The notes under the pieces: model-generated
Databases searched by the model: none
The model's input: the letters and a program-made list of their open reading frames with translations, nothing else
What the model was told of the DNA's origin: nothing
Shown: piece by piece, positions 1 through 64,000 of the stretch
How the letters are laid out: each line of letters starts with the position of its first letter
Numbering within the stretch: position 1 is the stretch's first letter
Made by a program: the position numbers and the translations under genes
Assembly (NCBI RefSeq): GCF_003752505.1
Contig: NZ_RKHO01000001.1
Location: 3,658,001 to 3,722,000 of the forward strand
Source of the DNA: Nocardioides aurantiacus
GTDB taxonomy: Bacteria > Actinomycetota > Actinomycetes > Propionibacteriales > Nocardioidaceae
Length of the DNA stretch: 64,000 nt
Reading direction: 5' to 3'

Positions 1-794
1 ACCAGGCCTTCCCCGGCGTCGCCCCGCCGCTCGGCGTCGTCGGCGTCTCCGAGAAGGGCACCACCACGCTCGAGCTGGTCGCCGAGGGCCGCGGCGGCCA
101 CTCCTCCACCCCGTCGCGCGGGGGTCCGACGGCGCGCATCGCCCGGGCCGTCCTACGCCTGGAGGGACGGCCGTTCCCCGCCCGGCTGCCCGCGCCCACC
201 GCCGAGCTGTTCCGCCGGATCGCACCCCACGCCCCGCTGCCGCTGCGACCGCTGTTCGCCGCCGCCCGCCGGCTCGAGCCCCTGGTGACGCGCGCGCTGC
301 TGGCGGCCGGGCCCGAGCCCGCCGCCCTGGTGCGCACGACGATGGCGGTGACCCAGCTGTCCGGCTCGCCGGCCCACAACGTGCTGGCCTCACGGGCCAC
401 CGCGGCCGTCAACCTGCGGATCCTGGTCGGCGACACCGTCGCGAGCGCCACCGAGCACGTCCGCCGCGCCGTCGCCGACGACTCGATCACCATCACCGCC
501 CTCGAGGCCGGCGAGCCCTCGCCGGTCTCGCCGGTCGACGACCCGGCGTTCGAGCTGCTGGCGGCCACGATCGCGGCCGAGTTCCCCGACGCCGTCCCCA
601 CGCCCTACGTCATGATGGCCGCCACCGACAGCCGGTTCTTCACCGCGATCTGCGAGCGGGTCTACCGGTTCACGCCGTTCCGGATGACCAAGGCGCAGCG
701 CGAGAGCATCCACTCCTACGACGAGCACGTCGGTGTCGCGGACTGGCTCGCGGGCGTCGACTGGTACACCCGCCTGCTCCGGGACCTCCCGTGA
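1..794 (+). CDS. M20-family metallopeptidase, C-terminal part (5' end outside window)
   Basis: The reading frame is open from base 3 to the TGA at 792-794, so the N-terminus, including the first metal ligands, lies before the window. The visible 263 residues contain the Gly-Gly-His-Ser-Ser motif typical of the M20 dimerisation (lid) domain near residue 32. They also contain a closing catalytic-domain segment with a late His in ESIHSYDEHV, which fits a metal ligand region. M20 enzymes of the PM20D1/carboxypeptidase type hydrolyse N-acyl amino acids or small peptides in the cytoplasm; the substrate here cannot be read. The stop overlaps the next start by four bases (GTGA), suggesting co-transcription with the MFS gene. 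The family call is firm, the exact enzyme is not. Confidence 0.85.
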   Translation, partial: QAFPGVAPPLGVVGVSEKGTTTLELVAEGRGGHSSTPSRGGPTARIARAVLRLEGRPFPARLPAPTAELFRRIAPHAPLPLRPLFAAARRLEPLVTRALLAAGPEPAALVRTTMAVTQLSGSPAHNVLASRATAAVNLRILVGDTVASATEHVRRAVADDSITITALEAGEPSPVSPVDDPAFELLAATIAAEFPDAVPTPYVMMAATDSRFFTAICERVYRFTPFRMTKAQRESIHSYDEHVGVADWLAGVDWYTRLLRDLP

Positions 795-2227
795 CCACCG
801 CGACCCGCCCGGTGACCCCGCCGGTGGTGCCCGGGCTGGTGGCGATCGTCGGGTTCCTGGTCTGCGTCGAGCTCGCGAGCGGCATCCTGCAGGGCTACTA
901 CACGCCCGTCCTCAGCGACATCGCCCGCCACCTCGGCATCCGCGACGCCGACGTCAACTGGTTCGAGGCCGCGCAGCTGGTCGTCTCCGCGCTCGTGGTG
1001 CCGCTGCTCGCCCGGCTCGGCGACCTGTGGGGCCACCGGCAGGTGCTGCTGCTCTCGACCGGCGTGACCGCGGTGGCCTCGTGGGGCGTCGCGGTGGCGC
1101 CCGACTTCACGACCTTCCTCGTCGCCTGGGCGCTGCAGGGCTGCTACGTCGTGTGGCTGCCGCTCGAGATCGCGATCATCCACCGGCGCACCGCCGCGAG
1201 CGGGGCGCAGGGCCGGCTGACCCGGCGCGGGGCCGCGCTGCTGGTGGCCGCGCTCGAGCTCGGCGTCATCGCGGGCGCGCTGACCAGCGGCGCCCTGGTC
1301 GGCACGCTCGGCATGACCGGCCTGCTGGCGCTGCCCGCGGTCGCGGTCACGGTCTGCTTCGTCGTCATCTGGTGGGGGATCGCCCCGACGCCGCCGGCGG
1401 CCTCGGGACGTCTCGACCTGCCCGGCCTCGGCCTGGTCACGTTGCTGATCAGCCTGGTGATGGCCGGGCTGGTGCTCGTCCGCGTGGTCGGCCCCGGGTC
1501 GCTGCTGCCCTGGGTGGCGCTGCTCCTCGGCGCGCTCGTCGTCTGGCCGTTCGTGCGGGTCGAGTCGCGCACGCCGGAGCCGCTGATCGACGTGCGCCTG
1601 CTCGGGACGCCCGCGCAGTGGCCGGTCCAGCTGACCGCGTTCCTGTTCGGCGTCTCGGTGCTCGGCGCCCAGATCCCGCTCTCGACCTTCGCGCGCACCG
1701 ACCCGGCGGTGACCGGCTACGGCCTGGGCGCCTCGGCGGCGTTCGTCTCGACCCTCATCGGGGTCTACGTCGTCTCCCTGCTGCTCGGCGCCCTCGCCCT
1801 GCCGCTCGCCGCCCGGCTGCTGAGCACCCGCGGCGCGATGCTGGCCGCCTGCCTGCTGGTCGCGCTGGGCTACGGCCTGTTCCTGCCGCTGCACGACACC
1901 ACCACCCAGACCCTGCTCAACCTGGGGATCGCCGGCACCGGCTCCGGCGTCCTCGTCGCCGCCCTCCCCGCCGCCGCGGCGGCGGCCGCACCGCCCGACC
2001 GCACCGGCTTCGTCACCGGGATGACCAACACCACCAAGACCATCGGCGGCGCCATCGCCTCCGCGCTCTTCGCGATCGCGCTGTCCGCCACCGGCTCGCT
2101 CGAGGTCGCCGAGGTCGGGGCCGCCCCGCTGTCGGGCTACCTCACCGTCTGGGCGATCTGCTCCGGCACCGCGCTGGTGGCGGCGCTGAGCCTGCTGGTC
2201 GTGCCGCGCGACGCGTTCGCCGACTGA
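791..2227 (+). CDS. MFS transporter (multidrug-type, 478 aa)
   Basis: This is a polytopic inner-membrane protein with a run of hydrophobic helices along its whole length and the MFS loop 2-3 signature in the form RLGDLWGHRQ (about residues 75-85). Its length and the long C-terminal half suggest the 14-helix drug:proton antiporter group more than a 12-helix sugar carrier, but I did not count helices rigorously. The start is GTG inside the GTGA overlap with the peptidase stop, so the two genes are probably translated together. A poly-alanine stretch near residues 396-404 is encoded by GCC/GCG repeats. The substrate is unknown; pairing with an amidohydrolase-type peptidase could mean export or import of a peptide-like compound, which is inference. 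Confidence 0.85.
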   Translation: MTTATRPVTPPVVPGLVAIVGFLVCVELASGILQGYYTPVLSDIARHLGIRDADVNWFEAAQLVVSALVVPLLARLGDLWGHRQVLLLSTGVTAVASWGVAVAPDFTTFLVAWALQGCYVVWLPLEIAIIHRRTAASGAQGRLTRRGAALLVAALELGVIAGALTSGALVGTLGMTGLLALPAVAVTVCFVVIWWGIAPTPPAASGRLDLPGLGLVTLLISLVMAGLVLVRVVGPGSLLPWVALLLGALVVWPFVRVESRTPEPLIDVRLLGTPAQWPVQLTAFLFGVSVLGAQIPLSTFARTDPAVTGYGLGASAAFVSTLIGVYVVSLLLGALALPLAARLLSTRGAMLAACLLVALGYGLFLPLHDTTTQTLLNLGIAGTGSGVLVAALPAAAAAAAPPDRTGFVTGMTNTTKTIGGAIASALFAIALSATGSLEVAEVGAAPLSGYLTVWAICSGTALVAALSLLVVPRDAFAD

Positions 2228-2234
2228 GCGCCGC

Positions 2235-3020
2235 TCAGCCCCACCAGCCGAGCACCTCGCCCCCCAGCCGGACGACGAACGCCGAGACGACCAGCAGGAA
2301 GAACACCCGCACGAACCCCGCTCCGCGCGAGACGGCGGTGCGGGCACCGACGTAGGCGCCGACCAGGTTGCCCAGCCCGATCAGCAGGCCGACCTGCCAC
2401 AGCACGGCGCCCTGCGGGACGAAGACGACCAGCGCGGCGACGTTGGTGGCCCAGTTGGCGATCTTGGCCTTGGCCGAGGCCTGCAGGAAGTCGTAGCCCA
2501 GCAGCCCCACCAGCGAGATCACGAAGAAGCTGCCCGTGCCGGGGCCGAGCACGCCGTCGTAGAACCCCACGACCACGCCCGTGCCCATCGCCGCCGCGAC
2601 GTGGTGGCGCCCGGTGAACCGCAGCGCGGTCACCTGGCCGAGCGAGGGGCGCAGCAGGACGTAGCCGCCGACCACCACCAGCACCACCAGCACGATCGGC
2701 ACGAAGGCCTCCCGCGGCAGCCGGCTCGCGACCAGTGCCCCCAGCACGGAGCCGAGGAAGGCGGTCGCCATGAGCGGCACGAAGGTGCGCGGGTCGGGTC
2801 GGACCCGGCGCGCGTAGGTCAGGCTGCTGGCCGAGGTCGAGAACACCGACCCCAGCTTGTTGGTCGCCAGCACCTGCAACGGCGAGGCGCCCGGCAGGCC
2901 GACGAGCAGGGCCGGGAGCTGGATCAGCCCGCCGCCGCCGACCACCGCGTCGACGAAGCCCGCGGCCAGGCCGGCCAGGACCAGCAGCGCCAGCACGGTC
3001 AGCGAGAGGTCGGCAGGCAC
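2235..3020 (-). CDS. TSUP (TauE/SafE) family membrane transporter
   Basis: This 261-residue membrane protein has the TSUP pattern: an N-terminal helix ending in AGFVDAVVGGGGLIQLPAL (about residues 18-38), a second related repeat in the C-terminal half (YDGVLGPGTGSFF), and several other hydrophobic helices. TSUP proteins move sulfite, sulfoacetate, taurine or similar organosulfur anions across the cytoplasmic membrane. The start is GTG at 3020. The gene converges tail-to-tail with the MFS gene with only seven bases between stops, and no sulfur-metabolism genes lie nearby, so the substrate is open. Confidence 0.9.
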   Translation of the reverse strand: MPADLSLTVLALLVLAGLAAGFVDAVVGGGGLIQLPALLVGLPGASPLQVLATNKLGSVFSTSASSLTYARRVRPDPRTFVPLMATAFLGSVLGALVASRLPREAFVPIVLVVLVVVGGYVLLRPSLGQVTALRFTGRHHVAAAMGTGVVVGFYDGVLGPGTGSFFVISLVGLLGYDFLQASAKAKIANWATNVAALVVFVPQGAVLWQVGLLIGLGNLVGAYVGARTAVSRGAGFVRVFFLLVVSAFVVRLGGEVLGWWG

Positions 3021-3137
3021 CCGGCGATGCTAGGACCCGGGACCGGTACGACCCGGCGCAGGTCGGCCCGCGGCTGTGCCCCGCGACGTACGCTCGACCA
3101 CGCACCCGACCCCGTCGCCCTCGCTGCGGAGACCACG

Positions 3138-3707
3138 ATGACCGACCCCTCCCGCCACGACGTCGACCACGGCCGTCGCCCCCGCGCCGACCAGGAGCGC
3201 GACGACCGGACTGGGCGCACCGCGGCCAGCACCCGCATCGCCCACCAGGCGCGGTGGGTCGACCTGCAGATCGAGCGGGCGATGGAGCGGGGCGAGTTCG
3301 ACGACCTGCCCGGGGCCGGCAAGCCGCTGGGAGACCTCGGCTCGCCGTACGACCGCGACTGGTGGCTGAAGAAGCTCATCGAGCGCGAGCAGGTCACCGG
3401 CGTGCTGCCCGAGGCGCTGCAGCTGCGCAAGGAGGACGGCGAGCTCGACGACGTGCTCGACCGCGAGACCGCCGAGAAGCGGGTCCGCGAGGTCGTCGAC
3501 GGCTTCAACCGCCGCGTGGTGGCCGCCCGCCGCCAGCTCCAGGGCGGGCCGCCCGTGGTGACGCCGACCCGCGACGCCGACGTGGAGGTACGCCGCTGGG
3601 CCGAGCGCCGCGACGAGCGCGCCCGCGCCAACGCCGAGGCGCTGCGGGCGGCGGCCGCCGCCGAGACCGCGCCCGAGCGACCCCGTCGCTGGTGGCGACG
3701 TCGATGA
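3138..3707 (+). CDS. DUF1992 (DnaJ-homologue subfamily C member 28-like) protein
   Basis: This is a soluble 189-residue protein. Residues about 37-75 hold the DUF1992 core, with WVDLQIERAMERGEFDDLPG followed by GKPL and a DRDWWLKKLIERE helix. The family is widespread in bacteria and related to the conserved region of DNAJC28, but it lacks a J domain here and has no settled function. I chose the ATG at 3138 because it gives a normal-length N-terminus; the frame stays open far upstream only as GC-rich read-through across the TSUP gene. The C-terminus is Ala/Arg-rich and ends in RRWWRRR. The stop overlaps the sortase start (ATGA). Confidence 0.85.
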   Translation: MTDPSRHDVDHGRRPRADQERDDRTGRTAASTRIAHQARWVDLQIERAMERGEFDDLPGAGKPLGDLGSPYDRDWWLKKLIEREQVTGVLPEALQLRKEDGELDDVLDRETAEKRVREVVDGFNRRVVAARRQLQGGPPVVTPTRDADVEVRRWAERRDERARANAEALRAAAAAETAPERPRRWWRRR

Positions 3708-4318
3708 GGACCCCCGGGGCGTACGCCGCCCTCGCGGGCCTGCTCCTGCTCGCCGGATGCGGCGGCGACCCGTCGTCCCCGCGGGCCGAGCCGCCCTCCC
3801 CGGACGCCCAGCCGGTGACCGCGGGCAGCACCCTCGCCGCACGTCCGTGCCCCAGCAGGTCGGAGCCGTTCGAGCCCACCCGGGTCGACGTGCCGGGCGT
3901 GGCCCGCGGCGCCGCCGTGATGTTCCCGGCGCGCGCCCGGGTCGACGTGCCGGGCACCCCGTCGACCGACAGCGTCGGCAAGCAGCAGTTCGCCTTCGAC
4001 CGGGTGCAGGAGGTGCAGCCCGGCGACCGGCGCGGCAACGTGCTGCTCAACGCGCACACCTTCCCCGACGGCTCGGCGCTGGGCAACCGGCTGCTCGAGG
4101 GGCTGCAGGAGGGCGGTCGGCTGGTGCTCGCCGACGGCGACCGACGGCTCTGCTACCGCGTGACGGAGCGGGTCGAGGTCTCGGCCGACACCGACTTCTA
4201 CCGCTACTACGACAAGGACGGCCCGGCCCGGGTCGCGATCGTGGTGTGCTCCGGCGAGCGGCTCGGCCCGGGCGTCTGGACCAGGCGCACCGTCTGGTTC
4301 GCCCGCCCCTCGGCCTGA
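3704..4318 (+). CDS. Class F sortase domain lipoprotein
   Basis: The protein is 204 residues. It begins with a short lipoprotein signal (LLAG then Cys19), a Ser/Pro-rich linker, and then a sortase beta-barrel with a plausible catalytic triad: His118 in NAHTF, Cys182 in VVCSG and Arg194 or Arg195 in WTRRTVW. Sortase F enzymes are found in actinobacteria and are thought to attach surface proteins through LPxTG-like signals; many are membrane-anchored by a helix, whereas this one looks lipid-anchored. It overlaps the DUF1992 stop by four bases. I see no LPxTG-type substrate in the window, so its target is unknown, and a non-transpeptidase role is possible. Confidence 0.8.
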   Translation: MRTPGAYAALAGLLLLAGCGGDPSSPRAEPPSPDAQPVTAGSTLAARPCPSRSEPFEPTRVDVPGVARGAAVMFPARARVDVPGTPSTDSVGKQQFAFDRVQEVQPGDRRGNVLLNAHTFPDGSALGNRLLEGLQEGGRLVLADGDRRLCYRVTERVEVSADTDFYRYYDKDGPARVAIVVCSGERLGPGVWTRRTVWFARPSA

Positions 4319-4343
4319 GCGCCGATCCGCGCGCGGGGTCCGT

Positions 4344-4393
4344 GGAGCGTCATACGTCCTGGTCGTCCGGACATCCACCTCGTATGACGCACC
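4344..4393. terminator. Inverted repeat between convergent genes, probable bidirectional terminator
   Basis: A perfect 10-bp inverted repeat (GCGTCATACG at 4347-4356 and CGTATGACGC at 4381-4390), with two further G-C pairs outside one mismatch, surrounds a 24-base loop. It lies 28 bases after the sortase stop and 9 bases after the universal stress protein stop on the other strand. There is no U-tract, as is common in high-GC genomes. The arms are AT-richer than their surroundings. A protein-binding palindrome is the alternative. Confidence 0.5.
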
Positions 4394-4401
4394 GGCCGAC
4401 G

Positions 4402-5289
4402 TCAGGCGCCGCGCGGCACCACGATGACCGGGACCGGGGAGTGACGCACGATCCGGGTGGCGTCGGAGCCCAGGAACAGCCGTGAGACCAGGCCGGCGGC
4501 CGAGGAGCCGACCACCAGCACGTCGCCGCGGTCCCAGTCGAGCTGCTCGAGCGCCTCGGTCCACGTCGCCCCGGTCGCGACCGCGGTGCGGACGTCGGCG
4601 GGCGCGAGGTCGCCGAGCTCGGCGACGGCGCGCTCCTGGTCGGCGGAGGTCCGGGCGACGTACGCCTCCATCACCTGCTGCTCACCGAGCACCTCGGGGG
4701 GATACATCGTCCGGCCGCGGACCCCGAAGGTGGCCACGCGCAGCGAGGCACCGACCTCGCGGCAGATGCGCGCGGTGCGGACGAGCACCGCCCGGGAGGC
4801 GGCGTCGCCACGGAAGGCGCAGGTGGCGCGGCGTACGCGCGTGGCGGCCTCGGCCCGGTGGCCGCGGGTGGCCACCGCGACCGGCACCGGCGAGGAGTGG
4901 AGCAGCCGGTCGGCCGTCGAGCCGACCACCACCGAGCCCCAGGCGCCGTGCGAGGCCGAGCCGACCACCACCATCGCGCCGTCGTGCTGCTCGGCCTGCT
5001 CGATCAGGGTCGCCGCGACCGAGGAGGCGGCGACCGTGACGACCTCGCTGCGCAGGTCGGCGCACAGCTCGGCCAGCGCCTGCTGCGCCTGCGCCGTGGC
5101 CGCCTCGCCCTGCTCGCGCGACCACCGGGCGAACTCCCTGTCGGGCCCGCCTGCCACCGGGGTCGGCCAGGCCGGCGGCACCACGGTGACCACCCGCAGG
5201 TCCTGCCCGGCCGAGCGCGCGAGCGTCGCGGCCAGCTGCAGCGCCGACCGGTCGTCCTTGTGGGGCGGGTGCCCCACGACGATGGTCAC
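4402..5289 (-). CDS. Universal stress protein, tandem UspA domains
   Basis: The 295-residue product has two UspA domains (about residues 1-140 and 150-295). Each ends with a nucleotide-loop-like segment followed by HSSPVPVAV or HSPVPVIVVP. Tandem Usp proteins are common in actinobacteria, where ATP-binding members act in dormancy or stress; whether this one binds ATP is not settled by the loops I see (GSASHGAWGS and GSSAAGLVSR). The GTG start at 5289 overlaps the APC permease stop (GTGA), so it is the last gene of that operon. Usp domains are often paired with amino-acid permeases, suggesting regulation of transport under stress. Confidence 0.88.
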   Translation of the reverse strand: MTIVVGHPPHKDDRSALQLAATLARSAGQDLRVVTVVPPAWPTPVAGGPDREFARWSREQGEAATAQAQQALAELCADLRSEVVTVAASSVAATLIEQAEQHDGAMVVVGSASHGAWGSVVVGSTADRLLHSSPVPVAVATRGHRAEAATRVRRATCAFRGDAASRAVLVRTARICREVGASLRVATFGVRGRTMYPPEVLGEQQVMEAYVARTSADQERAVAELGDLAPADVRTAVATGATWTEALEQLDWDRGDVLVVGSSAAGLVSRLFLGSDATRIVRHSPVPVIVVPRGA

Positions 5290-6767
5290 GACCGGTCCTC
5301 GGGCACGTCGGCGGTGGCCACCTCGCCACGGCCCAGCGCCGCGTGCCGTCGGCCCCACAGCAGGTAGAAGGACAGCACCACGGCCAGCCAGACGGCGAAG
5401 ATGAGCCAGGTGATCGCGGCCAGGCCCGAGAGGATGTAGAGGCAGACCGCGATGGTCAGCAGCGGCGTCACGGGGTAGCCCGGGACCCGGAACGGGCGCT
5501 CCAGGTCGGGCGCCGTGCGCCGCAGCACCAGCACCGCTGTCGCCACCACGATGAAGGCGATCAGCGTGCCGATGGAGACGGTGTCCCACAGGTAGTCCGC
5601 GGGCACGAACCCGGCGATGACCGCGACCACGACCGACACCACGACGGTGTTGAAGGTGGGGGTGAGCGTCCGCGGGTTCACCGACGCGAACCGGTCGGGC
5701 AGCATCCCGTCGCGGCCCATCGCGAACAGGATGCGCGTCTGGCCGTAGAGCGTCACCAGGGTGACCGAGAAGATCGAGATCACCGCGCCGGCCGCCAGGA
5801 CCGTGGCGGGCACGCTGCTGCCGGTGATGTTCTCGAGGATCACCGAGAGGCCGGCGCTCTGCTGCTCGGGGTCCTCGAACCGCTCGACCGGCTGGGCACC
5901 GACACCGGCGACGGCCACCAGGACGTAGATCGTCACGACCACGGCCAGCGCGCCCATGATCGCCCGGGGCAGCGCCCGCTGCGGGTCGCGCACCTCCTCA
6001 CCGGCCGTCGAGACCGCGTCGAGGCCGATGAAGGAGAAGAAGATCGTCGCCGCCGCGGCGCTGACCCCCGCGGCGCCGGCGTCCCAGAAGCCGTCGAAGT
6101 GGTCGGCCTCGAAGGCGCTGAAGCCGATCACCACGAACATCAGCAGCACGCCGAGCTTGACCAGCACCATGACCGTGTTGACGCGGGCAGACTCGCTGGC
6201 CCCCCGGACCAGCAGCACCATGCACATCAGCACCAGCACGATGGCCGGCAGGTTGACCAGGCCGGTGGTGTTGTCCTCGAACGGGATCGGGGAGTAGGAC
6301 AGCGCGTCGGGCAGCGAGACCCCGACGAGGTTGTCGAGCAGCTCGTTGAAGTAGCCCGACCAGCCGACCGCGACGGCGGCCGAGCTGACGCCGTACTCCA
6401 GCAGGACGCAGGCCACCACGACCATCGCGACCAGCTCGCCGAGCGCGTGGTAGGCGTAGCTGTACGTCGACCCGCTCACCGGGATCGCACCGGCCACCTC
6501 GGCGTAGCAGATCGCCGACAGCCCGGCCCCGAGCCCGGCCACCAGGAACGAGACCACCACGGCCGGCCCGGCGTCGGGGACCGCCTCCTGCAGCACGAAG
6601 AAGATGCCGGTGCCGACGGTCGCGCCGACACCGAACATCATCAGCTGGAAGGTGCCGAAGCTGCGCTCCAGCTCGCCCCCGTGGCCCGGGCGCACCGCCC
6701 CGATCGGCTTGCGCCGTCGCAGCTGCTCCCCGAGCCCGGCCGTCCCGCGCTGCGCCAGGTTGGTCAT
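5286..6767 (-). CDS. APC-family amino acid permease (CAT-like)
   Basis: This 493-residue protein has about twelve or more hydrophobic segments and APC hallmarks: GVGATVGTGIFF in helix 1 (about residues 46-57), FFSFIGLDAVSTAGEE in the helix 6 region, and DPQRALPRAI after it. This pattern matches cationic amino-acid transporter-like permeases that use a proton gradient. It starts at ATG 6767 behind a purine-rich GGGAGGGG ribosome site. It lies 88 bases downstream of hutU on the same strand, so histidine or another Hut-linked amino acid is a reasonable substrate guess, but this is context only. Confidence 0.88.
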   Translation of the reverse strand: MTNLAQRGTAGLGEQLRRRKPIGAVRPGHGGELERSFGTFQLMMFGVGATVGTGIFFVLQEAVPDAGPAVVVSFLVAGLGAGLSAICYAEVAGAIPVSGSTYSYAYHALGELVAMVVVACVLLEYGVSSAAVAVGWSGYFNELLDNLVGVSLPDALSYSPIPFEDNTTGLVNLPAIVLVLMCMVLLVRGASESARVNTVMVLVKLGVLLMFVVIGFSAFEADHFDGFWDAGAAGVSAAAATIFFSFIGLDAVSTAGEEVRDPQRALPRAIMGALAVVVTIYVLVAVAGVGAQPVERFEDPEQQSAGLSVILENITGSSVPATVLAAGAVISIFSVTLVTLYGQTRILFAMGRDGMLPDRFASVNPRTLTPTFNTVVVSVVVAVIAGFVPADYLWDTVSIGTLIAFIVVATAVLVLRRTAPDLERPFRVPGYPVTPLLTIAVCLYILSGLAAITWLIFAVWLAVVLSFYLLWGRRHAALGRGEVATADVPEDRS

Positions 6768-6855
6768 GAGGTCCCCTCCCCCAGGGCCCCTGCGTCCGGA
6801 GCCGGTCCGAGCGACGCTAGACCTTCCTAGCCGCTCCGCACAGCAGTCGTGTGCC

Positions 6856-8517
6856 TCAGCCCTCCGCCATCGGGACGCGTACGCCGCGCTCCGCGGCCAC
6901 CTCGGCGGCGCGGTCGTAACCCGCGTCGACGTGGCGGATGACGCCCATCCCGGGGTCGTTGGTGAGCACCCGCTCGATCTTCTCCGCCGCCAGCGCGGTG
7001 CCGTCGGCGACGCAGACCTGGCCCGCGTGGATGGAGCGCCCCATCCCGACCCCGCCGCCGTGGTGGATCGAGACCCAGGTGGCGCCCGAGGCGGTGTTGA
7101 CCAGCGCGTTGAGCAGCGCCCAGTCGGCGATCGCGTCGGAGCCGTCGAGCATCGCCTCGGTCTCGCGGTAGGGCGAGGCGACCGAACCGGCGTCGAGGTG
7201 GTCGCGGCCGATCACGACCGGCGCCTTCAGCTCGCCGCTGGCGACCATCTCGTTGAACTTCAGCCCGGCGAGGTGGCGCTCGCCGTACCCCAGCCAGCAG
7301 ATCCGCGCCGGCAGCCCCTGGAAGGAGACCCGCTCGCCGGCCATGGTGATCCACTTCCGGAGCCGCTCGTTGTCGGGGAACAGCTCGAGGATGGCGCGGT
7401 CGGTGGCGGCGATGTCGGCCGGGTCGCCGGACAGCGCGGCCCAGCGGAACGGCCCCCTGCCCTCGCAGAACAGCGGCCGGATGTAGGCCGGGACGAACCC
7501 CGGGAACTCGAAGGCCCGGTCGTAGCCGCCCTTGCGGGCCTCGTCGCGGATCGAGTTGCCGTAGTCGAAGACCTCGGCGCCGGCGTCCTGGAACTCCACC
7601 ATCGCCCGCACGTGCGCGGCCATCGAGGCCTGGGCGTCCTTGGTGAACCCGTCGGGGTCCCGTCGGGCGGCGTCGTGCCAGTCCTCGAACGGCACGCCGA
7701 CGGGCAGGTAGGACAGCGGGTCGTGGGCCGAGGTCTGGTCGGTGACGACGTCGATCGGGGCGTCGATCGCGAGCAGGTGGGGAAACACCTCGGCGGCGTT
7801 GCCCAGCACGCCGATGCTGAGCGGCCGGCGGGCGTCGCGGGCCTCCACGGCCAGCTCGAGGGCGTGCTCCACGGAGTCCGCCCGTACGTCGAGGTAGCGG
7901 TGCTCGATGCGACGCTCGATCCGGGTCTGGTCGACGTCGACGCAGATCGCGACGCCGTCGTTCATCGTCACCGCGAGCGGCTGGGCCCCGCCCATGCCGC
8001 CGAGGCCGGCGGTCAGCGTGATGGTGCCGGCCAGGGTGCCGCCGAACTTCTTGTCCGCGACGGCGGCGAAGGTCTCGAAGGTGCCCTGGAGGATCCCCTG
8101 GGTGCCGATGTAGATCCAGGAGCCGGCCGTCATCTGTCCGTACATCGTCAGGCCGAGGTCCTCGAGCCGCCGGAACTCCTCCCAGCTGGCCCAGTCGCCC
8201 ACCAGGTTGGAGTTGGCGATCAGCACGCGCGGGGCCCAGGCGTGGGTGCGCATCACCCCGACGGGCTTGCCGCTCTGCACGAGCATCGTCTCGTCGTCGC
8301 GCAGGTCGCGCAGGGTGCGCACCAGGGCGTCGTAGGCCTCCCACGACCGCGCCGCCTTGCCGGTGCCGCCGTAGACCACGAGGTCCTCCGGACGCTCGGC
8401 GTTGGCCGGGTCGAGGTTGTTCATCAGCATCCGCAGCGGCGCCTCGGTCTGCCAGGAGCGAGCGGTGAGCTCGGTCCCGGTGGCGGCGTGGATGGGCAGG
8501 CGGGGGTTCTCGGTCAC
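6856..8517 (-). CDS. hutU: Urocanate hydratase
   Basis: This enzyme converts urocanate to 4-imidazolone-5-propionate, the second step of histidine degradation, using tightly bound NAD+. The 553-residue length is normal. The NAD-binding glycine-rich motif [12 protein letters not shown] lies near residue 170, and the conserved [10 protein letters not shown] segment and [15 protein letters not shown] close to the C-terminus are typical of the family. The GTG start at 8517 forms a GTGA overlap with the hutH stop, so hutH and hutU are translationally coupled. The frame is open far upstream, but only antisense-type GC read-through lies there. Confidence 0.97.
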
Positions 8518-10085
8518 TGCATCTCTCCGATCACTGCGGTCGCGGCGGCCACGACGGCCCCGCTGCGGACGAGATCGACACAGGCCTCGATCTCGGGGGC
8601 CAGGTGGCGGTCCGGGCCGGGGCCGCGGACGCCGTGCGCGCGGAGCAGGTCGACCACCGCGCCGGTGGCCGGCGAGGGCTCGAGCGGCCGGCGCAGGTCC
8701 AGCGCGCGGGCCGCGGCCATCACCTCGACGGCGAGCACCCGGGTGAGCCCGTCGACGGAGCGGCGCAGCTTGCGCGCGGCGGCCCACCCCATCGAGACGT
8801 GGTCCTCCTGCATCGCCGAGGACGGGATCGAGTCCACGCTCGCCGGGACGGCGAGCCGCTTGAGGTCCGAGACGATCCCGGCCTGGGTGTACTGCGCGAT
8901 CATCAGCCCGCTGTCCACACCCGGGTCGTCGGCGAGGAACGGCGGCAGGCCGTGGCTGCGGGCGCGGTCGAGGAAGCGGTCGGTGCGTCGCTCGCTGATC
9001 GAGGCGACGTCGGCGGCCACGATCGCCGCGAAGTCGAGCACGTAGGCGACCGGCGCCCCGTGGAAGTTGCCGTTGGACTCGACGCTGTCGCCCACCACCA
9101 CCGGGTTGTCGACCGCGCTCGCCAGCTCCCGGCCCGCGACCACGGCGCAGTGCTCGAGCGTGTCCCGGGCGGCGCCGTGCACCTGCGGCGAGCAGCGCAG
9201 CGAGTAGGCGTCCTGCACCCGTGTGCAGTCGGGCCCGCGGTGGGAGGCCACCACGCCCGAGCCGGCCAGCAACACCCTCAGGTTGGCGGCCGACGCGGCC
9301 TGGCCCGGGTGGGGGCGCAGTGCCTGGAGCTCGGCGGCGAAGACCCGGTCGGTGCCGAGCTGGCCCTCGACCGACATCGCCGCGGCGACGTCGGCGGTGC
9401 GCAGCAGCATCCCCAGGTCGGCCAGCGCCATCACGAGCATCCCGAGCATCCCGTCGGTGCCGTTGATCAGCGCCAGGCCCTCCTTGGCGGCCAGCTCGAC
9501 CGGATGCAGGCCGGCGGCGGCCAGCGCCTCGGCGGCCGGCCGCAGCACCCCGTCGGCGTCGCGGACCTCGCCCTCCCCGATCAGCGCCAGCGCGCAGTGC
9601 GAGAGCGGGGCGAGGTCGCCCGAGCAGCCGAGCGAGCCGTGCTCGTGGACGACGGGCGTGATCCCCGCGTCGAGCATCGCGGCCATCAGCTGCGCCGTCT
9701 CCCGTCGTACGCCGGTCCGGCCGGTCGCCAACGTGGAGAGCCGCAGCAGCACCAGGGCCCGCACCACCTCGCGCTCGACCTCCGGGCCGGAGCCGGCCGC
9801 GTGGGAGCGGACCAGCGAGCGCTGCAGCTGTGCCCGCTTCTCGGTGGGGATGTGCCGGGTGGCGAGCGCTCCGAAGCCGGTCGAGACGCCGTACACCGGG
9901 GTCTGCGACGCGGCCAGCTCCTCGACAGCGGCGCGCGCCCGGTCGATGCCGACCAGGGCATCCTCGGTCAGCCGGACGGCGGCGCCGTGCCGCGCCACGG
10001 CGACCACGTCGGCCGGCGCGAGCGGCCCGGGACCGACCTCCACGACGGGCCGGTCGACGGTGCGCGGGCGGGGGGCGTCGTCCAT
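8514..10085 (-). CDS. hutH: Histidine ammonia-lyase
   Basis: HutH removes ammonia from L-histidine to give trans-urocanate, using the self-made MIO electrophile. The 523-residue protein has [10 protein letters not shown] near the N-terminus, then the MIO loop as [14 protein letters not shown], with Cys154-Ser155-Gly156 where most lyases of the family have Ala-Ser-Gly. [14 protein letters not shown]-like SAVDNPVV and a [10 protein letters not shown] segment follow in family order. The ATG at 10085 is supported by the normal N-terminal length. It is the first gene of the hut operon, with a 16-bp palindrome 56 bases upstream. hutI, hutF and hutG are not in the window. Confidence 0.96.
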
Positions 10086-10140
10086 GGCTCCAGTGAACGT
10101 CCGCGGGCGGGTCGGCCGCAGCCACCGGGACCCACCGGTC

Positions 10141-10156
10141 GTCTCGGATCCGAGAC
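10141..10156. promoter_or_regulatory. 16-bp perfect palindrome upstream of hutH, candidate operator
   Basis: GTCTCGGATCCGAGAC reads identically on both strands. It sits in the 140-base gap between the divergent hutH (start 10085) and lipoprotein (start 10226) genes. Size and symmetry suit a dimeric regulator. The nearby IclR gene at 11302 is the obvious candidate because IclR-type HutR proteins control hut genes in corynebacteria. Confidence 0.5.
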
Positions 10157-10225
10157 TGCCCGGATCGGTGACCCGTCCTCGTCCCGTCGTGCCACCATGC
10201 CCGGGACACCCGAGGAGGCCAGGCC

Positions 10226-11224
10226 GTGCCGCACCGCTCCGCCCGCACCCGGCCGGGCCTGCTCGCCCTGCTGGTGACGGTGCTGCTCCTCGGCACCGCC
10301 TGCGAGGCGCCGCTGCAGCCGGAGTCGCGCCGCGAGGCCGCGGCCACCCCCTCGCCCGCGGCGCCCGCGTCCCCGAGCGGCTCCCCCAGCCGCGCGGCGA
10401 GCGCGTCCCCCTCGGCCACCCCCTCGATCGAGGTCCCGGAGGGCCTGGAGAAGAGCGCCCGTGACCAGGTCCGGCGGCAGGCGGAGCGGCGCGCCCGCCG
10501 CGGCCCCGTGCTGGGCGGCGACATCAGCTGGCCGCAGTGCCCGACGGGGATGGGCATCCCCGAGCGGCGCACCCTCGGGCTGCCGATGCCGCGGCCCGAG
10601 GCGGAGTACGTCGTGATCGGGCTGACCAACGGCCCCTCGTTCACCGCCAACCCGTGCCTGGCCGACCAGGTCGGGTGGGCGAGGCAGCGCGGGCTGCTGA
10701 CCTCGGCGTACGTCGTGCTCAGCGGGCCGTACGCCGACACCCTCGCCCGCTTCGGCGGCCGCGGGCCCTACGACTCCGGCACCGAGGCGGGGCGGCTGGC
10801 CAACCTCGGCCACGCGCAGGCGCGCTACGCCCTGGGCGTGATGCGCCGGGCGGGCCTCGAGACGCCGTTCGTGTGGCTCGACGTCGAGCCCGTGCCCGCC
10901 TTCGACTGGAGCGACGACCCGGCGGCCAACGCCCAGGTGGTGCGCGGCGCGGCCCGGGCGTGGACCGACGCGGGCTTGCGCATCGGCGTCTACTCCACCG
11001 CGGCGCTGTGGGCCGGCGTCGTCGGCGACCTCCGGCTCGGCCTGCCCGAGTGGCGCGCCGCCGGCGAGACCTCGCGCGCCGAGGCACTGAGCCGCTGCTC
11101 CCCCGACAGCCAGATCCAGGGCGGCCCCGCCGTGCTCGGCCAGTGGCTGCAGGACTCCCGCGACCACAACGTCACCTGCCCCGGCGTCGCCGCCGACCTC
11201 GGGCGCTACTTCCACGACTACTGA
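10226..11224 (+). CDS. Secreted lipoprotein with GH25/DUF1906-like TIM-barrel domain
   Basis: The 332-residue protein has a signal sequence with a candidate lipobox (GTA-Cys26) and a Ser/Pro/Ala-rich linker (about residues 35-75). The folded domain starts [10 protein letters not shown], the hallmark opening of glycoside-hydrolase-25-like or DUF1906 domains. Acidic residues in VWLDVEPVP (about residue 215) fit the expected active-site strand of such barrels, followed by [11 protein letters not shown]. Members cleave or bind peptidoglycan or act as secreted hydrolases of unknown substrate. The GTG start has a GAGGAGG ribosome site seven bases upstream. It diverges from hutH; no functional link to histidine use is evident. 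Confidence 0.75.
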
Positions 11225-11301
11225 CCCATCGGCCGGGGTCCGGAGGTCGTCGTGGACCGCGCTGGCCCCTCGCGCGGCGGCGCTGTGGTTGGGTTTCGCG
11301 C

Positions 11302-12087
11302 ATGAGCCAGGTGCCGGCAGCGACGCGCGCGCTGCGGGTGCTGCGGTTCCTCGCGGCGCAGCCCGACCCGGTGACGCTGGACCGGTTGGCCGCGGAGGTC
11401 GGACTGCCGCGGTCCACGGCGTACCACCTGGTCAACACCATGATCGAGGAGGGCTTCGTGGTGCACCTGCCCGAGGAGCACCGCTACGGGCTCGGGGTCG
11501 CGGCGTTCGAGGTCGGCAGCGGGTACGCCCGGCAGGCGCCGCTGCAGCGGCTGGCCCGCCGCCAGCTCGCCAGCCTGGTCGACGCCGTCGGGCAGAGCGC
11601 CCACCTCGCGGTGCTCCACGGCCGCGACGTGCTCTACGTGCTCGAGGAGCGGGCGCCGGGCCGACCGCCGCTGGTCAGCGACGTCGGCGTCCGGCTCCCG
11701 GCGCACCTCACCGCCAGCGGACGGGCCGTGATGGCCGAGCTGCCACCGCCCCAGGTGCGGGCCCTCTACCCCGACCGCACGGCGTTCGTGGACCGTCACG
11801 GGGCCGGTCCGCAGTCGCTGAGCGCGCTGCGGAGCCTGCTCAGCGAGACCCGGCAGCGGGGCTGGGCCGCCGAGCACGGCGAGGTCACCCCCGGCTTCGC
11901 CTCGGTGGCCGCCGCGGTGCTCGACCACAACGGGCACCCGGCGGCCGGGGTGGCGGTGACGTGGCCCGAGGACGCCGGCGCCGACGAGCCCGAGCTCGCC
12001 CGGGCCGCGCAGCGCACCGCCGCCTGGCTGACCCGTCGCATCGGCGGATCCGGACGCCCCGTCGGACGGACCACCGAGGCGACCTAG
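11302..12087 (+). CDS. IclR-family transcriptional regulator (possible hut regulator)
   Basis: This 261-residue regulator has an N-terminal winged helix-turn-helix (about residues 5-65, VTLDRLAAEVGLPRSTAYHL) and a C-terminal IclR effector-binding GAF-like domain (about residues 80-245), with the conserved LTASGRAVMAELP stretch. IclR proteins bind short palindromes as dimers or tetramers and respond to small carboxylates. It lies beyond one gene from hutH and directly upstream of an MFS carrier whose start is seven bases after its stop. By analogy with IclR-type HutR of Corynebacterium it may control hut, but it could equally serve only the MFS gene. Confidence 0.9.
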   Translation: MSQVPAATRALRVLRFLAAQPDPVTLDRLAAEVGLPRSTAYHLVNTMIEEGFVVHLPEEHRYGLGVAAFEVGSGYARQAPLQRLARRQLASLVDAVGQSAHLAVLHGRDVLYVLEERAPGRPPLVSDVGVRLPAHLTASGRAVMAELPPPQVRALYPDRTAFVDRHGAGPQSLSALRSLLSETRQRGWAAEHGEVTPGFASVAAAVLDHNGHPAAGVAVTWPEDAGADEPELARAAQRTAAWLTRRIGGSGRPVGRTTEAT

Positions 12088-12093
12088 CGTGGG

Positions 12094-13293
12094 GTGGTGA
12101 GCCCCGCCGTCCGGTCCGTCGTCGACCCCGCCGCCGTGGGCACCCGCCGACGCTGGGCGATGCTCGGCGCCAGCGTGGCCGCGCAGGCCGCCGCCTCGGT
12201 CGCCACCAACGGCTGGGCGTTCCTGATCCCGGCCTGGCGCGACGAGCGGGGGCTCGGTCTCGCTGCGGCCGGCACCCTGGCCGCGATGCCGATCGCCGGC
12301 ACCATGCTCACCCTGTTCGGCTGGGGCCTGCTGGTCGACCGCTGGGGCGAGCGGCGGGTGCTGCTGCTCGGCCTCGCCGGCACCGCGGCGGCCGGCCTGG
12401 TCGCGGCCCGCGCCGAGGACCTGCTGCTGCTCGGGACCGCCCTGCTGCTCGTCGGCGCGTTCGCCGCCAGCACCAGCTCGGCCAGCGGCCGGGTGGTGGT
12501 GGGCTGGTTCCCGCCGGAGCGTCGCGGCCTGGCGATGGGGGTGCGGCAGATGGCCCAGCCGCTCGGTGTCGCCTTCGCCGCGGCTACGATGGCGGTCACG
12601 GCCGACCGGGCCGGGGTCACCTCAGCGGGCGCGGTCCCGGTGGCCAGCACGCTGCTCGCCCTGGTGGCCGTGGCCGTGCTGGTGCTCGACCCGCCCCGGC
12701 CGCGGCGCACCACGGCGAACGCCGCCAACCCCTACCGCGCCGGCTCGTTCCTCACGCGCGTCCACGGCGTCTCGGTGCTGCTGGTCGTCCCGCAGTTCCT
12801 GGTGTGGACCTACTCGCTGACCTGGCTGGTCGACTCCCGCGGGTGGACGCCCGCCGCTGCCGGGGCGCTCGTCGCGGTCACCCACGTCCTCGGCGCGCTC
12901 GGCCGGATCGCGGTCGGCCACCTCTCCGACGTCGTCGGCTCGCGGGTCCGGCCGCTGCGCTGGGTCGCGGTCGGGGCCGCCGCGACCATGGCGCTGCTCG
13001 CGCTGACCGAGCCGACCGGCGTCGCCGTGGTGCTGCTGGTCATCGCCTCCACGGTCACGGTCGCCGACAACGGCCTGGCCTTCACCAGCGTCGCCGAGCA
13101 CGCCGGGCCGTTCTGGTCCGGGCGCGCCCTGGGCGTGCAGAACACCGCGCAGTACCTCGCCGCCGCCGCTGTCGCCCCCGTCGCCGGCCTCACCATCACC
13201 CACTGGGGGTACGCCGCGGCCTTCGGCCTGGCCGCCCTGGGCCCGCTCACCGCCACCGCGCTCGTCCCCCGCGACGACGCCGGCGCCGCCTGA
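12094..13293 (+). CDS. MFS transporter (12-helix type, 399 aa)
   Basis: The protein is a compact polytopic membrane protein with the MFS loop GLLVDRWGERRVL (about residues 77-90) and a related loop in the second half (GRIAVGHLSDVVGSRVR). Its length fits a 12-helix symporter or exporter. Two GTG codons in tandem (12094 and 12097) can serve as the start; I give the first. It is seven bases downstream of the IclR gene and must share its transcript, so the regulator probably controls uptake of its own inducer. Substrate unknown; urocanate or an aromatic acid would be guesses. Confidence 0.87.
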   Translation: MVSPAVRSVVDPAAVGTRRRWAMLGASVAAQAAASVATNGWAFLIPAWRDERGLGLAAAGTLAAMPIAGTMLTLFGWGLLVDRWGERRVLLLGLAGTAAAGLVAARAEDLLLLGTALLLVGAFAASTSSASGRVVVGWFPPERRGLAMGVRQMAQPLGVAFAAATMAVTADRAGVTSAGAVPVASTLLALVAVAVLVLDPPRPRRTTANAANPYRAGSFLTRVHGVSVLLVVPQFLVWTYSLTWLVDSRGWTPAAAGALVAVTHVLGALGRIAVGHLSDVVGSRVRPLRWVAVGAAATMALLALTEPTGVAVVLLVIASTVTVADNGLAFTSVAEHAGPFWSGRALGVQNTAQYLAAAAVAPVAGLTITHWGYAAAFGLAALGPLTATALVPRDDAGAA

Positions 13294-13300
13294 GGATCCG

Positions 13301-13370
13301 GCCCGGGACGACCGGCAAGTTACCGCCGCGTAGCCTTTCTCACACACCGCCCGGACCCCTCGTCCCGGGC
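13301..13370. promoter_or_regulatory. 11-bp inverted repeat upstream of the Fe-S reductase gene
   Basis: GCCCGGGACGA at 13301-13311 is repeated inverted at 13360-13370, 48 bases apart, inside the 135-base gap between the MFS stop and the ATG at 13429. The spacer is locally AT-richer and may hold the promoter. It could be a looping operator pair, a terminator of the MFS transcript with a large loop, or chance pairing of GC words. Confidence 0.35.
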
Positions 13371-13428
13371 ACTAGGCTCGCGCCAGCCGGACGTCTCGGC
13401 TCGGTGTGCCCTACGAACGGGAGTCTTC

Positions 13429-16400
13429 ATGCAGCTGTTCGCCCAGGTCGTCTCGATCGCCATCGCGGTCGTCGGCATCGCGTTGTTCGTCAAGGCGATC
13501 CGCCAGATCATCGCGACGATCAAGATCGGTCAACCGGCGCGGCGTACCGACAACCCCGTCGGGCGCAGCCTGACGCTGGTCAAGGAGTCGCTCGGCCACA
13601 CCCGGATGCTGCAGTGGCACTGGGTCGGCGCCGGCCACTGGTTCATCATGACCGGGTTCGGACTGCTCTTCTTCACCCTGGTCACCGCCTTCGGGCAGCT
13701 GTTCGACCCCGGTTTCCACATCCCGTTCCTCGGCCACTTCTTCCTCTTCGAGTGGGCCAGCGAGCTGTTCACGCTGGTGATGATCGTGGCCATCGTCGCC
13801 TTCATCTACTACCGCGCCACCCGCCCCAAGGAGCGCGAGCGCGGCCCGAAGGGACGCTTCTGGGGCTCCACGATGTGGCAGGGCTACTTCGTGGAGATGG
13901 TCATCCTCGGCGTGGGCCTGTGCATCGTGGTGCTGCGCGGCCTGGAGTACGCCCTGGCCACCAAGGAGGACCCGGAGTACGCCTCGGCCTTCCACTTCCC
14001 GTTGTCGTTCCCGCTGGGCGAGGCCTTCTCCGGCCTCTCCGAGGGCACCCTGGCCAACCTGATCTACCTCGTCGCGATGCTCAAGATCCTCATCTCCTTC
14101 ACCTGGATGATCGTGATCTCGCTGCAGCCGACGATGGGCGTGGCCTGGCACCGCTTCCTGGCCTTCTTCAACATCTACTTCAAGCGCAACGCCGACGGCC
14201 GTACGGCGCTCGGCGGCCTGGCCCCGATGACCTCGGGCGGCACGACCATCGACTTCGAGGACCTCGAGGAGATGGACGAGGACACCAAGCTCGGCGTCGG
14301 CGCGGTCGAGGACTTCTCCTGGAAGGGCATCCTCGACTTCTCGACCTGCACCGAGTGCGGCCGCTGCCAGAGCCAGTGCCCGGCCTGGAACACCGACAAG
14401 CCGCTGTCGCCCAAGCTGCTGATCACGGCGCTGCGCGACCACGCCTACGCCAAGGCGCCGTACCTCAACGCCGCCGAGGGCGACCGCGCCGCCCTCCTCG
14501 AGGGCGACACCAGGCTCGCGCTCGAGGTGGAGCGCCCGCTGGTCGGCGACACCGGCGACGACTGGTTCTACATGCCCGACAGCGGTGCCGCCGTGATCGA
14601 CCCCGAGGTGCTGTGGAACTGCACCTCGTGCGGCGCCTGCGTGCAGCAGTGCCCCGTCGACATCGAGCACGTCGACCACATCGTCGACATGCGGCGCTAC
14701 GCCGTGCTGGTGGAGTCCAACTTCCCCACCGAGCTCAACGGGCTGTTCAAGGGCCTGGAGAACAAGGGCAACCCCTGGAACATGTCGCCCAAGGCCCGCC
14801 TGGACTGGGCCAAGGACCTGCCCTTCGAGGTGAAGGTCGTCGGCGAGGACGTCGAGTCGCTCGACGAGGTCGAGTGGCTGTTCTGGGTCGGTTGCGCCGG
14901 CGCCTACGAGGACCGCGCCAAGAAGACCACCCGCGCCGTCGCCGAGCTGCTCGACATGGCCGGCGTCGACTTCGCGGTCCTGGGCAACGGCGAGACCTGC
15001 ACCGGCGACCCCGCGCGACGCGCCGGCAACGAGTTCGTCTTCCAGGGCCTCGCCGCGCAGAACGCCGAGACCCTCAAGGACGCCAAGGCCAAGAAGGTCG
15101 TCTCGACCTGCGCGCACTGCTTCAACACGCTCAAGAACGAGTACGCCGCGTTCGGCGTCGAGCTCGAGGTCGTCCACCACACCCAGCTGCTCAACCGTCT
15201 GGTGCGGGAGAAGAAGCTGACCCCGGTCGCCTCCAACGGCACCGCCGACAAGCGCCAGGTGACCTACCACGACCCGTGCTACATCGGTCGTCACAACGGC
15301 GTCTACTCCCCGCCGCGCGAGCTGCTCCAGGTCATCCCCGACGCCACCCTCGTCGAGATGCCCCGCAACTCCGAGCGGTCGTTCTGCTGCGGCGCCGGTG
15401 GGGCGCGGATGTGGATGGAGGAGAACACCGGCGAGCGGATCAACCTCAACCGCACCAAGGAGGCCGTGGAGACCGGCGCCGACCAGATCGCCGTCGGCTG
15501 CCCCTTCTGCCGCGTGATGCTCTCCGACGGGCTGACCAACCAGCAGTCCAAGGGCGAGGCCCGCGAGGAGGTCGAGGTCCTCGACGTCGCCCAGATGCTG
15601 CTGGCCTCGGTCAAGGGCGACTCCCCCGCGCCGCGCAAGGCCAGCGCGGCCGCCGCTCCGGCCGCCGCGGCTGCGGGTGGTGGCGCCGGGGGCGGCACCG
15701 CCACGCTGACCCGGGAGCAGGAGGCCGCGGTCGAGGAGGACACCCACGCCGAGCCGTCCGCCGGTGACGCGACCCAGACCGAGGACACCGTCACCGCCAC
15801 CGAGGACGCCGGCCCGCTGGCCAAGGCCTCCGGCGGCACCTCGCTGTTCGACGAGCCCGAGATGAAGGACACCCAGCCGGCGACCACCGGCGGCAACGCC
15901 GGCGGGAGCTCGCTGTTCGACCTCGGGGGTGACGACGCCGCTCCGGAGACGAAGCCGGCGACGGCGTCCGGGTCCGCGTCGGCGTCTGGTCCGGCGTCCG
16001 CGTCCGCGTCCGGGTCCGGTTCCGGGTCCGGCTCCGGGTCCGCCACGTCGTCGGGTGCTGCGTCCGGTGGGTCGCTGTTCGACCTCGGGGAGCCCGAGGA
16101 GGCGCCGGCACGGCCGGCGACCGAGGAGCCCGCGGGCGAGGACCCCGCCGACGACTCGACCACCGACGGCCCGACCGACCGGAGCCAGGACGACGCCGAC
16201 ACCTCCACGCCGACCGAGCCCGCACCCGCGTCCAGCACGCGCTCGGCGGTGACCCCGGCGACCGAGGTGCCCGAGGGCGGGTCGCTGTTCGACCTGGCCG
16301 AGCCCGAGGAGGAGCAGGTCAGCTCCTCGGCGCCGGCCACACCGACCGCTCCGGCCGGGACTGCTGACGCGGCACCTGCGTCGACGGACGACGAGCCCGC

Positions 16401-17391
16401 GGGCGAGGACCCCGCCGGCGACTCGACCACCGACGGCCCGACCGACCGGAGCCAGGACGACGCCGACACGTGGTCGCAGGACGCCGAGAAGGCCGCCACC
16501 GCGTCGGCCGCCACGGCCGGCACCGCTGGCTCGGGCACCCGCACGGCGCTGACCCCGGCCAGCGAGATCCCCGAGGGCGGGTCGCTGTTCGACCTGGCCG
16601 AGCCGCAGGAGGAGTCCGTCGCCGGCAGCTCGGCCGCCCCCGCGAGCGAGGTGCCCGCGGCGGCTGCGGAGCGGCAGGACGAGGCCGCCGACGTGCAGGA
16701 GACGGTCGTCGAGGAGTCGGACACCCCGACCTCCGGCGACCAGGTCAGCCCCGAGCCCCAGCCCGAGGCCACCGAGCCCGCGCCCGAGCCGTCGGCGGCC
16801 GCTGCGGCCCCGGCGGCCACCTCGGCGCCGTCCGGCGGCGAGGGCGGACTGGGGGGGAAGTACGCCAAGGGGAGGTCGATGTTCGACCTGCCGTCGGCGG
16901 CGAGCGCCCCGGCAGCGGCAGCTCCGGCAGCTCCGGCTCCGGCTCCGGAGGCGGAGGCGGAGGCGGCTCCGGAGGCGGACGTGTCCGGCTCCACCGTGAC
17001 CCCGGCCCCGGCGGCTCAGGCCGTGGACAAGCCCGTCACCTCGCTGCGCGACATCAAGGCGAAGTTCGCGGGCGGCGGTGCGGCGGCCTCGGCCGACGCG
17101 TCGTCGGGCACCTCCGAGGCCACCTCGACCGACGACCACTCCCCCGAGGTCGCCACCGACACCGCCGAGGCGGTCCAGGAGGAGAACCCGGCCGAGGCGG
17201 TCGAGGAGCACCCGACCGAGGAGCCGGCTGCGGAGGCGACCGACACCCCGGACGCCCCGGAGGCCTCGGCCCCTTCCGACGCCTCCGAGGACGAGCAGCC
17301 CCCGGCGCGGCCGGCGACCGGCTCCGGCGAGCAGCACCAGCCGAAGACCGACGCCGACATCCACGAGGCGGGGTCGCTCTTCGACCTGTAG
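13429..17391 (+). CDS. Membrane heterodisulfide-reductase-like Fe-S oxidoreductase with long SLFDL-repeat tail
   Basis: The 1320-residue product has three parts. Residues about 1-245 are a membrane domain with several helices and His residues, resembling the cytochrome-b-like NarI/HdrE domain. Residues about 300-730 are cytoplasmic: two [4Fe-4S] motifs (Cys307/310/313/317 and Cys398/401/404/408) and two cysteine-rich CCG-type domains (FWVGCAG, CAHCF, then YHDPCYIGR, FCCGAGGARMW, GCPFC). This matches the actinobacterial Rv0338c-type iron-sulfur reductase thought to link quinol to an unknown acceptor. Residues 731-1320 are Ala/Glu/Pro/Ser/Thr-rich, predicted disordered, with seven (S/M)LFD(L/E) motifs; the last forms the C-terminus. 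The ATG has a GGGAG site eight bases ahead. No partner gene adjoins; a strong terminator follows. Confidence 0.9.
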   Translation: MQLFAQVVSIAIAVVGIALFVKAIRQIIATIKIGQPARRTDNPVGRSLTLVKESLGHTRMLQWHWVGAGHWFIMTGFGLLFFTLVTAFGQLFDPGFHIPFLGHFFLFEWASELFTLVMIVAIVAFIYYRATRPKERERGPKGRFWGSTMWQGYFVEMVILGVGLCIVVLRGLEYALATKEDPEYASAFHFPLSFPLGEAFSGLSEGTLANLIYLVAMLKILISFTWMIVISLQPTMGVAWHRFLAFFNIYFKRNADGRTALGGLAPMTSGGTTIDFEDLEEMDEDTKLGVGAVEDFSWKGILDFSTCTECGRCQSQCPAWNTDKPLSPKLLITALRDHAYAKAPYLNAAEGDRAALLEGDTRLALEVERPLVGDTGDDWFYMPDSGAAVIDPEVLWNCTSCGACVQQCPVDIEHVDHIVDMRRYAVLVESNFPTELNGLFKGLENKGNPWNMSPKARLDWAKDLPFEVKVVGEDVESLDEVEWLFWVGCAGAYEDRAKKTTRAVAELLDMAGVDFAVLGNGETCTGDPARRAGNEFVFQGLAAQNAETLKDAKAKKVVSTCAHCFNTLKNEYAAFGVELEVVHHTQLLNRLVREKKLTPVASNGTADKRQVTYHDPCYIGRHNGVYSPPRELLQVIPDATLVEMPRNSERSFCCGAGGARMWMEENTGERINLNRTKEAVETGADQIAVGCPFCRVMLSDGLTNQQSKGEAREEVEVLDVAQMLLASVKGDSPAPRKASAAAAPAAAAAGGGAGGGTATLTREQEAAVEEDTHAEPSAGDATQTEDTVTATEDAGPLAKASGGTSLFDEPEMKDTQPATTGGNAGGSSLFDLGGDDAAPETKPATASGSASASGPASASASGSGSGSGSGSATSSGAASGGSLFDLGEPEEAPARPATEEPAGEDPADDSTTDGPTDRSQDDADTSTPTEPAPASSTRSAVTPATEVPEGGSLFDLAEPEEEQVSSSAPATPTAPAGTADAAPASTDDEPAGEDPAGDSTTDGPTDRSQDDADTWSQDAEKAATASAATAGTAGSGTRTALTPASEIPEGGSLFDLAEPQEESVAGSSAAPASEVPAAAAERQDEAADVQETVVEESDTPTSGDQVSPEPQPEATEPAPEPSAAAAAPAATSAPSGGEGGLGGKYAKGRSMFDLPSAASAPAAAAPAAPAPAPEAEAEAAPEADVSGSTVTPAPAAQAVDKPVTSLRDIKAKFAGGGAAASADASSGTSEATSTDDHSPEVATDTAEAVQEENPAEAVEEHPTEEPAAEATDTPDAPEASAPSDASEDEQPPARPATGSGEQHQPKTDADIHEAGSLFDL
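15841..17388 (+). repeat. Seven dispersed SLFDL-type coding repeats in the reductase tail
   Basis: Motif starts are at residues 805 (SLFDE), 828, 882, 952, 1052 (all SLFDL), 1150 (SMFDL) and 1316 (SLFDL, the last five residues). Most are preceded by one or two glycines and followed by an acidic/proline segment. The DNA word GGGTCGCTGTTCGACCT recurs for several copies. The spacing is irregular, 23 to 166 residues, so this is a dispersed linear motif and not a tandem repeat. Confidence 0.9.
16126..16469 (+). repeat. Pair of 77-bp in-frame direct repeats
   Basis: Bases 16126-16202 and 16393-16469 are identical except for one base (A/G at 16151 versus 16418). They are offset by 267 bases, exactly 89 codons, and encode EPAGEDPA(D/G)DSTTDGPTDR plus the following SQDDADT. 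This is a recent internal duplication in the disordered tail of the Fe-S reductase; recombination between copies would delete 89 codons in frame. Confidence 0.9.
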
Positions 17392-17418
17392 TCCAGCCGG
17401 CCCGGCGTACGACCTCGG

Positions 17419-17459
17419 CGCGGTGCTCTGCTGTCACCTGGTGGCAGCAGAGCACCGCG
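17419..17459 (+). terminator. Very strong hairpin terminator of the Fe-S reductase gene
   Basis: A 19-bp stem (15 perfect pairs, then one G-U and three more pairs) closes on a CTG loop at 17438-17440, beginning 28 bases after the stop codon. The tail TTCGTCGTTC is only weakly U-rich. The stem alone is far stronger than chance and its location is right for an intrinsic terminator. Confidence 0.75.
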
Positions 17460-17539
17460 TTCGTCGTTCACGGCGGGACGTCGTAGGTCCCGACCCCGGC
17501 GTACGGCGGGCCCCGCGCCTGGCGTCCGGAGATCCCGGT

Positions 17540-17559
17540 TTCCCAGGCGAACCTGGGAA
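17540..17559. repeat. Short hairpin (8-bp stem, CGAA loop) in the 17.4-17.66 kb gap
   Basis: TTCCCAGG and CCTGGGAA pair perfectly around a four-base loop. It lies between the plus-strand terminator and the palindrome that ends the siderophore operon. The remaining bases of this 274-base gap hold no coding sequence I can support; bases 17572-17588 carry an AAAACTGCCCT segment that could pair with the left arm of the 17614 palindrome. Confidence 0.4.
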
Positions 17560-17613
17560 TCGGCGGCCTTGACAGGCAAAACTGCCCTCGCGTGCCCGGA
17601 TTGCCCGGTCCGA

Positions 17614-17649
17614 CGGGCAGTTTCACCGGCTAGCCGGTGAAACTGCCCG
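17614..17649. repeat. Dispersed palindrome, copy A (36 bp, perfect)
   Basis: The left half contains GGCAGTTTCACCGGC, and the right half is its exact reverse complement with a TA centre. Two more copies with the same 15-bp half and centres TG and CA are at 35519 and 36683. This copy ends 15 bases before the stop codon of the minus-strand siderophore-interacting protein, so it can terminate that operon as well as being a member of a repeat family. Confidence 0.85.
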
Positions 17650-17664
17650 CCCCCGTCCCCGCCC

Positions 17665-18632
17665 CTACGACTGCATCGCCACCCCCCGCCGCCAGTAGCC
17701 CATGAAGGCGACCTGGCGGCGGTCGACGCCGACCTCCTGGACGAGCGCGCGGCGCAGGCGGGTGACCATGGTGGACTCGCCGGCGATCCAGGCGAAGACA
17801 CCCTCGAGGGGGCCGGAGGTGGGGTTGGTCGCGCGGCCGGCGACCTCCTCGCCGGAGCTGGAGTACGCCGGGGTCTCCCACAGCTCGGGGTCGACCTCGA
17901 CGACCGTCGGGTCCGCACCCGGCGCCGACGACGGCAGCCCGAGGCACTCCCGCACCGCCGGCACCAGTCGGCTGCCCACGTCGCGGTGGCCGCGGACCAG
18001 CCAGCGGACCTCGACGCCGGTGGGGGCGGGGAGGTCCTGGAAGTCGAGGGCGTCCGGGACCTCGAGGAAGACCGTGCCGGACGCGCCGCAGCCGAGGCCG
18101 GCCAGGATGCCGGCGATGGCCGGGACCGCGGACTCGTCGCCCACCAGCAGCAGCGAGGTGGCCTCGCCCGGGGTGAACTCGATGCCGCCGAACGGCACGC
18201 CGCGCCGCGGGGCCAGCAGCACGACGCGCATCCCCGGCCGGGCCCGCAGTGCCCAGCCGGCGCCCGGTCCGGCGAGGCCGTCCTCGTGGACCACGAAGTC
18301 GACGACGAGGCGGGTGTCGGCGCCGTACCCCTCGAGCTCGCGCACCGTGTAGGTCCGCATGTGGCCGCGCTGCTGCGGCGGGAGGGCGCGCCAGTCGGCG
18401 TACCAGTCCGCGCCGACGCCCTGGAGCGAGGGCAGCGTGCCGTGCTCCTCGGGCAGCACCAGCTTGATGCGCTGGTCCAGCCACGGGCCGTCGACGCCCA
18501 TGTCGGCCAGCTGGTCGCCGGCGAAGACGACCCGGACGAAGGACGGCGACAGCCGGGTGACCTCGACGGCCTCGACCTCGGTGAGCACCAGCGGCAGGAC
18601 GGGCGACGCCGCGGTGGTGGCGGTGGTCGGGC

Positions 18633-18636
<4 letters not shown>
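17665..18636 (-). CDS. Siderophore-interacting protein (FAD-dependent ferric-siderophore reductase)
   Basis: This 323-residue cytoplasmic flavoprotein belongs to the ViuB/SIP family, which releases iron by reducing imported ferric siderophores with NAD(P)H. The N-terminal FAD-binding barrel contains the RTYTVRELE motif (about residues 95-103, the usual RxYTxR flavin contact) and the C-terminal half is the SIP domain ending in FMGYWRRG. The ATG at 18636 overlaps the ATPase stop (ATGA). It is the last gene of a five-gene operon under iron-box control. A palindromic repeat follows its stop. Confidence 0.93.
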
Positions 18637-19474
<838 letters not shown>

Positions 19475-19475
<1 letters not shown>

Positions 19476-20551
19476 CAGGACCTCCGGGAGGTGCGTCCGG
19501 TGGCGAGCAGCCACAGCAGGAAGGGGGCGCCGACGGCACCGGTGACCACGCCGACGGGGAAGTTGACGTCCGGCACGGCGTACGCCGCGACGTGGTCGGC
19601 GGCGACCACGATGATCGCGCCGACCAGCCCGGCGCCGAGCAGCGTGGTGCGACCGCCGTTGAGCGACCGCGCGATCGGCCCGGCGAGGAAGGCCACGAAC
19701 GAGATCGGGCCGGCGGCGGCCACGCCGACCCCGACGAGCAGCACCGCGACGAGCAGCAGCAGGTCGGCCCGTCGTGGGGGTACGCCGAGCCCGGCGGCCG
19801 CGTCGTCACCGAGCTCGGAGGCCCGGGCCGAGCGGGACAGCACCACCAGCACGGGCACCACGACCAGCAGGAGCAGGGAGAGCACGCGGATGGTCGGCCA
19901 GTCGACGCGGTTGAGGCTGCCGATCAGCCACTGCAGCACGATCTGCGTGTCCCACTCGTCGGCGCGGGTGAAGAGGTACTGCACGACGGAGTAGAGCCCC
20001 GCGCTCAGCGCCACCCCGACCAGCACGAGCCGGGCCCCCGCGTGCGCGCCCACGAGCAGCCGCACGCCGACGGCGACGCCGACGGCGCCGAGCACCGCGG
20101 CGGCGGCCAGGGCGACGCCGCGCTGGTCGAGCACGACGATGGTGAACACCGCGGCGGTGCTGGCGCCGACGCTCACGCCGACCACGTCGGGGCTGGCCAG
20201 CGGGTTGCGCAGCGTGGTCTGGAAGATCGCCCCGCCGACCCCGAAGGCCAGCCCGACCAGCACGCCGAGCACGGCGCGCGGCAGCTTGCTCTCCATCAGG
20301 ATGTACGACGCCCCGGGGATCTCGGTGCCGGTGACGATCCGCACCACGTCGGGCAGCGTCACGATGAAGTCGCCCAGCGTGATCCGCACCAGGAAGACGG
20401 TCACCAGGAGCGCGGAGAGCGACGCGACCACCAGGCGGGTACGCCGCTGCGGGCGGCGGCGGGCGCGGCGTACGACCTCCCGCGGGTCGGGCGCGGGCCC
20501 TGCGGCGGCGGTCGCCGCCTCGCGGGGACGGGAACCCAGCACGGTGCTCAC
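19475..20551 (-). CDS. FecCD-family siderophore ABC permease
   Basis: The 358-residue permease has a charged N-terminal tail of about 40 residues, then the FecCD fold with roughly ten hydrophobic helices. LPRAVLGVLVGLAFGVGGAI and NPLASPDVVGVSVGAS (about residues 90-130) are the classic family motifs, and GPISFVAFLAGPIAR is the ATPase-coupling region. It pairs with the other permease encoded immediately upstream to form a heterodimeric channel. The GTG start at 20551 forms a GTGA overlap with that gene. Confidence 0.93.
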
Positions 20552-21591
20552 AGCGCCCCGATCCGGCCGCGTCGCACGAGGTGCAGGAAGACGGGGACGC
20601 CGACGACGGCGCTCATGATGCCCACCTGGACCTCCCCGGGCGGCAGCACCAGCCGGCCGACGGTGTCGGCGGCGACGACCAGCACCGCGCCGAAACCGAG
20701 GCTCAGCGGCAGCACCGACCGGTAGTCGGGACCGACCAGGGCGCGTACGCCGTGCGGCACGATCAGCCCGACGAAGGCGATCGGCCCGGCGAGCGCGACG
20801 GCCGACCCGGCGAGCAGCACCGTGGCGAGGCCGACGACGAGCCGGTCCCGGACCACGTGGCGGCCCAGCCCGCGGGCGAGGTCGTCACCGAGCGCCAGGG
20901 CGTTGAGGGTGCGGGCACAGGCGAGGCCGAGCACGGCGCCGACGGCGAGGAACGGCAGGCCGATCAGCAGCACCTCGTCGCCGCGCCCGGCCACGGTGCC
21001 GACCTGCCAGAGCCGGAACGACTCGACGGTCTTGCGGTCGACGAGCAGCAGTCCGGAGACCCAGCTGGTGACGGCGGCGGTGAGCGCGGCGCCGGCGATC
21101 GCGACCTTGACCGGGGTGGCGCCGTCGCGGCCCACCGAGGCGATCGCGTGCACCAGCACCAGGGCGATCGCCGCGCCGGCGAAGGCCCACCAGACGTAGG
21201 CCCGGATGTCGGAGACGCCCATCACCGAGATCGCGACCACCATGGCGAGCGAGGCGCCGGCGTTGACGCCGAGCACGCCGGGGTCGGCGAGCGGGTTGCG
21301 GGTCAGGCCCTGCATCAGCGCCCCGACCAGGCCCAGGGCGCCGCCGACGGCGAGCCCGAGCAGGGTGCGGTCGAGGCGCACCGCGGCGATCTCGTGGGTG
21401 GGGCTGCCGGGATCGAGCAGCGAGGTCGGCCCGATCCACCGGGCACCCAGCAGCACCGAGGCCGCGGCGACCACGAGCAGCGCCACCACCAGCACCGCCA
21501 CGGCCGTGACCGGGGACGCACGCCGCACCCCCTCGGGGCGCGCGCGGAGGCGCCCCGAGGGGGTGGCGGGCGTGCGGGTGGCGGTGCTCAC
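20548..21591 (-). CDS. FecCD-family siderophore ABC permease
   Basis: This 347-residue second permease shows LDRTLLGLAVGGALGLVGAL, NPLADPGVLGVNAGASLAMV and GPIAFVGLIVPHGVRALVGP, the last being the canonical EAA-like loop that docks to the ATPase. The GTG at 21591 lies in a GTGA overlap with the substrate-binding protein gene, so all five genes form one tightly coupled unit. A long in-frame extension further upstream lies across the binding-protein gene and is not real. Confidence 0.93.
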   Translation of the reverse strand: MSTATRTPATPSGRLRARPEGVRRASPVTAVAVLVVALLVVAAASVLLGARWIGPTSLLDPGSPTHEIAAVRLDRTLLGLAVGGALGLVGALMQGLTRNPLADPGVLGVNAGASLAMVVAISVMGVSDIRAYVWWAFAGAAIALVLVHAIASVGRDGATPVKVAIAGAALTAAVTSWVSGLLLVDRKTVESFRLWQVGTVAGRGDEVLLIGLPFLAVGAVLGLACARTLNALALGDDLARGLGRHVVRDRLVVGLATVLLAGSAVALAGPIAFVGLIVPHGVRALVGPDYRSVLPLSLGFGAVLVVAADTVGRLVLPPGEVQVGIMSAVVGVPVFLHLVRRGRIGAL

Positions 21592-22622
21592 GAGCCCTGG
21601 ACGGCCTTGCTGACCTCGGGCACGAACTCGTCGATGATGAACGGGATCGAGAGCGGGGTCGGGTTGGTGACCGCCATCGCGACCTGCTTGTCGGCCTCGG
21701 CGTAGGCGTGGCCCTCGGCGATGGCCGGCAGCTGGCCGACCAGCTTGTCCTGGGTGAACTTCTCCATGTCCTCCGGCGTCTCGGCCCAGGTCAGGAAGAC
21801 GTCGGAGTCCAGCTCGGGGGCCTTCTCGGCCGAGACGGTGCTGTAGAACTCGCCGGGCTTGATCGACTCCGCGACCGCCGGGGCGTCCTCGAGGCCGAGG
21901 TCGTGCATGAAGGCGACCCGCGGGTCCTCCGGCGCGTAGATCCCGACGGTGGAGAGGTCGGTGGTGGCGAGGTAGCCGAAGATCATCGAGGCCCCCTGGA
22001 TCTCGGGGTGGTCCTCCTTGGCCGCGTCGATCTCCTGCTGCGTCTGCGCGACGACCTCCTCGGCGGCGCTCGTGCGTCCCAGCGCCTTCGCGACCGTGTC
22101 GAGCGAGGTCTGCCACGGCGTCGTCCAGGGCGCCTCGGGGTAGGCCACGACCGGCGCGATCTTGGAGAGCTTCTCGTACTCCTGCTCGGTGATGCCGGAG
22201 TTGGTGGCCAGGATGACGTCGGGCCGCGTCTGGGCGACCTCCTCGATCGGGGCGCCGTCCGCGTCGTCGTAGCGCACCGGCGCCTCGGCGCCGAGCTCCT
22301 CGACGGCGGCGTCGAAGTAGTCCGAGCTGCCGGTGTCGTTGCCGCCCCAGGTCAGCTTGGTCGCGCCGACGGGCACGACGCCGAGCGAGACGGCGTGGTC
22401 CTGGTCGCTCCAGCCGAGGGTGGCCACGCGCTTCGGCTCCTCGGTGAGGGTGGTCTCGCCGAAGGCGTGCTCGATCGTCACGGGGTAGGCGTCGGCGTCC
22501 ACCTCCGTGGTCGTGCTGGAGGCCGCGGCATCGCCGCCGTCCTCGGTCGAGCCGGTCGAGCAGCCGCTGAGGGCGAGCGCTCCGAGACCGGCGGCCAGGG
22601 CGAGGTGCCGCAGTCGCGTCAT
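21588..22622 (-). CDS. Iron-siderophore ABC transporter substrate-binding lipoprotein
   Basis: The 344-residue product has a lipoprotein signal (LALSG-Cys21) followed by a low-complexity Gly/Ser/Thr linker and a FepB/FhuD-type periplasmic-binding fold: KRVATLGWSDQDHAVSLG, RPDVILATNSGITEQEYEKL and a long helix joining the two lobes. It captures the ferric siderophore outside the membrane. It is the first gene of the operon; two overlapping inverted repeats typical of iron-dependent repressors lie 30-61 bases upstream of its ATG. No siderophore biosynthesis genes are in the window, so the ligand could be self-made elsewhere or taken from other microbes. Confidence 0.94.
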   Translation of the reverse strand: MTRLRHLALAAGLGALALSGCSTGSTEDGGDAAASSTTTEVDADAYPVTIEHAFGETTLTEEPKRVATLGWSDQDHAVSLGVVPVGATKLTWGGNDTGSSDYFDAAVEELGAEAPVRYDDADGAPIEEVAQTRPDVILATNSGITEQEYEKLSKIAPVVAYPEAPWTTPWQTSLDTVAKALGRTSAAEEVVAQTQQEIDAAKEDHPEIQGASMIFGYLATTDLSTVGIYAPEDPRVAFMHDLGLEDAPAVAESIKPGEFYSTVSAEKAPELDSDVFLTWAETPEDMEKFTQDKLVGQLPAIAEGHAYAEADKQVAMAVTNPTPLSIPFIIDEFVPEVSKAVQGS

Positions 22623-22651
22623 CAGGTGTCCTTCGAGGAAGAGGGTGGGAG

Positions 22652-22683
22652 AGGTAAGCCTTGGCTTACTTAGGGCACCCTAA
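22652..22683 (-). promoter_or_regulatory. Two adjoining iron boxes (DtxR/IdeR-type operators)
   Basis: Bases 22652-22671 contain GTAAGCC-TT-GGCTTAC and bases 22670-22683 read TTAGGG-CA-CCCTAA. Both resemble the DtxR/IdeR consensus built on TTAGGTTAG half sites. They overlap by two bases and sit directly ahead of the siderophore-uptake operon. Two boxes side by side fit binding of two repressor dimers under iron-replete conditions. A third half-site-like TTAGGTT lies at about 22729, next to dcd. Confidence 0.75.
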
Positions 22684-22744
22684 CCTCTAGGACCGGCTCG
22701 GACGCAAGGGGTGCCCCCGACCCGGCTGGGTTAGGTTGGCGCCC

Positions 22745-23320
22745 GTGCTGCTCTCCGACCGCGACATCCTCGCCGAGATCGACCTGGGACGGATCGCGCT
22801 GGACCCCTACGACGCGGCGATGATCCAGCCCTCGAGCATCGACTTCCGGCTCGACCGGTTCTTCCGCGTCTTCGAGAACCACCGCTACCCCCACATCGAC
22901 CCCGCGGCCGACCAGTCCGACCTGACGCGCGAGGTCGTGGCCGAGGGCGACGAGCCGTTCATCCTGCACCCGGGCGAGTTCGTGCTCGGGTCGACCTACG
23001 AGACGGTGTCGCTGCCCGACGACGTCGCCGCCCGCGTCGAGGGCAAGTCCTCGCTGGGCCGGCTGGGGCTGCTCACGCACGCCACCGCCGGCTTCGTCGA
23101 TCCCGGCTTCAGCGGCCACGTGACCCTCGAGCTGGCCAACGTCGCGACGCTGCCGATCAAGCTCTACCCGGGCATGAAGATCGGCCAGCTGTGCTTCTTC
23201 CGGCTCTCCTCGCCGGCCCAGCACCCCTACGGCTCGGCGAAGTACGGCTCGCGCTACCAGGGCCAGCGCGGCCCGACGCCGTCGAAGTCGTTCGCCAACT
23301 TCCACCGGACCCAGATCTGA
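22745..23320 (+). CDS. dcd: dCTP deaminase
   Basis: This 191-residue trimeric enzyme deaminates dCTP to dUTP; several actinobacterial members are bifunctional and go on to dUMP, which cannot be decided by eye here. The start GTG at 22745 gives the standard N-terminus (M)[27 protein letters not shown] (about residues 24-40), [13 protein letters not shown] (about residues 98-111) and [19 protein letters not shown] carry the conserved nucleotide and catalytic residues. A TTG nine bases earlier would add three residues and breaks family convention. A TAGGTT-like -10 box ends about a dozen bases before the GTG, so the transcript may be leaderless. Confidence 0.95.
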
Positions 23321-23324
23321 GCCC

Positions 23325-24119
23325 ATGGCGTTCCAGCGCTACGTCGCCCTCGGCGACTCCTTCACCGAGGGCGTCGGCGACCCCGACCCCGACCGTCCCG
23401 CGGGCCTGCGCGGCTGGGCCGACCGGGTCGCGGAGGTGCTCGAGGACCGGGCCCACGACGCGGGCACCGGCTTCGGTTACGCCAACCTCGCCATCCGCGG
23501 CCGCAAGCTGCTGCCGATCCTCGAGGAGCAGCTGGACCCCGCGCTGGCGCTCGCCCCCGACCTGGTGACGATCCACGCCGGCGCCAACGACGTGCTGCGC
23601 CCGCGGGTCGACCTCGACGCCCTCGCCGCGGCGTACGACGCGGGCGTGGGCCGGCTCGCGGCCACCGGCGCCCGCGTGGTCGTCTTCACGATCTGGGACC
23701 CGGGCGGGTCGGGCATCTACGGCGCCCTGCGGGGCCGGATGGCGGTCTTCAACGAGCACGTCCGCGAGATCAGCGACCGCCACGGGACCGACCTGGTCGA
23801 CATGTGGCGAATGCGCGACCAACCCGTCGGCCAGCTCATGGACACCGACCGGATGCACCTCAACGCCCGCGGCCACGACGCCATCGCCCGGGCCGTGCTG
23901 GCGGCCCTCGACGTGCCCCACGCGGTGCCGCCGCCCGAGCCCTTCGTCGCCCCCGCCCTCAGCCGCCGCGAGCAGCTGCGCGAGGACGCCCGCTGGACCC
24001 GCGAGTTCCTGCTCCCCTGGGTGCACCGCCGGGTCACCGGGCGCTCCTCGGGCGACGGCCTGGCCCCGCGGCGCCCGACCCTCGCACCGGTGCTGCCGAG
24101 CACCGACCGCGTCGGGTAA
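23325..24119 (+). CDS. SGNH/GDSL-family hydrolase
   Basis: This 264-residue protein without a signal peptide has the SGNH blocks: GDSFTEGVGD (block I, nucleophile Ser12), GANDVLRP (block III) and DRMHLNARGHDAIA (block V with catalytic Asp and His). The family includes esterases, lipases and acetylhydrolases. The C-terminal 60 residues are Arg/Pro-rich and bear no recognised domain. It starts four bases after the dcd stop, so the two share a transcript, though no functional link is known. Confidence 0.9.
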   Translation: MAFQRYVALGDSFTEGVGDPDPDRPAGLRGWADRVAEVLEDRAHDAGTGFGYANLAIRGRKLLPILEEQLDPALALAPDLVTIHAGANDVLRPRVDLDALAAAYDAGVGRLAATGARVVVFTIWDPGGSGIYGALRGRMAVFNEHVREISDRHGTDLVDMWRMRDQPVGQLMDTDRMHLNARGHDAIARAVLAALDVPHAVPPPEPFVAPALSRREQLREDARWTREFLLPWVHRRVTGRSSGDGLAPRRPTLAPVLPSTDRVG

Positions 24120-24159
24120 CCTCGGCCCCGGCGTCGTCGCAGCACCGGACGGCGGCCAC

Positions 24160-24235
24160 GCGGATGTAGCTCAGTTGGTAGAGCGCGACCTTCCCAAGGT
24201 CGATGTCGCGAGTTCGAGTCTCGTCATCCGCTCCA
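24160..24235 (+). tRNA. tRNA-Gly, anticodon CCC
   Basis: A full cloverleaf is visible: acceptor GCGGATG (24160-24166) pairing with CATCCGC (24225-24231), a D-loop with AGCTCAGTTGGTAGAGC, anticodon loop TTCCCAA with CCC at 24193-24195, and T-arm with GTTCGAGTC. The discriminator is U, as expected for glycine, and CCA is encoded at 24233-24235. It reads GGG codons. The last A of the encoded CCA is also the first base of the next gene's ATG. Confidence 0.97.
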
Positions 24236-24903
24236 TGTCCTCCTCCCCGGCAGCCGGTCCCACCGGCGCGTTCGCGGGGTTCCCACCTGCCGCGCTCGAC
24301 TTCTACGACGACCTCGAGCTCGACAACACGCGGACGTTCTGGGAGGCGCACAAGCAGGCGTACGCCGACCACGTCCGCGCCCCGATGCTCGCCCTCACCG
24401 AGGCGCTGGCGCCGGAGTTCGGTCCGGCGAAGGTCTACCGCCCCTACCGCGACGTGCGGTTCTCCAAGGACAAGACGCCCTACAAGGAGCACCAGGGGGC
24501 GATCGTCAGCACCGCGCCGGCGACCGGGTGGTACGTCCAGGTCGCCGCCCCCGGCGTCCGCGTCGGCGCCGGCTCCTACCGCGCCGACGGCCCCGACCTC
24601 GCCCGGATCCGCGCCGCCATCGACGCCGACCACTCCGGCCGCGAGCTCGAGCGCATCCTGCGGCGGCTGACCTCGGCGGGCTTCGAGGTCGGCGGCGAGC
24701 GGCTCAAGACGACCCCGCGGGGCTGGTCGGCCGACCACCCCCGCATCGACCTGCTGCGCCACAAGTCGCTCTTCGTGGGCCGCCACTACGGCTTCGAGCC
24801 GTTCGTCCACACCCCCGAGCTCCTCGACCACGTCCGCGACGACTGGCGGCAGCTCCGCCCCCTCGTCGAGTGGCTCACCGCCCGCGTCGGCGTGCTGGGC
24901 TGA
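24235..24903 (+). CDS. DUF2461 domain protein
   Basis: The 222-residue product matches DUF2461 (TIGR02453) almost end to end: FAGFPPAALDFYDDLELDNTR near the start, YRPYRDVRFSKDKTPYKEHQ (about residues 63-83) and LRHKSLFVGRHYG near residue 175. Its function is unknown. The only usable start is ATG 24235, whose A is the 3' A of the tRNA-Gly CCA; there is no other ATG, GTG or TTG before the conserved FAGFP block, and the space upstream is the tRNA itself. Translation of this mRNA must therefore compete with, or follow, tRNA processing. Confidence 0.85.
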   Translation: MSSSPAAGPTGAFAGFPPAALDFYDDLELDNTRTFWEAHKQAYADHVRAPMLALTEALAPEFGPAKVYRPYRDVRFSKDKTPYKEHQGAIVSTAPATGWYVQVAAPGVRVGAGSYRADGPDLARIRAAIDADHSGRELERILRRLTSAGFEVGGERLKTTPRGWSADHPRIDLLRHKSLFVGRHYGFEPFVHTPELLDHVRDDWRQLRPLVEWLTARVGVLG

Positions 24904-24933
24904 GGTCGGGCTGGTGCGTCGGGCGAGGGACGG

Positions 24934-26019
24934 CTACGCGCCGACCCCGCCCACCCCGGCAGCCCGGCGCTTCCACTTGCGGCGCTTGCGGTCGAGGTCG
25001 GCGACCTCGGCCTCGAGCGTGGCGAGCCGGGCGCGCAGGGTGGTGTTGTCGGCCAGGGCGTCGCCGAGGGCGTCGACGGCGACGGCGAGCTGGTCGCGGG
25101 CGCCCGGGAGCGTGGTGGGCTCGCCGGCGTCGAGGAGGTCCAGCAGGTCGCCCTGGAGGTCGTAGCCGCCCGCCTCGAGCGTGGTGCGCCAGCGCTCCAC
25201 GAGCGGCGCGAGGACGTCGGTCGGCACGGTCGGCATCGCGGCCGCCTCGGCGTCCGCCGCGTCGGGCACGACGAGGCCCGTGCCCGCCCGGGCCAGCGGG
25301 GCGTCGAGCTGGCGGTTGACGCGACGCAGCACGGCGACACCGGCCGGATCGGCGTACGCCGGGACCCGGACGGGCAGCCGGGCGGCGACCTCCTCGCCGA
25401 GGCGCAGCTCGCGGACGACTCCCGCCCACTGCCGCGCCGGGTCGCGGTCGGCGACCACGTGGACCCGGTCGTGGTGCAGCGTCCAGGCCCAGCGCGCGAC
25501 GAGCGAGCCGAGCTCGTGGCCGGCCCAGTAGTCCTCGCCCTGCCGGTGCTCGCGGGCGCCGCCGGTGGCGTGGTCGAGCACGCGGGCGGCGTACTTCTCC
25601 CAACCGGTGCCCGAGCCGCGCCGCAGCGCAGCGAGCCAGGAGCCGTAGAGCTGGGCGGAGAACGCGTCGAGGGTGAGCACGAGGTGCACCTCGACGCCGA
25701 TCAGCGGGTCGAGGGCGAGGCGCAGCTGGTCCTTGTCGGCCGCACCGAGGTCGGGGGTCGAGACCACGCTGGTCCCGCGGTGCTCCCAGACCCGGTCGCA
25801 GATCCGCGCCCAGCGGCCCTCGACGTCGCGGCGGGCGAGCTCGGCGTCGCGGTGGGTGCGCAGCAGCTCGTGGGTCGCGAGCCCGGCCTCCTCACGGGTG
25901 GCCACGACCCGGACGCCGGCCTCGCCGAGCGCGTCGGCGTGGTGCTCCAGGGTCGCGGGGATGACGGGGCGTGCCGCCTGGGGCAGCCCGAGGTGCCAGA
26001 CCAACCTGCGTCGTGCCAT
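24934..26019 (-). CDS. Sulfotransferase-fold-like hypothetical protein with C-terminal coiled coil
   Basis: I do not recognise a named family with certainty. The 361-residue protein starts RRLVWHLGLPQAARPVIPATL, which looks like the degenerate P-loop (HLGLPKTGT-like) of actinobacterial sulfotransferase-related proteins but lacks the usual Lys and Thr. A middle section (VHVVADRDPARQWAGVVREL) also fits that fold. Residues about 305-345 form a heptad-like coiled coil ending in a basic KRRKWKRR stretch. The start at ATG 26019 is the most natural. It could be a divergent sulfotransferase or a glycan-linked protein; loss of key P-loop residues argues against catalysis. Confidence 0.6.
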   Translation of the reverse strand: MARRRLVWHLGLPQAARPVIPATLEHHADALGEAGVRVVATREEAGLATHELLRTHRDAELARRDVEGRWARICDRVWEHRGTSVVSTPDLGAADKDQLRLALDPLIGVEVHLVLTLDAFSAQLYGSWLAALRRGSGTGWEKYAARVLDHATGGAREHRQGEDYWAGHELGSLVARWAWTLHHDRVHVVADRDPARQWAGVVRELRLGEEVAARLPVRVPAYADPAGVAVLRRVNRQLDAPLARAGTGLVVPDAADAEAAAMPTVPTDVLAPLVERWRTTLEAGGYDLQGDLLDLLDAGEPTTLPGARDQLAVAVDALGDALADNTTLRARLATLEAEVADLDRKRRKWKRRAAGVGGVGA

Positions 26020-26071
26020 GGCCCCGAGCGTGGGGGCGCGACGCGTCCGCGCGGTGAACGGCGGAGGTCCG

Positions 26072-26590
26072 TCAGGGAACCGTCGTGGGGACCGTGGTCT
26101 CCTCGGCCGCACCCGCGACCTCCGGTGCCGTGGTGGCCGTCTGCGTCGGGGCCGGGCTCGGTGCGCTGCTGCCCGCCTTGCCGCCACCCGTCTGGCCCTT
26201 GCCGGGCTGGGGGCCCGAGCTGCCAGGCTGCCCGTTGCCAGGCTGCCCGTTGCCCGGCTGCCCGTTCGGGTGGCTGGTGCCGGGCTGACCGTTGGGCTGG
26301 CCGTCGGGTTGGCCGTTGCCGGGCTGGCCGTTCGGCTGGCCGGCTGGTCCGGGCTGGTTGCCCGGACCGGGCTGCCCGGGCCCCTGGCCGTCGTCGTCCT
26401 CGTCCTGGTCGTCCTGGTCGTCCTCGTCGACGTCGTGGGGCAGTTCGAGGTGGACCGGCATCGACCACATCTGCAGCGGGGCGGCGGAGACCGTCAACCC
26501 GGCCGCGCTTCCCGTCGTCAGCGCCGTCGGGAGCACCAGCAGCCCGACCAGCACTGCGGCGAGGGTGAGCGCCGCCCAGAGCCGCCTCAC
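26072..26590 (-). CDS. Exported acidic, Gly/Pro/Asn/Gln-repeat protein
   Basis: This 172-residue protein starts at a GTG in a GTGA overlap with the signal peptidase gene. It has an N-terminal hydrophobic segment (about residues 4-27), a short region (LQMWSMPVHLELPHDV), an acidic run of Asp/Glu/Gln (about residues 52-65), then about 50 residues built of NGQPG, NGQPD and similar units, and a Ser/Thr/Ala-rich tail. The repeats are encoded by related but drifted DNA words, so they are old. No family is recognised. Position in the SipW-like cluster suggests a cell-surface partner or anchor of the small secreted protein encoded first. Confidence 0.75.
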   Translation of the reverse strand: MRRLWAALTLAAVLVGLLVLPTALTTGSAAGLTVSAAPLQMWSMPVHLELPHDVDEDDQDDQDEDDDGQGPGQPGPGNQPGPAGQPNGQPGNGQPDGQPNGQPGTSHPNGQPGNGQPGNGQPGSSGPQPGKGQTGGGKAGSSAPSPAPTQTATTAPEVAGAAEETTVPTTVP

Positions 26591-27348
26591 GGGACGAGCA
26601 CCTTGCGCGGCGGCGGGGGCGGGACGCGACGGCCGGTCGGCCGCAGCACGACCCTGGGAGCCGCGGTGCGCGGGGCCGGGACGCGGCGACCGGTGGGCCG
26701 GAGGGCGGTGAGCGCCGGTCGCCCGAGCTCGGCGTGGTCGCCGGTGCGCTGGGTCGGGATGAACGGGTGGACGCCTGCCGCCACGAGCACCAGGTCGCGG
26801 CCGTCGGGGGCAGGCACGGTGACCGACGCCGGGGCGGGCGTCGGCCGGTCGCAGGCGTCGACCTGCTCCTGGTCCTTGCGACGGGGCCGGCTGTCCCAGC
26901 CCAGGACCAGCAGCGTGGCCAGTCCGGCTGCGACCCCCGGGAACCAGGGATGCTGCGGAAGGTGGAGGACCCAGGCCTTCTGTGGGAGGTAGAGCCACGA
27001 AGCGCCGACGACCTCGTCATCGGTCGGCTGCCACGGGTCCGGGGTCGGGTTGTTGTCGCCCTGCATCGTGTAGCCACGAGCTCCGTCGCCGCCGATGATG
27101 CGGTGGATGACCCGGCCACCACCCGCGACCTCGAAGGTGACGATGTCGCCGACCTCGTAGGTGTCCTGCTTGCGGGTCACGACCAGGTCACCGGTCGCGT
27201 AGGTGCCGTCCATGCTGTGGCCCGACACCTCGATGTACGCCGCCGGCCCCCCGATCACGGTGGGCGCCAGGGTCACGAACCACGCCCCGAGCAGGGCGAC
27301 CACGGCGACGTTGGACAGCTGGCCACGCAGGCAGCGCACGATCGACAT
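26587..27348 (-). CDS. Signal peptidase I, SipW/archaeal (Ser-His) type
   Basis: The 253-residue membrane protease has an N-terminal helix (about residues 10-35), then the catalytic block SGHSMDGTY with Ser45, and RVIHRIIGG with His82 where standard bacterial enzymes have Lys. This Ser-His arrangement marks the SipW/ER-type S26B group. A second hydrophobic segment (about residues 130-150) follows. Beyond it is an unusual Arg/Pro-rich cytoplasmic or extracellular tail with two RPTGRRVP units. SipW enzymes process special substrates such as TasA. It lies between a small secreted protein gene upstream and a repeat protein gene downstream on the same strand. Confidence 0.88.
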   Translation of the reverse strand: MSIVRCLRGQLSNVAVVALLGAWFVTLAPTVIGGPAAYIEVSGHSMDGTYATGDLVVTRKQDTYEVGDIVTFEVAGGGRVIHRIIGGDGARGYTMQGDNNPTPDPWQPTDDEVVGASWLYLPQKAWVLHLPQHPWFPGVAAGLATLLVLGWDSRPRRKDQEQVDACDRPTPAPASVTVPAPDGRDLVLVAAGVHPFIPTQRTGDHAELGRPALTALRPTGRRVPAPRTAAPRVVLRPTGRRVPPPPPRKVLVP

Positions 27349-27378
27349 GGGTGCTCGCAGGGGTAGGAGGAGATGGAC

Positions 27379-27413
27379 GGGGCGGCGGCACCTCGTCGAG
27401 GTGCCGCCGCCCC
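27379..27413 (-). terminator. 16-bp perfect hairpin between the secreted protein gene and the signal peptidase gene
   Basis: The stem 27379-27394/27398-27413 is perfect with a GTC loop. It lies 14 bases after the stop of the 147-residue protein and 31 bases before the peptidase start. It probably acts as an attenuating terminator or mRNA stabiliser, giving much more of the first gene's product than of the peptidase. Confidence 0.7.
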
Positions 27414-27426
27414 GGATGGTGCTCGA

Positions 27427-27870
27427 TCAGCGGGTGCCGTAGGGCTGGCCCTCGAAGCCCGGGTCGATGCTGACGCGCACCGAGTTCAGCTCCTCGGCGG
27501 GGAACGCCTGGTTGAAGGACAGGCGGACGAACTGGTTGCCGGCGCCCTGGGCGGGGACCCGGCCCGAGGCGCGGACGTTGCTCCCGTTCTGCACCTTGCC
27601 CGACCCGTCCTCGTTGGTCCACAGGACGGTGACGGCCTGGTCGGAGCACTGGGCGCCGGTGAGCTTCACCAGGGCCGTGTCGACGGTGGGCACGGCGAGG
27701 TCGTCACGGAACCCCCACTCGACGACCTTGGCACTGGTGGCGCAGGTGAGGTCGTTGGTCGTGCCGGTCTGCACCGGGTTCGCGCTGACGCCACCGGCGA
27801 AGCCAGCAGCAGAGGCGGCGCCGACGGCCGCGACAACGGCCACCACGGGCACGACGATGAGCTTCTTCAT
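27427..27870 (-). CDS. Small secreted protein, putative SipW-type signal peptidase substrate
   Basis: The 147-residue protein has a clear signal peptide (MKK, then a hydrophobic Val/Ala core to about residue 25, likely cleavage near SA-NPV at residue 30). The mature part is about 115 residues, rich in Val, Thr, Asn and Gly with alternating strand-like patterns and two cysteines (Cys43, Cys75) that could form one disulfide. I recognise no named family. A good ribosome site (AGGAGA) lies six to seven bases before ATG 27870. Being the first gene of a cluster with a SipW-like peptidase suggests a fibre or matrix subunit analogous to TasA/camelysin, without visible sequence proof. Confidence 0.8.
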   Translation of the reverse strand: MKKLIVVPVVAVVAAVGAASAAGFAGGVSANPVQTGTTNDLTCATSAKVVEWGFRDDLAVPTVDTALVKLTGAQCSDQAVTVLWTNEDGSGKVQNGSNVRASGRVPAQGAGNQFVRLSFNQAFPAEELNSVRVSIDPGFEGQPYGTR

Positions 27871-28004
27871 GATGTCTCCTCGGATGAGCGGGGATTCCCC
27901 CTGCGTCCCGCCACTCCTCGCGAGCACTGCGGCGACAGGTCCAAGGTTCGTCGCGACGACCCCCTCGGGGCATCGTCAGAATTGATGAAAAGCGCCCACC
28001 TAGT

Positions 28005-29123
28005 TGTGATGACCAGGCACGTTGGTCAAGGACGTGTGAGGACACGGTCTGATGTCGTGGATGAGTGAAGACCTCCCGGTGTGGAGTGGAGCTACCTAGG
28101 AACCGCTCCACGACCAGGAGGTCTTCGTGTCTCACGCTACCCATGCCAATGCTGCTCTGACGCCACGTGCCCGGCTGCGATTGGCGCGTCTGATCGTCGA
28201 GCACGGTTGGCCGCCGGCGCGGGCAGCCGAGCGGTACGACGTGTCGTGGAAGACCGCGAGGAAGTGGGCTGAGCGCTATCGGGCCGAAGGGCCGGCCGGG
28301 ATGAGCGATCGGTCCTCGGCCCCGCATCGTCAGCCAAACCGGACCCCGGCACCGGTGGTGCGCAAGATCGTGCACCTTCGGTGGAAGCAGCGGCTCGGGC
28401 CGGTCGAGATCGGTGACCGGCTCGCGATGCCGTCCTCGACGGTTCACGCGGTCCTGGTGCGGTGCCGGATCAACCGGCTCACCCACATCGACCGCGCCAC
28501 CGGTGAGCCGATCCGACGCTACGAGCACGAGCGACCAGGCGACCTGCTGCACGTTGACGTCAAGAAGCTCGGCAAGGTCCCCGACGGCGGCGGCTGGCGC
28601 TACGTCGGACGTCAGCAGGGCGAGAAGAACCGCGCTGCGACGCCTGGGAAGCCGCGCAACAAGTACCGCGGCCCGCTGATCGGGACCTGCTACCTGCATA
28701 CGGTGATCGATGACCACTCCCGCGTCGCCTACGTCGAGGCCCACGACGATGAGACCAAGGAAACGGCCACCCAAGTGCTGCGCAACGCAGTCGCCTGGTT
28801 CGCCGAACGCGGTGTCATCGTGCAACGGGTCCTCAGCGACAACGGCAGCTGCTACAAGTCCCACCTGTGGCGCGACACCTGCGCCGAGCTGGGGATCACG
28901 CCGAAGAAGACCCGGCCTTACCGGCCCCAGACCAACGGCAAGATAGAGCGCTTCCACCGCACCCTGGCCGAAGGGTGGGCGTTCAAGAAGTTCTACAACT
29001 CAGAATCCGCCAGACTCGCCGCCCTGCCAGGCTGGGTCCACGAGTACAACCACCACAGGCCCCACTCGGCCATCGGGAAACGCTCACCCATCAGCAGGTT
29101 GGACAACCTGGCTGGGCATCACA
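28005..29123 (+). mobile_element. IS481-family insertion sequence, intact
   Basis: The element is 1119 bp with terminal inverted repeats at 28005-28025 and 29103-29123 (17 of 21 bases match; both outer ends are TGTGATG). The 6-bp direct repeat CCTAGT flanks it on both sides (27999-28004 and 29124-29129). It carries one transposase gene. Its base composition is visibly less GC-rich than neighbouring genes, a sign of transfer. It sits between the secreted protein operon and the Rrf2 gene and does not break either. Confidence 0.93.
28068..28125 (+). promoter_or_regulatory. Hairpin sequestering the transposase ribosome-binding site
   Basis: AAGACCTCC at 28068-28076 pairs with GGAGGTCTT at 28117-28125. 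A second inner pairing GTGGAG/CTCCAC extends the structure. The right arm contains the AGGAGG ribosome site of the transposase, whose GTG starts two bases later. This would silence translation on read-through transcripts from outside the element, while a shorter internal transcript would escape. Confidence 0.6.
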
Positions 29124-29128
29124 CCTAG
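28127..29128 (+). CDS. IS481-family DDE transposase
   Basis: The 333-residue protein has N-terminal helix-turn-helix domains (RARLRLARLIVEHGWPPARA and a second around residue 85) and an RNaseH-like integrase core. The catalytic triad reads Asp144 (LLHVDVKK), Asp238 (SDNGSCY) and Glu274 (KIERFHRTL), with 35 residues between the last two, as usual for IS481/IS3-like enzymes. The C-terminus HRPHSAIGKRSPISRL is typical. The last codons lie in the right inverted repeat, and the TAG stop falls in the duplicated target sequence outside the element. Confidence 0.95.
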   Translation: MSHATHANAALTPRARLRLARLIVEHGWPPARAAERYDVSWKTARKWAERYRAEGPAGMSDRSSAPHRQPNRTPAPVVRKIVHLRWKQRLGPVEIGDRLAMPSSTVHAVLVRCRINRLTHIDRATGEPIRRYEHERPGDLLHVDVKKLGKVPDGGGWRYVGRQQGEKNRAATPGKPRNKYRGPLIGTCYLHTVIDDHSRVAYVEAHDDETKETATQVLRNAVAWFAERGVIVQRVLSDNGSCYKSHLWRDTCAELGITPKKTRPYRPQTNGKIERFHRTLAEGWAFKKFYNSESARLAALPGWVHEYNHHRPHSAIGKRSPISRLDNLAGHHT

Positions 29129-29583
29129 TGCGGCTGCCAGGCGTCCTCGTCGGTGGTGCGCGCCTCGACCTCGGGCGGCAGGGTGCGGGTGGCGAGCGCC
29201 TCGATGGTGACGTTCTCGAAGACCTCGCGCAGCGCGCTGCGGGCCGCGATCCAGGCGTGCTGCAGGATCTGCGCCGACTCGTTGTACTGCACGGCTTCGG
29301 GCCGCAGGCCGTAGACGCTGACCAGGGGCCCGTCGACGGCGCGGATCACGTCGGCGACGGTCACGTCGGCCGGGCGCGCGGCGAGCCGCCAGCCCCCGGA
29401 CTGGCCCCGCTGGCTGACCACGATGCCGGCACGACGCATGTCGGCGAGGATCGCCTGCAGGAAGCCGTGCGGGATCTCCTGGAGTCGCCCCAGCTCCTCC
29501 GCGCTCACCGGCCGCCCGTCGTCACGGTTCGCGATCTCGATGAGCGCCCGGAGGGCGTAGTCGGCCTTGGCGGAGACGCGCAT
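29125..29583 (-). CDS. Rrf2-family transcriptional regulator
   Basis: This 152-residue regulator has the Rrf2 winged helix-turn-helix: MRVSAKADYALRALIEIA at the start, and IPHGFLQAILADMRRAGIV followed by SQRGQSGGWRLA (about residues 37-70). The three clustered cysteines that bind an Fe-S cluster in IscR or NsrR are absent; the protein has no cysteine at all, so it is a cluster-free Rrf2 such as CymR/RsrR relatives without redox sensing. Its TAG stop overlaps the IS481 target duplication. Its natural target is unknown; the divergent acyl-CoA dehydrogenase promoter region is the nearest candidate. Confidence 0.92.
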   Translation of the reverse strand: MRVSAKADYALRALIEIANRDDGRPVSAEELGRLQEIPHGFLQAILADMRRAGIVVSQRGQSGGWRLAARPADVTVADVIRAVDGPLVSVYGLRPEAVQYNESAQILQHAWIAARSALREVFENVTIEALATRTLPPEVEARTTDEDAWQPH

Positions 29584-29750
29584 GGCCCCAAGTCTGGCAG
29601 AACGCTCGGCTTACCCGAGCTGATCGAGTAGGTCGTCTTGCCCCACGCCGTCCCGCGACATCGCGCCCCGGGTCTCCGCCGGCCCGCCTCGGGGGAGTTT
29701 CGCCCACCAGGACGGGCGAAAGTCGGTCCGGACACATTCCGCGGTTGCGC

Positions 29751-29779
29751 TTGCATGCCCGCCCGCGACGACGGATACT
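29751..29779 (+). promoter_or_regulatory. Candidate sigma-70-like promoter of the acyl-CoA dehydrogenase gene
   Basis: TTGCAT at 29751-29756 and GATACT at 29774-29779 are 17 bases apart. They lie about 70 bases before the ATG at 29852, in an AT-richer island of the 268-base gap between Rrf2 and the dehydrogenase. The rest of this gap shows no coding potential. Confidence 0.45.
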
Positions 29780-29784
29780 GATGT

Positions 29785-29805
29785 TACTGAGCAGTAGAAC
29801 TCAGT
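29785..29805 (+). promoter_or_regulatory. Overlapping inverted repeats just after the promoter, candidate operator
   Basis: TACTGAGCAGTA (29785-29796) is a near-complete palindrome with a two-base centre, and ACTGAG (29786-29791) is also inverted at 29800-29805 as CTCAGT. The position downstream of the -10 box fits a repressor site, for example a TetR or Rrf2 protein controlling fatty-acid oxidation. Confidence 0.45.
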
Positions 29806-29851
29806 GGTAGCACGCCCGGAGCGCGGGCACCGAGACGAGATGGGTGGGCCC

Positions 29852-31729
29852 ATGAGCCACTACAAGACCAACATGCGGGACATCGAGTTCAACCTCTTCG
29901 AGGTGCTCGGTCGGGACGAGGTCCTCGGACAGGGCCCCTTCGAGGCGATCGACGGCGAGACCGCCCGGTCGATCCTCGGCGAGGTCGAGCGGCTGGCCCG
30001 CGAGGACCTCGCGGCGTCGTACGAGGACAGCGACCGCAACCCGCCGGTCTTCGACCCCACGACCCACACGGCCCCCGTGCCGGCGAGCTTCAAGAAGAGC
30101 TACGAGGCGTGGCGCGACGCGGAGTACTGGCGCCTGCAGCTGAGCGAGGAGCTCGGCGGCACCCCCGCCCCCGCGAGCCTGATCTGGGCCCTGGGCGAGA
30201 TGGTGCTCGGCGCCAACGCCCCGATCTGGATGTACGGCGCCGGCCCGGCCTTCGCGGGCATCGTGCACCGCAACGGCAACGACCGCGACAAGCAGATCGC
30301 CCAGCACATCGTGGACCGCCAGTGGCACACCACGATGGTGCTGACCGAGCCCGACGCCGGCTCCGACGTGGGTGCCGGTCGCGCGAAGGCCACCCCCAAC
30401 GAGGACGGCACCTGGAACATCACCGGGGTCAAGCGCTTCATCACCTCGGCCGAGAGCGACCTGACCGAGAACATCGTCCACCTCGTCCTCGCCCGTCCGG
30501 CGGGCGTCGAGGGCGTCGGCGGCCCCGGGACCAAGGGCCTGAGCCTGTTCATCGTGCCCAAGACGCACTTCGACGTGGAGACCGGCGAGCTGACCGGCGA
30601 GCGCAACGGCGTCTACGTCACCAACGTCGAGCACAAGATGGGCATCAAGGTCTCCAACACCTGCGAGGTCACCTTCGGCGACCCGTCGGTCGGCGGCGGC
30701 GAGCCCGCCCGCGGCTGGCTGCTCGGCGAGGTGCACAACGGCATCGCGCAGATGTTCCAGGTCATCGAGAACGCCCGCATGATGGTCGGCTCCAAGGCCA
30801 TCGCGACGCTGTCGACCGGCTACCTCAACGCGCTGGAGTTCGCCAAGACCCGCGTCCAGGGCGCCGACCTGACCCGGGCGGCCGACAAGACCGCCCCGCG
30901 CGTCACGATCACCCACCACCCCGACGTGCGTCGCTCGCTGATGGTGCAGAAGTCCTTCTCCGAGGCGATGCGCTCGCTCGTGCTCTACACCGCCTCCTGG
31001 CAGGACCGGGTGCAGCTGGCCGAGCACCGCGGCGAGACCGACGAGCTGGCGATGCGGGTCAACGACCTGCTGCTGCCGATCGTCAAGGGCTACGGCTCGG
31101 AGCGCTCGTGGACGCTGCTGGGCACCGAGTCGCTGCAGACCTTCGGCGGGTCGGGCTTCCTGCAGGAGTACCCCATCGAGCAGTACGTCCGGGACGCCAA
31201 GATCGACACCCTCTACGAGGGCACCACCGCGATCCAGGGCCAGGACTTCTTCTTCCGCAAGATCGTCAAGGACCAGGCGCAGGCGCTGGGCCACCTGGCC
31301 GGCGAGATCGAGGCGTTCCTGGCCAGCGAGGCCGGCAACGGTCGGCTGAAGAACGAGCGGGCGCTGCTCGCGCAGTCCCTCCAGGACGCCCAGGCCCTGG
31401 TCGGGCTGATGATCAACACGCTGATGAGCGCCGACGAGTCCTCCGAGGGCGGCGACATCCGCAACATCTACAAGGTGGGGCTCAACACCTCCCGCCTGCT
31501 GATGGTGCTCGGCGACGTGGTCTGCGCCTGGCTGCTGCTCAAGGGCGCCGACGTGGCCCTGCAGAAGCTGGGTGGCGAGGTCTCGGCCAAGGACAAGGCC
31601 TTCTACGAGGGCAAGGTCGCGGCCGCGCAGTTCTTCGCGCAGTACAACCTGCCCAGGACCAGCTCCGAGCTGGCCATCGCCGAGGGCACCGACCTGTCGC
31701 TGATGGACCTCGACGAGGCCGCCTTCTAG
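29852..31729 (+). CDS. Acyl-CoA dehydrogenase, FadE5-like
   Basis: The 625-residue flavoenzyme catalyses alpha,beta-desaturation of acyl-CoA. The N-terminus [19 protein letters not shown] and the [25 protein letters not shown] and [20 protein letters not shown] blocks match the long actinobacterial FadE5 group, with the catalytic Glu expected in YEG (about residue 454). The length and extra C-terminal helical domain are typical of this group. I chose ATG 29852 over ATG 29840 and a GTG at 29804 because homologues start at SHYK. A promoter and palindromic operator are visible upstream, and a GC hairpin terminator follows. Confidence 0.94.
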
Positions 31730-31751
31730 GCACCCACCACCGCGCCACCGG

Positions 31752-31781
31752 ACCCGGCCCCTCGCACCAGGGGGGCCGGGT
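31752..31781 (+). terminator. Terminator hairpin after the acyl-CoA dehydrogenase gene
   Basis: ACCCGGCCCC (31752-31761) pairs with GGGGCCGGGT (31772-31781) around a ten-base loop, 23 bases after the stop codon. No U-tract follows. Confidence 0.6.
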
Positions 31782-31877
31782 TCGCCGCTTCCGCGCATGG
31801 AGCGGCCCGGTTGGGGCACACTTCTGGACAGCCCCGTGCGGCCGCCCCGGCCCGCGACCCTCACGAAGGAGCACGTC

Positions 31878-32102
31878 ATGGGAATCGGACTCGGAGTCGT
31901 CCTGCTGCTGGTGGGACTCATCCTCGCCTTCGACGTCATCACCATCGACGCCGTCAACAACGTGGTCGACACCAACACCCTCGGCTGGATCTTCATCATC
32001 GTCGGCGCCCTGGCGATCGTGCTGGCGCTGGTCATGAACGCCCAGCGCAGCCGCACCACCACCCGGGTCGAGGAGCGTCGTCTCGACGACCGGCGCTACT
32101 GA
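31878..32102 (+). CDS. Small membrane protein, DUF6458-type
   Basis: This 74-residue protein starts MGIGLGVVLLLVGLILAFDV and has a second hydrophobic helix (WIFIIVGALAIVLALVM) followed by a basic, Arg-rich cytoplasmic tail. It matches the short two-helix DUF6458 pattern common in actinobacteria; the function is unknown. AAGGAGC lies eight bases before ATG 31878. A longer frame exists upstream but has no ribosome site. Confidence 0.8.
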   Translation: MGIGLGVVLLLVGLILAFDVITIDAVNNVVDTNTLGWIFIIVGALAIVLALVMNAQRSRTTTRVEERRLDDRRY

Positions 32103-32193
32103 CCGGAGCACCGCACGCACCGGCCCGTCCACCCTCCGGGGTGGGCGGGCCGACGTACGTCCCGGGCTGCTGCCACTGCGTATCTTGACCCCC

Positions 32194-33027
32194 ATGTCAT
32201 CTCACCCGCCGGCCGTCCCCGATCCCGCGCTGTGGCGCCTGGTGGAGACCTGGGAGCGGGCCTGCGCGGACTTCCTCGTCCTGGTCCGCGGCCTCACCGA
32301 GGCCGAGGGACGGCTGCCCACCGACCTGCCCGGCTGGGACGTGCACGCCAACGTCGCCCACACCACCCACCTCGAGGCCGTGCTCGCCGGGGCCCCCGAG
32401 GACACCGTCGAGGTGCCCGACGCCGCGCACCTGACCAGCCCGACCAGCCGCTACACCGAGCAGGGCGTGCTGGCCCGTCGCGGACGCACCCTGGCCGAGC
32501 TCGCCGACGAGCTCGAGCAGGCCGTGGCCACCCGCCTCGCCGCGCTCCGTGCCGACCCGCCGACCGACGCGGCCGCCCCGGCGCCGCGGACGCCCGCCGA
32601 CCAGGGGTGGCCGACCGGGCTGCTGCTGCGCAACCGGCCCTTCGACGTCTGGCTCCACGAGCAGGACGTACGCCGCGCCGTGGGCCGCCCCGGCGGCTAC
32701 GACTCCCCGGCCGCCGCCCACACCCTCGACGTGCTGGGCTCGGGACTGCCGATGGTCGTGGGCAAGCGGGTCGCCCCGTCCCCGGGCAGCACCGTACGGG
32801 TGGTCGTCCCCGACGCCGACCGCAGCTGGACCCTCGTGGTCGGCGAGGACGGCCGCGCCGTCCCCGGCACCGACGCGGACCCGGCCACCACGACCGTGAC
32901 CCTGTCGGCCGAGGACCTCGTGGTCCTCGGCGCCGGACGCCGGGGTCCGGAGCGGGTGCAGGCGCGCCTCGAGGGCGACGTCGCGACCGGGGAGCGACTG
33001 CTCGCCTCGTTGGCGGTGACGCCGTGA
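32194..33027 (+). CDS. Maleylpyruvate isomerase/DinB-like mycothiol-associated protein
   Basis: The 277-residue protein has an N-terminal DinB-like four-helix domain with LPGWDVHANVAHTTHLEAVL (about residues 45-65), including a His that in this family helps bind a divalent metal, and RPFDVWLHEQDVRRAVGRPG (about residue 150). A C-terminal sterol-carrier-like domain follows. Relatives include mycothiol-dependent maleylpyruvate isomerase; most paralogues have no assigned substrate. ATG 32194 is preferred over a TTG three codons earlier. The stop overlaps the next gene's GTG (GTGA). Confidence 0.83.
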   Translation: MSSHPPAVPDPALWRLVETWERACADFLVLVRGLTEAEGRLPTDLPGWDVHANVAHTTHLEAVLAGAPEDTVEVPDAAHLTSPTSRYTEQGVLARRGRTLAELADELEQAVATRLAALRADPPTDAAAPAPRTPADQGWPTGLLLRNRPFDVWLHEQDVRRAVGRPGGYDSPAAAHTLDVLGSGLPMVVGKRVAPSPGSTVRVVVPDADRSWTLVVGEDGRAVPGTDADPATTTVTLSAEDLVVLGAGRRGPERVQARLEGDVATGERLLASLAVTP

Positions 33028-33998
33028 GCCCCCGGGGCGAGGGCTGGACCCCCGACGACGTCCCCGACCTCACCGGGCGCCGGGCCCTGGTCACGGGCGC
33101 GACCACGGGCACCGGCCGCGAGGTCGCGCTGACGCTCGCGCGCCACGGCGCCACGCTGGTCCTGGCCGACCGCGACCTCGACGCGCTGGCCGACCTCGTC
33201 CGCAGCCTCGACGCGGAGGGCGCCGCACGGCCGGTGGCCGTGCGCCTCGACCTCGCCGACCTCGACTCCGTGCGTGACGCCGCGAGCACGGTGCTCGACG
33301 GGCCCGCGGGGCCGCTCGACCTGCTCGTGCTGGACGAGGGCGCCCGACCCCGGTCGGTCGCCCGGGCGGCCGACGACCTCGACCCCGCGCTCACCGCGCG
33401 GTTCCTCGGACCGTTCGCGCTGACCGGGCTGCTGCTGCCCCGACTGCGCGAGGCGACCCGCGCCCGGGTGGTCACGGTCGTCTCGCCGGCCCACCGGCTG
33501 GCGCGCGAGGTGCCGACCGGCCCGGAGGGAGCCCCGGACCCGGGCGACGACCAGCTGCGGCGGCGTACGGCGTGGGCGGCTCCGGCCGAGGCCGCCCTGG
33601 CCGCGCTGATGTTCGCCCTGGAGCTCGACGCCCGCGCCCGCCAGCACGGGCTGGCCACGCTCGACAGCCTCGCGGCCGTGGCCGGGCTCGACGCCTCCGG
33701 CGTGCTGGGCGAGGGCGGCCAGGCGCAGGCGCTGACGCAGCGCGCCCGCCGCGGGCCCGGGATCCTGCGTGCGGCGCTGGGCGCGGTCGAGCAGCGCAGC
33801 GAGCTCGCCCCGTGGCCGGCGCTGATGGCGGCGACCGCCGACCTGCCCGGGTCGACGGTGGTCGGGCCCGGCGGGCCGCTCGGGCTCAACGGCGCCGCCC
33901 GCATCGTCAACCCGCCCCAGCGGGCCCGGGACCGCGACGCCCGGTCGCGGCTGTGGGAGCTGGCCGAGGCGGCGACCGGCGTGGAGTACCTCTCGTGA
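33024..33998 (+). CDS. SDR-fold protein lacking the catalytic Tyr-Lys pair
   Basis: The 324-residue protein has a Rossmann N-terminus RALVTGATTGTGREVALTLA (about residues 19-38) with the TGxxxGxG cofactor motif, like light-dependent protochlorophyllide reductase/retinol-dehydrogenase-type SDRs. The NAG strand motif is replaced by LVLDEGARP. Aligning the MFALELDARAR helix with normal SDRs puts Pro and Ala where Tyr and Lys of YxxxK should be (AAPAEAALAALMF). It may bind nucleotide without reducing anything. It is coupled by GTGA overlaps to the DinB-like gene before and the GNAT gene after, forming a three-gene unit. Confidence 0.78.
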   Translation: MSPRGEGWTPDDVPDLTGRRALVTGATTGTGREVALTLARHGATLVLADRDLDALADLVRSLDAEGAARPVAVRLDLADLDSVRDAASTVLDGPAGPLDLLVLDEGARPRSVARAADDLDPALTARFLGPFALTGLLLPRLREATRARVVTVVSPAHRLAREVPTGPEGAPDPGDDQLRRRTAWAAPAEAALAALMFALELDARARQHGLATLDSLAAVAGLDASGVLGEGGQAQALTQRARRGPGILRAALGAVEQRSELAPWPALMAATADLPGSTVVGPGGPLGLNGAARIVNPPQRARDRDARSRLWELAEAATGVEYLS

Positions 33999-34495
33999 CG
34001 ACCCGGCTCCGCCCGATCGAGCCCACCGACCACGACGACGTGCTGGGGCTCAACGAGCGCCACGTCGAGCTGACCGCCCCGCTCGACGGCACCCGGCTGG
34101 CCGAGCTCGTGGCGTGGGCCGACCGGGCGCTGGTGCTCGACGTCGACGGAGCGTTCGCAGGGTTCGTGCTGACCTACGCCAGCGGGTCGGCGTACGACGG
34201 GGAGAACTTCGGCTGGTTCTCCGAGCGCTACGACGACCTCGCCTACCTCGACCGCGTCGTCGTCCACGAGGACTTCCGGCGGCGGGGGCTCGCGACCCTG
34301 CTCTACGACGAGCTCGAGGGCGGCTGCGGTCGGCCCGTGATGGCGCTGGAGGTCAACCTCGACCCGCCCAACGAGCCGTCGCTGGCCTTCCACCGGGCCC
34401 GGGGCTACACCGAGGTCGGGCAGCGGGAGTCGGGCGGCCACGTGGTCTCGATGCTGGTCAAGCGCCTGGCGCCGGACTTGCTCACGGGGCCGTGA
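33995..34495 (+). CDS. GNAT-family N-acetyltransferase
   Basis: This 166-residue acetyltransferase shows the GNAT core: YLDRVVVHEDFRRRGLATLLYDEL (about residues 82-105) holds the acetyl-CoA pyrophosphate loop RRRGLAT, and NEPSLAFHRARGYTEVGQ (about residues 126-143) is motif B. No substrate can be read. It starts at a GTG inside the SDR stop (GTGA), and the epimerase gene follows 17 bases later, so it is part of the same operon. Confidence 0.9.
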   Translation: MTTRLRPIEPTDHDDVLGLNERHVELTAPLDGTRLAELVAWADRALVLDVDGAFAGFVLTYASGSAYDGENFGWFSERYDDLAYLDRVVVHEDFRRRGLATLLYDELEGGCGRPVMALEVNLDPPNEPSLAFHRARGYTEVGQRESGGHVVSMLVKRLAPDLLTGP

Positions 34496-34512
34496 CCAGG
34501 GAGGTTGGGACG

Positions 34513-35511
34513 ATGAAGCTGCTGGTCCTGGGAGGGACGCTGTTCCTGTCGCGCGCCGTGGCGGCCGAGGCCGCCGCCCGCGGGCACGAGGTCACCTGCG
34601 CTGCGCGCGGACACTCCGGCGGAGTGCCCGAGGGGGCCACCCTGGTCACCCTCGACCGCGCCGAGCCCGACTGGTCGGCGCTGCAGGGCGACTGGGACGC
34701 CGTCGTCGACGTCGCCGGGTCGCCGGGCTGGGTGCGCGACGCGCTCGACCACCTGGCCGACCGGGTGCCGCACTGGGTCTTCGTCTCCACCATCAGCGTG
34801 TACGCCGACCACGCCACCCTCCACGGCACCCCGGCCACGCTCCCGCTGCTCGACCCCGTCGGCGACGCCGTCGAGCAGGACACCCCGGAGGCCTACGGCG
34901 GCGCCAAGGTCGCCTGCGAGCAGCTGGTGCGGCAGCGGGCCACGACCTCGCTCGTGGTGCGCCCCGGGCTGATCGTGGGCCCCGGCGACCCGACCGGCCG
35001 GTTCTCCTACTGGCCCGAGCGGCTCGCCGAGGGCGGCGACGTGCTCGCCCCGGACCACCCCGAGCGCGACGTGCAGCTCATCGACGTGCGCGACCTCGCG
35101 ACCTTCCTCGTCGACGGCGCCGAGCAGCGCCGCGAGGGCGTCCTGGACGCCACCGGCCGCGTCACCGGGCTCGGCGAGGTGCTCGAGGAGGTGCAGCGCG
35201 GCGTCGAGGGCCACGGCCCCGGCTCGCGCGCCACGCTCTACTGGGCCGCCCCGGCCTTCCTGCGCCGCCACCACGTGCAGCCCTGGTCGGGCCCCCGCTC
35301 GCTGCCGCTGTGGCTGCCCGAGGCGATGTCCGGGATGCTCACCCACGACGTCAGCGAGGCCTTCGCAGCCGGCCTGCGCACCCGCCCGATCAGCGAGACC
35401 GCCGCCGACACGCTCACCTGGCTGCGCTCCGAGCAGGGCCGGGTCACCGTCACCGGCATGACCCGCGCCGAGGAGCAGGAGCTGCTCGACGACTGGCACA
35501 CGATCGAGTAG
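34513..35511 (+). CDS. NAD-dependent epimerase/dehydratase-like protein
   Basis: The 332-residue extended-SDR-like protein begins KLLVLGGTLFLSRAVAAEAA, a modified GxxGxxG dinucleotide motif as in plant CSP41/isoflavone-reductase relatives. VFVSTISVYAD (about residue 95), EAYGGAKVACEQLV (with Tyr and Lys, about residues 126-140) and VRPGLIVGPGDPTGRF follow, so the catalytic Tyr-x3-Lys pair appears present. The substrate is unknown. It ends eight bases before the left palindrome of the nuclease cassette. Confidence 0.85.
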   Translation: MKLLVLGGTLFLSRAVAAEAAARGHEVTCAARGHSGGVPEGATLVTLDRAEPDWSALQGDWDAVVDVAGSPGWVRDALDHLADRVPHWVFVSTISVYADHATLHGTPATLPLLDPVGDAVEQDTPEAYGGAKVACEQLVRQRATTSLVVRPGLIVGPGDPTGRFSYWPERLAEGGDVLAPDHPERDVQLIDVRDLATFLVDGAEQRREGVLDATGRVTGLGEVLEEVQRGVEGHGPGSRATLYWAAPAFLRRHHVQPWSGPRSLPLWLPEAMSGMLTHDVSEAFAAGLRTRPISETAADTLTWLRSEQGRVTVTGMTRAEEQELLDDWHTIE

Positions 35512-35518
35512 CCGGGGC

Positions 35519-35613
35519 CGGCAGTTTCACCGGCTGGCCGGTGAAACTGCCGCGAGTGCCACGGGAGCGTCGCGCGCAGCGGCGTACGACGACGCTGGTG
35601 TGGCACTCGATCG
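35519..35613. repeat. Left inverted-repeat arm of the nuclease cassette, with palindrome copy B
   Basis: Bases 35519-35552 are a 16-bp-arm palindrome built on GGCAGTTTCACCGGC with centre TG. Bases 35553-35613 form a second nested hairpin (CGAGTGCCAC with GTGGCACTCG, inner AGCGTCG with CGACGCT). Read outward from the gene, the 62 bases before the palindrome match the right arm at about 41 positions without gaps, and the palindrome itself matches fully. The arm abuts the nuclease stop codon at 35614. Confidence 0.8.
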
Positions 35614-36564
35614 TCATGGTGGACCCGGGTCGACCGCGAGCCGCCAGGTCCTCGGGCGTCCCGAGACGCGGGCCCGCTCGACGGCGGCGTGCATCCGGGC
35701 CACGACCTTGCCGAGGTCGTGGCGGTCCCGTCCGACGACGGTGAAGCTCTCGAGCCCCACGGCTGCGAAGCGGTCGTCGCGGTCGAGGTCGTTGCTCCTC
35801 CGATCGGCGCGCCGGTGCTCGGCGCCGTCGTACTCCCCCCGCGTGGCCAGCGGCGGGCACAGCAGGTCGGCCTTGCCGACGTAGCGACCGGCGGCGTCGT
35901 GGACGGGCCAGTTGCACAGCGGAGGTGGGAGCTGGGCGTCGAGCACCCAGACCGTGCGCAGCCAGCTCTCGGCCGGGCTGAGGCTGCGGCCGTCGACCAG
36001 GAGCAGCGCGGTCCGGACCTGCCACGCGCCGCGGCCCCGGGAGCGGGCGGCGTACGACGCCAACGCCGACGGCGTGGTGACGCCCGCCGCCAGCACCATG
36101 TCGAGCTGCACGATCGCCGCGCGTAGGTCGGTGGCGCGGGCCGCCTCGTCGACGGCCGCCCGGACCGGCTCGACGCACGGCACGCCGTGGCGCCGGACGA
36201 CCTCATGGGGCGCCAGCTCCTCACGGCGCACCACCCCACCAGGCAGCTCCCGCATGCGTCGGGGTGGCGGGACGAGGAGCGGTACGGGCAGGTCCTGCGC
36301 GGCGACGTACGCCACCCCGTGGAGTCGCAGCGAGGCCCAGCCCCCGACGGCGCCCTCGGGCGGCAGGCGCTGCGCCTGCTCGAGGATGCGCTGCTCCGGC
36401 TCGCCCGGGGTGTCGGCAGGCACGTAGAGGCGTGGGCTCGTACGGCGCCACCCCGGCCCGCGGGCCTGGCCCGGCGTCGGGCCGGACACGCCGGCGGGAT
36501 CGACCGGGACGGGGAGCACCAGTCCGCGGGGTGGCCGGGCACGAGGTCGGAAGGGTCGGTCCAC
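35614..36564 (-). CDS. Stand-alone PD-(D/E)XK-type (DUF559/Vsr-like) nuclease family protein
   Basis: The 316-residue product belongs, by pattern, to a widespread actinobacterial family of single-gene proteins. An N-terminal AbiEi-like section has GWASLRLHG (about residue 77). The C-terminal domain has SPAESWLRTVWVLDAQLP, then Asp233 in KADLLCP, Glu244-x-Asp246 in GEYDG and His250, the order expected of a Vsr/DUF559 endonuclease fold, followed by DRDDRFAAVGLESFTVVGRD. No cognate methylase or antitoxin gene adjoins. The start GTG 36564 is the likeliest. Both ends are bordered by inverted repeats ending in palindromes, which suggests a mobile or once-mobile cassette. Cleavage activity is inferred from residues only. 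Confidence 0.75.
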   Translation of the reverse strand: MDRPFRPRARPPRGLVLPVPVDPAGVSGPTPGQARGPGWRRTSPRLYVPADTPGEPEQRILEQAQRLPPEGAVGGWASLRLHGVAYVAAQDLPVPLLVPPPRRMRELPGGVVRREELAPHEVVRRHGVPCVEPVRAAVDEAARATDLRAAIVQLDMVLAAGVTTPSALASYAARSRGRGAWQVRTALLLVDGRSLSPAESWLRTVWVLDAQLPPPLCNWPVHDAAGRYVGKADLLCPPLATRGEYDGAEHRRADRRSNDLDRDDRFAAVGLESFTVVGRDRHDLGKVVARMHAAVERARVSGRPRTWRLAVDPGPP

Positions 36565-36621
36565 GGCCGCACCCTCGCCGCCGCGCGCCGCGGCGTACAG
36601 GTGGGAGGCGAGGTCTGTGGA

Positions 36622-36716
36622 CGACCGAGTGCCACATCAGGGCTGTGGAGGCGAGCTGGCCGCGACGCTGGTGCGGCAGTGGGGGCAGTTTCACCGGCCA
36701 GCCGGTGAAACTGCCC
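36622..36716. repeat. Right inverted-repeat arm of the nuclease cassette, with palindrome copy C
   Basis: Bases 36683-36716 are the palindrome with centre CA, the exact reverse complement of copy B. Bases 36622-36682 are related to the left arm, best at CGA(C/T)CGAGTGCCACA(C/T)CAG and GCGACGCT. The arm ends at the base before the stop codon of the ABC permease (36717), so the palindrome also serves as its terminator. The 57 bases between the nuclease start and this arm hold no feature I can name. Confidence 0.8.
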
Positions 36717-37517
36717 TCAGCTCACGTCCCGCCGCACCGTCAGCAGCGACCCGACGCCGGCGAGGAGGGCGGCCCAGGCGGTGAGGACCAGCGCCCCGCC
36801 CCACCAGGACAGCCGGACCGAGTCCGGGCCGTTCTCCACCGCGTTGACGATGGCGTTGGTCGCCTCGGTGGGCATGTACGGCGCGATGTGCTCGCGACCG
36901 AACTCGAACGCCCGGAACGCCAGGCCGAGCAGCGGCTCGACGATCCAGGCGACGCCGACGCCGATCAGCAGCGCGGCGACCTGGTTGGGGATCAGGATGC
37001 CGACGCCGAGGCCGATCAGCGCCCACAGCCCGAGCACGAGCAGGCTCAGCGCGAGGGTGCGCAGGATCTCGGTCGAGGGGAACGGGTCCTCGCCGACCAG
37101 GTCGAGCCCGATCGCGCCCACGACGACCGACCCGACGAGGCTCAGCAGGCCGTAGCCGACGCCGATCACCAGCAGCGCGACCACCTTGGCGGCCATCACC
37201 CGCGCCCGACGCGGCTGGGCGAGGAAGGTGGAGGTGATGGTGTGGTGGCGGTACTCCGAGCCGATCTGCATCACCCCGATCGTCAGCATCAGCAGGTAGC
37301 CCACGCTCAGCCCGCCGGTGTAGACGCTGTTGGCGACCTGCACCGCGTCTCCCCCGGGTACGCCGCCCGGCCCGCCCGCCCCCGCGGGCGCCGAGGTCAG
37401 CACCCAGGCGAACAGCCCGGCGAAGACGGCCCCGGCCACCACGACCGCGATCGCCATGCCCCACCACAGCCGGGTGGTGAGGAACTTCAGCAGCTCGGCC
37501 CGCACGGCGCTCACCAT
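36717..37517 (-). CDS. ABC-2-type transporter permease
   Basis: This 266-residue integral membrane protein has about six helices. It starts VSAVRAELLKFLTTRLWW, the usual cytoplasmic amphipathic opening of ABC-2 permeases, and YRHHTITSTFLAQPRRARVMAAK (about residues 88-110) is the ATPase-coupling loop. It forms an exporter with the ATPase encoded upstream, overlapping its stop by one base (TGATG). The substrate is unknown; relatives take part in bacitracin/lantibiotic-type resistance or lipid export. Confidence 0.88.
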   Translation of the reverse strand: MVSAVRAELLKFLTTRLWWGMAIAVVVAGAVFAGLFAWVLTSAPAGAGGPGGVPGGDAVQVANSVYTGGLSVGYLLMLTIGVMQIGSEYRHHTITSTFLAQPRRARVMAAKVVALLVIGVGYGLLSLVGSVVVGAIGLDLVGEDPFPSTEILRTLALSLLVLGLWALIGLGVGILIPNQVAALLIGVGVAWIVEPLLGLAFRAFEFGREHIAPYMPTEATNAIVNAVENGPDSVRLSWWGGALVLTAWAALLAGVGSLLTVRRDVS

Positions 37518-38479
37518 CAGGCCACCTCCCCTGCTCCGGCGCCGGCCGAACCCGGCGGCGCCGACCCCAGGTTGCGGTTGGTGCCCTCGGTCAGCGAGAA
37601 GAACAGCGCCTCGAGGTCGGCCCGGCGCTGGCTGAGCTCCCACACGGGCAACCCGGCGGCGTGCGCTGCCTCCCCGACCCGGCGCAGGTCGTCGGTGTGG
37701 ACCAGCAGCGCGTCGGCCCCCTCGGGCGCGGCGGACAGCCCGGCCTGCTCGAGGGCGGCGGCCAGTGCGGCCGGCTCGGAGGTCCGCACCACGACGTGGG
37801 CGTCGCCGTCGAGGTCGGCGACCGAGCCCTGCCGCACCAGTCGCCCGTTGGCGATGATCACGACGTCGTCGGCGGTCTGCGCGATCTCCTGGAGCAGGTG
37901 GCTGGAGACCAGCACGGTCTTGCCCTGCTCGCGGCTCAGCATCGACAGGAACCCCCGCAGCCAGCGGATGCCCTCGGGGTCCAGCCCGTTGGCCGGCTCG
38001 TCGAGCACCAGCACCCGCGGGTCGCCGAGCAGCGCGGCCGCCAGGGCCAGCCGCTGGCGCATCCCCATCGAGTAGGCCCCGGCGCGACGGCGCGCGAACG
38101 CCGGGATGCCGGTCAGCTCGAGCATCTCGTCGACCCGCGAGGCGGGGATGCCGGAGGTGGCGGCGAGCACCCGCAGGTGGTCGCGTCCCGAGCGGCCGGG
38201 GTGGAAGTTGGTCGCCTCCAGCGCGGCACCGACCGTGCCGAGCGGGTCGGCGAGGTCGGCGTACGCCTGGCCGTCGATGGTGACGGTGCCCGAGGTCGGG
38301 CGCACCAGGCCCAGCGCCATCCGCAGGCTGGTGGTCTTGCCGGCCCCGTTGGGGCCGAGGAAGCCGGTGATGCGCCCCGGCTCCACGGTGAAGGTGAGGT
38401 CGTCGACGGCCGTGAAGCCGCCGAACCTCTTGGCCAGGCCCCGGAACTCGACCCGGGCACCCCGCTCCTGCGCGCTCAT
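37517..38479 (-). CDS. ABC transporter ATP-binding protein (ABC-2 exporter)
   Basis: This 320-residue ATPase has Walker A GPNGAGKTTS (about residue 42), signature YSMGMRQRLALAAALL, Walker B VLVLDEPANGLD and switch His in VSSHLLQEI. The C-terminal 90 residues form the accessory domain seen in CcmA/DrrA-like exporters. It pairs with the permease encoded immediately downstream. No sensor kinase or regulator is adjacent, so the inducing signal is not visible. Confidence 0.92.
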   Translation of the reverse strand: MSAQERGARVEFRGLAKRFGGFTAVDDLTFTVEPGRITGFLGPNGAGKTTSLRMALGLVRPTSGTVTIDGQAYADLADPLGTVGAALEATNFHPGRSGRDHLRVLAATSGIPASRVDEMLELTGIPAFARRRAGAYSMGMRQRLALAAALLGDPRVLVLDEPANGLDPEGIRWLRGFLSMLSREQGKTVLVSSHLLQEIAQTADDVVIIANGRLVRQGSVADLDGDAHVVVRTSEPAALAAALEQAGLSAAPEGADALLVHTDDLRRVGEAAHAAGLPVWELSQRRADLEALFFSLTEGTNRNLGSAPPGSAGAGAGEVA

Positions 38480-38543
38480 CTGATCCCCTGTCCGGGCCGC
38501 TCCCCCGCGGCCCTCCCGCGCGGCACGTTACGTGAGGGCGGCC

Positions 38544-40052
38544 TCAGAACAGCAGCGCGGTCGCGGGGTCCTCCATGATCGACGCGACGTCGGCGAGGAA
38601 CCGCGAGCCCATCTGACCGTCGACGTGACGGTGGTCGAAGGACAGCGCGAGGGTGCAGACGTCACGGATCTCCAGCCGCTCGTCGGCGCCGGTGCCGACC
38701 ACCCACGGCTGCCGCCGCGTCGCCCCGAAGCACAGGATCGCGGACTCGCCGGGGTTGATGATCGGGGTGCCCGCGTCGACACCGAAGACGCCCACGTTGG
38801 TGATGGTGAAGGTGCCCCCGGCCATCTCGGCGGGCTGCGTGCGTCCCTCGCGCGCGGTCGCGGTCAGCGCGGCCAGCGCCTCGGCCAGCTCGCGCAGCGA
38901 CAGGGCGTCGGCGTCCTTGACGTTGGGCACGACGAGGCCCCGCGGGGTCGCGGCGGCGATGCCGAGGTTGACGTAGGACTTGTAGACGACCTCCTGGGCC
39001 GGCTCGTCCCAGGTCGAGTTGACCTCGGGCGTACGCCGCACGGCCAGCAGCGCGGCCTTGGCCAGCACCAGCAGCGGGCTCACCTTGACGTCACGGAAGT
39101 CGCGGTGGGTCTTGAGGCGCTCCACCAGCTCGCCGGTGCGGGTGACGTCGACGGTGACCCACTCGGTGACGTGCGGCGCCGAGAAGGCCGAGTCGACCAT
39201 GGCCTGGCCCATCATCTTGCGCACGCCCTTGACCGGCTCGCGGCGCTCGCGCGCGTCGGGCGAGGTCGCCGTCCCGGCAGCCGGCTCGTAGGAGGTGCGC
39301 ACCACCGGCGACGCGGGCCTCGCGCCGCTCGCCGCCTGCTCGACGTCCGCGCGGGTGACGGCGCCCTCGCGGCCGGTGCCGCTCAGCGAGGTCAGGTCGA
39401 CCCCGAGGTCGCGCGCCAGCTTGCGCACCGGCGGCTTGGCCAGCACCCGGGTCCGCTCGCCCGTGAGCGCCTCCCGGGGCACGAACGCGTCGGCGACAGC
39501 AGGTGCGGGCGCCTCGTGCGCAGGCACGGCCGGCTCGTCGGACTCGACGACGTCCTGTGACTGCGCTCCCCCCTGGGAGAAGGCGCCCTGCACCTGCATC
39601 TGCGTCGCCGCCGCCGACTCGGTGGCGGGCGACGCGGAGCCGCGACGGGGGCGGCGCACGGGACCCCGGTCGGCCTTGTTGCGGCCCACCAGGCTCTCGC
39701 CCTCGCCGCCGCCGCTCGCGGCCGGGTTGGAGAGGTCGATGACCATGTCGGGCACCGGGGCGGGCGGGGTCGCGACGGGCTCGCCCGACGACGCCGGCTC
39801 GACCGGCGCCACCGCCGCGGGGTCGCCGATCGCGATGATCGGCGTCCCGACGGGCACCATCTCGCCCTCGGCGACGAGGAGCGCGGTGACCGTGCCGGCG
39901 TACGGCGAGGGCAGCTCGACCAGCGACTTGGCGGTCTCGATCTCGACGACGACGTCGTTGATCTCGACGGTGTCGCCCTCCTCGACGCGCCACGAGACGA
40001 TCTCGGCCTCGGTCAGGCCCTCGCCGACGTCGGGCAGCTTGAACTCAGACAT
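38544..40052 (-). CDS. bkdC: Branched-chain 2-oxoacid dehydrogenase E2 (dihydrolipoyl acyltransferase)
   Basis: The 502-residue E2 has one lipoyl domain with Lys42 in EIETAKSLVELP, a long Pro/Ala/Ser-rich linker (about residues 80-195), a peripheral subunit-binding domain (VRKLARDLGVDLTSLSGTG, about residues 207-225) and a catalytic core with SFDHRHVDGQMGSRFL near the C-terminus, whose His and Asp are the acyltransferase residues. It moves the acyl group made by E1 to CoA. It is the third gene of an E1-alpha, E1-beta, E2 operon, 48 bases after E1-beta. E3 is not in the window. Confidence 0.93.
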   Translation of the reverse strand: MSEFKLPDVGEGLTEAEIVSWRVEEGDTVEINDVVVEIETAKSLVELPSPYAGTVTALLVAEGEMVPVGTPIIAIGDPAAVAPVEPASSGEPVATPPAPVPDMVIDLSNPAASGGGEGESLVGRNKADRGPVRRPRRGSASPATESAAATQMQVQGAFSQGGAQSQDVVESDEPAVPAHEAPAPAVADAFVPREALTGERTRVLAKPPVRKLARDLGVDLTSLSGTGREGAVTRADVEQAASGARPASPVVRTSYEPAAGTATSPDARERREPVKGVRKMMGQAMVDSAFSAPHVTEWVTVDVTRTGELVERLKTHRDFRDVKVSPLLVLAKAALLAVRRTPEVNSTWDEPAQEVVYKSYVNLGIAAATPRGLVVPNVKDADALSLRELAEALAALTATAREGRTQPAEMAGGTFTITNVGVFGVDAGTPIINPGESAILCFGATRRQPWVVGTGADERLEIRDVCTLALSFDHRHVDGQMGSRFLADVASIMEDPATALLF

Positions 40053-40100
40053 TGCGGTTCCTCTCGGGGCTCGTGGTCTCGACGGGCGCGACCGACGACG

Positions 40101-41078
40101 TCAGAAGGCCAGGGAGCGGTCGACGGCGTCGAGCAGCCGGTCGAGGTCGGGCAGGAAGTCCTCCTCGATGCGCGAGGCGGGGTACGGCGTGTCGAACCCG
40201 CCGACCCGCAGCACCGGCGCCTCGAGGGAGTAGAAGCACTCCTCGGTCACCCGGGCGGCCACCTCGGCGCCCATGCCGAGGTTGACGTGGGCCTCGTGGC
40301 ACACGACGAGACGGCCGGTGCGGCGCACGGACTCCAGCACCGGCCCCATGTCGAGCGGCGAGAGCGTGCGCAGGTCGATGACCTCGAGCGAGGTGCCGTC
40401 GGTGGCCGCGGCCTCGGCGGCGGCCATCGCCGTCTTCACCGTGGGCCCGTAGGCCACGACCGTCGCGTCGGTGCCGCGCCGCACCACCCGGCTGGTGAAC
40501 AGCGGCTCGGGGGTCGCGGTCTCGTCGAGGTCGGCCTTGTCGGCGTGGTACTGCCGCTTGGGCTCCAGGAACACCACCGGGTCGTCGCTGGCGATCGCCT
40601 GCTGGATCATCCAGTAGCCGTCGACCGGGTTGGAGCACGCGACCACCTTGAGCCCGGGCGTGTGCGCGAACTGCGCCTCGGGGCTCTCGGAGTGGTGCTC
40701 GACCGCGCCGATGCCACCGCCGAAGGGGATCCGGATGACCATCGGCATCGGTGAGCGACCCCGGGAGCGGTAGTGCATCTTCGCGACCTGGCACACGATC
40801 TGGTCGTACGCCGGGTAGACGAACCCGTCGAACTGGATCTCCACCACCGGCCGGTAGCCGCGCAGCGCCAGCCCGACCGCCGTGCCGACGATGCCGGACT
40901 CGGCCAGCGGGGAGTCGATGACGCGGTCCTCGCCGAAGTCCTTCTGCAGCCCGTCGGTGATCCGGAAGACACCGCCGAGCTTGCCGACGTCCTCGCCCAT
41001 GACCAGGACCTTGGGGTCGTCCTCCATGGCCTTGCGCAGCCCGGCGTTGAGGCCCTTGGCCAGCGTGATCCGGCTCAT
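40101..41078 (-). CDS. bkdB: 2-oxoacid dehydrogenase E1 component, beta subunit
   Basis: This 325-residue protein pairs with E1-alpha in a heterotetramer that decarboxylates branched-chain 2-oxoacids with thiamine diphosphate. Conserved blocks are VLVMGEDVGKLGGVF, DSPLAESGIVGTAVGLAL, IPFGGGIGAVEHHSESPEA and VVCHEAHVNLGMGAEV. The ATG at 41078 overlaps the E1-alpha stop by one base. The GAVEHHSES segment carries the His used in the beta subunit active site. Use of branched-chain rather than pyruvate substrate is inferred from similarity to actinobacterial Bkd proteins. Confidence 0.93.
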   Translation of the reverse strand: MSRITLAKGLNAGLRKAMEDDPKVLVMGEDVGKLGGVFRITDGLQKDFGEDRVIDSPLAESGIVGTAVGLALRGYRPVVEIQFDGFVYPAYDQIVCQVAKMHYRSRGRSPMPMVIRIPFGGGIGAVEHHSESPEAQFAHTPGLKVVACSNPVDGYWMIQQAIASDDPVVFLEPKRQYHADKADLDETATPEPLFTSRVVRRGTDATVVAYGPTVKTAMAAAEAAATDGTSLEVIDLRTLSPLDMGPVLESVRRTGRLVVCHEAHVNLGMGAEVAARVTEECFYSLEAPVLRVGGFDTPYPASRIEEDFLPDLDRLLDAVDRSLAF

Positions 41079-42235
41079 CAGCGTGCCCCCTCGAAGGTGT
41101 CGAGGTAGGCCGCGTAGCCCTCGCGCTGGTGGCGCAGCTCCTCGGTCTCCTCGGCGTAGACGTGGGCGAACAGGTCGAGCGCCTTCGGGTCGGCCAGCGC
41201 CTTGCAGCCCTCGCGGAGCCGGTGCCCCAGGGCGTCGGCCTCGACCTTGAGGTCGGCCACGAAGTCGTCGTCGACCAGGCCGTTGCGCCGCAGGTAGACC
41301 TCCAGGCGCGCGATCGGGTCCTTGAGCTTCCAGTGCTCGACGTCGTCGGAGAGCCGGTAGCGGGTCGGGTCGTCGGTCGTGGTGTGGGCGCCCATCCGGT
41401 AGGTGTAGGCCTCCACCAGGGTGGGTCCGCTGCCCTCACGGGCGCGCTGCAGGGCGGCCTGCGTCACGGCGTACGTCGCCAGCACGTCGTTGCCGTCGAC
41501 CCGGACGCCGGGGAAGCCGAACCCGAGCGCGCGCTGGTAGAGCGGGATGCGGGACTGGCGCTCGATCGGCTCCGAGATCGCCCACTGGTTGTTCTGGCAG
41601 AAGAACACGACCGGGGCGTTGTAGGACGCGGCGAAGATGAACGCCTCGTTGACGTCGCCCTGCGAGGACGCCCCGTCGCCGAAGTGCGCGACGACGGCGG
41701 CGTCGCGGTCGGGGTCACCGGTGCCCACCGCGCCGTCGCGCTGGATGCCCATGGCGTAGCCGGTGGCGTGCAGGGCCTGCGCACCGATGACGATCGTGTA
41801 GAGCCCGAAGTTGTTCTCGCGCGGGTCCCAGGCGCCGTGGTCGACGCCGCGGAACAGCCCGAGCAGGTCGAGCGGGTCGACCCCGCGGCACCAGGCGACG
41901 CCGTGCTCGCGGTAGGTCGGGAAGACGTAGTCCTGCGGGCGCAGCGCGCGGCCGGCGCCGATCTGCGCGGCCTCCTGGCCGAGCAGCTGGGCCCAGATGC
42001 CGAGCTCGCCGTGGCGCTGCAGCGCCGTGGCCTCGGTGTCGATGCGGCGGGTCAGCACCATGTCGCGGTAGAAGCCGCGCAGCTGGTCGCCGGAGAAGTC
42101 GAGGTCGAACTCGGGGTGGTGGGTGCGCTCCCCCTCGGGGGTCAGCAGCTGCACCAGGTCGGGGCCCCCGTCGCGCTGCGAGGGACCGAACACCTCGACG
42201 AGATCGGGGCCGAAGGCCTCACGGGACTGGCTCAC
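41078..42235 (-). CDS. bkdA: 2-oxoacid dehydrogenase E1 component, alpha subunit
   Basis: The 385-residue subunit has the thiamine diphosphate motif as FGDGASSQGDVNEAFIFA ending in NNQWAIS (about residues 185-220), and the phosphorylation-loop region YRMGAHTTTDDPTRYR of branched-chain E1-alpha proteins. It opens an operon with E1-beta and E2. The start is GTG at 42235. In actinobacteria this complex degrades valine, leucine and isoleucine and supplies branched primers for fatty acids. Confidence 0.93.
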   Translation of the reverse strand: MSQSREAFGPDLVEVFGPSQRDGGPDLVQLLTPEGERTHHPEFDLDFSGDQLRGFYRDMVLTRRIDTEATALQRHGELGIWAQLLGQEAAQIGAGRALRPQDYVFPTYREHGVAWCRGVDPLDLLGLFRGVDHGAWDPRENNFGLYTIVIGAQALHATGYAMGIQRDGAVGTGDPDRDAAVVAHFGDGASSQGDVNEAFIFAASYNAPVVFFCQNNQWAISEPIERQSRIPLYQRALGFGFPGVRVDGNDVLATYAVTQAALQRAREGSGPTLVEAYTYRMGAHTTTDDPTRYRLSDDVEHWKLKDPIARLEVYLRRNGLVDDDFVADLKVEADALGHRLREGCKALADPKALDLFAHVYAEETEELRHQREGYAAYLDTFEGAR

Positions 42236-42450
42236 GCGTCACTCCTGTCTGGGTTGAGCCGGCGCCGGGATCACCGGTCCGGCGCCGTGGTCGCCGGGTG
42301 CCGGGGGTGTCCCGGCGTACGACGCAACAGTGCGGGTTCCTGCGGCGTCGGCCACGACGTCGTGGTGGGACGGTGTGACCGGGACCACAGGAGCGCCGTC
42401 AACCTACCGGCCCCCGGTGACCGCCGCCACACCGCCCCGCGGACGCACGA

Positions 42451-42481
42451 CGGCCGCCGTCCCGGGACGGGACGGCGGCCG
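42451..42481 (-). terminator. Terminator hairpin after the 214-residue membrane protein gene
   Basis: CGGCCGCCGTCCC (42451-42463) pairs perfectly with GGGACGGCGGCCG (42469-42481) around GGGAC. It begins 22 bases after the minus-strand stop at 42504. The remainder of the 268-base gap to bkdA (42236-42450) presumably contains the bkd promoter; I see no clear boxes. Confidence 0.65.
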
Positions 42482-42503
42482 TGACGTGCGCGTGAGGAGC
42501 GGG

Positions 42504-43148
42504 TCAGACGACGCGCTCGGCGGCCCGGTCGACGCGGCGGTGGTAGCGCTGCCCGACCTTGCCGCCGGCCATCGCGGCCAGCAGGGTGCCGACGAGCACC
42601 ACCACGGCCGCCACGATGCCGGAGGTGGTGAGGTCGCTGGCGCTGGGCAGGCCGATGCCGGGGGCGTCGGTGCGGGAGAGGACGTCGTACTGGTCCCCCG
42701 CGACGGTCGCCAGCACCGCGGCCAGCACGCTGACCACGAGCGCGATCACCCAGACGAGCAGGCCTTGGCGACCGCCGTCGAAGCGCGACATCCGGCCGGC
42801 GACGTAGCCCCCGCAGTAGTAGGCGAGCAGCACCACGACGAGCAGCGCGATCGCGGCACCGAGGCCGAGGCTGGCGGCGTTGTCCTCGGCCTGGTCCTGC
42901 GTCACCACGCCGGAGTAGCCGAGCACCGCGGCCACGGCGGCCAGGATGCCGGTCAGCAGCACGGTCATGCCGACCGCGACCATCCAGCCGAAGAAGGCGG
43001 CCCCGATGTTGGCGCCGCCGAACTTCTCGCGCGCGTGGTGGTCGTCGTGGGTCACGACGCCCTCCCGGCCCCGGTCACGCCCCTCGGTCTCGCCGAGGTG
43101 TTCTCGCTCCCCCTCGACGGGCTCCCGCCTGCGTCCGAAACCAGCCAT
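42504..43148 (-). CDS. Hypothetical four-helix membrane protein
   Basis: The 214-residue protein has a hydrophilic, Arg/Glu/His-rich N-terminus of about 45 residues, then four hydrophobic segments (about residues 48-75, 90-118, 128-150 and 170-195) and a short basic tail. No named family is recognised. GGGAGGTAG precedes ATG 43148. The lone position and the strong hairpin after the stop suggest a monocistronic unit. The pattern could fit a YrzE/TIGR04086-type membrane protein but I cannot support that. Confidence 0.65.
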   Translation of the reverse strand: MAGFGRRREPVEGEREHLGETEGRDRGREGVVTHDDHHAREKFGGANIGAAFFGWMVAVGMTVLLTGILAAVAAVLGYSGVVTQDQAEDNAASLGLGAAIALLVVVLLAYYCGGYVAGRMSRFDGGRQGLLVWVIALVVSVLAAVLATVAGDQYDVLSRTDAPGIGLPSASDLTTSGIVAAVVVLVGTLLAAMAGGKVGQRYHRRVDRAAERVV

Positions 43149-43245
43149 GGCTACCTCCCTGGAACTGCCCCCCGGACGACCGCTTCGTCCGGGTCCAGGG
43201 TGCCCGCTGGGACTGCGGTGAAACGAGCGACGCGCGCGGGCGGGC

Positions 43246-44181
43246 TCAGGGAACCGGTGCGTCGGTCCGGGCCCGGCCCGCTCGCGCACCTCCGTGGGTG
43301 GCCGCCGCCACCGCGGCGATCGTGACCACCAGGCCCACGACCTCGCGGACTCCCAGCGTCTCGCCCAGCACGACCCAGGCCATCACGGCCGTGACCGGGG
43401 GCATCACGAAGAACACGCTGGCGGCCGCACCGGCGCCCCGCGCCCGCACCAGCACGCCCAGCAGGCCGAGGCCCACGATCGAGTTGACCACCGCGAGCAC
43501 CAGCACCGCGACCGCGGCGTCGACGGGGTCCCGGACCACGTCGGTGCCCTCGGTCGCCAGCGCGAGCACGAGCAGCGGCGGCCCGCACACCCCGAACTGC
43601 ACCGCCGCCGACCACAGCGGGTCGGGCGCGTGGCCGATCCAGCGCTGGCCGAGGGTGCCCAGGCTCAGCCCGAGCACGCTGAGCACCGCCCACGCCACGG
43701 CGACCGGCCCGCCCGCCTGGTCGAGGTCGGGACCCAGCACGAGCAGCACGCCGCCGACGCCCACGACGAAACCGAGCACCTGCACCGGTCGCAGCCGCTC
43801 GTGCAGCAGCGCGGCGGCCAGGACGGCGGTCAGCACCGGGCTCAGCGAGTGCAGCAGCGCCCCGAGGGTGGCGCCGAGGCCGCGCTCGAAGGCGAGGTAC
43901 ATCGCGGCGAACTGCACGCCGTTGAGCACCAGCCCGGTGGCCGCCATCCGCAGCAGGTCGGCCCGCGGCACCCGCAGCGGCCCGCGCAGCGCCCGGGCGA
44001 GGGCCCAGGCGATCGCCGCGGCCAGGAGGAAGCGGAAGGCGACCAGCATCAGCGGGTCCATCGCCCCGACGCCGTAGGGCCCCACGATGTAGCCCGAGGA
44101 CCAGATCAGCACGAAGCCCGCCGCGGGCACGAACGGCAGCCGCCCCTGGTCGGCGGGCCGGGTCGTCGTGGGCGAGGTCAT
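43246..44181 (-). CDS. EamA/DMT-family transporter
   Basis: The 311-residue carrier has ten likely helices in two EamA repeats. WSSGYIVGPYGVGAMDPLMLVAFRF near residue 30 is the classic first-repeat opening, and FVMPPVTAVMAWVVLGE near residue 260 ends the second repeat. DMT proteins export amino acids or other metabolites. It diverges from the SRPBCC gene with 33 bases between starts, so the promoters must overlap. Substrate unknown. Confidence 0.9.
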   Translation of the reverse strand: MTSPTTTRPADQGRLPFVPAAGFVLIWSSGYIVGPYGVGAMDPLMLVAFRFLLAAAIAWALARALRGPLRVPRADLLRMAATGLVLNGVQFAAMYLAFERGLGATLGALLHSLSPVLTAVLAAALLHERLRPVQVLGFVVGVGGVLLVLGPDLDQAGGPVAVAWAVLSVLGLSLGTLGQRWIGHAPDPLWSAAVQFGVCGPPLLVLALATEGTDVVRDPVDAAVAVLVLAVVNSIVGLGLLGVLVRARGAGAAASVFFVMPPVTAVMAWVVLGETLGVREVVGLVVTIAAVAAATHGGARAGRARTDAPVP

Positions 44182-44214
44182 CGCCGCTCACGCTACGGCT
44201 GCTTGACTCGGCCC

Positions 44215-44712
44215 ATGACCTCCCCGTCCGGACAGGACAGCACTGCCCCGTCCACCGAGCACCCCCGCGTCGTCACCGACTCGATCGAGGTCCAGGCGCC
44301 GCCGTCCGTGGTCTTCGACCTCCTCGCCGACCCCCGCCAGCACCCGCGGATCGACGGCTCCGGGTCGCTGCGCGGCTCGATCTCGGGCCCCGACCGGCTG
44401 ACGCAGGGGGCGCACTTCGGGATGGACATGAGGCTGTTCGGACTGCCCTACAAGATCCGCAACACCGTGGTCGAGCTCGAGGAGGACCGGCGGATCGCCT
44501 GGCGGCACTTCGGCGGTCACCGGTGGCGCTACGTGCTGGAACCCACCGCGCGGGGTACGCGCGTGACCGAGTCGTTCGACTACAGCCGCTACGGGCTCCT
44601 GCCCCGGCTGTTCGTCGAGCTGGCCGGCTTCCCCGAGCGCAACCGACGCGGCATCGCCGGGACGCTGGTCGAGCTCAAGAAGGCCGCAGAGCACGACGCC
44701 CGCACCACCTGA
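44215..44712 (+). CDS. SRPBCC-fold (polyketide cyclase/dehydrase-like) protein
   Basis: This 165-residue protein has the START/SRPBCC pattern: SIEVQAPPSVVFDLLADPRQHPRIDGS (about residues 22-48), a central beta-sheet, and a long C-terminal helix (NRRGIAGTLVELKKAAE). These domains bind hydrophobic ligands in a deep cavity; most small actinobacterial ones have no known ligand. ATG 44215 is preferred since the frame upstream is antisense to the EamA gene. The small DUF2945 gene follows 17 bases after the stop. Confidence 0.87.
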   Translation: MTSPSGQDSTAPSTEHPRVVTDSIEVQAPPSVVFDLLADPRQHPRIDGSGSLRGSISGPDRLTQGAHFGMDMRLFGLPYKIRNTVVELEEDRRIAWRHFGGHRWRYVLEPTARGTRVTESFDYSRYGLLPRLFVELAGFPERNRRGIAGTLVELKKAAEHDARTT

Positions 44713-44729
44713 GCGAGAGGACAGCAGCC

Positions 44730-44942
44730 ATGAGCATCCGCACCGGATCCACCGTCACCTGGACGTGGGGGGACAACGAGGCCGAGGGCAAGGTCACCGA
44801 GGTCCACCACGAGAAGGTCACCCGGACGTCCAAGGGCAGCGAGATCACCCGCAACGGCTCCGACGACGACCCGGCGTACGTCATTGAGCAGGAGGACGGC
44901 ACGACCGTGCTGAAGCTCAAGAGCGAGGTCCAGCAGGGCTGA
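44730..44942 (+). CDS. DUF2945 (hypervirulence-associated TUDOR-like) small protein
   Basis: This 70-residue protein has the SH3/TUDOR-like pattern G(S/D)xVxWxWGxxxxxGxVxEV at its start and ends DPAYVIEQEDGTTVLKLKSEV, matching the DUF2945 family almost fully. Its function is unknown; the domain is a small beta-barrel. It is downstream of the SRPBCC gene and terminates at a large hairpin. Confidence 0.85.
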   Translation: MSIRTGSTVTWTWGDNEAEGKVTEVHHEKVTRTSKGSEITRNGSDDDPAYVIEQEDGTTVLKLKSEVQQG

Positions 44943-44954
44943 GCCGTCGCGGGC

Positions 44955-45011
44955 GCACAGTCGTGTGGGTGAGGGCGCGCCCTGGCGCCCTCCCACCCAC
45001 ACGACTCGTGC
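44955..45011. terminator. Large bidirectional terminator hairpin between convergent genes
   Basis: AGTCGTGTGGGTG plus AGGGCGC on the left (from 44959) pair with GCGCCCT and CACCCACACGACT on the right (to 45006), with a two-base bulge. GCAC/GTGC adds an outer four pairs. It occupies nearly the whole 78-base gap between the DUF2945 stop and the minus-strand GST-like stop. Confidence 0.75.
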
Positions 45012-45020
45012 TGGTGGTCG

Positions 45021-45980
45021 CTAGCCCAGCCGCTCGCGGTCGTGCGGGGTGAGCCAGACCGACTCGTCGGGGCCCTGGGGCACGATGCCGCTGGGATTCA
45101 CGTCGGTGTGGACGACGTAGTAGTGCGCCTTGATCTGCGCGAAGTCGGTGTTCTCGCCGAAGCCGGGCTGCTGGAACAGGTCGCGAGCGTAGCCCCAGAG
45201 GTGGGGCAGCTCGGTCAGCTTCTGGCGGTTGCACTTGAAGTGGCCGTGGTAGACCGCGTCGAAGCGGGCCAGCGTGGTGAAGAGCCGGATGTCGGCCTCG
45301 GTGATCGTCGACCCCATCAGGTAGCGACGGTCCGCCAGCCGGTCCTCCAGCCAGTCCATCGCCGTCCAGAGCCGGTCGTAGGCCTCGTCGTAGGCCTCCT
45401 GGGTGCCGGCGAAGCCGCAGCGGTAGACGCCGTTGTTGACCTCGGTGAAGACGCGCTGCATCACCTCCTCCATCTCGTCCCGGACCTCGGCGGGCCACAG
45501 GTCGGGCGCGTCGGCGCGGTGGTGCTCGGTCCACTCGAAGAACAGGTCGTGGGTGATCCACGGGAAGTCGTTGGTGACGACCTGGCCGGTGGGGACGTCG
45601 ACGATCGCGGGGACGGTGATGCCGCGCGGGTAGTCGGGGTAGCGCTCGAAGTAGGCCTGCTGCAGCCGCTCGATGCCGAGCACCGGGTCGACGTCGCCCT
45701 CGTCGAGGTCGAAGGTCCAGCTGCGCTGGTCGTGGGTGGGGCCGGCCAGGCCGAGCGAGATGACGTCCTCGAGGCCGAGCAGCTGGCGCACGATGATGGC
45801 GCGGTTGGCCCACGGGCAGGCCTTCGCAGCCACCAGCCGGTAGCGGCCGGGCTCGACCGGCCACTGCGGCGGGTCGGAGCCCTCGACGGGCTCGCGCACG
45901 ATGCGGTCCGGGATGTAGTTCATGTCCCGGTCGAAGGACTTGCCCTGCTCGACGTAGCTGCCGCCGGTCTCGTCTGCCAT
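45021..45980 (-). CDS. Xi-class glutathione S-transferase-like (YqjG/ECM4-type) hydroquinone reductase
   Basis: The 319-residue protein shows the Xi-class layout: RYRLVAAKACPWANRAIIVRQ with the reactive Cys55 in CPWA, then a thioredoxin-like domain (VTNDFPWITHDLF) and a helical domain with TEADIRLFTTLARFDAVYHGHFKCN. The family reduces glutathionyl- or, in actinobacteria lacking glutathione, probably mycothiol-conjugated hydroquinones. The mycothiol link is inference from the host. The ATG at 45980 lies behind no striking ribosome site. It stands alone between a strong terminator and the aminotransferase gene. Confidence 0.9.
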   Translation of the reverse strand: MADETGGSYVEQGKSFDRDMNYIPDRIVREPVEGSDPPQWPVEPGRYRLVAAKACPWANRAIIVRQLLGLEDVISLGLAGPTHDQRSWTFDLDEGDVDPVLGIERLQQAYFERYPDYPRGITVPAIVDVPTGQVVTNDFPWITHDLFFEWTEHHRADAPDLWPAEVRDEMEEVMQRVFTEVNNGVYRCGFAGTQEAYDEAYDRLWTAMDWLEDRLADRRYLMGSTITEADIRLFTTLARFDAVYHGHFKCNRQKLTELPHLWGYARDLFQQPGFGENTDFAQIKAHYYVVHTDVNPSGIVPQGPDESVWLTPHDRERLG

Positions 45981-46022
45981 GCCCCCATGTTCCCGGATGG
46001 GAGAAGGTTCAACCGCTTCGGG

Positions 46023-47126
46023 CTACTCCGGGACCGGGACGCCGGACCGCCAGGCGGCCGTCACCTCGAGGAGGACGTCGTTGCCCTCGGGCTCGCCGAT
46101 GCTGACGCGCACGCCGTCGCCGGCGAAGGGCCGCACCGAGATGCCGGCCTGCTCGGCCGCCGCGGCAAACTCCAGGGAGCGGTCCCCGAGCGGGAGCCAG
46201 ACGAAGTTGCCCTGGGCCTCGGGGACCTCGAAGCCCTGCCGGGCCAGCGCGTCCACGACGCGGGTGCGCTCGGCGACGAGCGCGTCGACGCGCTCCAGCA
46301 ACGCCTCCTCGGCCTCGAGCGAGGCCACGGCCGCGGCCTGGGCGACGCTCGAGACGCCGAACGGCAGCGCGCACGCACGCACCGCCGCCGCCACGTCCGG
46401 GTGGGCGACCAGGTAGCCGACGCGGAACCCGGCCAGCCCGTAGGCCTTGGCGAAGGTGCGCATGACCGCGACGTTGGCGTGCTCGGCGGCCAGCGCGAGC
46501 GCGTCCACGGGGTCCTCGTCGCGGACGAACTCCCGGTAGGCCTCGTCGACGACGACCAGCACCTGCGGGGGCACCTGGGCCACGAAGTCGCGCAGCTCGG
46601 CGTCGCTGACGGCCGTGCCGGTCGGGTTGTTGGGCGTGCAGACGACCACCACGCGGGTGCGGTCGGTGACCGCCGCCGCCATCGCCGCCAGGTCGTGGCG
46701 ACCGGTCGCGGTGACGGGGACCCGGACGGAGGTGGCGCCGTTGGCCGACACCGCGATCGGGTAGGCCTCAAAGGACCGCCAGGCGTAGACGACCTCGTCG
46801 CCGGGCTCGCAGAACGCCTGGAGCAGGTGGTAGAGCACCGCCACCGAGCCGGTGCCCGCGGCGAGCTTCTCGGGGGCGACGCCCAGCTTGTCCGACAGCG
46901 CGGCGTACAGCGCCGTGTTGCCCATGTCGGGGTAGCGGTTCATCCGCGCCACCGCGGCCTCGGCGGCCTCCACCACGCCCGGCAGCGGCGGGTAGGGGTT
47001 CTCGTTGGAGGACAGCTTGAAGACCTGCTGGCCGGGTCGCGGCGTCGGCGGCTTGCCGGCGACGTACGCCGGGATGGCGGCGATCGTCGCGCGGGGGGAG
47101 GGTGCCGTGTCGTGGGGGTTGCTCAC
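46023..47126 (-). CDS. Aromatic/histidinol-phosphate aminotransferase (HisC2/Pat-like)
   Basis: The 367-residue PLP enzyme has [15 protein letters not shown] at the start, [57 protein letters not shown] and the PLP-lysine block [26 protein letters not shown] and WRSFEAYP are those of the actinobacterial Pat/HisC2 branch, which transaminates phenylalanine/tyrosine precursors, although a true HisC cannot be excluded. No other his genes lie nearby, which favours Pat. The start is GTG 47126, and the DDAH-like stop is ten bases upstream. Confidence 0.88.
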
Positions 47127-47136
47127 CCGCAGGACT

Positions 47137-48069
47137 CTAGGACGGCAGCACGACGCCGCCCCCGGGGACCGGTCGCAGGTCCCGCCCGAGGCGTACGTCG
47201 AGGGGGTTGGTCAGGCACCGCACGGCGCCGCCGCCCTTGAGCAGCTCGGAGACGTCGACCACGACGACCTCGAAGCCCCACTCCTCCAGCTGCGCGCGCA
47301 CCCGGTCGGGGCAGGCGGGCATCACCACGGTGCGGCCCACGACCACGGAGTTGGCGCAGAACGTCATCGCCTCGTCCTCGGTGAGCACGAGCGGCTCGGG
47401 CACGAGGTCGAGGAGCGCGGCGGCCGAGGCCTCGTCGTACGCCGCGGGGCAGACCATCGCGCGGGTGTCGTCGAGCGGGCAGAAGCCGAGGTCCATGTGG
47501 TACATCCCCGGGTGCACGATGCGGAAGCCTCGGACCGTCGTGCCGAGCTCGGTCGCGAGGTGCTTCAGGGCCAGCTCCTCGGTGCGCGGGCCGAAGCCGA
47601 CGACCAGGTCGCCGCGCCAGGCGAACGCGTCGCCGGCCTCGAGGTGGGCGCCGACGCCGTCGCGGCCGGTGCGCTGGGTGGTCGCGCCACGGTCGGCCCA
47701 CCAGCGCTCGGCGGCCGGGGTCTCCATCCGGCGCTCGGCGTGGCGCATGTGGGACAGCACGACGTGGGGCGAGCCGTCCTCCCGCTCGAGCGCCAGGCCG
47801 AGGTTCATCGCGTAGACCATGTCGGGCGCCTCGGCGAGCTGGCCGAGCACCTCGACGCTCGCGCCGGCGGCCTCGATCGCGGCCACCATCGCGGCCCACT
47901 GCTCACGGGTGCGGACCGGGTCGGGCTGGTCGTCGAGGTGCATGAACGGGTTGATCGCGTAGTCGATGCGGAAGTGGTCGGGCGACACCGCGAGGTAGCG
48001 GCGGCCCCAGGGCAGCGGCTGCGTCGTCGGGACGGGCGGGGCGGGCAGGGTCTCGGGGCGCGTGCTCAT
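47137..48069 (-). CDS. Dimethylarginine dimethylaminohydrolase-like amidinohydrolase
   Basis: This 310-residue guanidine-modifying enzyme has the catalytic His in [16 protein letters not shown] (about residues 187-202) and the nucleophile Cys285 in [12 protein letters not shown] near the C-terminus, the order seen in DDAH and amidinotransferases. DDAH turns methylated arginine into citrulline; relatives hydrolyse arginine or agmatine-like substrates. AGGAGG lies ahead of ATG 48069. A perfect palindrome and a divergent GntR-family gene suggest substrate-inducible control. It often neighbours ornithine aminotransferase, which is not found here. Confidence 0.87.
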
Positions 48070-48128
48070 GGGGGCCTCCTCGGCGGTGCGGGGCGTCGAG
48101 CGGTGGTGACGCCGGTCACGTATTGCCT

Positions 48129-48143
48129 GATTGTCGGACAATC
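48129..48143. promoter_or_regulatory. Perfect 15-bp GntR-type operator palindrome
   Basis: GATTGTCGGACAATC (7-1-7) contains the GTC-N-GAC core of GntR/FCD operators. It sits in the 138-base gap between the divergent DDAH-like gene and the GntR regulator, and it is AT-rich against the background. Auto-regulation and repression of the hydrolase gene are likely. Confidence 0.7.
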
Positions 48144-48207
48144 TTGGGTCCAGTGTGACCCACGGGGGTGTGCTTCGCCAAAGAACGCGCGCGATGATGG
48201 GGGTCCC

Positions 48208-48918
48208 ATGTCGGCCACCCCGCGCGAAGGCGCCCCGCTCAGCCCGTTCGCGGGCCTGCGGATCGAGCCGATGACCACGGTCGAGCGGGTCGCCGAGGAG
48301 CTGCGCCGCTCGCTGTTCGAGGGCGAGCTCGAGCCCGGCACCCCGCTGCGCGAGGTGGCGATCGCCGACGCGCTCGGGGTCTCCCGCTCGACGGTCCGCG
48401 AGGCACTGGGGGTGCTCGTGGCCGAGGGCCTCGCGGACCGGCTGCCCAACCGCGGCACCCAGGTGCGCCGCCTCGACAGCGCCCAGGTCGCCGACGTCTG
48501 CCGGGCGCGGGTGGTGGTCGAGAGCGCCGGCGTACGCCGCTGGCCCGACGCGGCGGAGGAGGAGCGGCAGGAGCTGCGCGACGCGCTGAGCGCCTACTCC
48601 GACCTGCGGGGCAGCGACTGCACCACCGCGGAGTTCGTGGCCGCCCACCTCCGGATCCACCGGGCGCTCGCCGGGCTGGCGGGGTCGAGCCGGCTGCTCG
48701 CCTTCGTCGACGGGCTGCACGCCGAGGTCCGGCTCGCGCTCGCCGAGGTCGACCGCGCCCGCGGCAACGCCGCCGAGCAGGTGCACTCCCACAGCCACCT
48801 GCTCGACCTGCTCGAGGCCGGGGACACCGAGGCCGCGGCGGCCGAGCTCGCCGCCCACCTCGAGGAGGCCGAGGAGTCGATGACCGACGAGGTCGAGCGG
48901 CGGCTGCGCGCGGAGTAG
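48208..48918 (+). CDS. GntR-family regulator, FCD subfamily
   Basis: The 236-residue regulator has an N-terminal winged helix-turn-helix (about residues 20-80: TVERVAEELRRSLFEGELEPG then GVSRSTVREALGVLVAEGL) and an all-helical FCD effector domain with His/Asp residues that usually bind a metal and a carboxylate (AAHLRIHRALAGLAG, HSHLLDLLEAGD). It diverges from the DDAH-like gene, with a perfect palindrome between them. The inducer may be an arginine derivative, but that is inference from position. Confidence 0.92.
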   Translation: MSATPREGAPLSPFAGLRIEPMTTVERVAEELRRSLFEGELEPGTPLREVAIADALGVSRSTVREALGVLVAEGLADRLPNRGTQVRRLDSAQVADVCRARVVVESAGVRRWPDAAEEERQELRDALSAYSDLRGSDCTTAEFVAAHLRIHRALAGLAGSSRLLAFVDGLHAEVRLALAEVDRARGNAAEQVHSHSHLLDLLEAGDTEAAAAELAAHLEEAEESMTDEVERRLRAE

Positions 48919-48936
48919 GCCTCTACGCTGCGGCGC

Positions 48937-49320
48937 ATGAGGTTCCTCGTCTTCGTCATCGCCAACGCGCTGGCACTGGGAGCGGCGGTGTGGCTCTTCG
49001 AGGGCATCACGCTCCCGGCTCCCGACGACACCACGCTGGCCGTCGAGCTGCTCGTCGTCGGCGTCATCTTCGGGGTGGTCAACGCGGTGGTGCGGCCCGT
49101 CGTGCGCCTGCTGTCGCTGCCGCTGATCGTGCTGACCCTCGGCCTGTTCTGGTTCGTGGTCAACGCCGCGATGCTGCTGCTGACCAGCGCGATCTCCGGC
49201 GCGGTGGGGCTGGACTTCCGCGTCGACGGGTTCGGCACCGCGCTGCTCGGGTCGATCGTGATCTCGCTGGTGAGCCTGCTCGTCAACGCCGTGCTGCCCG
49301 ACCCCGAGCGGCGGCGCTGA
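48937..49320 (+). CDS. Phage holin family (superfamily IV-like) membrane protein
   Basis: This 127-residue protein has four hydrophobic helices with the conserved blocks VVGVIFGVVNAVVRPVVRLL and LPLIVLTLGLFWFVVNAAMLLLTS, typical of the bacterial 'phage holin family 4' (YvlD-like) proteins, which are chromosomal and not phage-linked. The role is unknown, probably membrane maintenance. It starts 18 bases after the GntR stop and ends one base before the phosphatase start, so it is co-transcribed with both. Confidence 0.85.
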   Translation: MRFLVFVIANALALGAAVWLFEGITLPAPDDTTLAVELLVVGVIFGVVNAVVRPVVRLLSLPLIVLTLGLFWFVVNAAMLLLTSAISGAVGLDFRVDGFGTALLGSIVISLVSLLVNAVLPDPERRR

Positions 49321-49321
49321 G

Positions 49322-49825
49322 GTGGCCGCACCCGCGCTGCCGGCGCCGCTGGGCGCGCCGTACCGGATCGGGTTCGTGTGCCTGGGCAACATCTGCCGCT
49401 CCCCGATGGCCGACGTCGTGACGACCTCGCTGGTCGCCGACGCGGGCCTCGCCGACCGGGTCGAGGTGCGCAGCAGCGGCACCGGCGGCTGGCACGTCGG
49501 CCAGCCGATGGACGAGCGCGCGGCGGCCCGGCTGACCGCGTCGGGGTACGACGCGAGCCGCCACCGCGCCCAGCAGCACGACGCCACCTGGGCCGGCCTC
49601 GACCTCGTGCTCGCCATGGACGCCGCCAACCTCGCCGAGATCGGCGGGGAGTCCGACCGGGTCCGGCTGTTCCGCTCCTTCGACCCCGAGGCGGACGCCG
49701 ACCCGGCACCCGACGTGCCCGACCCCTACTACGGCGGCGACGCCGGCTTCGCCGACGTCCTCGCCATGGTCGAACGCACCTGCGCCGTCCTCGTCGACGG
49801 CCTCGCGCGCCTCGACCTGCGCTGA
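49322..49825 (+). CDS. Low-molecular-weight protein-tyrosine phosphatase
   Basis: The 167-residue enzyme has the P-loop C20-LGNIC-R26-S27 (CX5R motif) and the general acid Asp134 in DPYYGG, the defining residues of LMW-PTPs. It would dephosphorylate tyrosines on proteins, often polysaccharide or virulence kinases. The GTG start at 49322 follows the holin-like stop by a single base. No tyrosine kinase gene is in the window. Confidence 0.95.
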   Translation: MAAPALPAPLGAPYRIGFVCLGNICRSPMADVVTTSLVADAGLADRVEVRSSGTGGWHVGQPMDERAAARLTASGYDASRHRAQQHDATWAGLDLVLAMDAANLAEIGGESDRVRLFRSFDPEADADPAPDVPDPYYGGDAGFADVLAMVERTCAVLVDGLARLDLR

Positions 49826-49916
49826 GCGAGGGCCCACCGACCCGCCCACCGATGATTTCGGGGGTGCCGCGAAGTCTCCTCCCCTGCCTACAGTTGGACC
49901 CCCTGGAGGAGGACCC

Positions 49917-50918
49917 ATGACCCAGCTCCACGACCGCGTCCCGACTCCCCCCTTCCCCGAGGTGGCCGACCGCTACCGCCGCGAGCTGACCGCGCACTGC
50001 TACCGGATGACCGGGTCGGTCTACGACGCGGAGGACATGGTCCAGGAGACCTACCTGCGGGCCTGGAAGGCCTTCGACGACTTCGAGGGGCGCTCGTCGG
50101 TCCGCACCTGGCTCTACCGGATCGCCACCAACGTGTGCCTGACCAACCTCGAGGGCCGGGGCCGCCGGCCGCTGCCCACCGGCCTGGGGATGCCCGACTC
50201 GCAGGCCCGCGACGAGCTGGTCACCGCCGACGAGGTGCCGTGGCTGCAGCCCATGCCCGACGTGATGGTCGACGTCGCCAACATCGACCCGGCCGAGGTG
50301 GTCGGCAACCGCGACGCCATCCGGCTCGCCTTCGTGGCCGCGCTCCAGCACCTGCCTCCCCGCCAGCGGGCCGTGCTCGTGCTGCGCGACGTGCTCCGCT
50401 GGACCGCCAAGGAGACCGCCGCCGCGCTGGACACCACGGTCGCCGCGGTCAACAGCGCGCTGCAGCGGGCGCACGCCCAGCTCGCGGAGAAGCAGCTCAC
50501 CGAGGGCACCGTCGAGGACACCCTGACGCCGGAGCACGAGCGGATGCTCGAGCGCTACGTGCAGGCGTTCTGGGCCAAGGACGTCGACGCGCTGGTGACG
50601 ATGCTGGCCGCGGACGCGGTCTGGGAGATGCCACCCTTCACCGGCTGGTACCAGGGCGCCGAGACCATCGCCGAGCTCATCGAGCACAACTGCCCCGGCG
50701 GCGCGCACGACATGCCGATGCTGCGGACGTCGGCGAACGGCCAGCCGGCGTACGGCCTCTACATGCGCACCCCCCAGGGCGACTTCCGGCCCTTCCAGCT
50801 GCAGGTGCTGCAGCTGGTCGACGGCCGGGTGCGGCACGTGGTGGCGTTCTTCGAGGAGGGCCTGTTCGAGACCTTCGGGCTGCCGGCCACGCTGCCCGCG
50901 TCGTACGCCGCCGGCTAG
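49917..50918 (+). CDS. ECF sigma factor of the SigG/SigX5 type with SnoaL-like C-terminal domain
   Basis: The 333-residue sigma factor has region 2 (YRRELTAHCYRMTGSVYDAEDMVQETYLRAWKAFDDFEGRSSV, about residues 17-62), region 4 (LPPRQRAVLVLRDVLRWTAKETAAALDTT then VNSALQRAHAQL, about residues 143-190) and an extra 130-residue SnoaL-like domain (ERMLERYVQAFWAKDVDALVTMLAADAVWEMPP). This architecture replaces a separate anti-sigma factor; the C-terminal domain controls activity. A GGAGGAGG ribosome site precedes ATG 49917. The small TIGR03086 gene follows four bases after the stop. Targets are unknown. Confidence 0.93.
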   Translation: MTQLHDRVPTPPFPEVADRYRRELTAHCYRMTGSVYDAEDMVQETYLRAWKAFDDFEGRSSVRTWLYRIATNVCLTNLEGRGRRPLPTGLGMPDSQARDELVTADEVPWLQPMPDVMVDVANIDPAEVVGNRDAIRLAFVAALQHLPPRQRAVLVLRDVLRWTAKETAAALDTTVAAVNSALQRAHAQLAEKQLTEGTVEDTLTPEHERMLERYVQAFWAKDVDALVTMLAADAVWEMPPFTGWYQGAETIAELIEHNCPGGAHDMPMLRTSANGQPAYGLYMRTPQGDFRPFQLQVLQLVDGRVRHVVAFFEEGLFETFGLPATLPASYAAG

Positions 50919-50922
50919 GGCC

Positions 50923-51519
50923 GTGCCCACGCTCTCGGCGCCGCGTGCCCTCGCGGTGCTGGACGCTGCCGTGGTCTGGACCCACGACTGCCTGCAGGCG
51001 GCGCGCACCGCCGACGCCGGCCTGCCGACGCCCTGCGCCGGCTGGGACCTCGGCGACCTGCTCGTCCACATGGAGGACTCGCTCGCGGCCCTCGCCGAGG
51101 CCGCGCTGGGCCGGGTCGCGCTCGACGCCCCGCTGCCGGCGGCGGCCCGCGAGCCCGCGGTGCTGGTGGAGCGGGTCGTACGCCGCGCCTGCCACACGCG
51201 CGCCCGCTGGCAGGCCCTCCCGACCGGCGGAGCCGTCGAGGTGGACGTCCTGGCGCTGGACCGCGACACCCTCGCCCTGGTCGGGGCGCTCGAGGTGACC
51301 GTGCACGGCTGGGACGTCGCCGCGGCCGTCGGTCCCGCCCGGCGACCGCCCGAGGACCTGGCCGCCCGGCTGCTCCCGGTCGCCCGCCACGCGGTGCCCG
51401 CGGGCGAGCGCGGCGGTCGGTTCGCGCCGGCGCTCGTGCCGACGGACGGCTCCGCGGCCGCGCGCCTGCTGGCCCACCTCGGCCGTGACGCCGGCTGGCG
51501 CGTCGGGCGGCCCCGCTGA
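50923..51519 (+). CDS. TIGR03086-type DinB-like metal-binding protein
   Basis: The 198-residue protein has the DinB/mycothiol pattern with TPCAGWDLGDLLVHMEDSLAAL (about residues 34-56) and a second His in VTVHGWDVAAAVG (about residue 127), the usual metal ligands of TIGR03086 proteins. It is co-transcribed with the sigma factor before it (GTG start four bases after that stop) and may modulate its response, but no such function has been shown for the family. It is the second DinB-like protein of the window, unrelated in sequence detail to that at 32194. Confidence 0.78.
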   Translation: MPTLSAPRALAVLDAAVVWTHDCLQAARTADAGLPTPCAGWDLGDLLVHMEDSLAALAEAALGRVALDAPLPAAAREPAVLVERVVRRACHTRARWQALPTGGAVEVDVLALDRDTLALVGALEVTVHGWDVAAAVGPARRPPEDLAARLLPVARHAVPAGERGGRFAPALVPTDGSAAARLLAHLGRDAGWRVGRPR

Positions 51520-51583
51520 CCCCGGCGGCTGGTCGCCGCCCGCTGCCCTGGCGGTGGTTGGTCCGGCTCGGCACCCTGGGGGC

Positions 51584-52438
51584 ATGGCACGCAGCCGAGG
51601 GGTCGCCGAGCTCGTGGAGCGCCTGCTGGGCACGCCCGTCGCGGCCACCACCCCCGTCGCGGGCGGCGACACCTGCGTGACGACCCGGGTACGGCTCGGC
51701 GACGGCCGGTCCGCGCTCGTGAAGACCCGGTCGGGGGCGCCGGAGGACTTCTTCGCCGCCGAGGCGCGTGGGCTGCGGTGGCTGGCCGAGCCGGGCGTCG
51801 TACCCGTCGCCGAGGTGCTCGCCGTCGACCGCGACTGCCTCGTCCTCGCCTGGATCGAGACCGGACGACCCACTGCCGAGGCGGCTGCCGGGCTCGGCCG
51901 CGGCCTGGCCCTGCTGCACGCCAGCGGCGCCGACGGCTTCGGCGCCGAGCAGGACGGCTTCGTGGGCTCGCTGCCGCTGCCGAACGGACCCGCCCCCACG
52001 TGGCCGGAGTTCTACGCGGTCCGGCGGGTGCTGCCCTACCTCCGGCTGGCCGTCGACCGCGGCCACGTCGAGCCGCGTGACGCCGCGGCCGTCGAGGACG
52101 TCGTACGCCGGGTCGCGGAGCTCGCCGGCCCCGCCGAGCCGCCCGCCCGCCTCCACGGCGACCTGTGGTCGGGCAACGTGGTCTGGGGCACCGAGCGCGC
52201 CCACCTCGTGGACCCCGCCGCCCACGGCGGCCACCGCGAGACCGACCTCGCGCTCCTCGCCCTCTTCGGCACCCCTCACCTCGAGCGCCTCGTCGCGGCG
52301 TACGACGAGGAGCGGCCGCTCGCCGACGGCTGGCGCGACCGCCAGCCACTCCACCAGCTCTTCCCGGCGCTCCTCCACGCCGCGATGTTCGGCGGCGGGT
52401 ACGGCGCCCGGGCAGGCGAGCTGGCCCGGCGGCTCTGA
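51584..52438 (+). CDS. Fructosamine kinase family protein
   Basis: This 284-residue kinase-fold protein shows [24 protein letters not shown] (nucleotide-binding strand and Lys, about residues 25-48), the catalytic loop [12 protein letters not shown] (about residues 189-200) and [17 protein letters not shown] (Mg-binding Asp). Fructosamine-3-kinases phosphorylate sugar adducts on proteins so they fall apart; bacterial members use ribulosamines or small amines. The ATG at 51584 is followed by a normal N-terminus. A hairpin terminator lies directly after its stop. Confidence 0.93.
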
Positions 52439-52475
52439 GGGGGTCGGCTCTCCAGGGAGCAGAGCGCCGGCCCCC
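52439..52475 (+). terminator. Terminator hairpin after the fructosamine-kinase-like gene
   Basis: GGGGGTCGGCTCT pairs with AGAGCGCCGGCCCCC through 13 pairs with one G-U and a two-base bulge, around a nine-base loop. It starts at the first base after the stop codon. Confidence 0.6.
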
Positions 52476-52526
52476 ACCCCCCGCGCGTCTCAGCCAGCCC
52501 TCAGGCCCTGGTGGCACCCTGAACCC

Positions 52527-53237
52527 GTGACACCGGACAGCCCTGCCTCCCGCCAGCACGTGCTCGTCGTCGAGGACGACCGCGCGGTCCGGGAGTCGCT
52601 GCGGCGGTCGCTGGAGTTCAACGGCTACCAGGTCTCCACCGCCTCCGACGGCGCCGAGGCGCTGGCCGGGATCAGCGGCACCAACCCCGACGCCGTCGTG
52701 ATGGACGTGATGATGCCGCGCCTGGACGGCCTGGAGACGACCCGCGCGCTGCGCAAGGTCGGCAACAGCGTGCCGATCCTGGTGCTCACCGCCCGCGACG
52801 CCGTGGGTGACCGGGTCGAGGGGCTCGACGCCGGGGCCGACGACTACCTCGCCAAGCCGTTCGCGCTCGAGGAGCTGCTGGCCCGGCTCCGGGCGCTGCT
52901 GCGACGGGTGACGCCGGTGGAGGGCGAGGCCGACGAGACGCTGGCCTTCTCCGACCTCAGCATGGACCTCGCCTCGCGGGAGGTACGCCGCGGCAGTCGC
53001 CTCATCGAGCTGACCCGCACCGAGTTCTCGCTGCTGGAGCTGTTCCTGCGCCGGCCGCGCCGGGTGCTGGAGCGCTCCTTCATCCTCGAGGAGGTGTGGG
53101 GGTTCGACTTCCCCACCACCGCCAACAGCCTCGAGGTCTACGTCGGCTACCTGCGTCGCAAGACCGAGGCCGAGGGGGAGGCCCGGCTGCTGCACACCGT
53201 GCGCGGCGTGGGCTACGTGCTGCGCGAGGCCCCCTGA
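52527..53237 (+). CDS. mprA: Response regulator MprA-like (OmpR family)
   Basis: The 236-residue regulator has a receiver domain with phospho-acceptor Asp60 in [12 protein letters not shown], Thr/Lys switch residues (VLTARD and LAKPF) and an OmpR-type winged helix domain (about residues 135-232: [40 protein letters not shown]). Actinobacterial MprA answers envelope stress and activates pepD and sigma-factor genes. The start GTG 52527 gives the family-like N-terminus. The kinase gene begins 19 bases after its stop. Confidence 0.93.
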
Positions 53238-53256
53238 TGGACGCCGTGATGTCGCG

Positions 53257-54651
53257 ATGAGCTTCCTCGTGCCGCTGCGCTACCGCCGCTCGCTCGCCGG
53301 CCGCGTGACCCTGCTGACCACGATCGCGGTGGGCCTGGCCGTCACGGGGGTGGCGTTCGCGGCGTACGCCACGGTGCGGATGCAGAGCCTGTCCAGCCTC
53401 GACGAGTCGCTGCGCTCCCGGGCCGCGCAGGCCGCGCACACCGACACCCTCGAGGAGCTGCAGCGCCAGCGGGTCCCCGCCTGGGCGCTCGGCGCCGCCG
53501 ACGTGAAGATCCTGTTCCTCGACGCCACCACCGGCAACATGCGCACCACCAACGGTGCGGTCCAGGCCAGCAGGATCTACGGCCCCGAGGCCGACGTGGC
53601 GCTCGGCGAGCGGCCCTGGTCGGCGCGCACGGTGCTCATCGAGTCCGAGCGATACCGCGTCGTCGCGGTGCCGGCCCAGCCGGGCGAGGCGCTCGTGCTC
53701 GCCCAGTCGCTGCAGCCCACCGACCGGATGCTCGACCGGCTGGGCCTGGTGATGCTGCTCTTCGGCATCGCCGGCATGGTCACCGCCGGTCTCGCGGGCT
53801 GGGCGGTGGCGCGCAACGGCCTGCGTCCCGTACGCCGCCTCACCACCGCCGTCGAGCAGATCGCCCGCACCGAGCGGCTCAACCCCATCACCATCGAGGG
53901 CAACGACGAGGTGGCCCGCCTCGCGGTGGCGTTCAACTCGATGCTGACCGCGCTGTCGGCCTCCCAGACGCGTCAGCGCCAGCTCGTCGCCGACGCCGGC
54001 CACGAGCTGCGGACCCCGCTGACCTCGCTGCGCACCAACCTCGACCTGCTGGCCCAGGCCGACGCCAGCACCCACCTGTCGGCGGAGTCGCGGGCGGAGC
54101 TGCTGGCCGACGTACGCGCCCAGATCGCCGAGATGACCACCCTGATCGGCGACCTCACCGAGCTCGCCCGCGAGGACCCCGCCACCCCCGCGGTGGAGCC
54201 GGTCGAGCTGGCGGCCGTGGTCGGTCAGGCCGTCACACGCGTACGCCGCCGCACCACCACCGTCGCCTTCGACGTCCGCACCCAGCCCTGGTGGGTCACC
54301 GGCGACGCCGCTGCCCTGGAGCGCGCCATCACGAACCTGCTCGACAACGCCGCCAAGTGGAGCCCGCCGGGCGGCACCGTGAGCGTCGAGCTGCACGAGG
54401 GCACCGTGATGGTCGCCGACCAGGGCCGCGGCATCTCCGCGGGCGACCTGCCCCACGTCTTCGAGCGCTTCTACCGCTCGGCGGAGTCGCGCACCATGCC
54501 CGGCTCCGGGCTCGGCCTGTCCATCGTCAAGGCGGTCGCGGACCGCCACGGCGGCGCGGTCACCGCCGGCACCGCGCCCGACGGCGGCGCCGCGTTCTGG
54601 TTCAGCGTGCCCGGCACCATGGCCCCGCCCGAGGTCTTGGCGCGGTCGTAG
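53257..54651 (+). CDS. mprB: Sensor histidine kinase MprB-like
   Basis: This 464-residue membrane kinase has two transmembrane helices (about residues 15-38 and 160-182) around an extracytoplasmic sensor of about 120 residues, a HAMP domain (LRPVRRLTTAVEQIARTERL), a HisKA segment with His249 in DAGHELRTPLTSLR, and an ATPase domain with NLLDNAAKWSPPGG, DQGRGI and GSGLGLSIVKAVADRHGG. It phosphorylates MprA in response to cell-envelope damage. The next gene, a PepD-like protease, is 45 bases downstream. Confidence 0.94.
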   Translation: MSFLVPLRYRRSLAGRVTLLTTIAVGLAVTGVAFAAYATVRMQSLSSLDESLRSRAAQAAHTDTLEELQRQRVPAWALGAADVKILFLDATTGNMRTTNGAVQASRIYGPEADVALGERPWSARTVLIESERYRVVAVPAQPGEALVLAQSLQPTDRMLDRLGLVMLLFGIAGMVTAGLAGWAVARNGLRPVRRLTTAVEQIARTERLNPITIEGNDEVARLAVAFNSMLTALSASQTRQRQLVADAGHELRTPLTSLRTNLDLLAQADASTHLSAESRAELLADVRAQIAEMTTLIGDLTELAREDPATPAVEPVELAAVVGQAVTRVRRRTTTVAFDVRTQPWWVTGDAAALERAITNLLDNAAKWSPPGGTVSVELHEGTVMVADQGRGISAGDLPHVFERFYRSAESRTMPGSGLGLSIVKAVADRHGGAVTAGTAPDGGAAFWFSVPGTMAPPEVLARS

Positions 54652-54695
54652 GGGGTTCCAAGCGCCCTCTCAGGGAGGCCACCCAGACTGGAGCC

Positions 54696-56075
54696 ATGAC
54701 CGAGCAGAACCCGCCCCAGGACCCCTACCAGCCCTCCGGGCCCCAGGGCCCCCGCGCTCCCCAGGACGGCGACGAGCACACGCGCCCGCTGCCGCCCCAC
54801 CAGCCCGCTCCGCAGGGCCCCCCGGGGTCGCAGGGCTACTCCGAGCCGCCGATCTGGCAGGGCTCCTACCCGCCGCCCCCGCAGGACCCCTACGCTTCGC
54901 CCGCGCTGGCGACCGTGCCTCCGCGGGCCCGCGGCCGGAAGTACGCCGCGGCCCTGCTCGTGGGCGCGCTGCTCGTCGGTGGCGGCGCCGGTGTCGGCGG
55001 GGCGGCGCTGTACGACGCGGTGACCGAGGACGGCGCCACCGGCGCGACCACCAGCGGCGGCGTCGAGGCGACCAAGACCGCGGTCGTCGAGGACGGCACC
55101 GTCGAGAAGGTGTCCTCGGCCGTGCTCCCCTCGGTCGTCAAGGTCAACGTCTCCAGCTCCGAGGGCGCGGGCTCCGGCTCGGGCATCGTGCTGAGCAAGG
55201 ACGGCGAGATCCTGACCAACAACCACGTGGTCGCCGGTGCGGGCGAGGGCGGCGACATCTCCGTCAGCCTCAACGACGGCACCACGCTCCAGGCCACCGT
55301 CGTGGGCACCGACCCGCTGGTCGACATCGCGGTGATCAAGGCCCGGGGTGCGACCGACCTCACGCCGGCCTCGATCGGCAAGTCCGGCGACCTCTCGGTC
55401 GGCCAGTCCGTGGTGGCCATCGGCTCGCCGTTCGGGCTCAACGCCACGGTCACCTCGGGCATCGTCTCCGCGCTCAACCGCCCGGTCTCCGTCGGCACCG
55501 ACGAGACCTCGCAGCAGGGACAGTCCACGACGTACCCCGCTATCCAGACCGACGCGGCCATCAACCCCGGCAACTCCGGCGGCCCGCTGGTCGACCTGTC
55601 CGGTCGCGTGGTCGGCATCAACTCCTCGATCCGCACCTCCAGCAGCAGCAGCCTCAGCGGCGGGCAGGGCGGCTCGATCGGGCTGGGCTTCGCGATCCCG
55701 ATGGACGAGGTGCTCCCCATCGTCAACCAGATCCTCGACGGTGACACCCCGACCCACGCCCGCCTGGGCGTCTCGGTCGGCGACACCAACCAGGGGGGCC
55801 AGGGCGGCCAGGGCGGCGGCCAGGCCGGTCAGCCCAGCCAGGGCGCGCTGGTCAGCGAGGTCGAGGACGGTGGCGCGGCCGACTCCGCCGGGCTCCGCGA
55901 CGGCGACGTCATCACCAAGGTCGACGACGAGGTCATCGACGGGTCCGAGTCGCTCGTGGCCACCATCCGCGGCCACCGTCCCGGCGACGACGTCACCATC
56001 ACCTACGTCCGCGACGGCAGGACGGCCACCACCCGGGCCGACCTGGGGTCGGACGCCGGCACCCCGGCCTCCTGA
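54696..56075 (+). CDS. pepD: HtrA/PepD-like serine protease with PDZ domain
   Basis: The 459-residue membrane-anchored protease has a Pro/Gln-rich cytoplasmic N-terminus (about residues 1-80), one transmembrane helix (about residues 84-108), a trypsin-like domain with triad His177 (NNHVV), Asp210 (DPLVDIAV) and Ser294 (GNSGGP), and a C-terminal PDZ domain (GVSVGDTNQGGQ onward, with a Gly/Gln-rich insert of about 20 residues). It removes damaged exported proteins. The mprA-mprB-pepD order is conserved in mycobacteria, where MprAB activates pepD. A long cruciform-like terminator follows. Confidence 0.95.
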   Translation: MTEQNPPQDPYQPSGPQGPRAPQDGDEHTRPLPPHQPAPQGPPGSQGYSEPPIWQGSYPPPPQDPYASPALATVPPRARGRKYAAALLVGALLVGGGAGVGGAALYDAVTEDGATGATTSGGVEATKTAVVEDGTVEKVSSAVLPSVVKVNVSSSEGAGSGSGIVLSKDGEILTNNHVVAGAGEGGDISVSLNDGTTLQATVVGTDPLVDIAVIKARGATDLTPASIGKSGDLSVGQSVVAIGSPFGLNATVTSGIVSALNRPVSVGTDETSQQGQSTTYPAIQTDAAINPGNSGGPLVDLSGRVVGINSSIRTSSSSSLSGGQGGSIGLGFAIPMDEVLPIVNQILDGDTPTHARLGVSVGDTNQGGQGGQGGGQAGQPSQGALVSEVEDGGAADSAGLRDGDVITKVDDEVIDGSESLVATIRGHRPGDDVTITYVRDGRTATTRADLGSDAGTPAS

Positions 56076-56083
56076 CCCACCCG

Positions 56084-56159
56084 GCACGGCCCCGCCACGG
56101 CGGTGGGGCGCCCGAGAACCCGAGAGCTCGGGCGTCCCTCCCCCCTGGCGGGGCCGTGC
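56084..56159. terminator. Nested bidirectional terminator between pepD and the anthranilate-synthase-like gene
   Basis: An outer 14-bp perfect stem (GCACGGCCCCGCCA at 56084-56097 with TGGCGGGGCCGTGC at 56146-56159) encloses an inner 8-bp stem (CGCCCGAG at 56109 with CTCGGGCG at 56127). Both convergent genes end within 35 bases of it. Confidence 0.75.
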
Positions 56160-56189
56160 TGCTGCGTGGGTGGCGGGGGCCGGCGACCC

Positions 56190-58082
56190 TCAGCCGTCGA
56201 GGAGGTCGAGCAGCAGCCGCCGCAGCAGCGCGAAGCCGTTCTCGGTGAGGATCGACTCGGCGTGGAACTGCACGCCGCGGAAGTGCGGGCCCTCGACCTG
56301 GTGGACGTCGCCGGTCTCGGCGTCGGCCTGCACGCTCACGCCGCTGGGCAGCGCGTCACCCGCCCGGGCCACGAAGGTGTTGTAGAACCCCACCGGCTCG
56401 GTCCGGCCGTCGAGCTCGACCCGCGACTGCGTGCCCTGGAAGACGATATCCTTGAAGGCCAGGTCGAGACCGAGCACGTCGCACAGCACCTGGTGGCCGA
56501 GGCAGACCGCGAGGAAGGGCTGCTCGGCCTCGAGCAGGTCGGCGACCGCGGTCCGGTACGCCGCGATCTTGGGGTGGTCGTGCTCGCGCGGGTCGCCCGG
56601 TCCGGGGCCGACGACGACGAGGTCGGCACCGTCGAACGCGCCGGCTGCGTACTCCTCGTGGCGCACGACGGTCGAGTCCATCCCGAGCACGGAGAACACG
56701 TGGGCGAGCATGTTCACGAAGTCGTCCTCGCCGTGGAGGATGACGATCTTCTTCCCCTGCAGCGAGGGGGCCGCGTCGGCGCCGGACTGGTCGGTGAGCC
56801 AGAACTTCGCGAGCCGCTGGTTGCGCGAGCCCAGCGCGATCAGGACGTCCTCGTCGGCGATCAGGTCGGCGACGTCGGTGGGCGTCGCGGTCGCGCCGGG
56901 GGCCAGGCCGAAGGCCGACAGGATGCCGCCCGCCTTGGCGTGGGTCTCGGCGACCTCGTAGTCGGGCTCGGAGTCGCGCACCAGCGTCGCGCCGGCGGTG
57001 ACCTTGAGGTGCCCGTCGGCGCTGACGTCGGCGGTGCGGATCACGATCGGGCTGTCCGCGGTGGGGGCGCCCTCCTCGTCGCGGCCGAGCAGGGCGAGGG
57101 CGCCGGCGTAGTAGCCGCGCCCCTCGGACTCGTAGCGCTGGATCAGCCGGCAGGCGTTCTCCACGGGGGCACCGGTGACGGTGGCGGCGAACATCGTGTC
57201 GCGCAGCACGTCGCGCACGTCGGACCGGGTGCGCCCGGCGAGGAGGTACTCGGTGTGCACGAGGTGGGTCATCGGCTTGAGGAACGGTCCGAGCACCTGG
57301 CCACCCTCGTGGCAGATGTCGCACATCATCTTCAGCTCCTCGTCGACGACCATGAAGAGCTCGAAGACCTCCTTCTCGTCGGCGAGGAACTCCATCAGGC
57401 GTGGCTTCAGCTCGCTCGGCTCGTGGCCGCCGAGCCGGAAGGTGCCCGAGATGGGGTTCATCCGCACGTCGCCGCCGTGCACGCTGACGTGCCGCTCGGG
57501 CGAGGCGCCGATGAGGAACCGCTCGCCGGTCCAGAAGCAGTAGGTCCAGTAGGCGCCGCGCTCGCGGGTCAGCAGTCGCGCCAGCACGCCGAGGGCCTGG
57601 CGGGCGTCCCAGTCCTTGAGCTTGGCGCGGTAGTGGCGGCCGACGACGAGGTTGGCCCCCTCGCCCCGGCCGATCTCGTCGCGGATGATCTGCTCGACGA
57701 CCGCGGCGTAGTCGGCGTCGCTGGTCTCGAAGCCGCCGGTGTCGTCGTACGCCAGGTCGACCTCGGGCAGCACCGCCAGCAGCTCCTCCAGCGGCACCTC
57801 GCGCTCGGTCGCGATGTCGACCACGGCCAGGGGCGCGCCGTCGTCGTGCGCCACGAACCCACGCTCGGCGACCTGCCGGAACGGCACCGCCACCAGCCGG
57901 TCGAAGCGACGGCCGTCCTCGGGGACCCCCTCCTCGAGCGGGATGTCGCGCAGCGTCGCGAGGTGGCTCACCGGCCCACCGACGAGGGTGACCGTCGGGG
58001 AGTCGCGCAGCCGCACCGCGGCCCACGCCTCGTGCCCCATCAGCTCCTCGAGAGCGGACCGGGCGTCGAGCGGGGCAGACAT
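56190..58082 (-). CDS. Fused anthranilate/ADIC synthase (TrpE-TrpG fusion, PhzE-like)
   Basis: The 630-residue protein fuses a chorismate-utilising domain (about residues 1-420, with MNPISGTFRLGGHEPSE and TVTGAPVENACRLIQRYE) to a class I glutamine amidotransferase (about residues 435-630, nucleophile Cys in LAVCLGHQVLCD, and FHAES with His and Glu). The domain order and MNPISGT motif favour the PhzE/ADIC-synthase or secondary-metabolism anthranilate-synthase branch over primary TrpE. No trp or phz neighbours are present, so the product may be anthranilate. ATG 58082 gives the expected start; an ATG-led frame from 58175 is a GC extension. Confidence 0.87.
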   Translation of the reverse strand: MSAPLDARSALEELMGHEAWAAVRLRDSPTVTLVGGPVSHLATLRDIPLEEGVPEDGRRFDRLVAVPFRQVAERGFVAHDDGAPLAVVDIATEREVPLEELLAVLPEVDLAYDDTGGFETSDADYAAVVEQIIRDEIGRGEGANLVVGRHYRAKLKDWDARQALGVLARLLTRERGAYWTYCFWTGERFLIGASPERHVSVHGGDVRMNPISGTFRLGGHEPSELKPRLMEFLADEKEVFELFMVVDEELKMMCDICHEGGQVLGPFLKPMTHLVHTEYLLAGRTRSDVRDVLRDTMFAATVTGAPVENACRLIQRYESEGRGYYAGALALLGRDEEGAPTADSPIVIRTADVSADGHLKVTAGATLVRDSEPDYEVAETHAKAGGILSAFGLAPGATATPTDVADLIADEDVLIALGSRNQRLAKFWLTDQSGADAAPSLQGKKIVILHGEDDFVNMLAHVFSVLGMDSTVVRHEEYAAGAFDGADLVVVGPGPGDPREHDHPKIAAYRTAVADLLEAEQPFLAVCLGHQVLCDVLGLDLAFKDIVFQGTQSRVELDGRTEPVGFYNTFVARAGDALPSGVSVQADAETGDVHQVEGPHFRGVQFHAESILTENGFALLRRLLLDLLDG

Positions 58083-58137
58083 GGCCCGAACGCTACCCGT
58101 ACGCCGACCGGGCACTCGTGCTGAGTCCAGGGCCGGG

Positions 58138-60270
58138 TCAGGGGGTGGTGAGGGTGACCATGCGCTGGGTGGCACGGGTGTAGACGACGTAGAGGGTGGC
58201 GCGGCCGGTGGGGGCCTCGTCCTCGATCTCCTGGGGCTGCACGACGACGATGCCGTCGAACTCCAGGCCCTTGGTGTCCAGCCCCGGGAGCACGACGATG
58301 CGCGACTCGGGCGTGCCGGTCTCGTCGGCGAACTCGCCCCACGAGGACACCCAGCGGGTCACCTCGCCGAGGCGGGCGACCGGCACGACGATGCCGACCG
58401 TGCCCTCGAGCGAGCCGGCCAGCTCGGTGAGGTGCTGGTGGACGGCCGCCTCGAGGTCGTCGACGGTGAGCTCGGCGGGCGCGACGCCGGTCGAGCGGAC
58501 GGCGTCGGGCAGGTCGGCGTCGAGGCCGACCCGCTCGGCGTACGCCGCGGCGAAGTCGTAGATCTCCGAGGAGTTGCGGTAGTTGGTCGAGAGGTGGAAC
58601 TCGTGGACCTGCTTGTCGCCGAGCGCCTCGGCGCGGGCGCGGCGGGCCTCGGCGGGCACCGGCCACGACGACTGCGCGGCGTCGCCGACGATCGTCCAGG
58701 TGGCGGTGCGGCCGCGACGGCCGAGCATCCGCCACTGCATCGGGGTGAGGTCCTGCGCCTCGTCGACGAGCACGTGGGCGAAGCCGTCGTCCTCGACGCG
58801 GTGGGTGGGCGGGGTCCAGCCGCGGGGGCCGGCGTACTCCCGGTCGGAGGCGGTGGTGACCTCGACCAGCGAGGAGTCCTCGGCGCTGAGCCACTCGTCG
58901 TCGACCGAGCCGGTGTTGACCAGCGGCGGGTCGCCGAGCAGGTAGCGCAGCTCGTCGAGGAGCGCGACGTCCTCGACGCTGAGCGTCTCGCCCCACGACT
59001 TGGCCAGGAGGCGCACGGCCTCGTCGTCGAGCACGCCCTCGCTGACGCGGGCCAGCAGGTCGGGGTCGCGCAGCCAGCCGAGCACGGTCGGGGCGTCGAG
59101 CACGGGCCACCAGGCGGCGGCGAACTCCAGGAAGTCGTCGCGGGTGCGCAGCTCCTCGGAGAAGTCCTCCTTGGTCCGCTCCCGGCCGCGCTCGGAGCGC
59201 ACCTGCCGCCACAGCGCGTCGATCAGCGTCGAGGCGACCTTGGTGGTGGAGCGGTTGCGCAGCCCCATCGAGAGCAGCTGCCGGCGGATCGCGCCCAGCT
59301 CGCGCCGGCCGAGGACGAGGTTGTCGTCGCGGTAGAAGACGCGGTACTCGCCGGGGCCGTCGGGCACCGCCTGGCGCGCCGTACGACGGAGCACCTCGGC
59401 CATCGACGCGGACCCCTTGACCTCGGCGACGGCCGGGTCGTCACGACGCGACGCCTTGACGCCGTCGACGACCTCGCCGAGCGAGCGCAGCGCCACGGCG
59501 GTCTCGCCGAGCGAGGGCAGCACCCGCTCGATGTAGCGCATGAACACGCCGGACGGGCCGACGACGAGCACGCCGCCGCGCTCGTAGCGGCGCCGGTCGG
59601 CGTAGAGGAGGTAGGCCGCGCGGTGCAGCGCCACGACCGTCTTGCCGGTGCCCGGGCCGCCGGAGATCGACACGACGCCCTTCTGCGGCGCCCGGATCGC
59701 CTTGTCCTGCTCGGCCTGGATGGTGGCGACGATCGAGTGCATCGATCGGTCGCGGGCACGGGACAGCTGGGCCAGCAGCGCGCCCTCACCGACGATCTCG
59801 AGGTCGGTCTCGGCCTCGGCGTCGAGCAGGTCGTCCTCGACGCCGAGCACGGTGACGCCGCGCGAGCGCAGGATGCGGCGGCGCACGACGCCCTGGGGGT
59901 CGTGCTGCGTGGCCTGGTAGAACACCGCGGCGGCCGGGGCGCGCCAGTCGATCAGCAGGGTGTCGTAGTCGTCGTCGCGCAGCCCGATGCGGCCGATGTA
60001 GCGCGGGGGGACGTCGCGCTCGGGGCGCAGGTCGAGCCGGCCGAAGACGAGGCCCTCGTGGGCGGCGTCGAGCGTGGCCATCCGGCGGGCCGCCTGGTAG
60101 ACCATCGCGTCGCGCTCGACGAGGCCGCCCTCGTTGCCGATGCGCCCCCGCTCGAGGCCCTCCTTGGCGAGCTCCTGGGCCGAGGCCGCCGCCTTCTCGA
60201 GCTGCGCGTAGACGGTGTCGACGTACGCCTGCTCCTGCGCGACCTCGCGCGCGGCCACGTCACTGCTCAA
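58138..60270 (-). CDS. HelD-like RNA polymerase recycling ATPase
   Basis: The 710-residue protein belongs to the UvrD/Rep superfamily: an N-terminal coiled-coil arm (about residues 5-65), Walker A GGPGTGKTVVALHRAAYLLY (about residues 205-225), Walker B VLVDEAQDLTPMQWRML, and motifs TNYRNSSEIYDFA and TLYVVYTRATQRM. The arm and the split 1A domain match actinobacterial HelD, which pulls RNA polymerase off DNA and can affect rifampicin tolerance. It starts at TTG 60270, supported by GGAGG seven bases ahead; no ATG is available in frame nearby. Confidence 0.9.
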   Translation of the reverse strand: MSSDVAAREVAQEQAYVDTVYAQLEKAAASAQELAKEGLERGRIGNEGGLVERDAMVYQAARRMATLDAAHEGLVFGRLDLRPERDVPPRYIGRIGLRDDDYDTLLIDWRAPAAAVFYQATQHDPQGVVRRRILRSRGVTVLGVEDDLLDAEAETDLEIVGEGALLAQLSRARDRSMHSIVATIQAEQDKAIRAPQKGVVSISGGPGTGKTVVALHRAAYLLYADRRRYERGGVLVVGPSGVFMRYIERVLPSLGETAVALRSLGEVVDGVKASRRDDPAVAEVKGSASMAEVLRRTARQAVPDGPGEYRVFYRDDNLVLGRRELGAIRRQLLSMGLRNRSTTKVASTLIDALWRQVRSERGRERTKEDFSEELRTRDDFLEFAAAWWPVLDAPTVLGWLRDPDLLARVSEGVLDDEAVRLLAKSWGETLSVEDVALLDELRYLLGDPPLVNTGSVDDEWLSAEDSSLVEVTTASDREYAGPRGWTPPTHRVEDDGFAHVLVDEAQDLTPMQWRMLGRRGRTATWTIVGDAAQSSWPVPAEARRARAEALGDKQVHEFHLSTNYRNSSEIYDFAAAYAERVGLDADLPDAVRSTGVAPAELTVDDLEAAVHQHLTELAGSLEGTVGIVVPVARLGEVTRWVSSWGEFADETGTPESRIVVLPGLDTKGLEFDGIVVVQPQEIEDEAPTGRATLYVVYTRATQRMVTLTTP

Positions 60271-60364
60271 CGCGGTGCCTCCATCGACCTGATCCTGCCC
60301 GGGGAAGCGACAACTCTACTCGGGGCGGGTCCCGCGCGCGGCGGTCGGGCCGAGGTTTCGAGAC

Positions 60365-61807
60365 TCACGCCAGGTCGTGCACGAACTCCCCGAGCTGGGT
60401 GAGGTTGCGGCACTCGACCATGGCGGCGATCCGGCCGTACTCGCTCGCCGCGGAGTCGCCCGTGTCCCAGTTGCGGACGTGCTCGGGGTTGAGCCACCAG
60501 GTGTGCCGCGCGGCGTGCACCAGGTCGCGGAAGACCGGCAGCGCGAGGTCACCGTGGTTGGACCGCGCGTCGCCCAGGACGAGCAGGTTGGTGCGCGGCC
60601 CGAGGGCGTCTGGGTGCTGCTCGGCGAAGCGGGTGAACGCCCGGCCGTAGCTGGTGCGGCCCCACAGGCTCGCGTGGCGCGCGCTCGCCGCGAGGTCGGC
60701 CAGCACCGTCGCGGGATCGGCGCCGGGGACGAACCGGTCGGTCACCTCGTGGACCTCGTCGACGAAGGTGAACGCGCGGACGCGGTTGAACTGCTCGCGC
60801 AGCGCGAAGACCAGCATCAGCGTGAACCCCGCGAACCCGGCCACCGAGCCGCTGACGTCGCACAGCACGACGAGGTCGGGGCGCCCCGGCCGGCGGGGAC
60901 GGTGGTGCGTCTCCAGGGGCACCCCGCCGCTGCTCATCGAGGCCCGCACCGTGCGGCGGAAGTCGAGCGGGCCGCGGTGGCGCTGGTGCTGCTCGCGGTT
61001 GAGCCGGGTCGCCAGCCGTCGGGCCAGCGGCTGGATCTCGCGGCGCATCAGCTCGAGGTCGGCGCGACGGGCCGAGCCGAAGTCGATCTGCTCCACCGCC
61101 TGGCGCACGGTGTGGCGGGCGACGTGCTGAGGCCCGCGCACCTCGGCCGCGCGGCGGCGTACGTCGGTCTCGACGAGGTCCTCGAACGCCCGCGCCTGCG
61201 CCTCGACGAGCCGGCGCAGCGACAGGTCCTCGTCGGGGTTGCTCATCCCGAGCGCGGCGAGGGCCCGGGCCACGAGCTCGCCGGGAGAGACCCGGTTGCT
61301 CACGTTGTACGCCGACCAGCGCTGCTCCCCCGGTCCGCGGCCCCGGATCCGGCCGAACCGCTGCACCCCCTCCCGGGCCAGCACCGCCAGCGCGTCGGGG
61401 TCGCCCAGCGCCATCGCGGTCGCCAGCGCCTCCCGGAAGTCGGCCAGGGCCTGGGGACCGTCGTCGAGGGGGGTGGGGTCAGCGGGCCCGTCGTCGGGTA
61501 GTCCGAGACGTTCGGCACCCTCCTGACCCCCCTCAGGGGTGCCAAACGTCTCGGAGTACCCCGACGTGGGGTCGGAGCCGTCCCCCACCAACGCCGGCCA
61601 GTAGAGGTCGAAGACCTGGTCGAAGGAGGGGCGGTGGGACTGGCGGGTGAGGAGCGTCGCGGAGTACGCCGCCCGCAGCGTCTCGCGCTCGTGCAGGCCG
61701 AGCGCCTCGATGGCGCGCACGGCGTCCAGCCCCTCGGACAGCGCCACCGGGAGGCCGGCGTCGCGCAGTGCCCGGAGGAAGGCGAGGTGGCGGTCGAGGA
61801 GGGTCAT
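60365..61807 (-). CDS. CoxE-like VWA-domain protein
   Basis: The 480-residue protein has an N-terminal helical domain (LDRHLAFLRALRDAGLPVALSEG, about residues 3-26), a variable acidic linker (about residues 80-125) and a C-terminal von Willebrand A domain with the MIDAS motif DVSGSVAG (about residue 320) and later Thr/Asp residues. CoxE-like proteins act with MoxR/CoxD AAA ATPases to insert metals or mature partner enzymes. Start ATG 61807 overlaps the ATPase stop (ATGA). A 75-base inverted repeat lies within the linker-coding part, an unusual feature. Confidence 0.9.
   Translation of the reverse strand: MTLLDRHLAFLRALRDAGLPVALSEGLDAVRAIEALGLHERETLRAAYSATLLTRQSHRPSFDQVFDLYWPALVGDGSDPTSGYSETFGTPEGGQEGAERLGLPDDGPADPTPLDDGPQALADFREALATAMALGDPDALAVLAREGVQRFGRIRGRGPGEQRWSAYNVSNRVSPGELVARALAALGMSNPDEDLSLRRLVEAQARAFEDLVETDVRRRAAEVRGPQHVARHTVRQAVEQIDFGSARRADLELMRREIQPLARRLATRLNREQHQRHRGPLDFRRTVRASMSSGGVPLETHHRPRRPGRPDLVVLCDVSGSVAGFAGFTLMLVFALREQFNRVRAFTFVDEVHEVTDRFVPGADPATVLADLAASARHASLWGRTSYGRAFTRFAEQHPDALGPRTNLLVLGDARSNHGDLALPVFRDLVHAARHTWWLNPEHVRNWDTGDSAASEYGRIAAMVECRNLTQLGEFVHDLA
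61492..61566. repeat. Near-perfect 75-base inverted repeat inside the VWA gene
   Basis: The left arm 61492-61520 and right arm 61537-61566 pair with two mismatches and one bulge, around a 16-base loop. The core word is CCGAGACGTT(C/T)GGCACCC. It encodes about residues 81-106 of the VWA protein (around YSETFGTPEGG and AERLGLPDDG), in a region of low conservation between domains. It is unlike random codon choice and resembles an inserted palindromic repeat that has been kept in frame. Confidence 0.8.
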
Positions 61808-62673
61808 CGTGTCCGGAGCTTGAGCTCCTTGAGCGCCCGCTCGTGGTCGGAGTGGTGCTTGAGCACGACGCCGAGGGTCTGCGCGATCGCGGCCTCGTCG
61901 AGGGTGCCGGTGCCGAGCGCGACCAGGGTGCGGGCCCAGTCGACGCTCTCGGCGATCGACGGCGACTTGCGCAGGTCGAGTGCGCGCAGGCGCGAGACGA
62001 CCTCGACGAGCTGGCCGGCCAGCTCGTCCTCGACCTCGGGCACCTGGGAGAGGACGATCTCGCGCTCGCGCTCGCTGTCGGGGTAGTCGATGTGCAGGAA
62101 CAGGCACCGACGCTTGATCGCCTCGGACAGCTCGCGGGTGGCGTTGGAGGTCAGCACGACCAGCGGGCGGCGTACGGCCTCGACGGTGCCGAGCTCGGGG
62201 ATCGTGACCTGGAAGTCGCTGAGGATCTCGAGCAGCAGCCCCTCCACCTCGACGTCGGTCTTGTCGACCTCGTCGATCAGCAGCACCGTCGGCTCCTCGC
62301 GCCGGATGGCGGTGAGCAACGGGCGGGTCAGCAGGAACTCGTCGGTGAAGATGTCGTCGTGGGTCTCGTCCCAGGCCTGGTCACCGGCGGCCTGGATGCG
62401 CAGCAGCTGCTTCTTGTAGTTCCACTCGTAGAGCGCCCGCGCCTCGTCGAGGCCCTCGTAGCACTGCAGCCGCACCAGCCCGGCACCCGTCGCCCGGGCC
62501 ACCGCCTTGGCCAGCTCGGTCTTGCCGACGCCCGCCGGGCCCTCGACGAGCAACGGCTTCTCGAGCGCGCCGGCGAGGTAGGTGGTGGTGGCCGTGGCGG
62601 TGTCGGCGAGGTAGCCCACCGCCCCCAGCCGCTTCTCGGCGTCGGCGGGGGACTCGAACCACGGGGAGGTCAC
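61804..62673 (-). CDS. MoxR/CoxD-type AAA ATPase
   Basis: This 289-residue AAA+ ATPase shows Walker A VEGPAGVGKTELAKAVA (about residues 43-59), Walker B TVLLIDEVDKTD, sensor 1 VLTSNATRELSEAIKRRC and an arginine finger region. It matches CoxD, which works as a chaperone with the VWA protein encoded directly downstream (overlap ATGA). The start is GTG 62673. Such pairs mature CO dehydrogenase or other metalloenzymes, but no such target is nearby. Confidence 0.92.
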   Translation of the reverse strand: MTSPWFESPADAEKRLGAVGYLADTATATTTYLAGALEKPLLVEGPAGVGKTELAKAVARATGAGLVRLQCYEGLDEARALYEWNYKKQLLRIQAAGDQAWDETHDDIFTDEFLLTRPLLTAIRREEPTVLLIDEVDKTDVEVEGLLLEILSDFQVTIPELGTVEAVRRPLVVLTSNATRELSEAIKRRCLFLHIDYPDSEREREIVLSQVPEVEDELAGQLVEVVSRLRALDLRKSPSIAESVDWARTLVALGTGTLDEAAIAQTLGVVLKHHSDHERALKELKLRTR

Positions 62674-62708
62674 CCGGTCATGGTGCCAGCCGGCGCAGCG
62701 GCCCGCGC

Positions 62709-64000
62709 TCAGTGCTCGAGCTCGGCGAGGTCCAGGTCGGCGGGGAGCAGCCGGTGCACCAGCCACGCGGCGACCAGCATCAGCAGGGCGCCGGCCAGGC
62801 CGACCCAGCCGAAGGCGTCGGTGTACGCCGCCTGGGCGGCCGCCGCGACCGGGGTGTCGAGCGCGAGCGCCAGCGACTCCCGGGCGTCGGCGGACGCCGA
62901 GGCGGGCAGGCCGCCGCGGTAGAGCGCCGCCGTCAGGCCGCCGAGCACGCTGATGCTCAGCACCGCGCCGAGCTCGTAGCAGATCTCCTCGACCGCGGCC
63001 GCCGAGCCGACCTGGTGCTGCGGGGCGCTGCCGACGATCAGCGCCGAGGCCAGGGCCAGGGCCCCGGTGCCGAGGCCGACCAGCGTCAGCGCCACCGCCA
63101 CCCACAGGTAGGGCATCGGACGCGGCGTGAGGAACAGCACCAGCGGACCGGCGGCGAGCAGCAGCAGGCCGAGCACCACGGCGCGACGGGCACCGAAGCG
63201 GGAGGCGATCGCGGGGGCCAGCGGCGAGGCGACCAGGCCGCTCACGGCCAGCGGCAGCAGGGCGACACCGGCGAGCAGCGGCCCCCACCCCTGGACCAGC
63301 TGGAGCCACTGCGAGCCGACGAAGAGCAGCGCCATCATGGTGATGCTGCTGGCGAGCGCGGCCACCACGCCGGCGCGGAAGAGCGGCAGCCGGAACAGCG
63401 AGACGGCCAGCATCGGGTCGGTCTGGTGCAGGCTGCGGCGTACGAACACCGCGAGGAGCAGGGCCCCGAGCAGGACGCCCCCGACGGAGACCGGGCCGAG
63501 GCCGACCTTGCCGAGCTCCTTGACGCCGTAGACCAGCGCCACCATGCCGCCGACGGTCAGCACGACGCCGGGGAGGTCGATGCGACCGGGGCGGCTCGAA
63601 CGGCTCTCCGGCAGCAGCCACAGCCCGGCCGCGATGGCGACCACCATGAGCGGCACGTTGACGAGGAACGCCGCGTGCCAGCTCCAGACCTCGAGCAGGG
63701 CGCCGCCGACCACGGGACCCACGGCCGCGCCGAGGGAGGCCATCGCGGCCCAGAGACCGAGGGCGTAGGCGCGTTCCTGCGGGTCGGTGAACAGGGTGCG
63801 GATCAGCGACAGCGTCGAGGGCATGATCATCGCGCCGCCCAGGCCGAGCGCGACGCGCAGCGCGATCACGGTCCCGGCGGTGTCGACCCAGAGCACCACG
63901 GTCGAGGCGACGGCGAAGATCGCGAAGCCGGTCAGCAGCATCCGCTTGCGGCCGATCCGGTCGGCCAGCGCGGTGACCGGCACGAGCAGGCCGGCGAGCA
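62709..64000 (-). CDS. DHA2-family MFS drug exporter, N-terminus outside window
   Basis: The frame is open from the end of the window to the stop at 62709, giving about 430 residues without the first helix or helices. It contains the MFS loop TALADRIGRKRMLLTGFAIFA (near the visible start), LGLGGAMIMPSTLSLIRTLF and a run of helices with a VGPVVGGALLEVWSWHAAFLVNVP motif, typical of 14-helix DHA2 (EmrB/QacA) drug:proton antiporters. It is 35 bases downstream of nothing on its strand and ends just before the MoxR gene start. The substrate is unknown. Confidence 0.9.
   Translation of the reverse strand, partial: LAGLLVPVTALADRIGRKRMLLTGFAIFAVASTVVLWVDTAGTVIALRVALGLGGAMIMPSTLSLIRTLFTDPQERAYALGLWAAMASLGAAVGPVVGGALLEVWSWHAAFLVNVPLMVVAIAAGLWLLPESRSSRPGRIDLPGVVLTVGGMVALVYGVKELGKVGLGPVSVGGVLLGALLLAVFVRRSLHQTDPMLAVSLFRLPLFRAGVVAALASSITMMALLFVGSQWLQLVQGWGPLLAGVALLPLAVSGLVASPLAPAIASRFGARRAVVLGLLLLAAGPLVLFLTPRPMPYLWVAVALTLVGLGTGALALASALIVGSAPQHQVGSAAAVEEICYELGAVLSISVLGGLTAALYRGGLPASASADARESLALALDTPVAAAAQAAYTDAFGWVGLAGALLMLVAAWLVHRLLPADLDLAELEH

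Follow-up and report, generated by a model that had tools for sequence, protein, structure and literature searches.

The window is a 64,000-nucleotide stretch of the genome of Nocardioides aurantiacus (complete, 4.06 Mb; G000 hereafter). It contains a gene for a putative nuclease that lies between two inverted arms, and the gene with its arms is called the cassette below. In window coordinates, its features are:

35519..35552, no strand: left outer palindrome P1, with a 16-bp stem and a 2-nt centre, 7 nt past the stop codon of an epimerase-like gene
35553..35609, plus strand: left inner hairpin P2, CGAGTGCCAC...GTGGCACTCG, from the repeat search and folding
35614..36564, minus strand: AbiEi/DUF559-like nuclease gene, 316 aa, from the open reading frame, profile matches and the family alignment
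36620..36682, minus strand: right inner hairpin P2, imperfect, from the repeat search and folding
36683..36716, no strand: right outer palindrome P1, directly next to the stop codon of an ABC-2 permease-like gene

The first-pass annotation of the window had described inverted arms bracketing the nuclease gene, and these proved real. The repeat search placed them at 35520-35615 and 36620-36715, 96 nt each, with an ungapped alignment that is 78% complementary. In each arm, a perfect palindrome, P1, lies on the outside and a hairpin, P2, on the inside. P1 is a 32-nt sequence, GGCAGTTTCACCGGC-NN-GCCGGTGAAACTGCC, located by the same search at 35520-35551 and 36684-36715, and its two copies in the cassette are identical when read on opposite strands. 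In agreement with the annotation, the left arm meets the stop codon of the nuclease gene (35614-35616), two bases of which it covers; the permease stop lies directly beside the right palindrome. The inner segment had been annotated as a partial match between the arms; it forms a clear second hairpin in the left arm, but only an imperfect one in the right arm. As an inverted repeat, the arms scored 79.7 bits, compared with a maximum of 37.4 bits both in 234 sliding window controls and in 208 further placed controls. The P1 pattern, at up to three mismatches, was found three times in the window and on average 0.00 times in 100 dinucleotide-shuffled versions.

The epimerase-like and ABC-2 permease-like genes each stop beside a P1, and the former converges with the nuclease gene on the left arm. 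The four neighbouring proteins that were scanned resembled an epimerase, an ABC-2 permease (below the cut-off), an ABC ATPase and an acetyltransferase. None of these four was an AbiEii (DUF1814) toxin or nucleotidyltransferase; the ABC ATPase also matched AAA_21, a profile whose description names AbiEii. An Rfam search of five sources matched tRNA alone.

The window protein matched Pfam AbiEi_1 below the cut-off (E = 0.0079) and the PADLOC AbiEi profile with an E value of 9.2e-8; it had no Pfam or NCBIfam match above the cut-off and no match to DUF559. The Pfam cut-off for DUF559 was passed by one of the eight relatives scanned (L111). In an alignment over 19 relatives, D233 was invariant and E199 and E244 were nearly so; these three are candidate catalytic acidic residues of a PD-(D/E)XK enzyme. 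A Y1/HUH transposase domain of the Transposase_17 type was absent from the window protein at Pfam E values of up to 1 and from the eight relatives at E values of up to 0.1. The AlphaFold model of the window protein (pLDDT of 37) was too poor for use, and a search of PDB sequences with the family profile returned two matches, with E values of 0.47 and 0.63, which were not credible. The sequence evidence suggests a protein with an AbiEi-like front and a DUF559/Vsr-like PD-(D/E)XK back, for which a nuclease role is putative.

We then asked how often relatives of this gene have such flanks. Relatives were present in all 24 genomes of the genus (107 match rows) and in 92 of the 117 genomes covered by an order-wide search. 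The tested set consisted of 64 members: 33 from the genus (E values of up to 1e-31), four remote paralogs from G000, and 27 order-wide loci, which remained from 30 after three that repeated earlier ones were set aside. Flanks of 600 bp (900 bp for the four remote paralogs) were taken from the ends of the match, which are not always the ends of the gene, and were called matched when a repeat between them reached at least 40 bits; palindromic arms may score both as inverted and as direct repeats. By this measure, 44 of the 64 members, from four families of the order, had inverted matched flanks, and 50 had inverted or direct ones. The 208 placed control windows yielded no inverted and two direct repeats, and 1 of 178 real control genes passed. 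Outside of the taxonomic family of the window, the passing members were one of three in f2, one of two in f3 (direct) and the single one in f4. Among the remoter members of G008 and G013, examined with 900-bp flanks, five of seven reached 40 bits. Thus, the recurrence of flanking repeats around the family, which the first-pass annotation had put forward as a check, was found in relatives. The observation that it had set as refuting, family members without such flanks, was also made: 14 of the 64 lacked repeated arms, and G019_C8 and G005_C4, both close homologs, are among them.

The aligned arms spanned 44 to 131 positions and mostly folded into long hairpins, which match within one cassette and differ between cassettes. 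Within a cassette, the stems are common to both arms and the loops are unlike. When stem pairs were followed from one arm to the other, 944 were unchanged, 19 had changed on both sides and still paired, 66 had changed on one side and still paired, and 134 were broken. Given the number of broken pairs, covariation within cassettes is by itself modest.

P1 is also found away from the window cassette. G000 contained 26 copies at up to three mismatches, 22 of them without a mismatch, and no copy of the reversed control. Among the 24 genus genomes, at up to two mismatches and with arms included, there were 26 copies in G000, 34 in its nearest relative, G009, one in G001 and none in the remaining 21. 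Both P1-rich genomes hold these cassettes. Behind P1, most copies carry a second hairpin whose loop contains another GGGCAGTTTC. About 251 kb from the window cassette, at 3,945.7 kb, two P1 copies 1,241 bp apart enclose a second gene of the family, which matches AbiEi_4 above the cut-off (E = 2.6e-8). This cassette and the P1-related features elsewhere in the window are:

G000:C1:3,945,711-3,946,985: second nuclease cassette (L062), which shares the P1 palindromes and encodes an AbiEi_4 domain
Window 17616..17647 (G000:C1:3675617), minus strand: solo P1, followed by a tail of the second-cassette type on the minus strand
Window 17537..17561, minus strand: small palindrome GATTCCCAGGTTCGCCTGGGAAACC beside the solo P1, found by eye, with its position counted by hand

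Subtracting the four arms of the two cassettes from the 26 copies leaves 22 solo P1 in G000. Nineteen have the tail of the second cassette, one has that of the window cassette, and two are undecided; the window cassette's own arm is thus nearly private. A whole-arm match to it was found at one other place in G000 (G000:905850, 84%) and, besides the corresponding cassette, at three places in G009 (C1:831319, C2:390704 and C2:390644). Ownership of all 26 palindromes by the window nuclease is rejected in view of the second cassette. This corrects the first-pass annotation: most solo palindromes go with the second cassette, and the palindrome is commoner away from the window nuclease, an observation that had likewise been set as refuting.

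Coding frames end within 60 nt of the copy on the P1 side in 14 of the 26 cases and on the tail side in one (an automatic count that misses some plain cases). Nearly all family-1 (P1) copies of G000, 25 of 26, align beside a G009 copy, one of them on a single side only, and in G009 there are six solo P1 and the cassette pair on C1 without a G000 counterpart among the stretches compared. Family 1 is thus old and not visibly hopping now. One P1-spacer-P1 pair without a gene lies at G000:1099159-1099250. At the matching place in G009 (L197, C1:1013244-1013728), there are three P1 copies approximately 227 bp apart. In three solos (G000:C1:1099159, 3955124 and 3959903), the spacer from GAAACTGCCC to the next GGGCAGTTTC is, by eye, the reverse complement of that in the others, as if inverted. 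The small palindrome at 17537-17561 resembles another hairpin family (GGTTTCNCAGG), which would place elements of two families side by side in the window. By eye, the P1 ends lack a GTAG head; the tetranucleotide GTAG is present within the stem of certain arms of the TAGTCC type, described below.

TAGTCC hairpins, counted as TAGTCCGAGACG-loop-CGTCTCGGACTA in the 24 genus genomes, follow the cassette of their own genome. With arms included, there were 16 copies in G015, 14 in G009, 8 each in G000 and G007, 3 in G013, 1 in G003 and none in the other 18 genomes; the reversed control was absent from all 24. Among the flanks of the 64 cassettes examined, the TAGTCC outer stem was found in one cassette each of G000, G009, G007, G013 and G015 only, and these five are exactly the genomes with 3 to 16 copies. 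Removal of the arms left 7, 12, 7, 3 and 14 solos, respectively. Of these 43 solos, from which the single G003 solo was left out, 40 were closest to the inner stem of the cassette in the same genome, a number reached in 0 of 20,000 label shuffles (maximum, 23). The exceptions were one tie and two G007 solos nearer to the G000 cassette.

The inner stems also covary across solos. In a set of 42 (without the G003 solo and an odd-length G009 copy), positions 16, 18, 19 and 22, all free in the search pattern, were paired in 38, 41, 41 and 29 solos, against maxima of 28, 31, 29 and 27 in 500 shuffles. Positions 13 and 15 equalled the shuffle maximum, and positions 14, 17, 20, 21 and 23-28 did not exceed it. 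The stem of the TAGTCC cassette reads TTCGGCACC or AAAAGCACC in the G000 and G009 alleles. The loops vary from copy to copy, as would be expected of old stems under selection more than of copies made recently. Four of 21 TAGTCC hairpins tested (two orthologous pairs, L250/L257 and L252/L264) are read in frame inside genes. In-frame hairpins inside genes are also known from Rickettsia palindromic elements.

A second hairpin family (family 2), defined as GCGGTTTC[AC]CAGGG with up to three mismatches, was counted in the same 24 genomes with arms included. There were 15 copies in G009, 11 in G007, 6 in G008, 2 in G013, 1 in G000 and none in the other 19. A family-2 nuclease with these arms is present in G009 and G007, a remote member with matching arms in G013, and a member with similar arms in G008; G000 is without a family-2 nuclease. 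Sorted by eye, 10 of the 15 G009 copies have the TTTCAC form of the cassette (two are its arms) and 5 have the TTTCCC form, which is also that of the single G000 copy. By eye, the scattered units are arms of about 95-100 nt and extend beyond the stems alone.

Comparison of relatives revealed empty sites, the presence-absence polymorphism that the first-pass annotation had proposed to look for, both for cassettes and for solos. G009 is 95% identical to G000 across 4.6 kb around the window cassette. In G001, the window cassette is absent and the two stop codons are 21 bp apart; in G007, the site is occupied by another gene (L142, G007:C1:3277936-3279009), encoding about 300 aa and proline dehydrogenase-like by eye. 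The G009 cassette at C1:707051 is found at the same place in G001 and is absent from G000, G007 and G003; its empty site in G000 (776,054-776,194) holds a different hairpin. The G009 cassette at C6:164663 is also in G007, and is absent from G000 and, beside the left flank, from G001. These patterns imply losses or repeated gains. Twelve family-2 sites of G009 (found with up to five mismatches) aligned on both sides to G000, where by eye seven are empty and five hold a diverged hairpin. Five of the 12 TAGTCC solos of G009 could be compared with G000; two sites are empty in G000 and three have a hairpin in both genomes, with inner stems that differ between the genomes as the cassettes do. At the cassette sites compared, inspection by eye revealed no target duplication, but the intergenic DNA there is too divergent for certainty.

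The TAGTCC locus showed a sharp-edged divergence. Between G000 and G009, identity per 200 bp is 91-100% in the flanks and 58-72% in the cassette, and the stretch of low identity runs from just past the stop codon of one neighbour to just before that of the other. The proteins of the two cassettes agree at 199 of 298 positions. By comparison, the window cassette has no jump in identity (93-97%), and the second cassette has a mild one (79-93%). The TAGTCC flanks align on both sides with the cassette flanks of G007, G003 and G015; the locus is thus old, and the persistence of a cassette at one locus in several species is not typical of a free mover. The TAGTCC cassette has either been exchanged as a unit or is evolving very fast. 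RAYT genes evolve faster than their neighbours, according to PMC2817692.

A gene family accompanied by matching scattered hairpins suggests a transposon-like partnership of an unusual enzyme with its hairpins. The reading we prefer, at a probability of roughly 0.6, is a REP/RAYT-like family of units in actinobacteria: a cassette, consisting of a nuclease gene between two hairpin arms, together with solo hairpins elsewhere. The nuclease would recognise its own hairpins by their stem sequence and nick or cut there. Cutting would spread or renew arms at other sites, often just past stop codons, and the same activity would allow turnover of the cassette as a whole. In the RAYT-like reading of the first-pass annotation, the association of gene and repeats has held up strongly (matched flanks, cognate scattered hairpins and empty sites), and the action of the nuclease on its ends is the part that we infer. 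The covarying stems of the solos and the sharp-edged cassette divergence also speak for the preferred reading. Several findings speak against it: 14 of the 64 members are without repeated arms; 25 of the 26 family-1 copies of G000 have a G009 counterpart; the loops vary from copy to copy; stem pairs broken between the arms of a cassette (134) outnumber those changed and still paired (19 and 66); no target duplication was seen by eye; the window protein has no Pfam or NCBIfam match above the cut-off; and the TAGTCC cassette occupies one locus in several species. In addition, 5 of the 15 G009 copies of family 2 have the TTTCCC form unlike the TTTCAC arms of the cassette, and at 5 of 12 family-2 sites a diverged hairpin persists in G000, a genome without a family-2 nuclease. 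We consider evenly poised the more general proposal that, in four or more actinobacterial families, a restriction-like nuclease, rather than a tyrosine or DDE transposase, reads the stems of its own hairpins and drives their spread and their turnover in step with its own, and that cassettes at fixed loci are renewed whole.

The strongest rival, which we regard as rather unlikely, is that the hairpins are selected binding or processing sites at which an AbiEi-like regulator or nuclease acts at gene ends, with little or no mobility now; the specificity of the nuclease would drift and the hairpin sites would follow through mutation and selection. Such sites would account for the excess of frame ends on the P1 side (14 of 26 vs. 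1 of 26 in the automatic, incomplete count), the conserved stems with free loops, and the sharing of 25 of 26 family-1 copies between sister species. AbiEi itself binds inverted repeats at its own promoter, as PMC3985639 reports. However, sister species differ by clean empty sites, the scattered units are, by eye, arms of about 95-100 nt rather than stems alone, and 4 of 21 hairpins (the two orthologous pairs) lie in frame inside genes, where a 3'-end signal makes little sense. The empty sites and in-frame copies speak against selected sites as the whole story.

A reading of the arms as ordinary terminators of transcription, which would insulate the gene and resemble each other through reuse of good terminators, is highly improbable. 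The arms are hairpin-shaped and lie just past stop codons, and the epimerase-like and nuclease genes converge on the left one, as expected for terminators. A consensus scan, however, did not detect any terminator-like site that includes a T run, a feature that terminators of actinobacteria may be without; matched flanks were found at only 1 of 178 real genes, and the match of solos to the local cassette would be left unexplained. Homing, in which the nuclease would cut solo hairpins and the cassette would be copied into the break via its arms, so that solos are the cassette's empty sites, seems improbable. The hairpin-gene-hairpin order of the cassette and the gene-less P1-spacer-P1 pair at G000:1099159-1099250 fit it. 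Of the three cassette sites that could be set against an empty site in a relative, however, none shows a solo of the same type there, one of these (G000 776,054-776,194) holding a different hairpin, and the TAGTCC cassette has stayed at a single locus in different species.

Should the nuclease prove to act on the hairpins, it would be a DNA mobiliser or gene-end modifier of a new class and would add another mode of operation to the known dispersed-palindrome systems. The stem would then be a readable, evolving code for the specificity of the nuclease, which would become predictable from sequence. The genome itself offers a test pair, an enzyme and a hairpin set whose stem changed with the enzyme. 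In open-licence PMC texts, which include no preprints, none of the matches listed joined DUF559/AbiEi-like nucleases with flanking or dispersed palindromes, and DUF559 with 'inverted repeat' returned nothing in the open-licence PMC literature.

Several known systems share parts of this organisation. IS200/IS605 elements, classical insertion sequences and MITEs also have inverted ends and gene-less copies; the cassettes differ in that no transposase domain was found in the window protein and no target duplication was seen by eye, at sites too divergent for certainty. The AbiE type IV toxin-antitoxin system is similar in the AbiEi-like profile matches and in the binding of inverted repeats by AbiEi, the latter as described in PMC3985639. 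The window cassette differs from it in the absence of an AbiEii nucleotidyltransferase from the four neighbours, in the nuclease-like C-terminal part, and in having repeats on both sides of the gene. CGTC-tagged REPs and Rickettsia palindromic elements are likewise palindromes, said in PMC3733652 to be without a dedicated transposase; that paper's text yielded no match to Actino-, Streptomyces or Mycobacteri-, and no CGTC-flanked gene was found in it. The closest likeness is to REPs and RAYTs. In PMC2817692 and PMC3116915, RAYT genes are flanked by two inverted palindromes with cognate copies scattered in the genome, gene and repeats are reported to coevolve, and orthologous RAYT genes keep their place while the flanking REPs change and stay palindromic. 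The cassettes correspond in all four respects: a gene between inverted palindromes, cognate scattered copies, co-change, and locus-bound persistence. They differ in the enzyme, which for RAYTs is an HUH/tyrosine one like that of IS200/IS605 and here is AbiEi/DUF559-like with no such Pfam match, and in that the arms are longer and double (P1 and P2). Thus, with a shared organisation but no RAYT-type Pfam match, the cassette would work like a REPtron rather than belong to that group.
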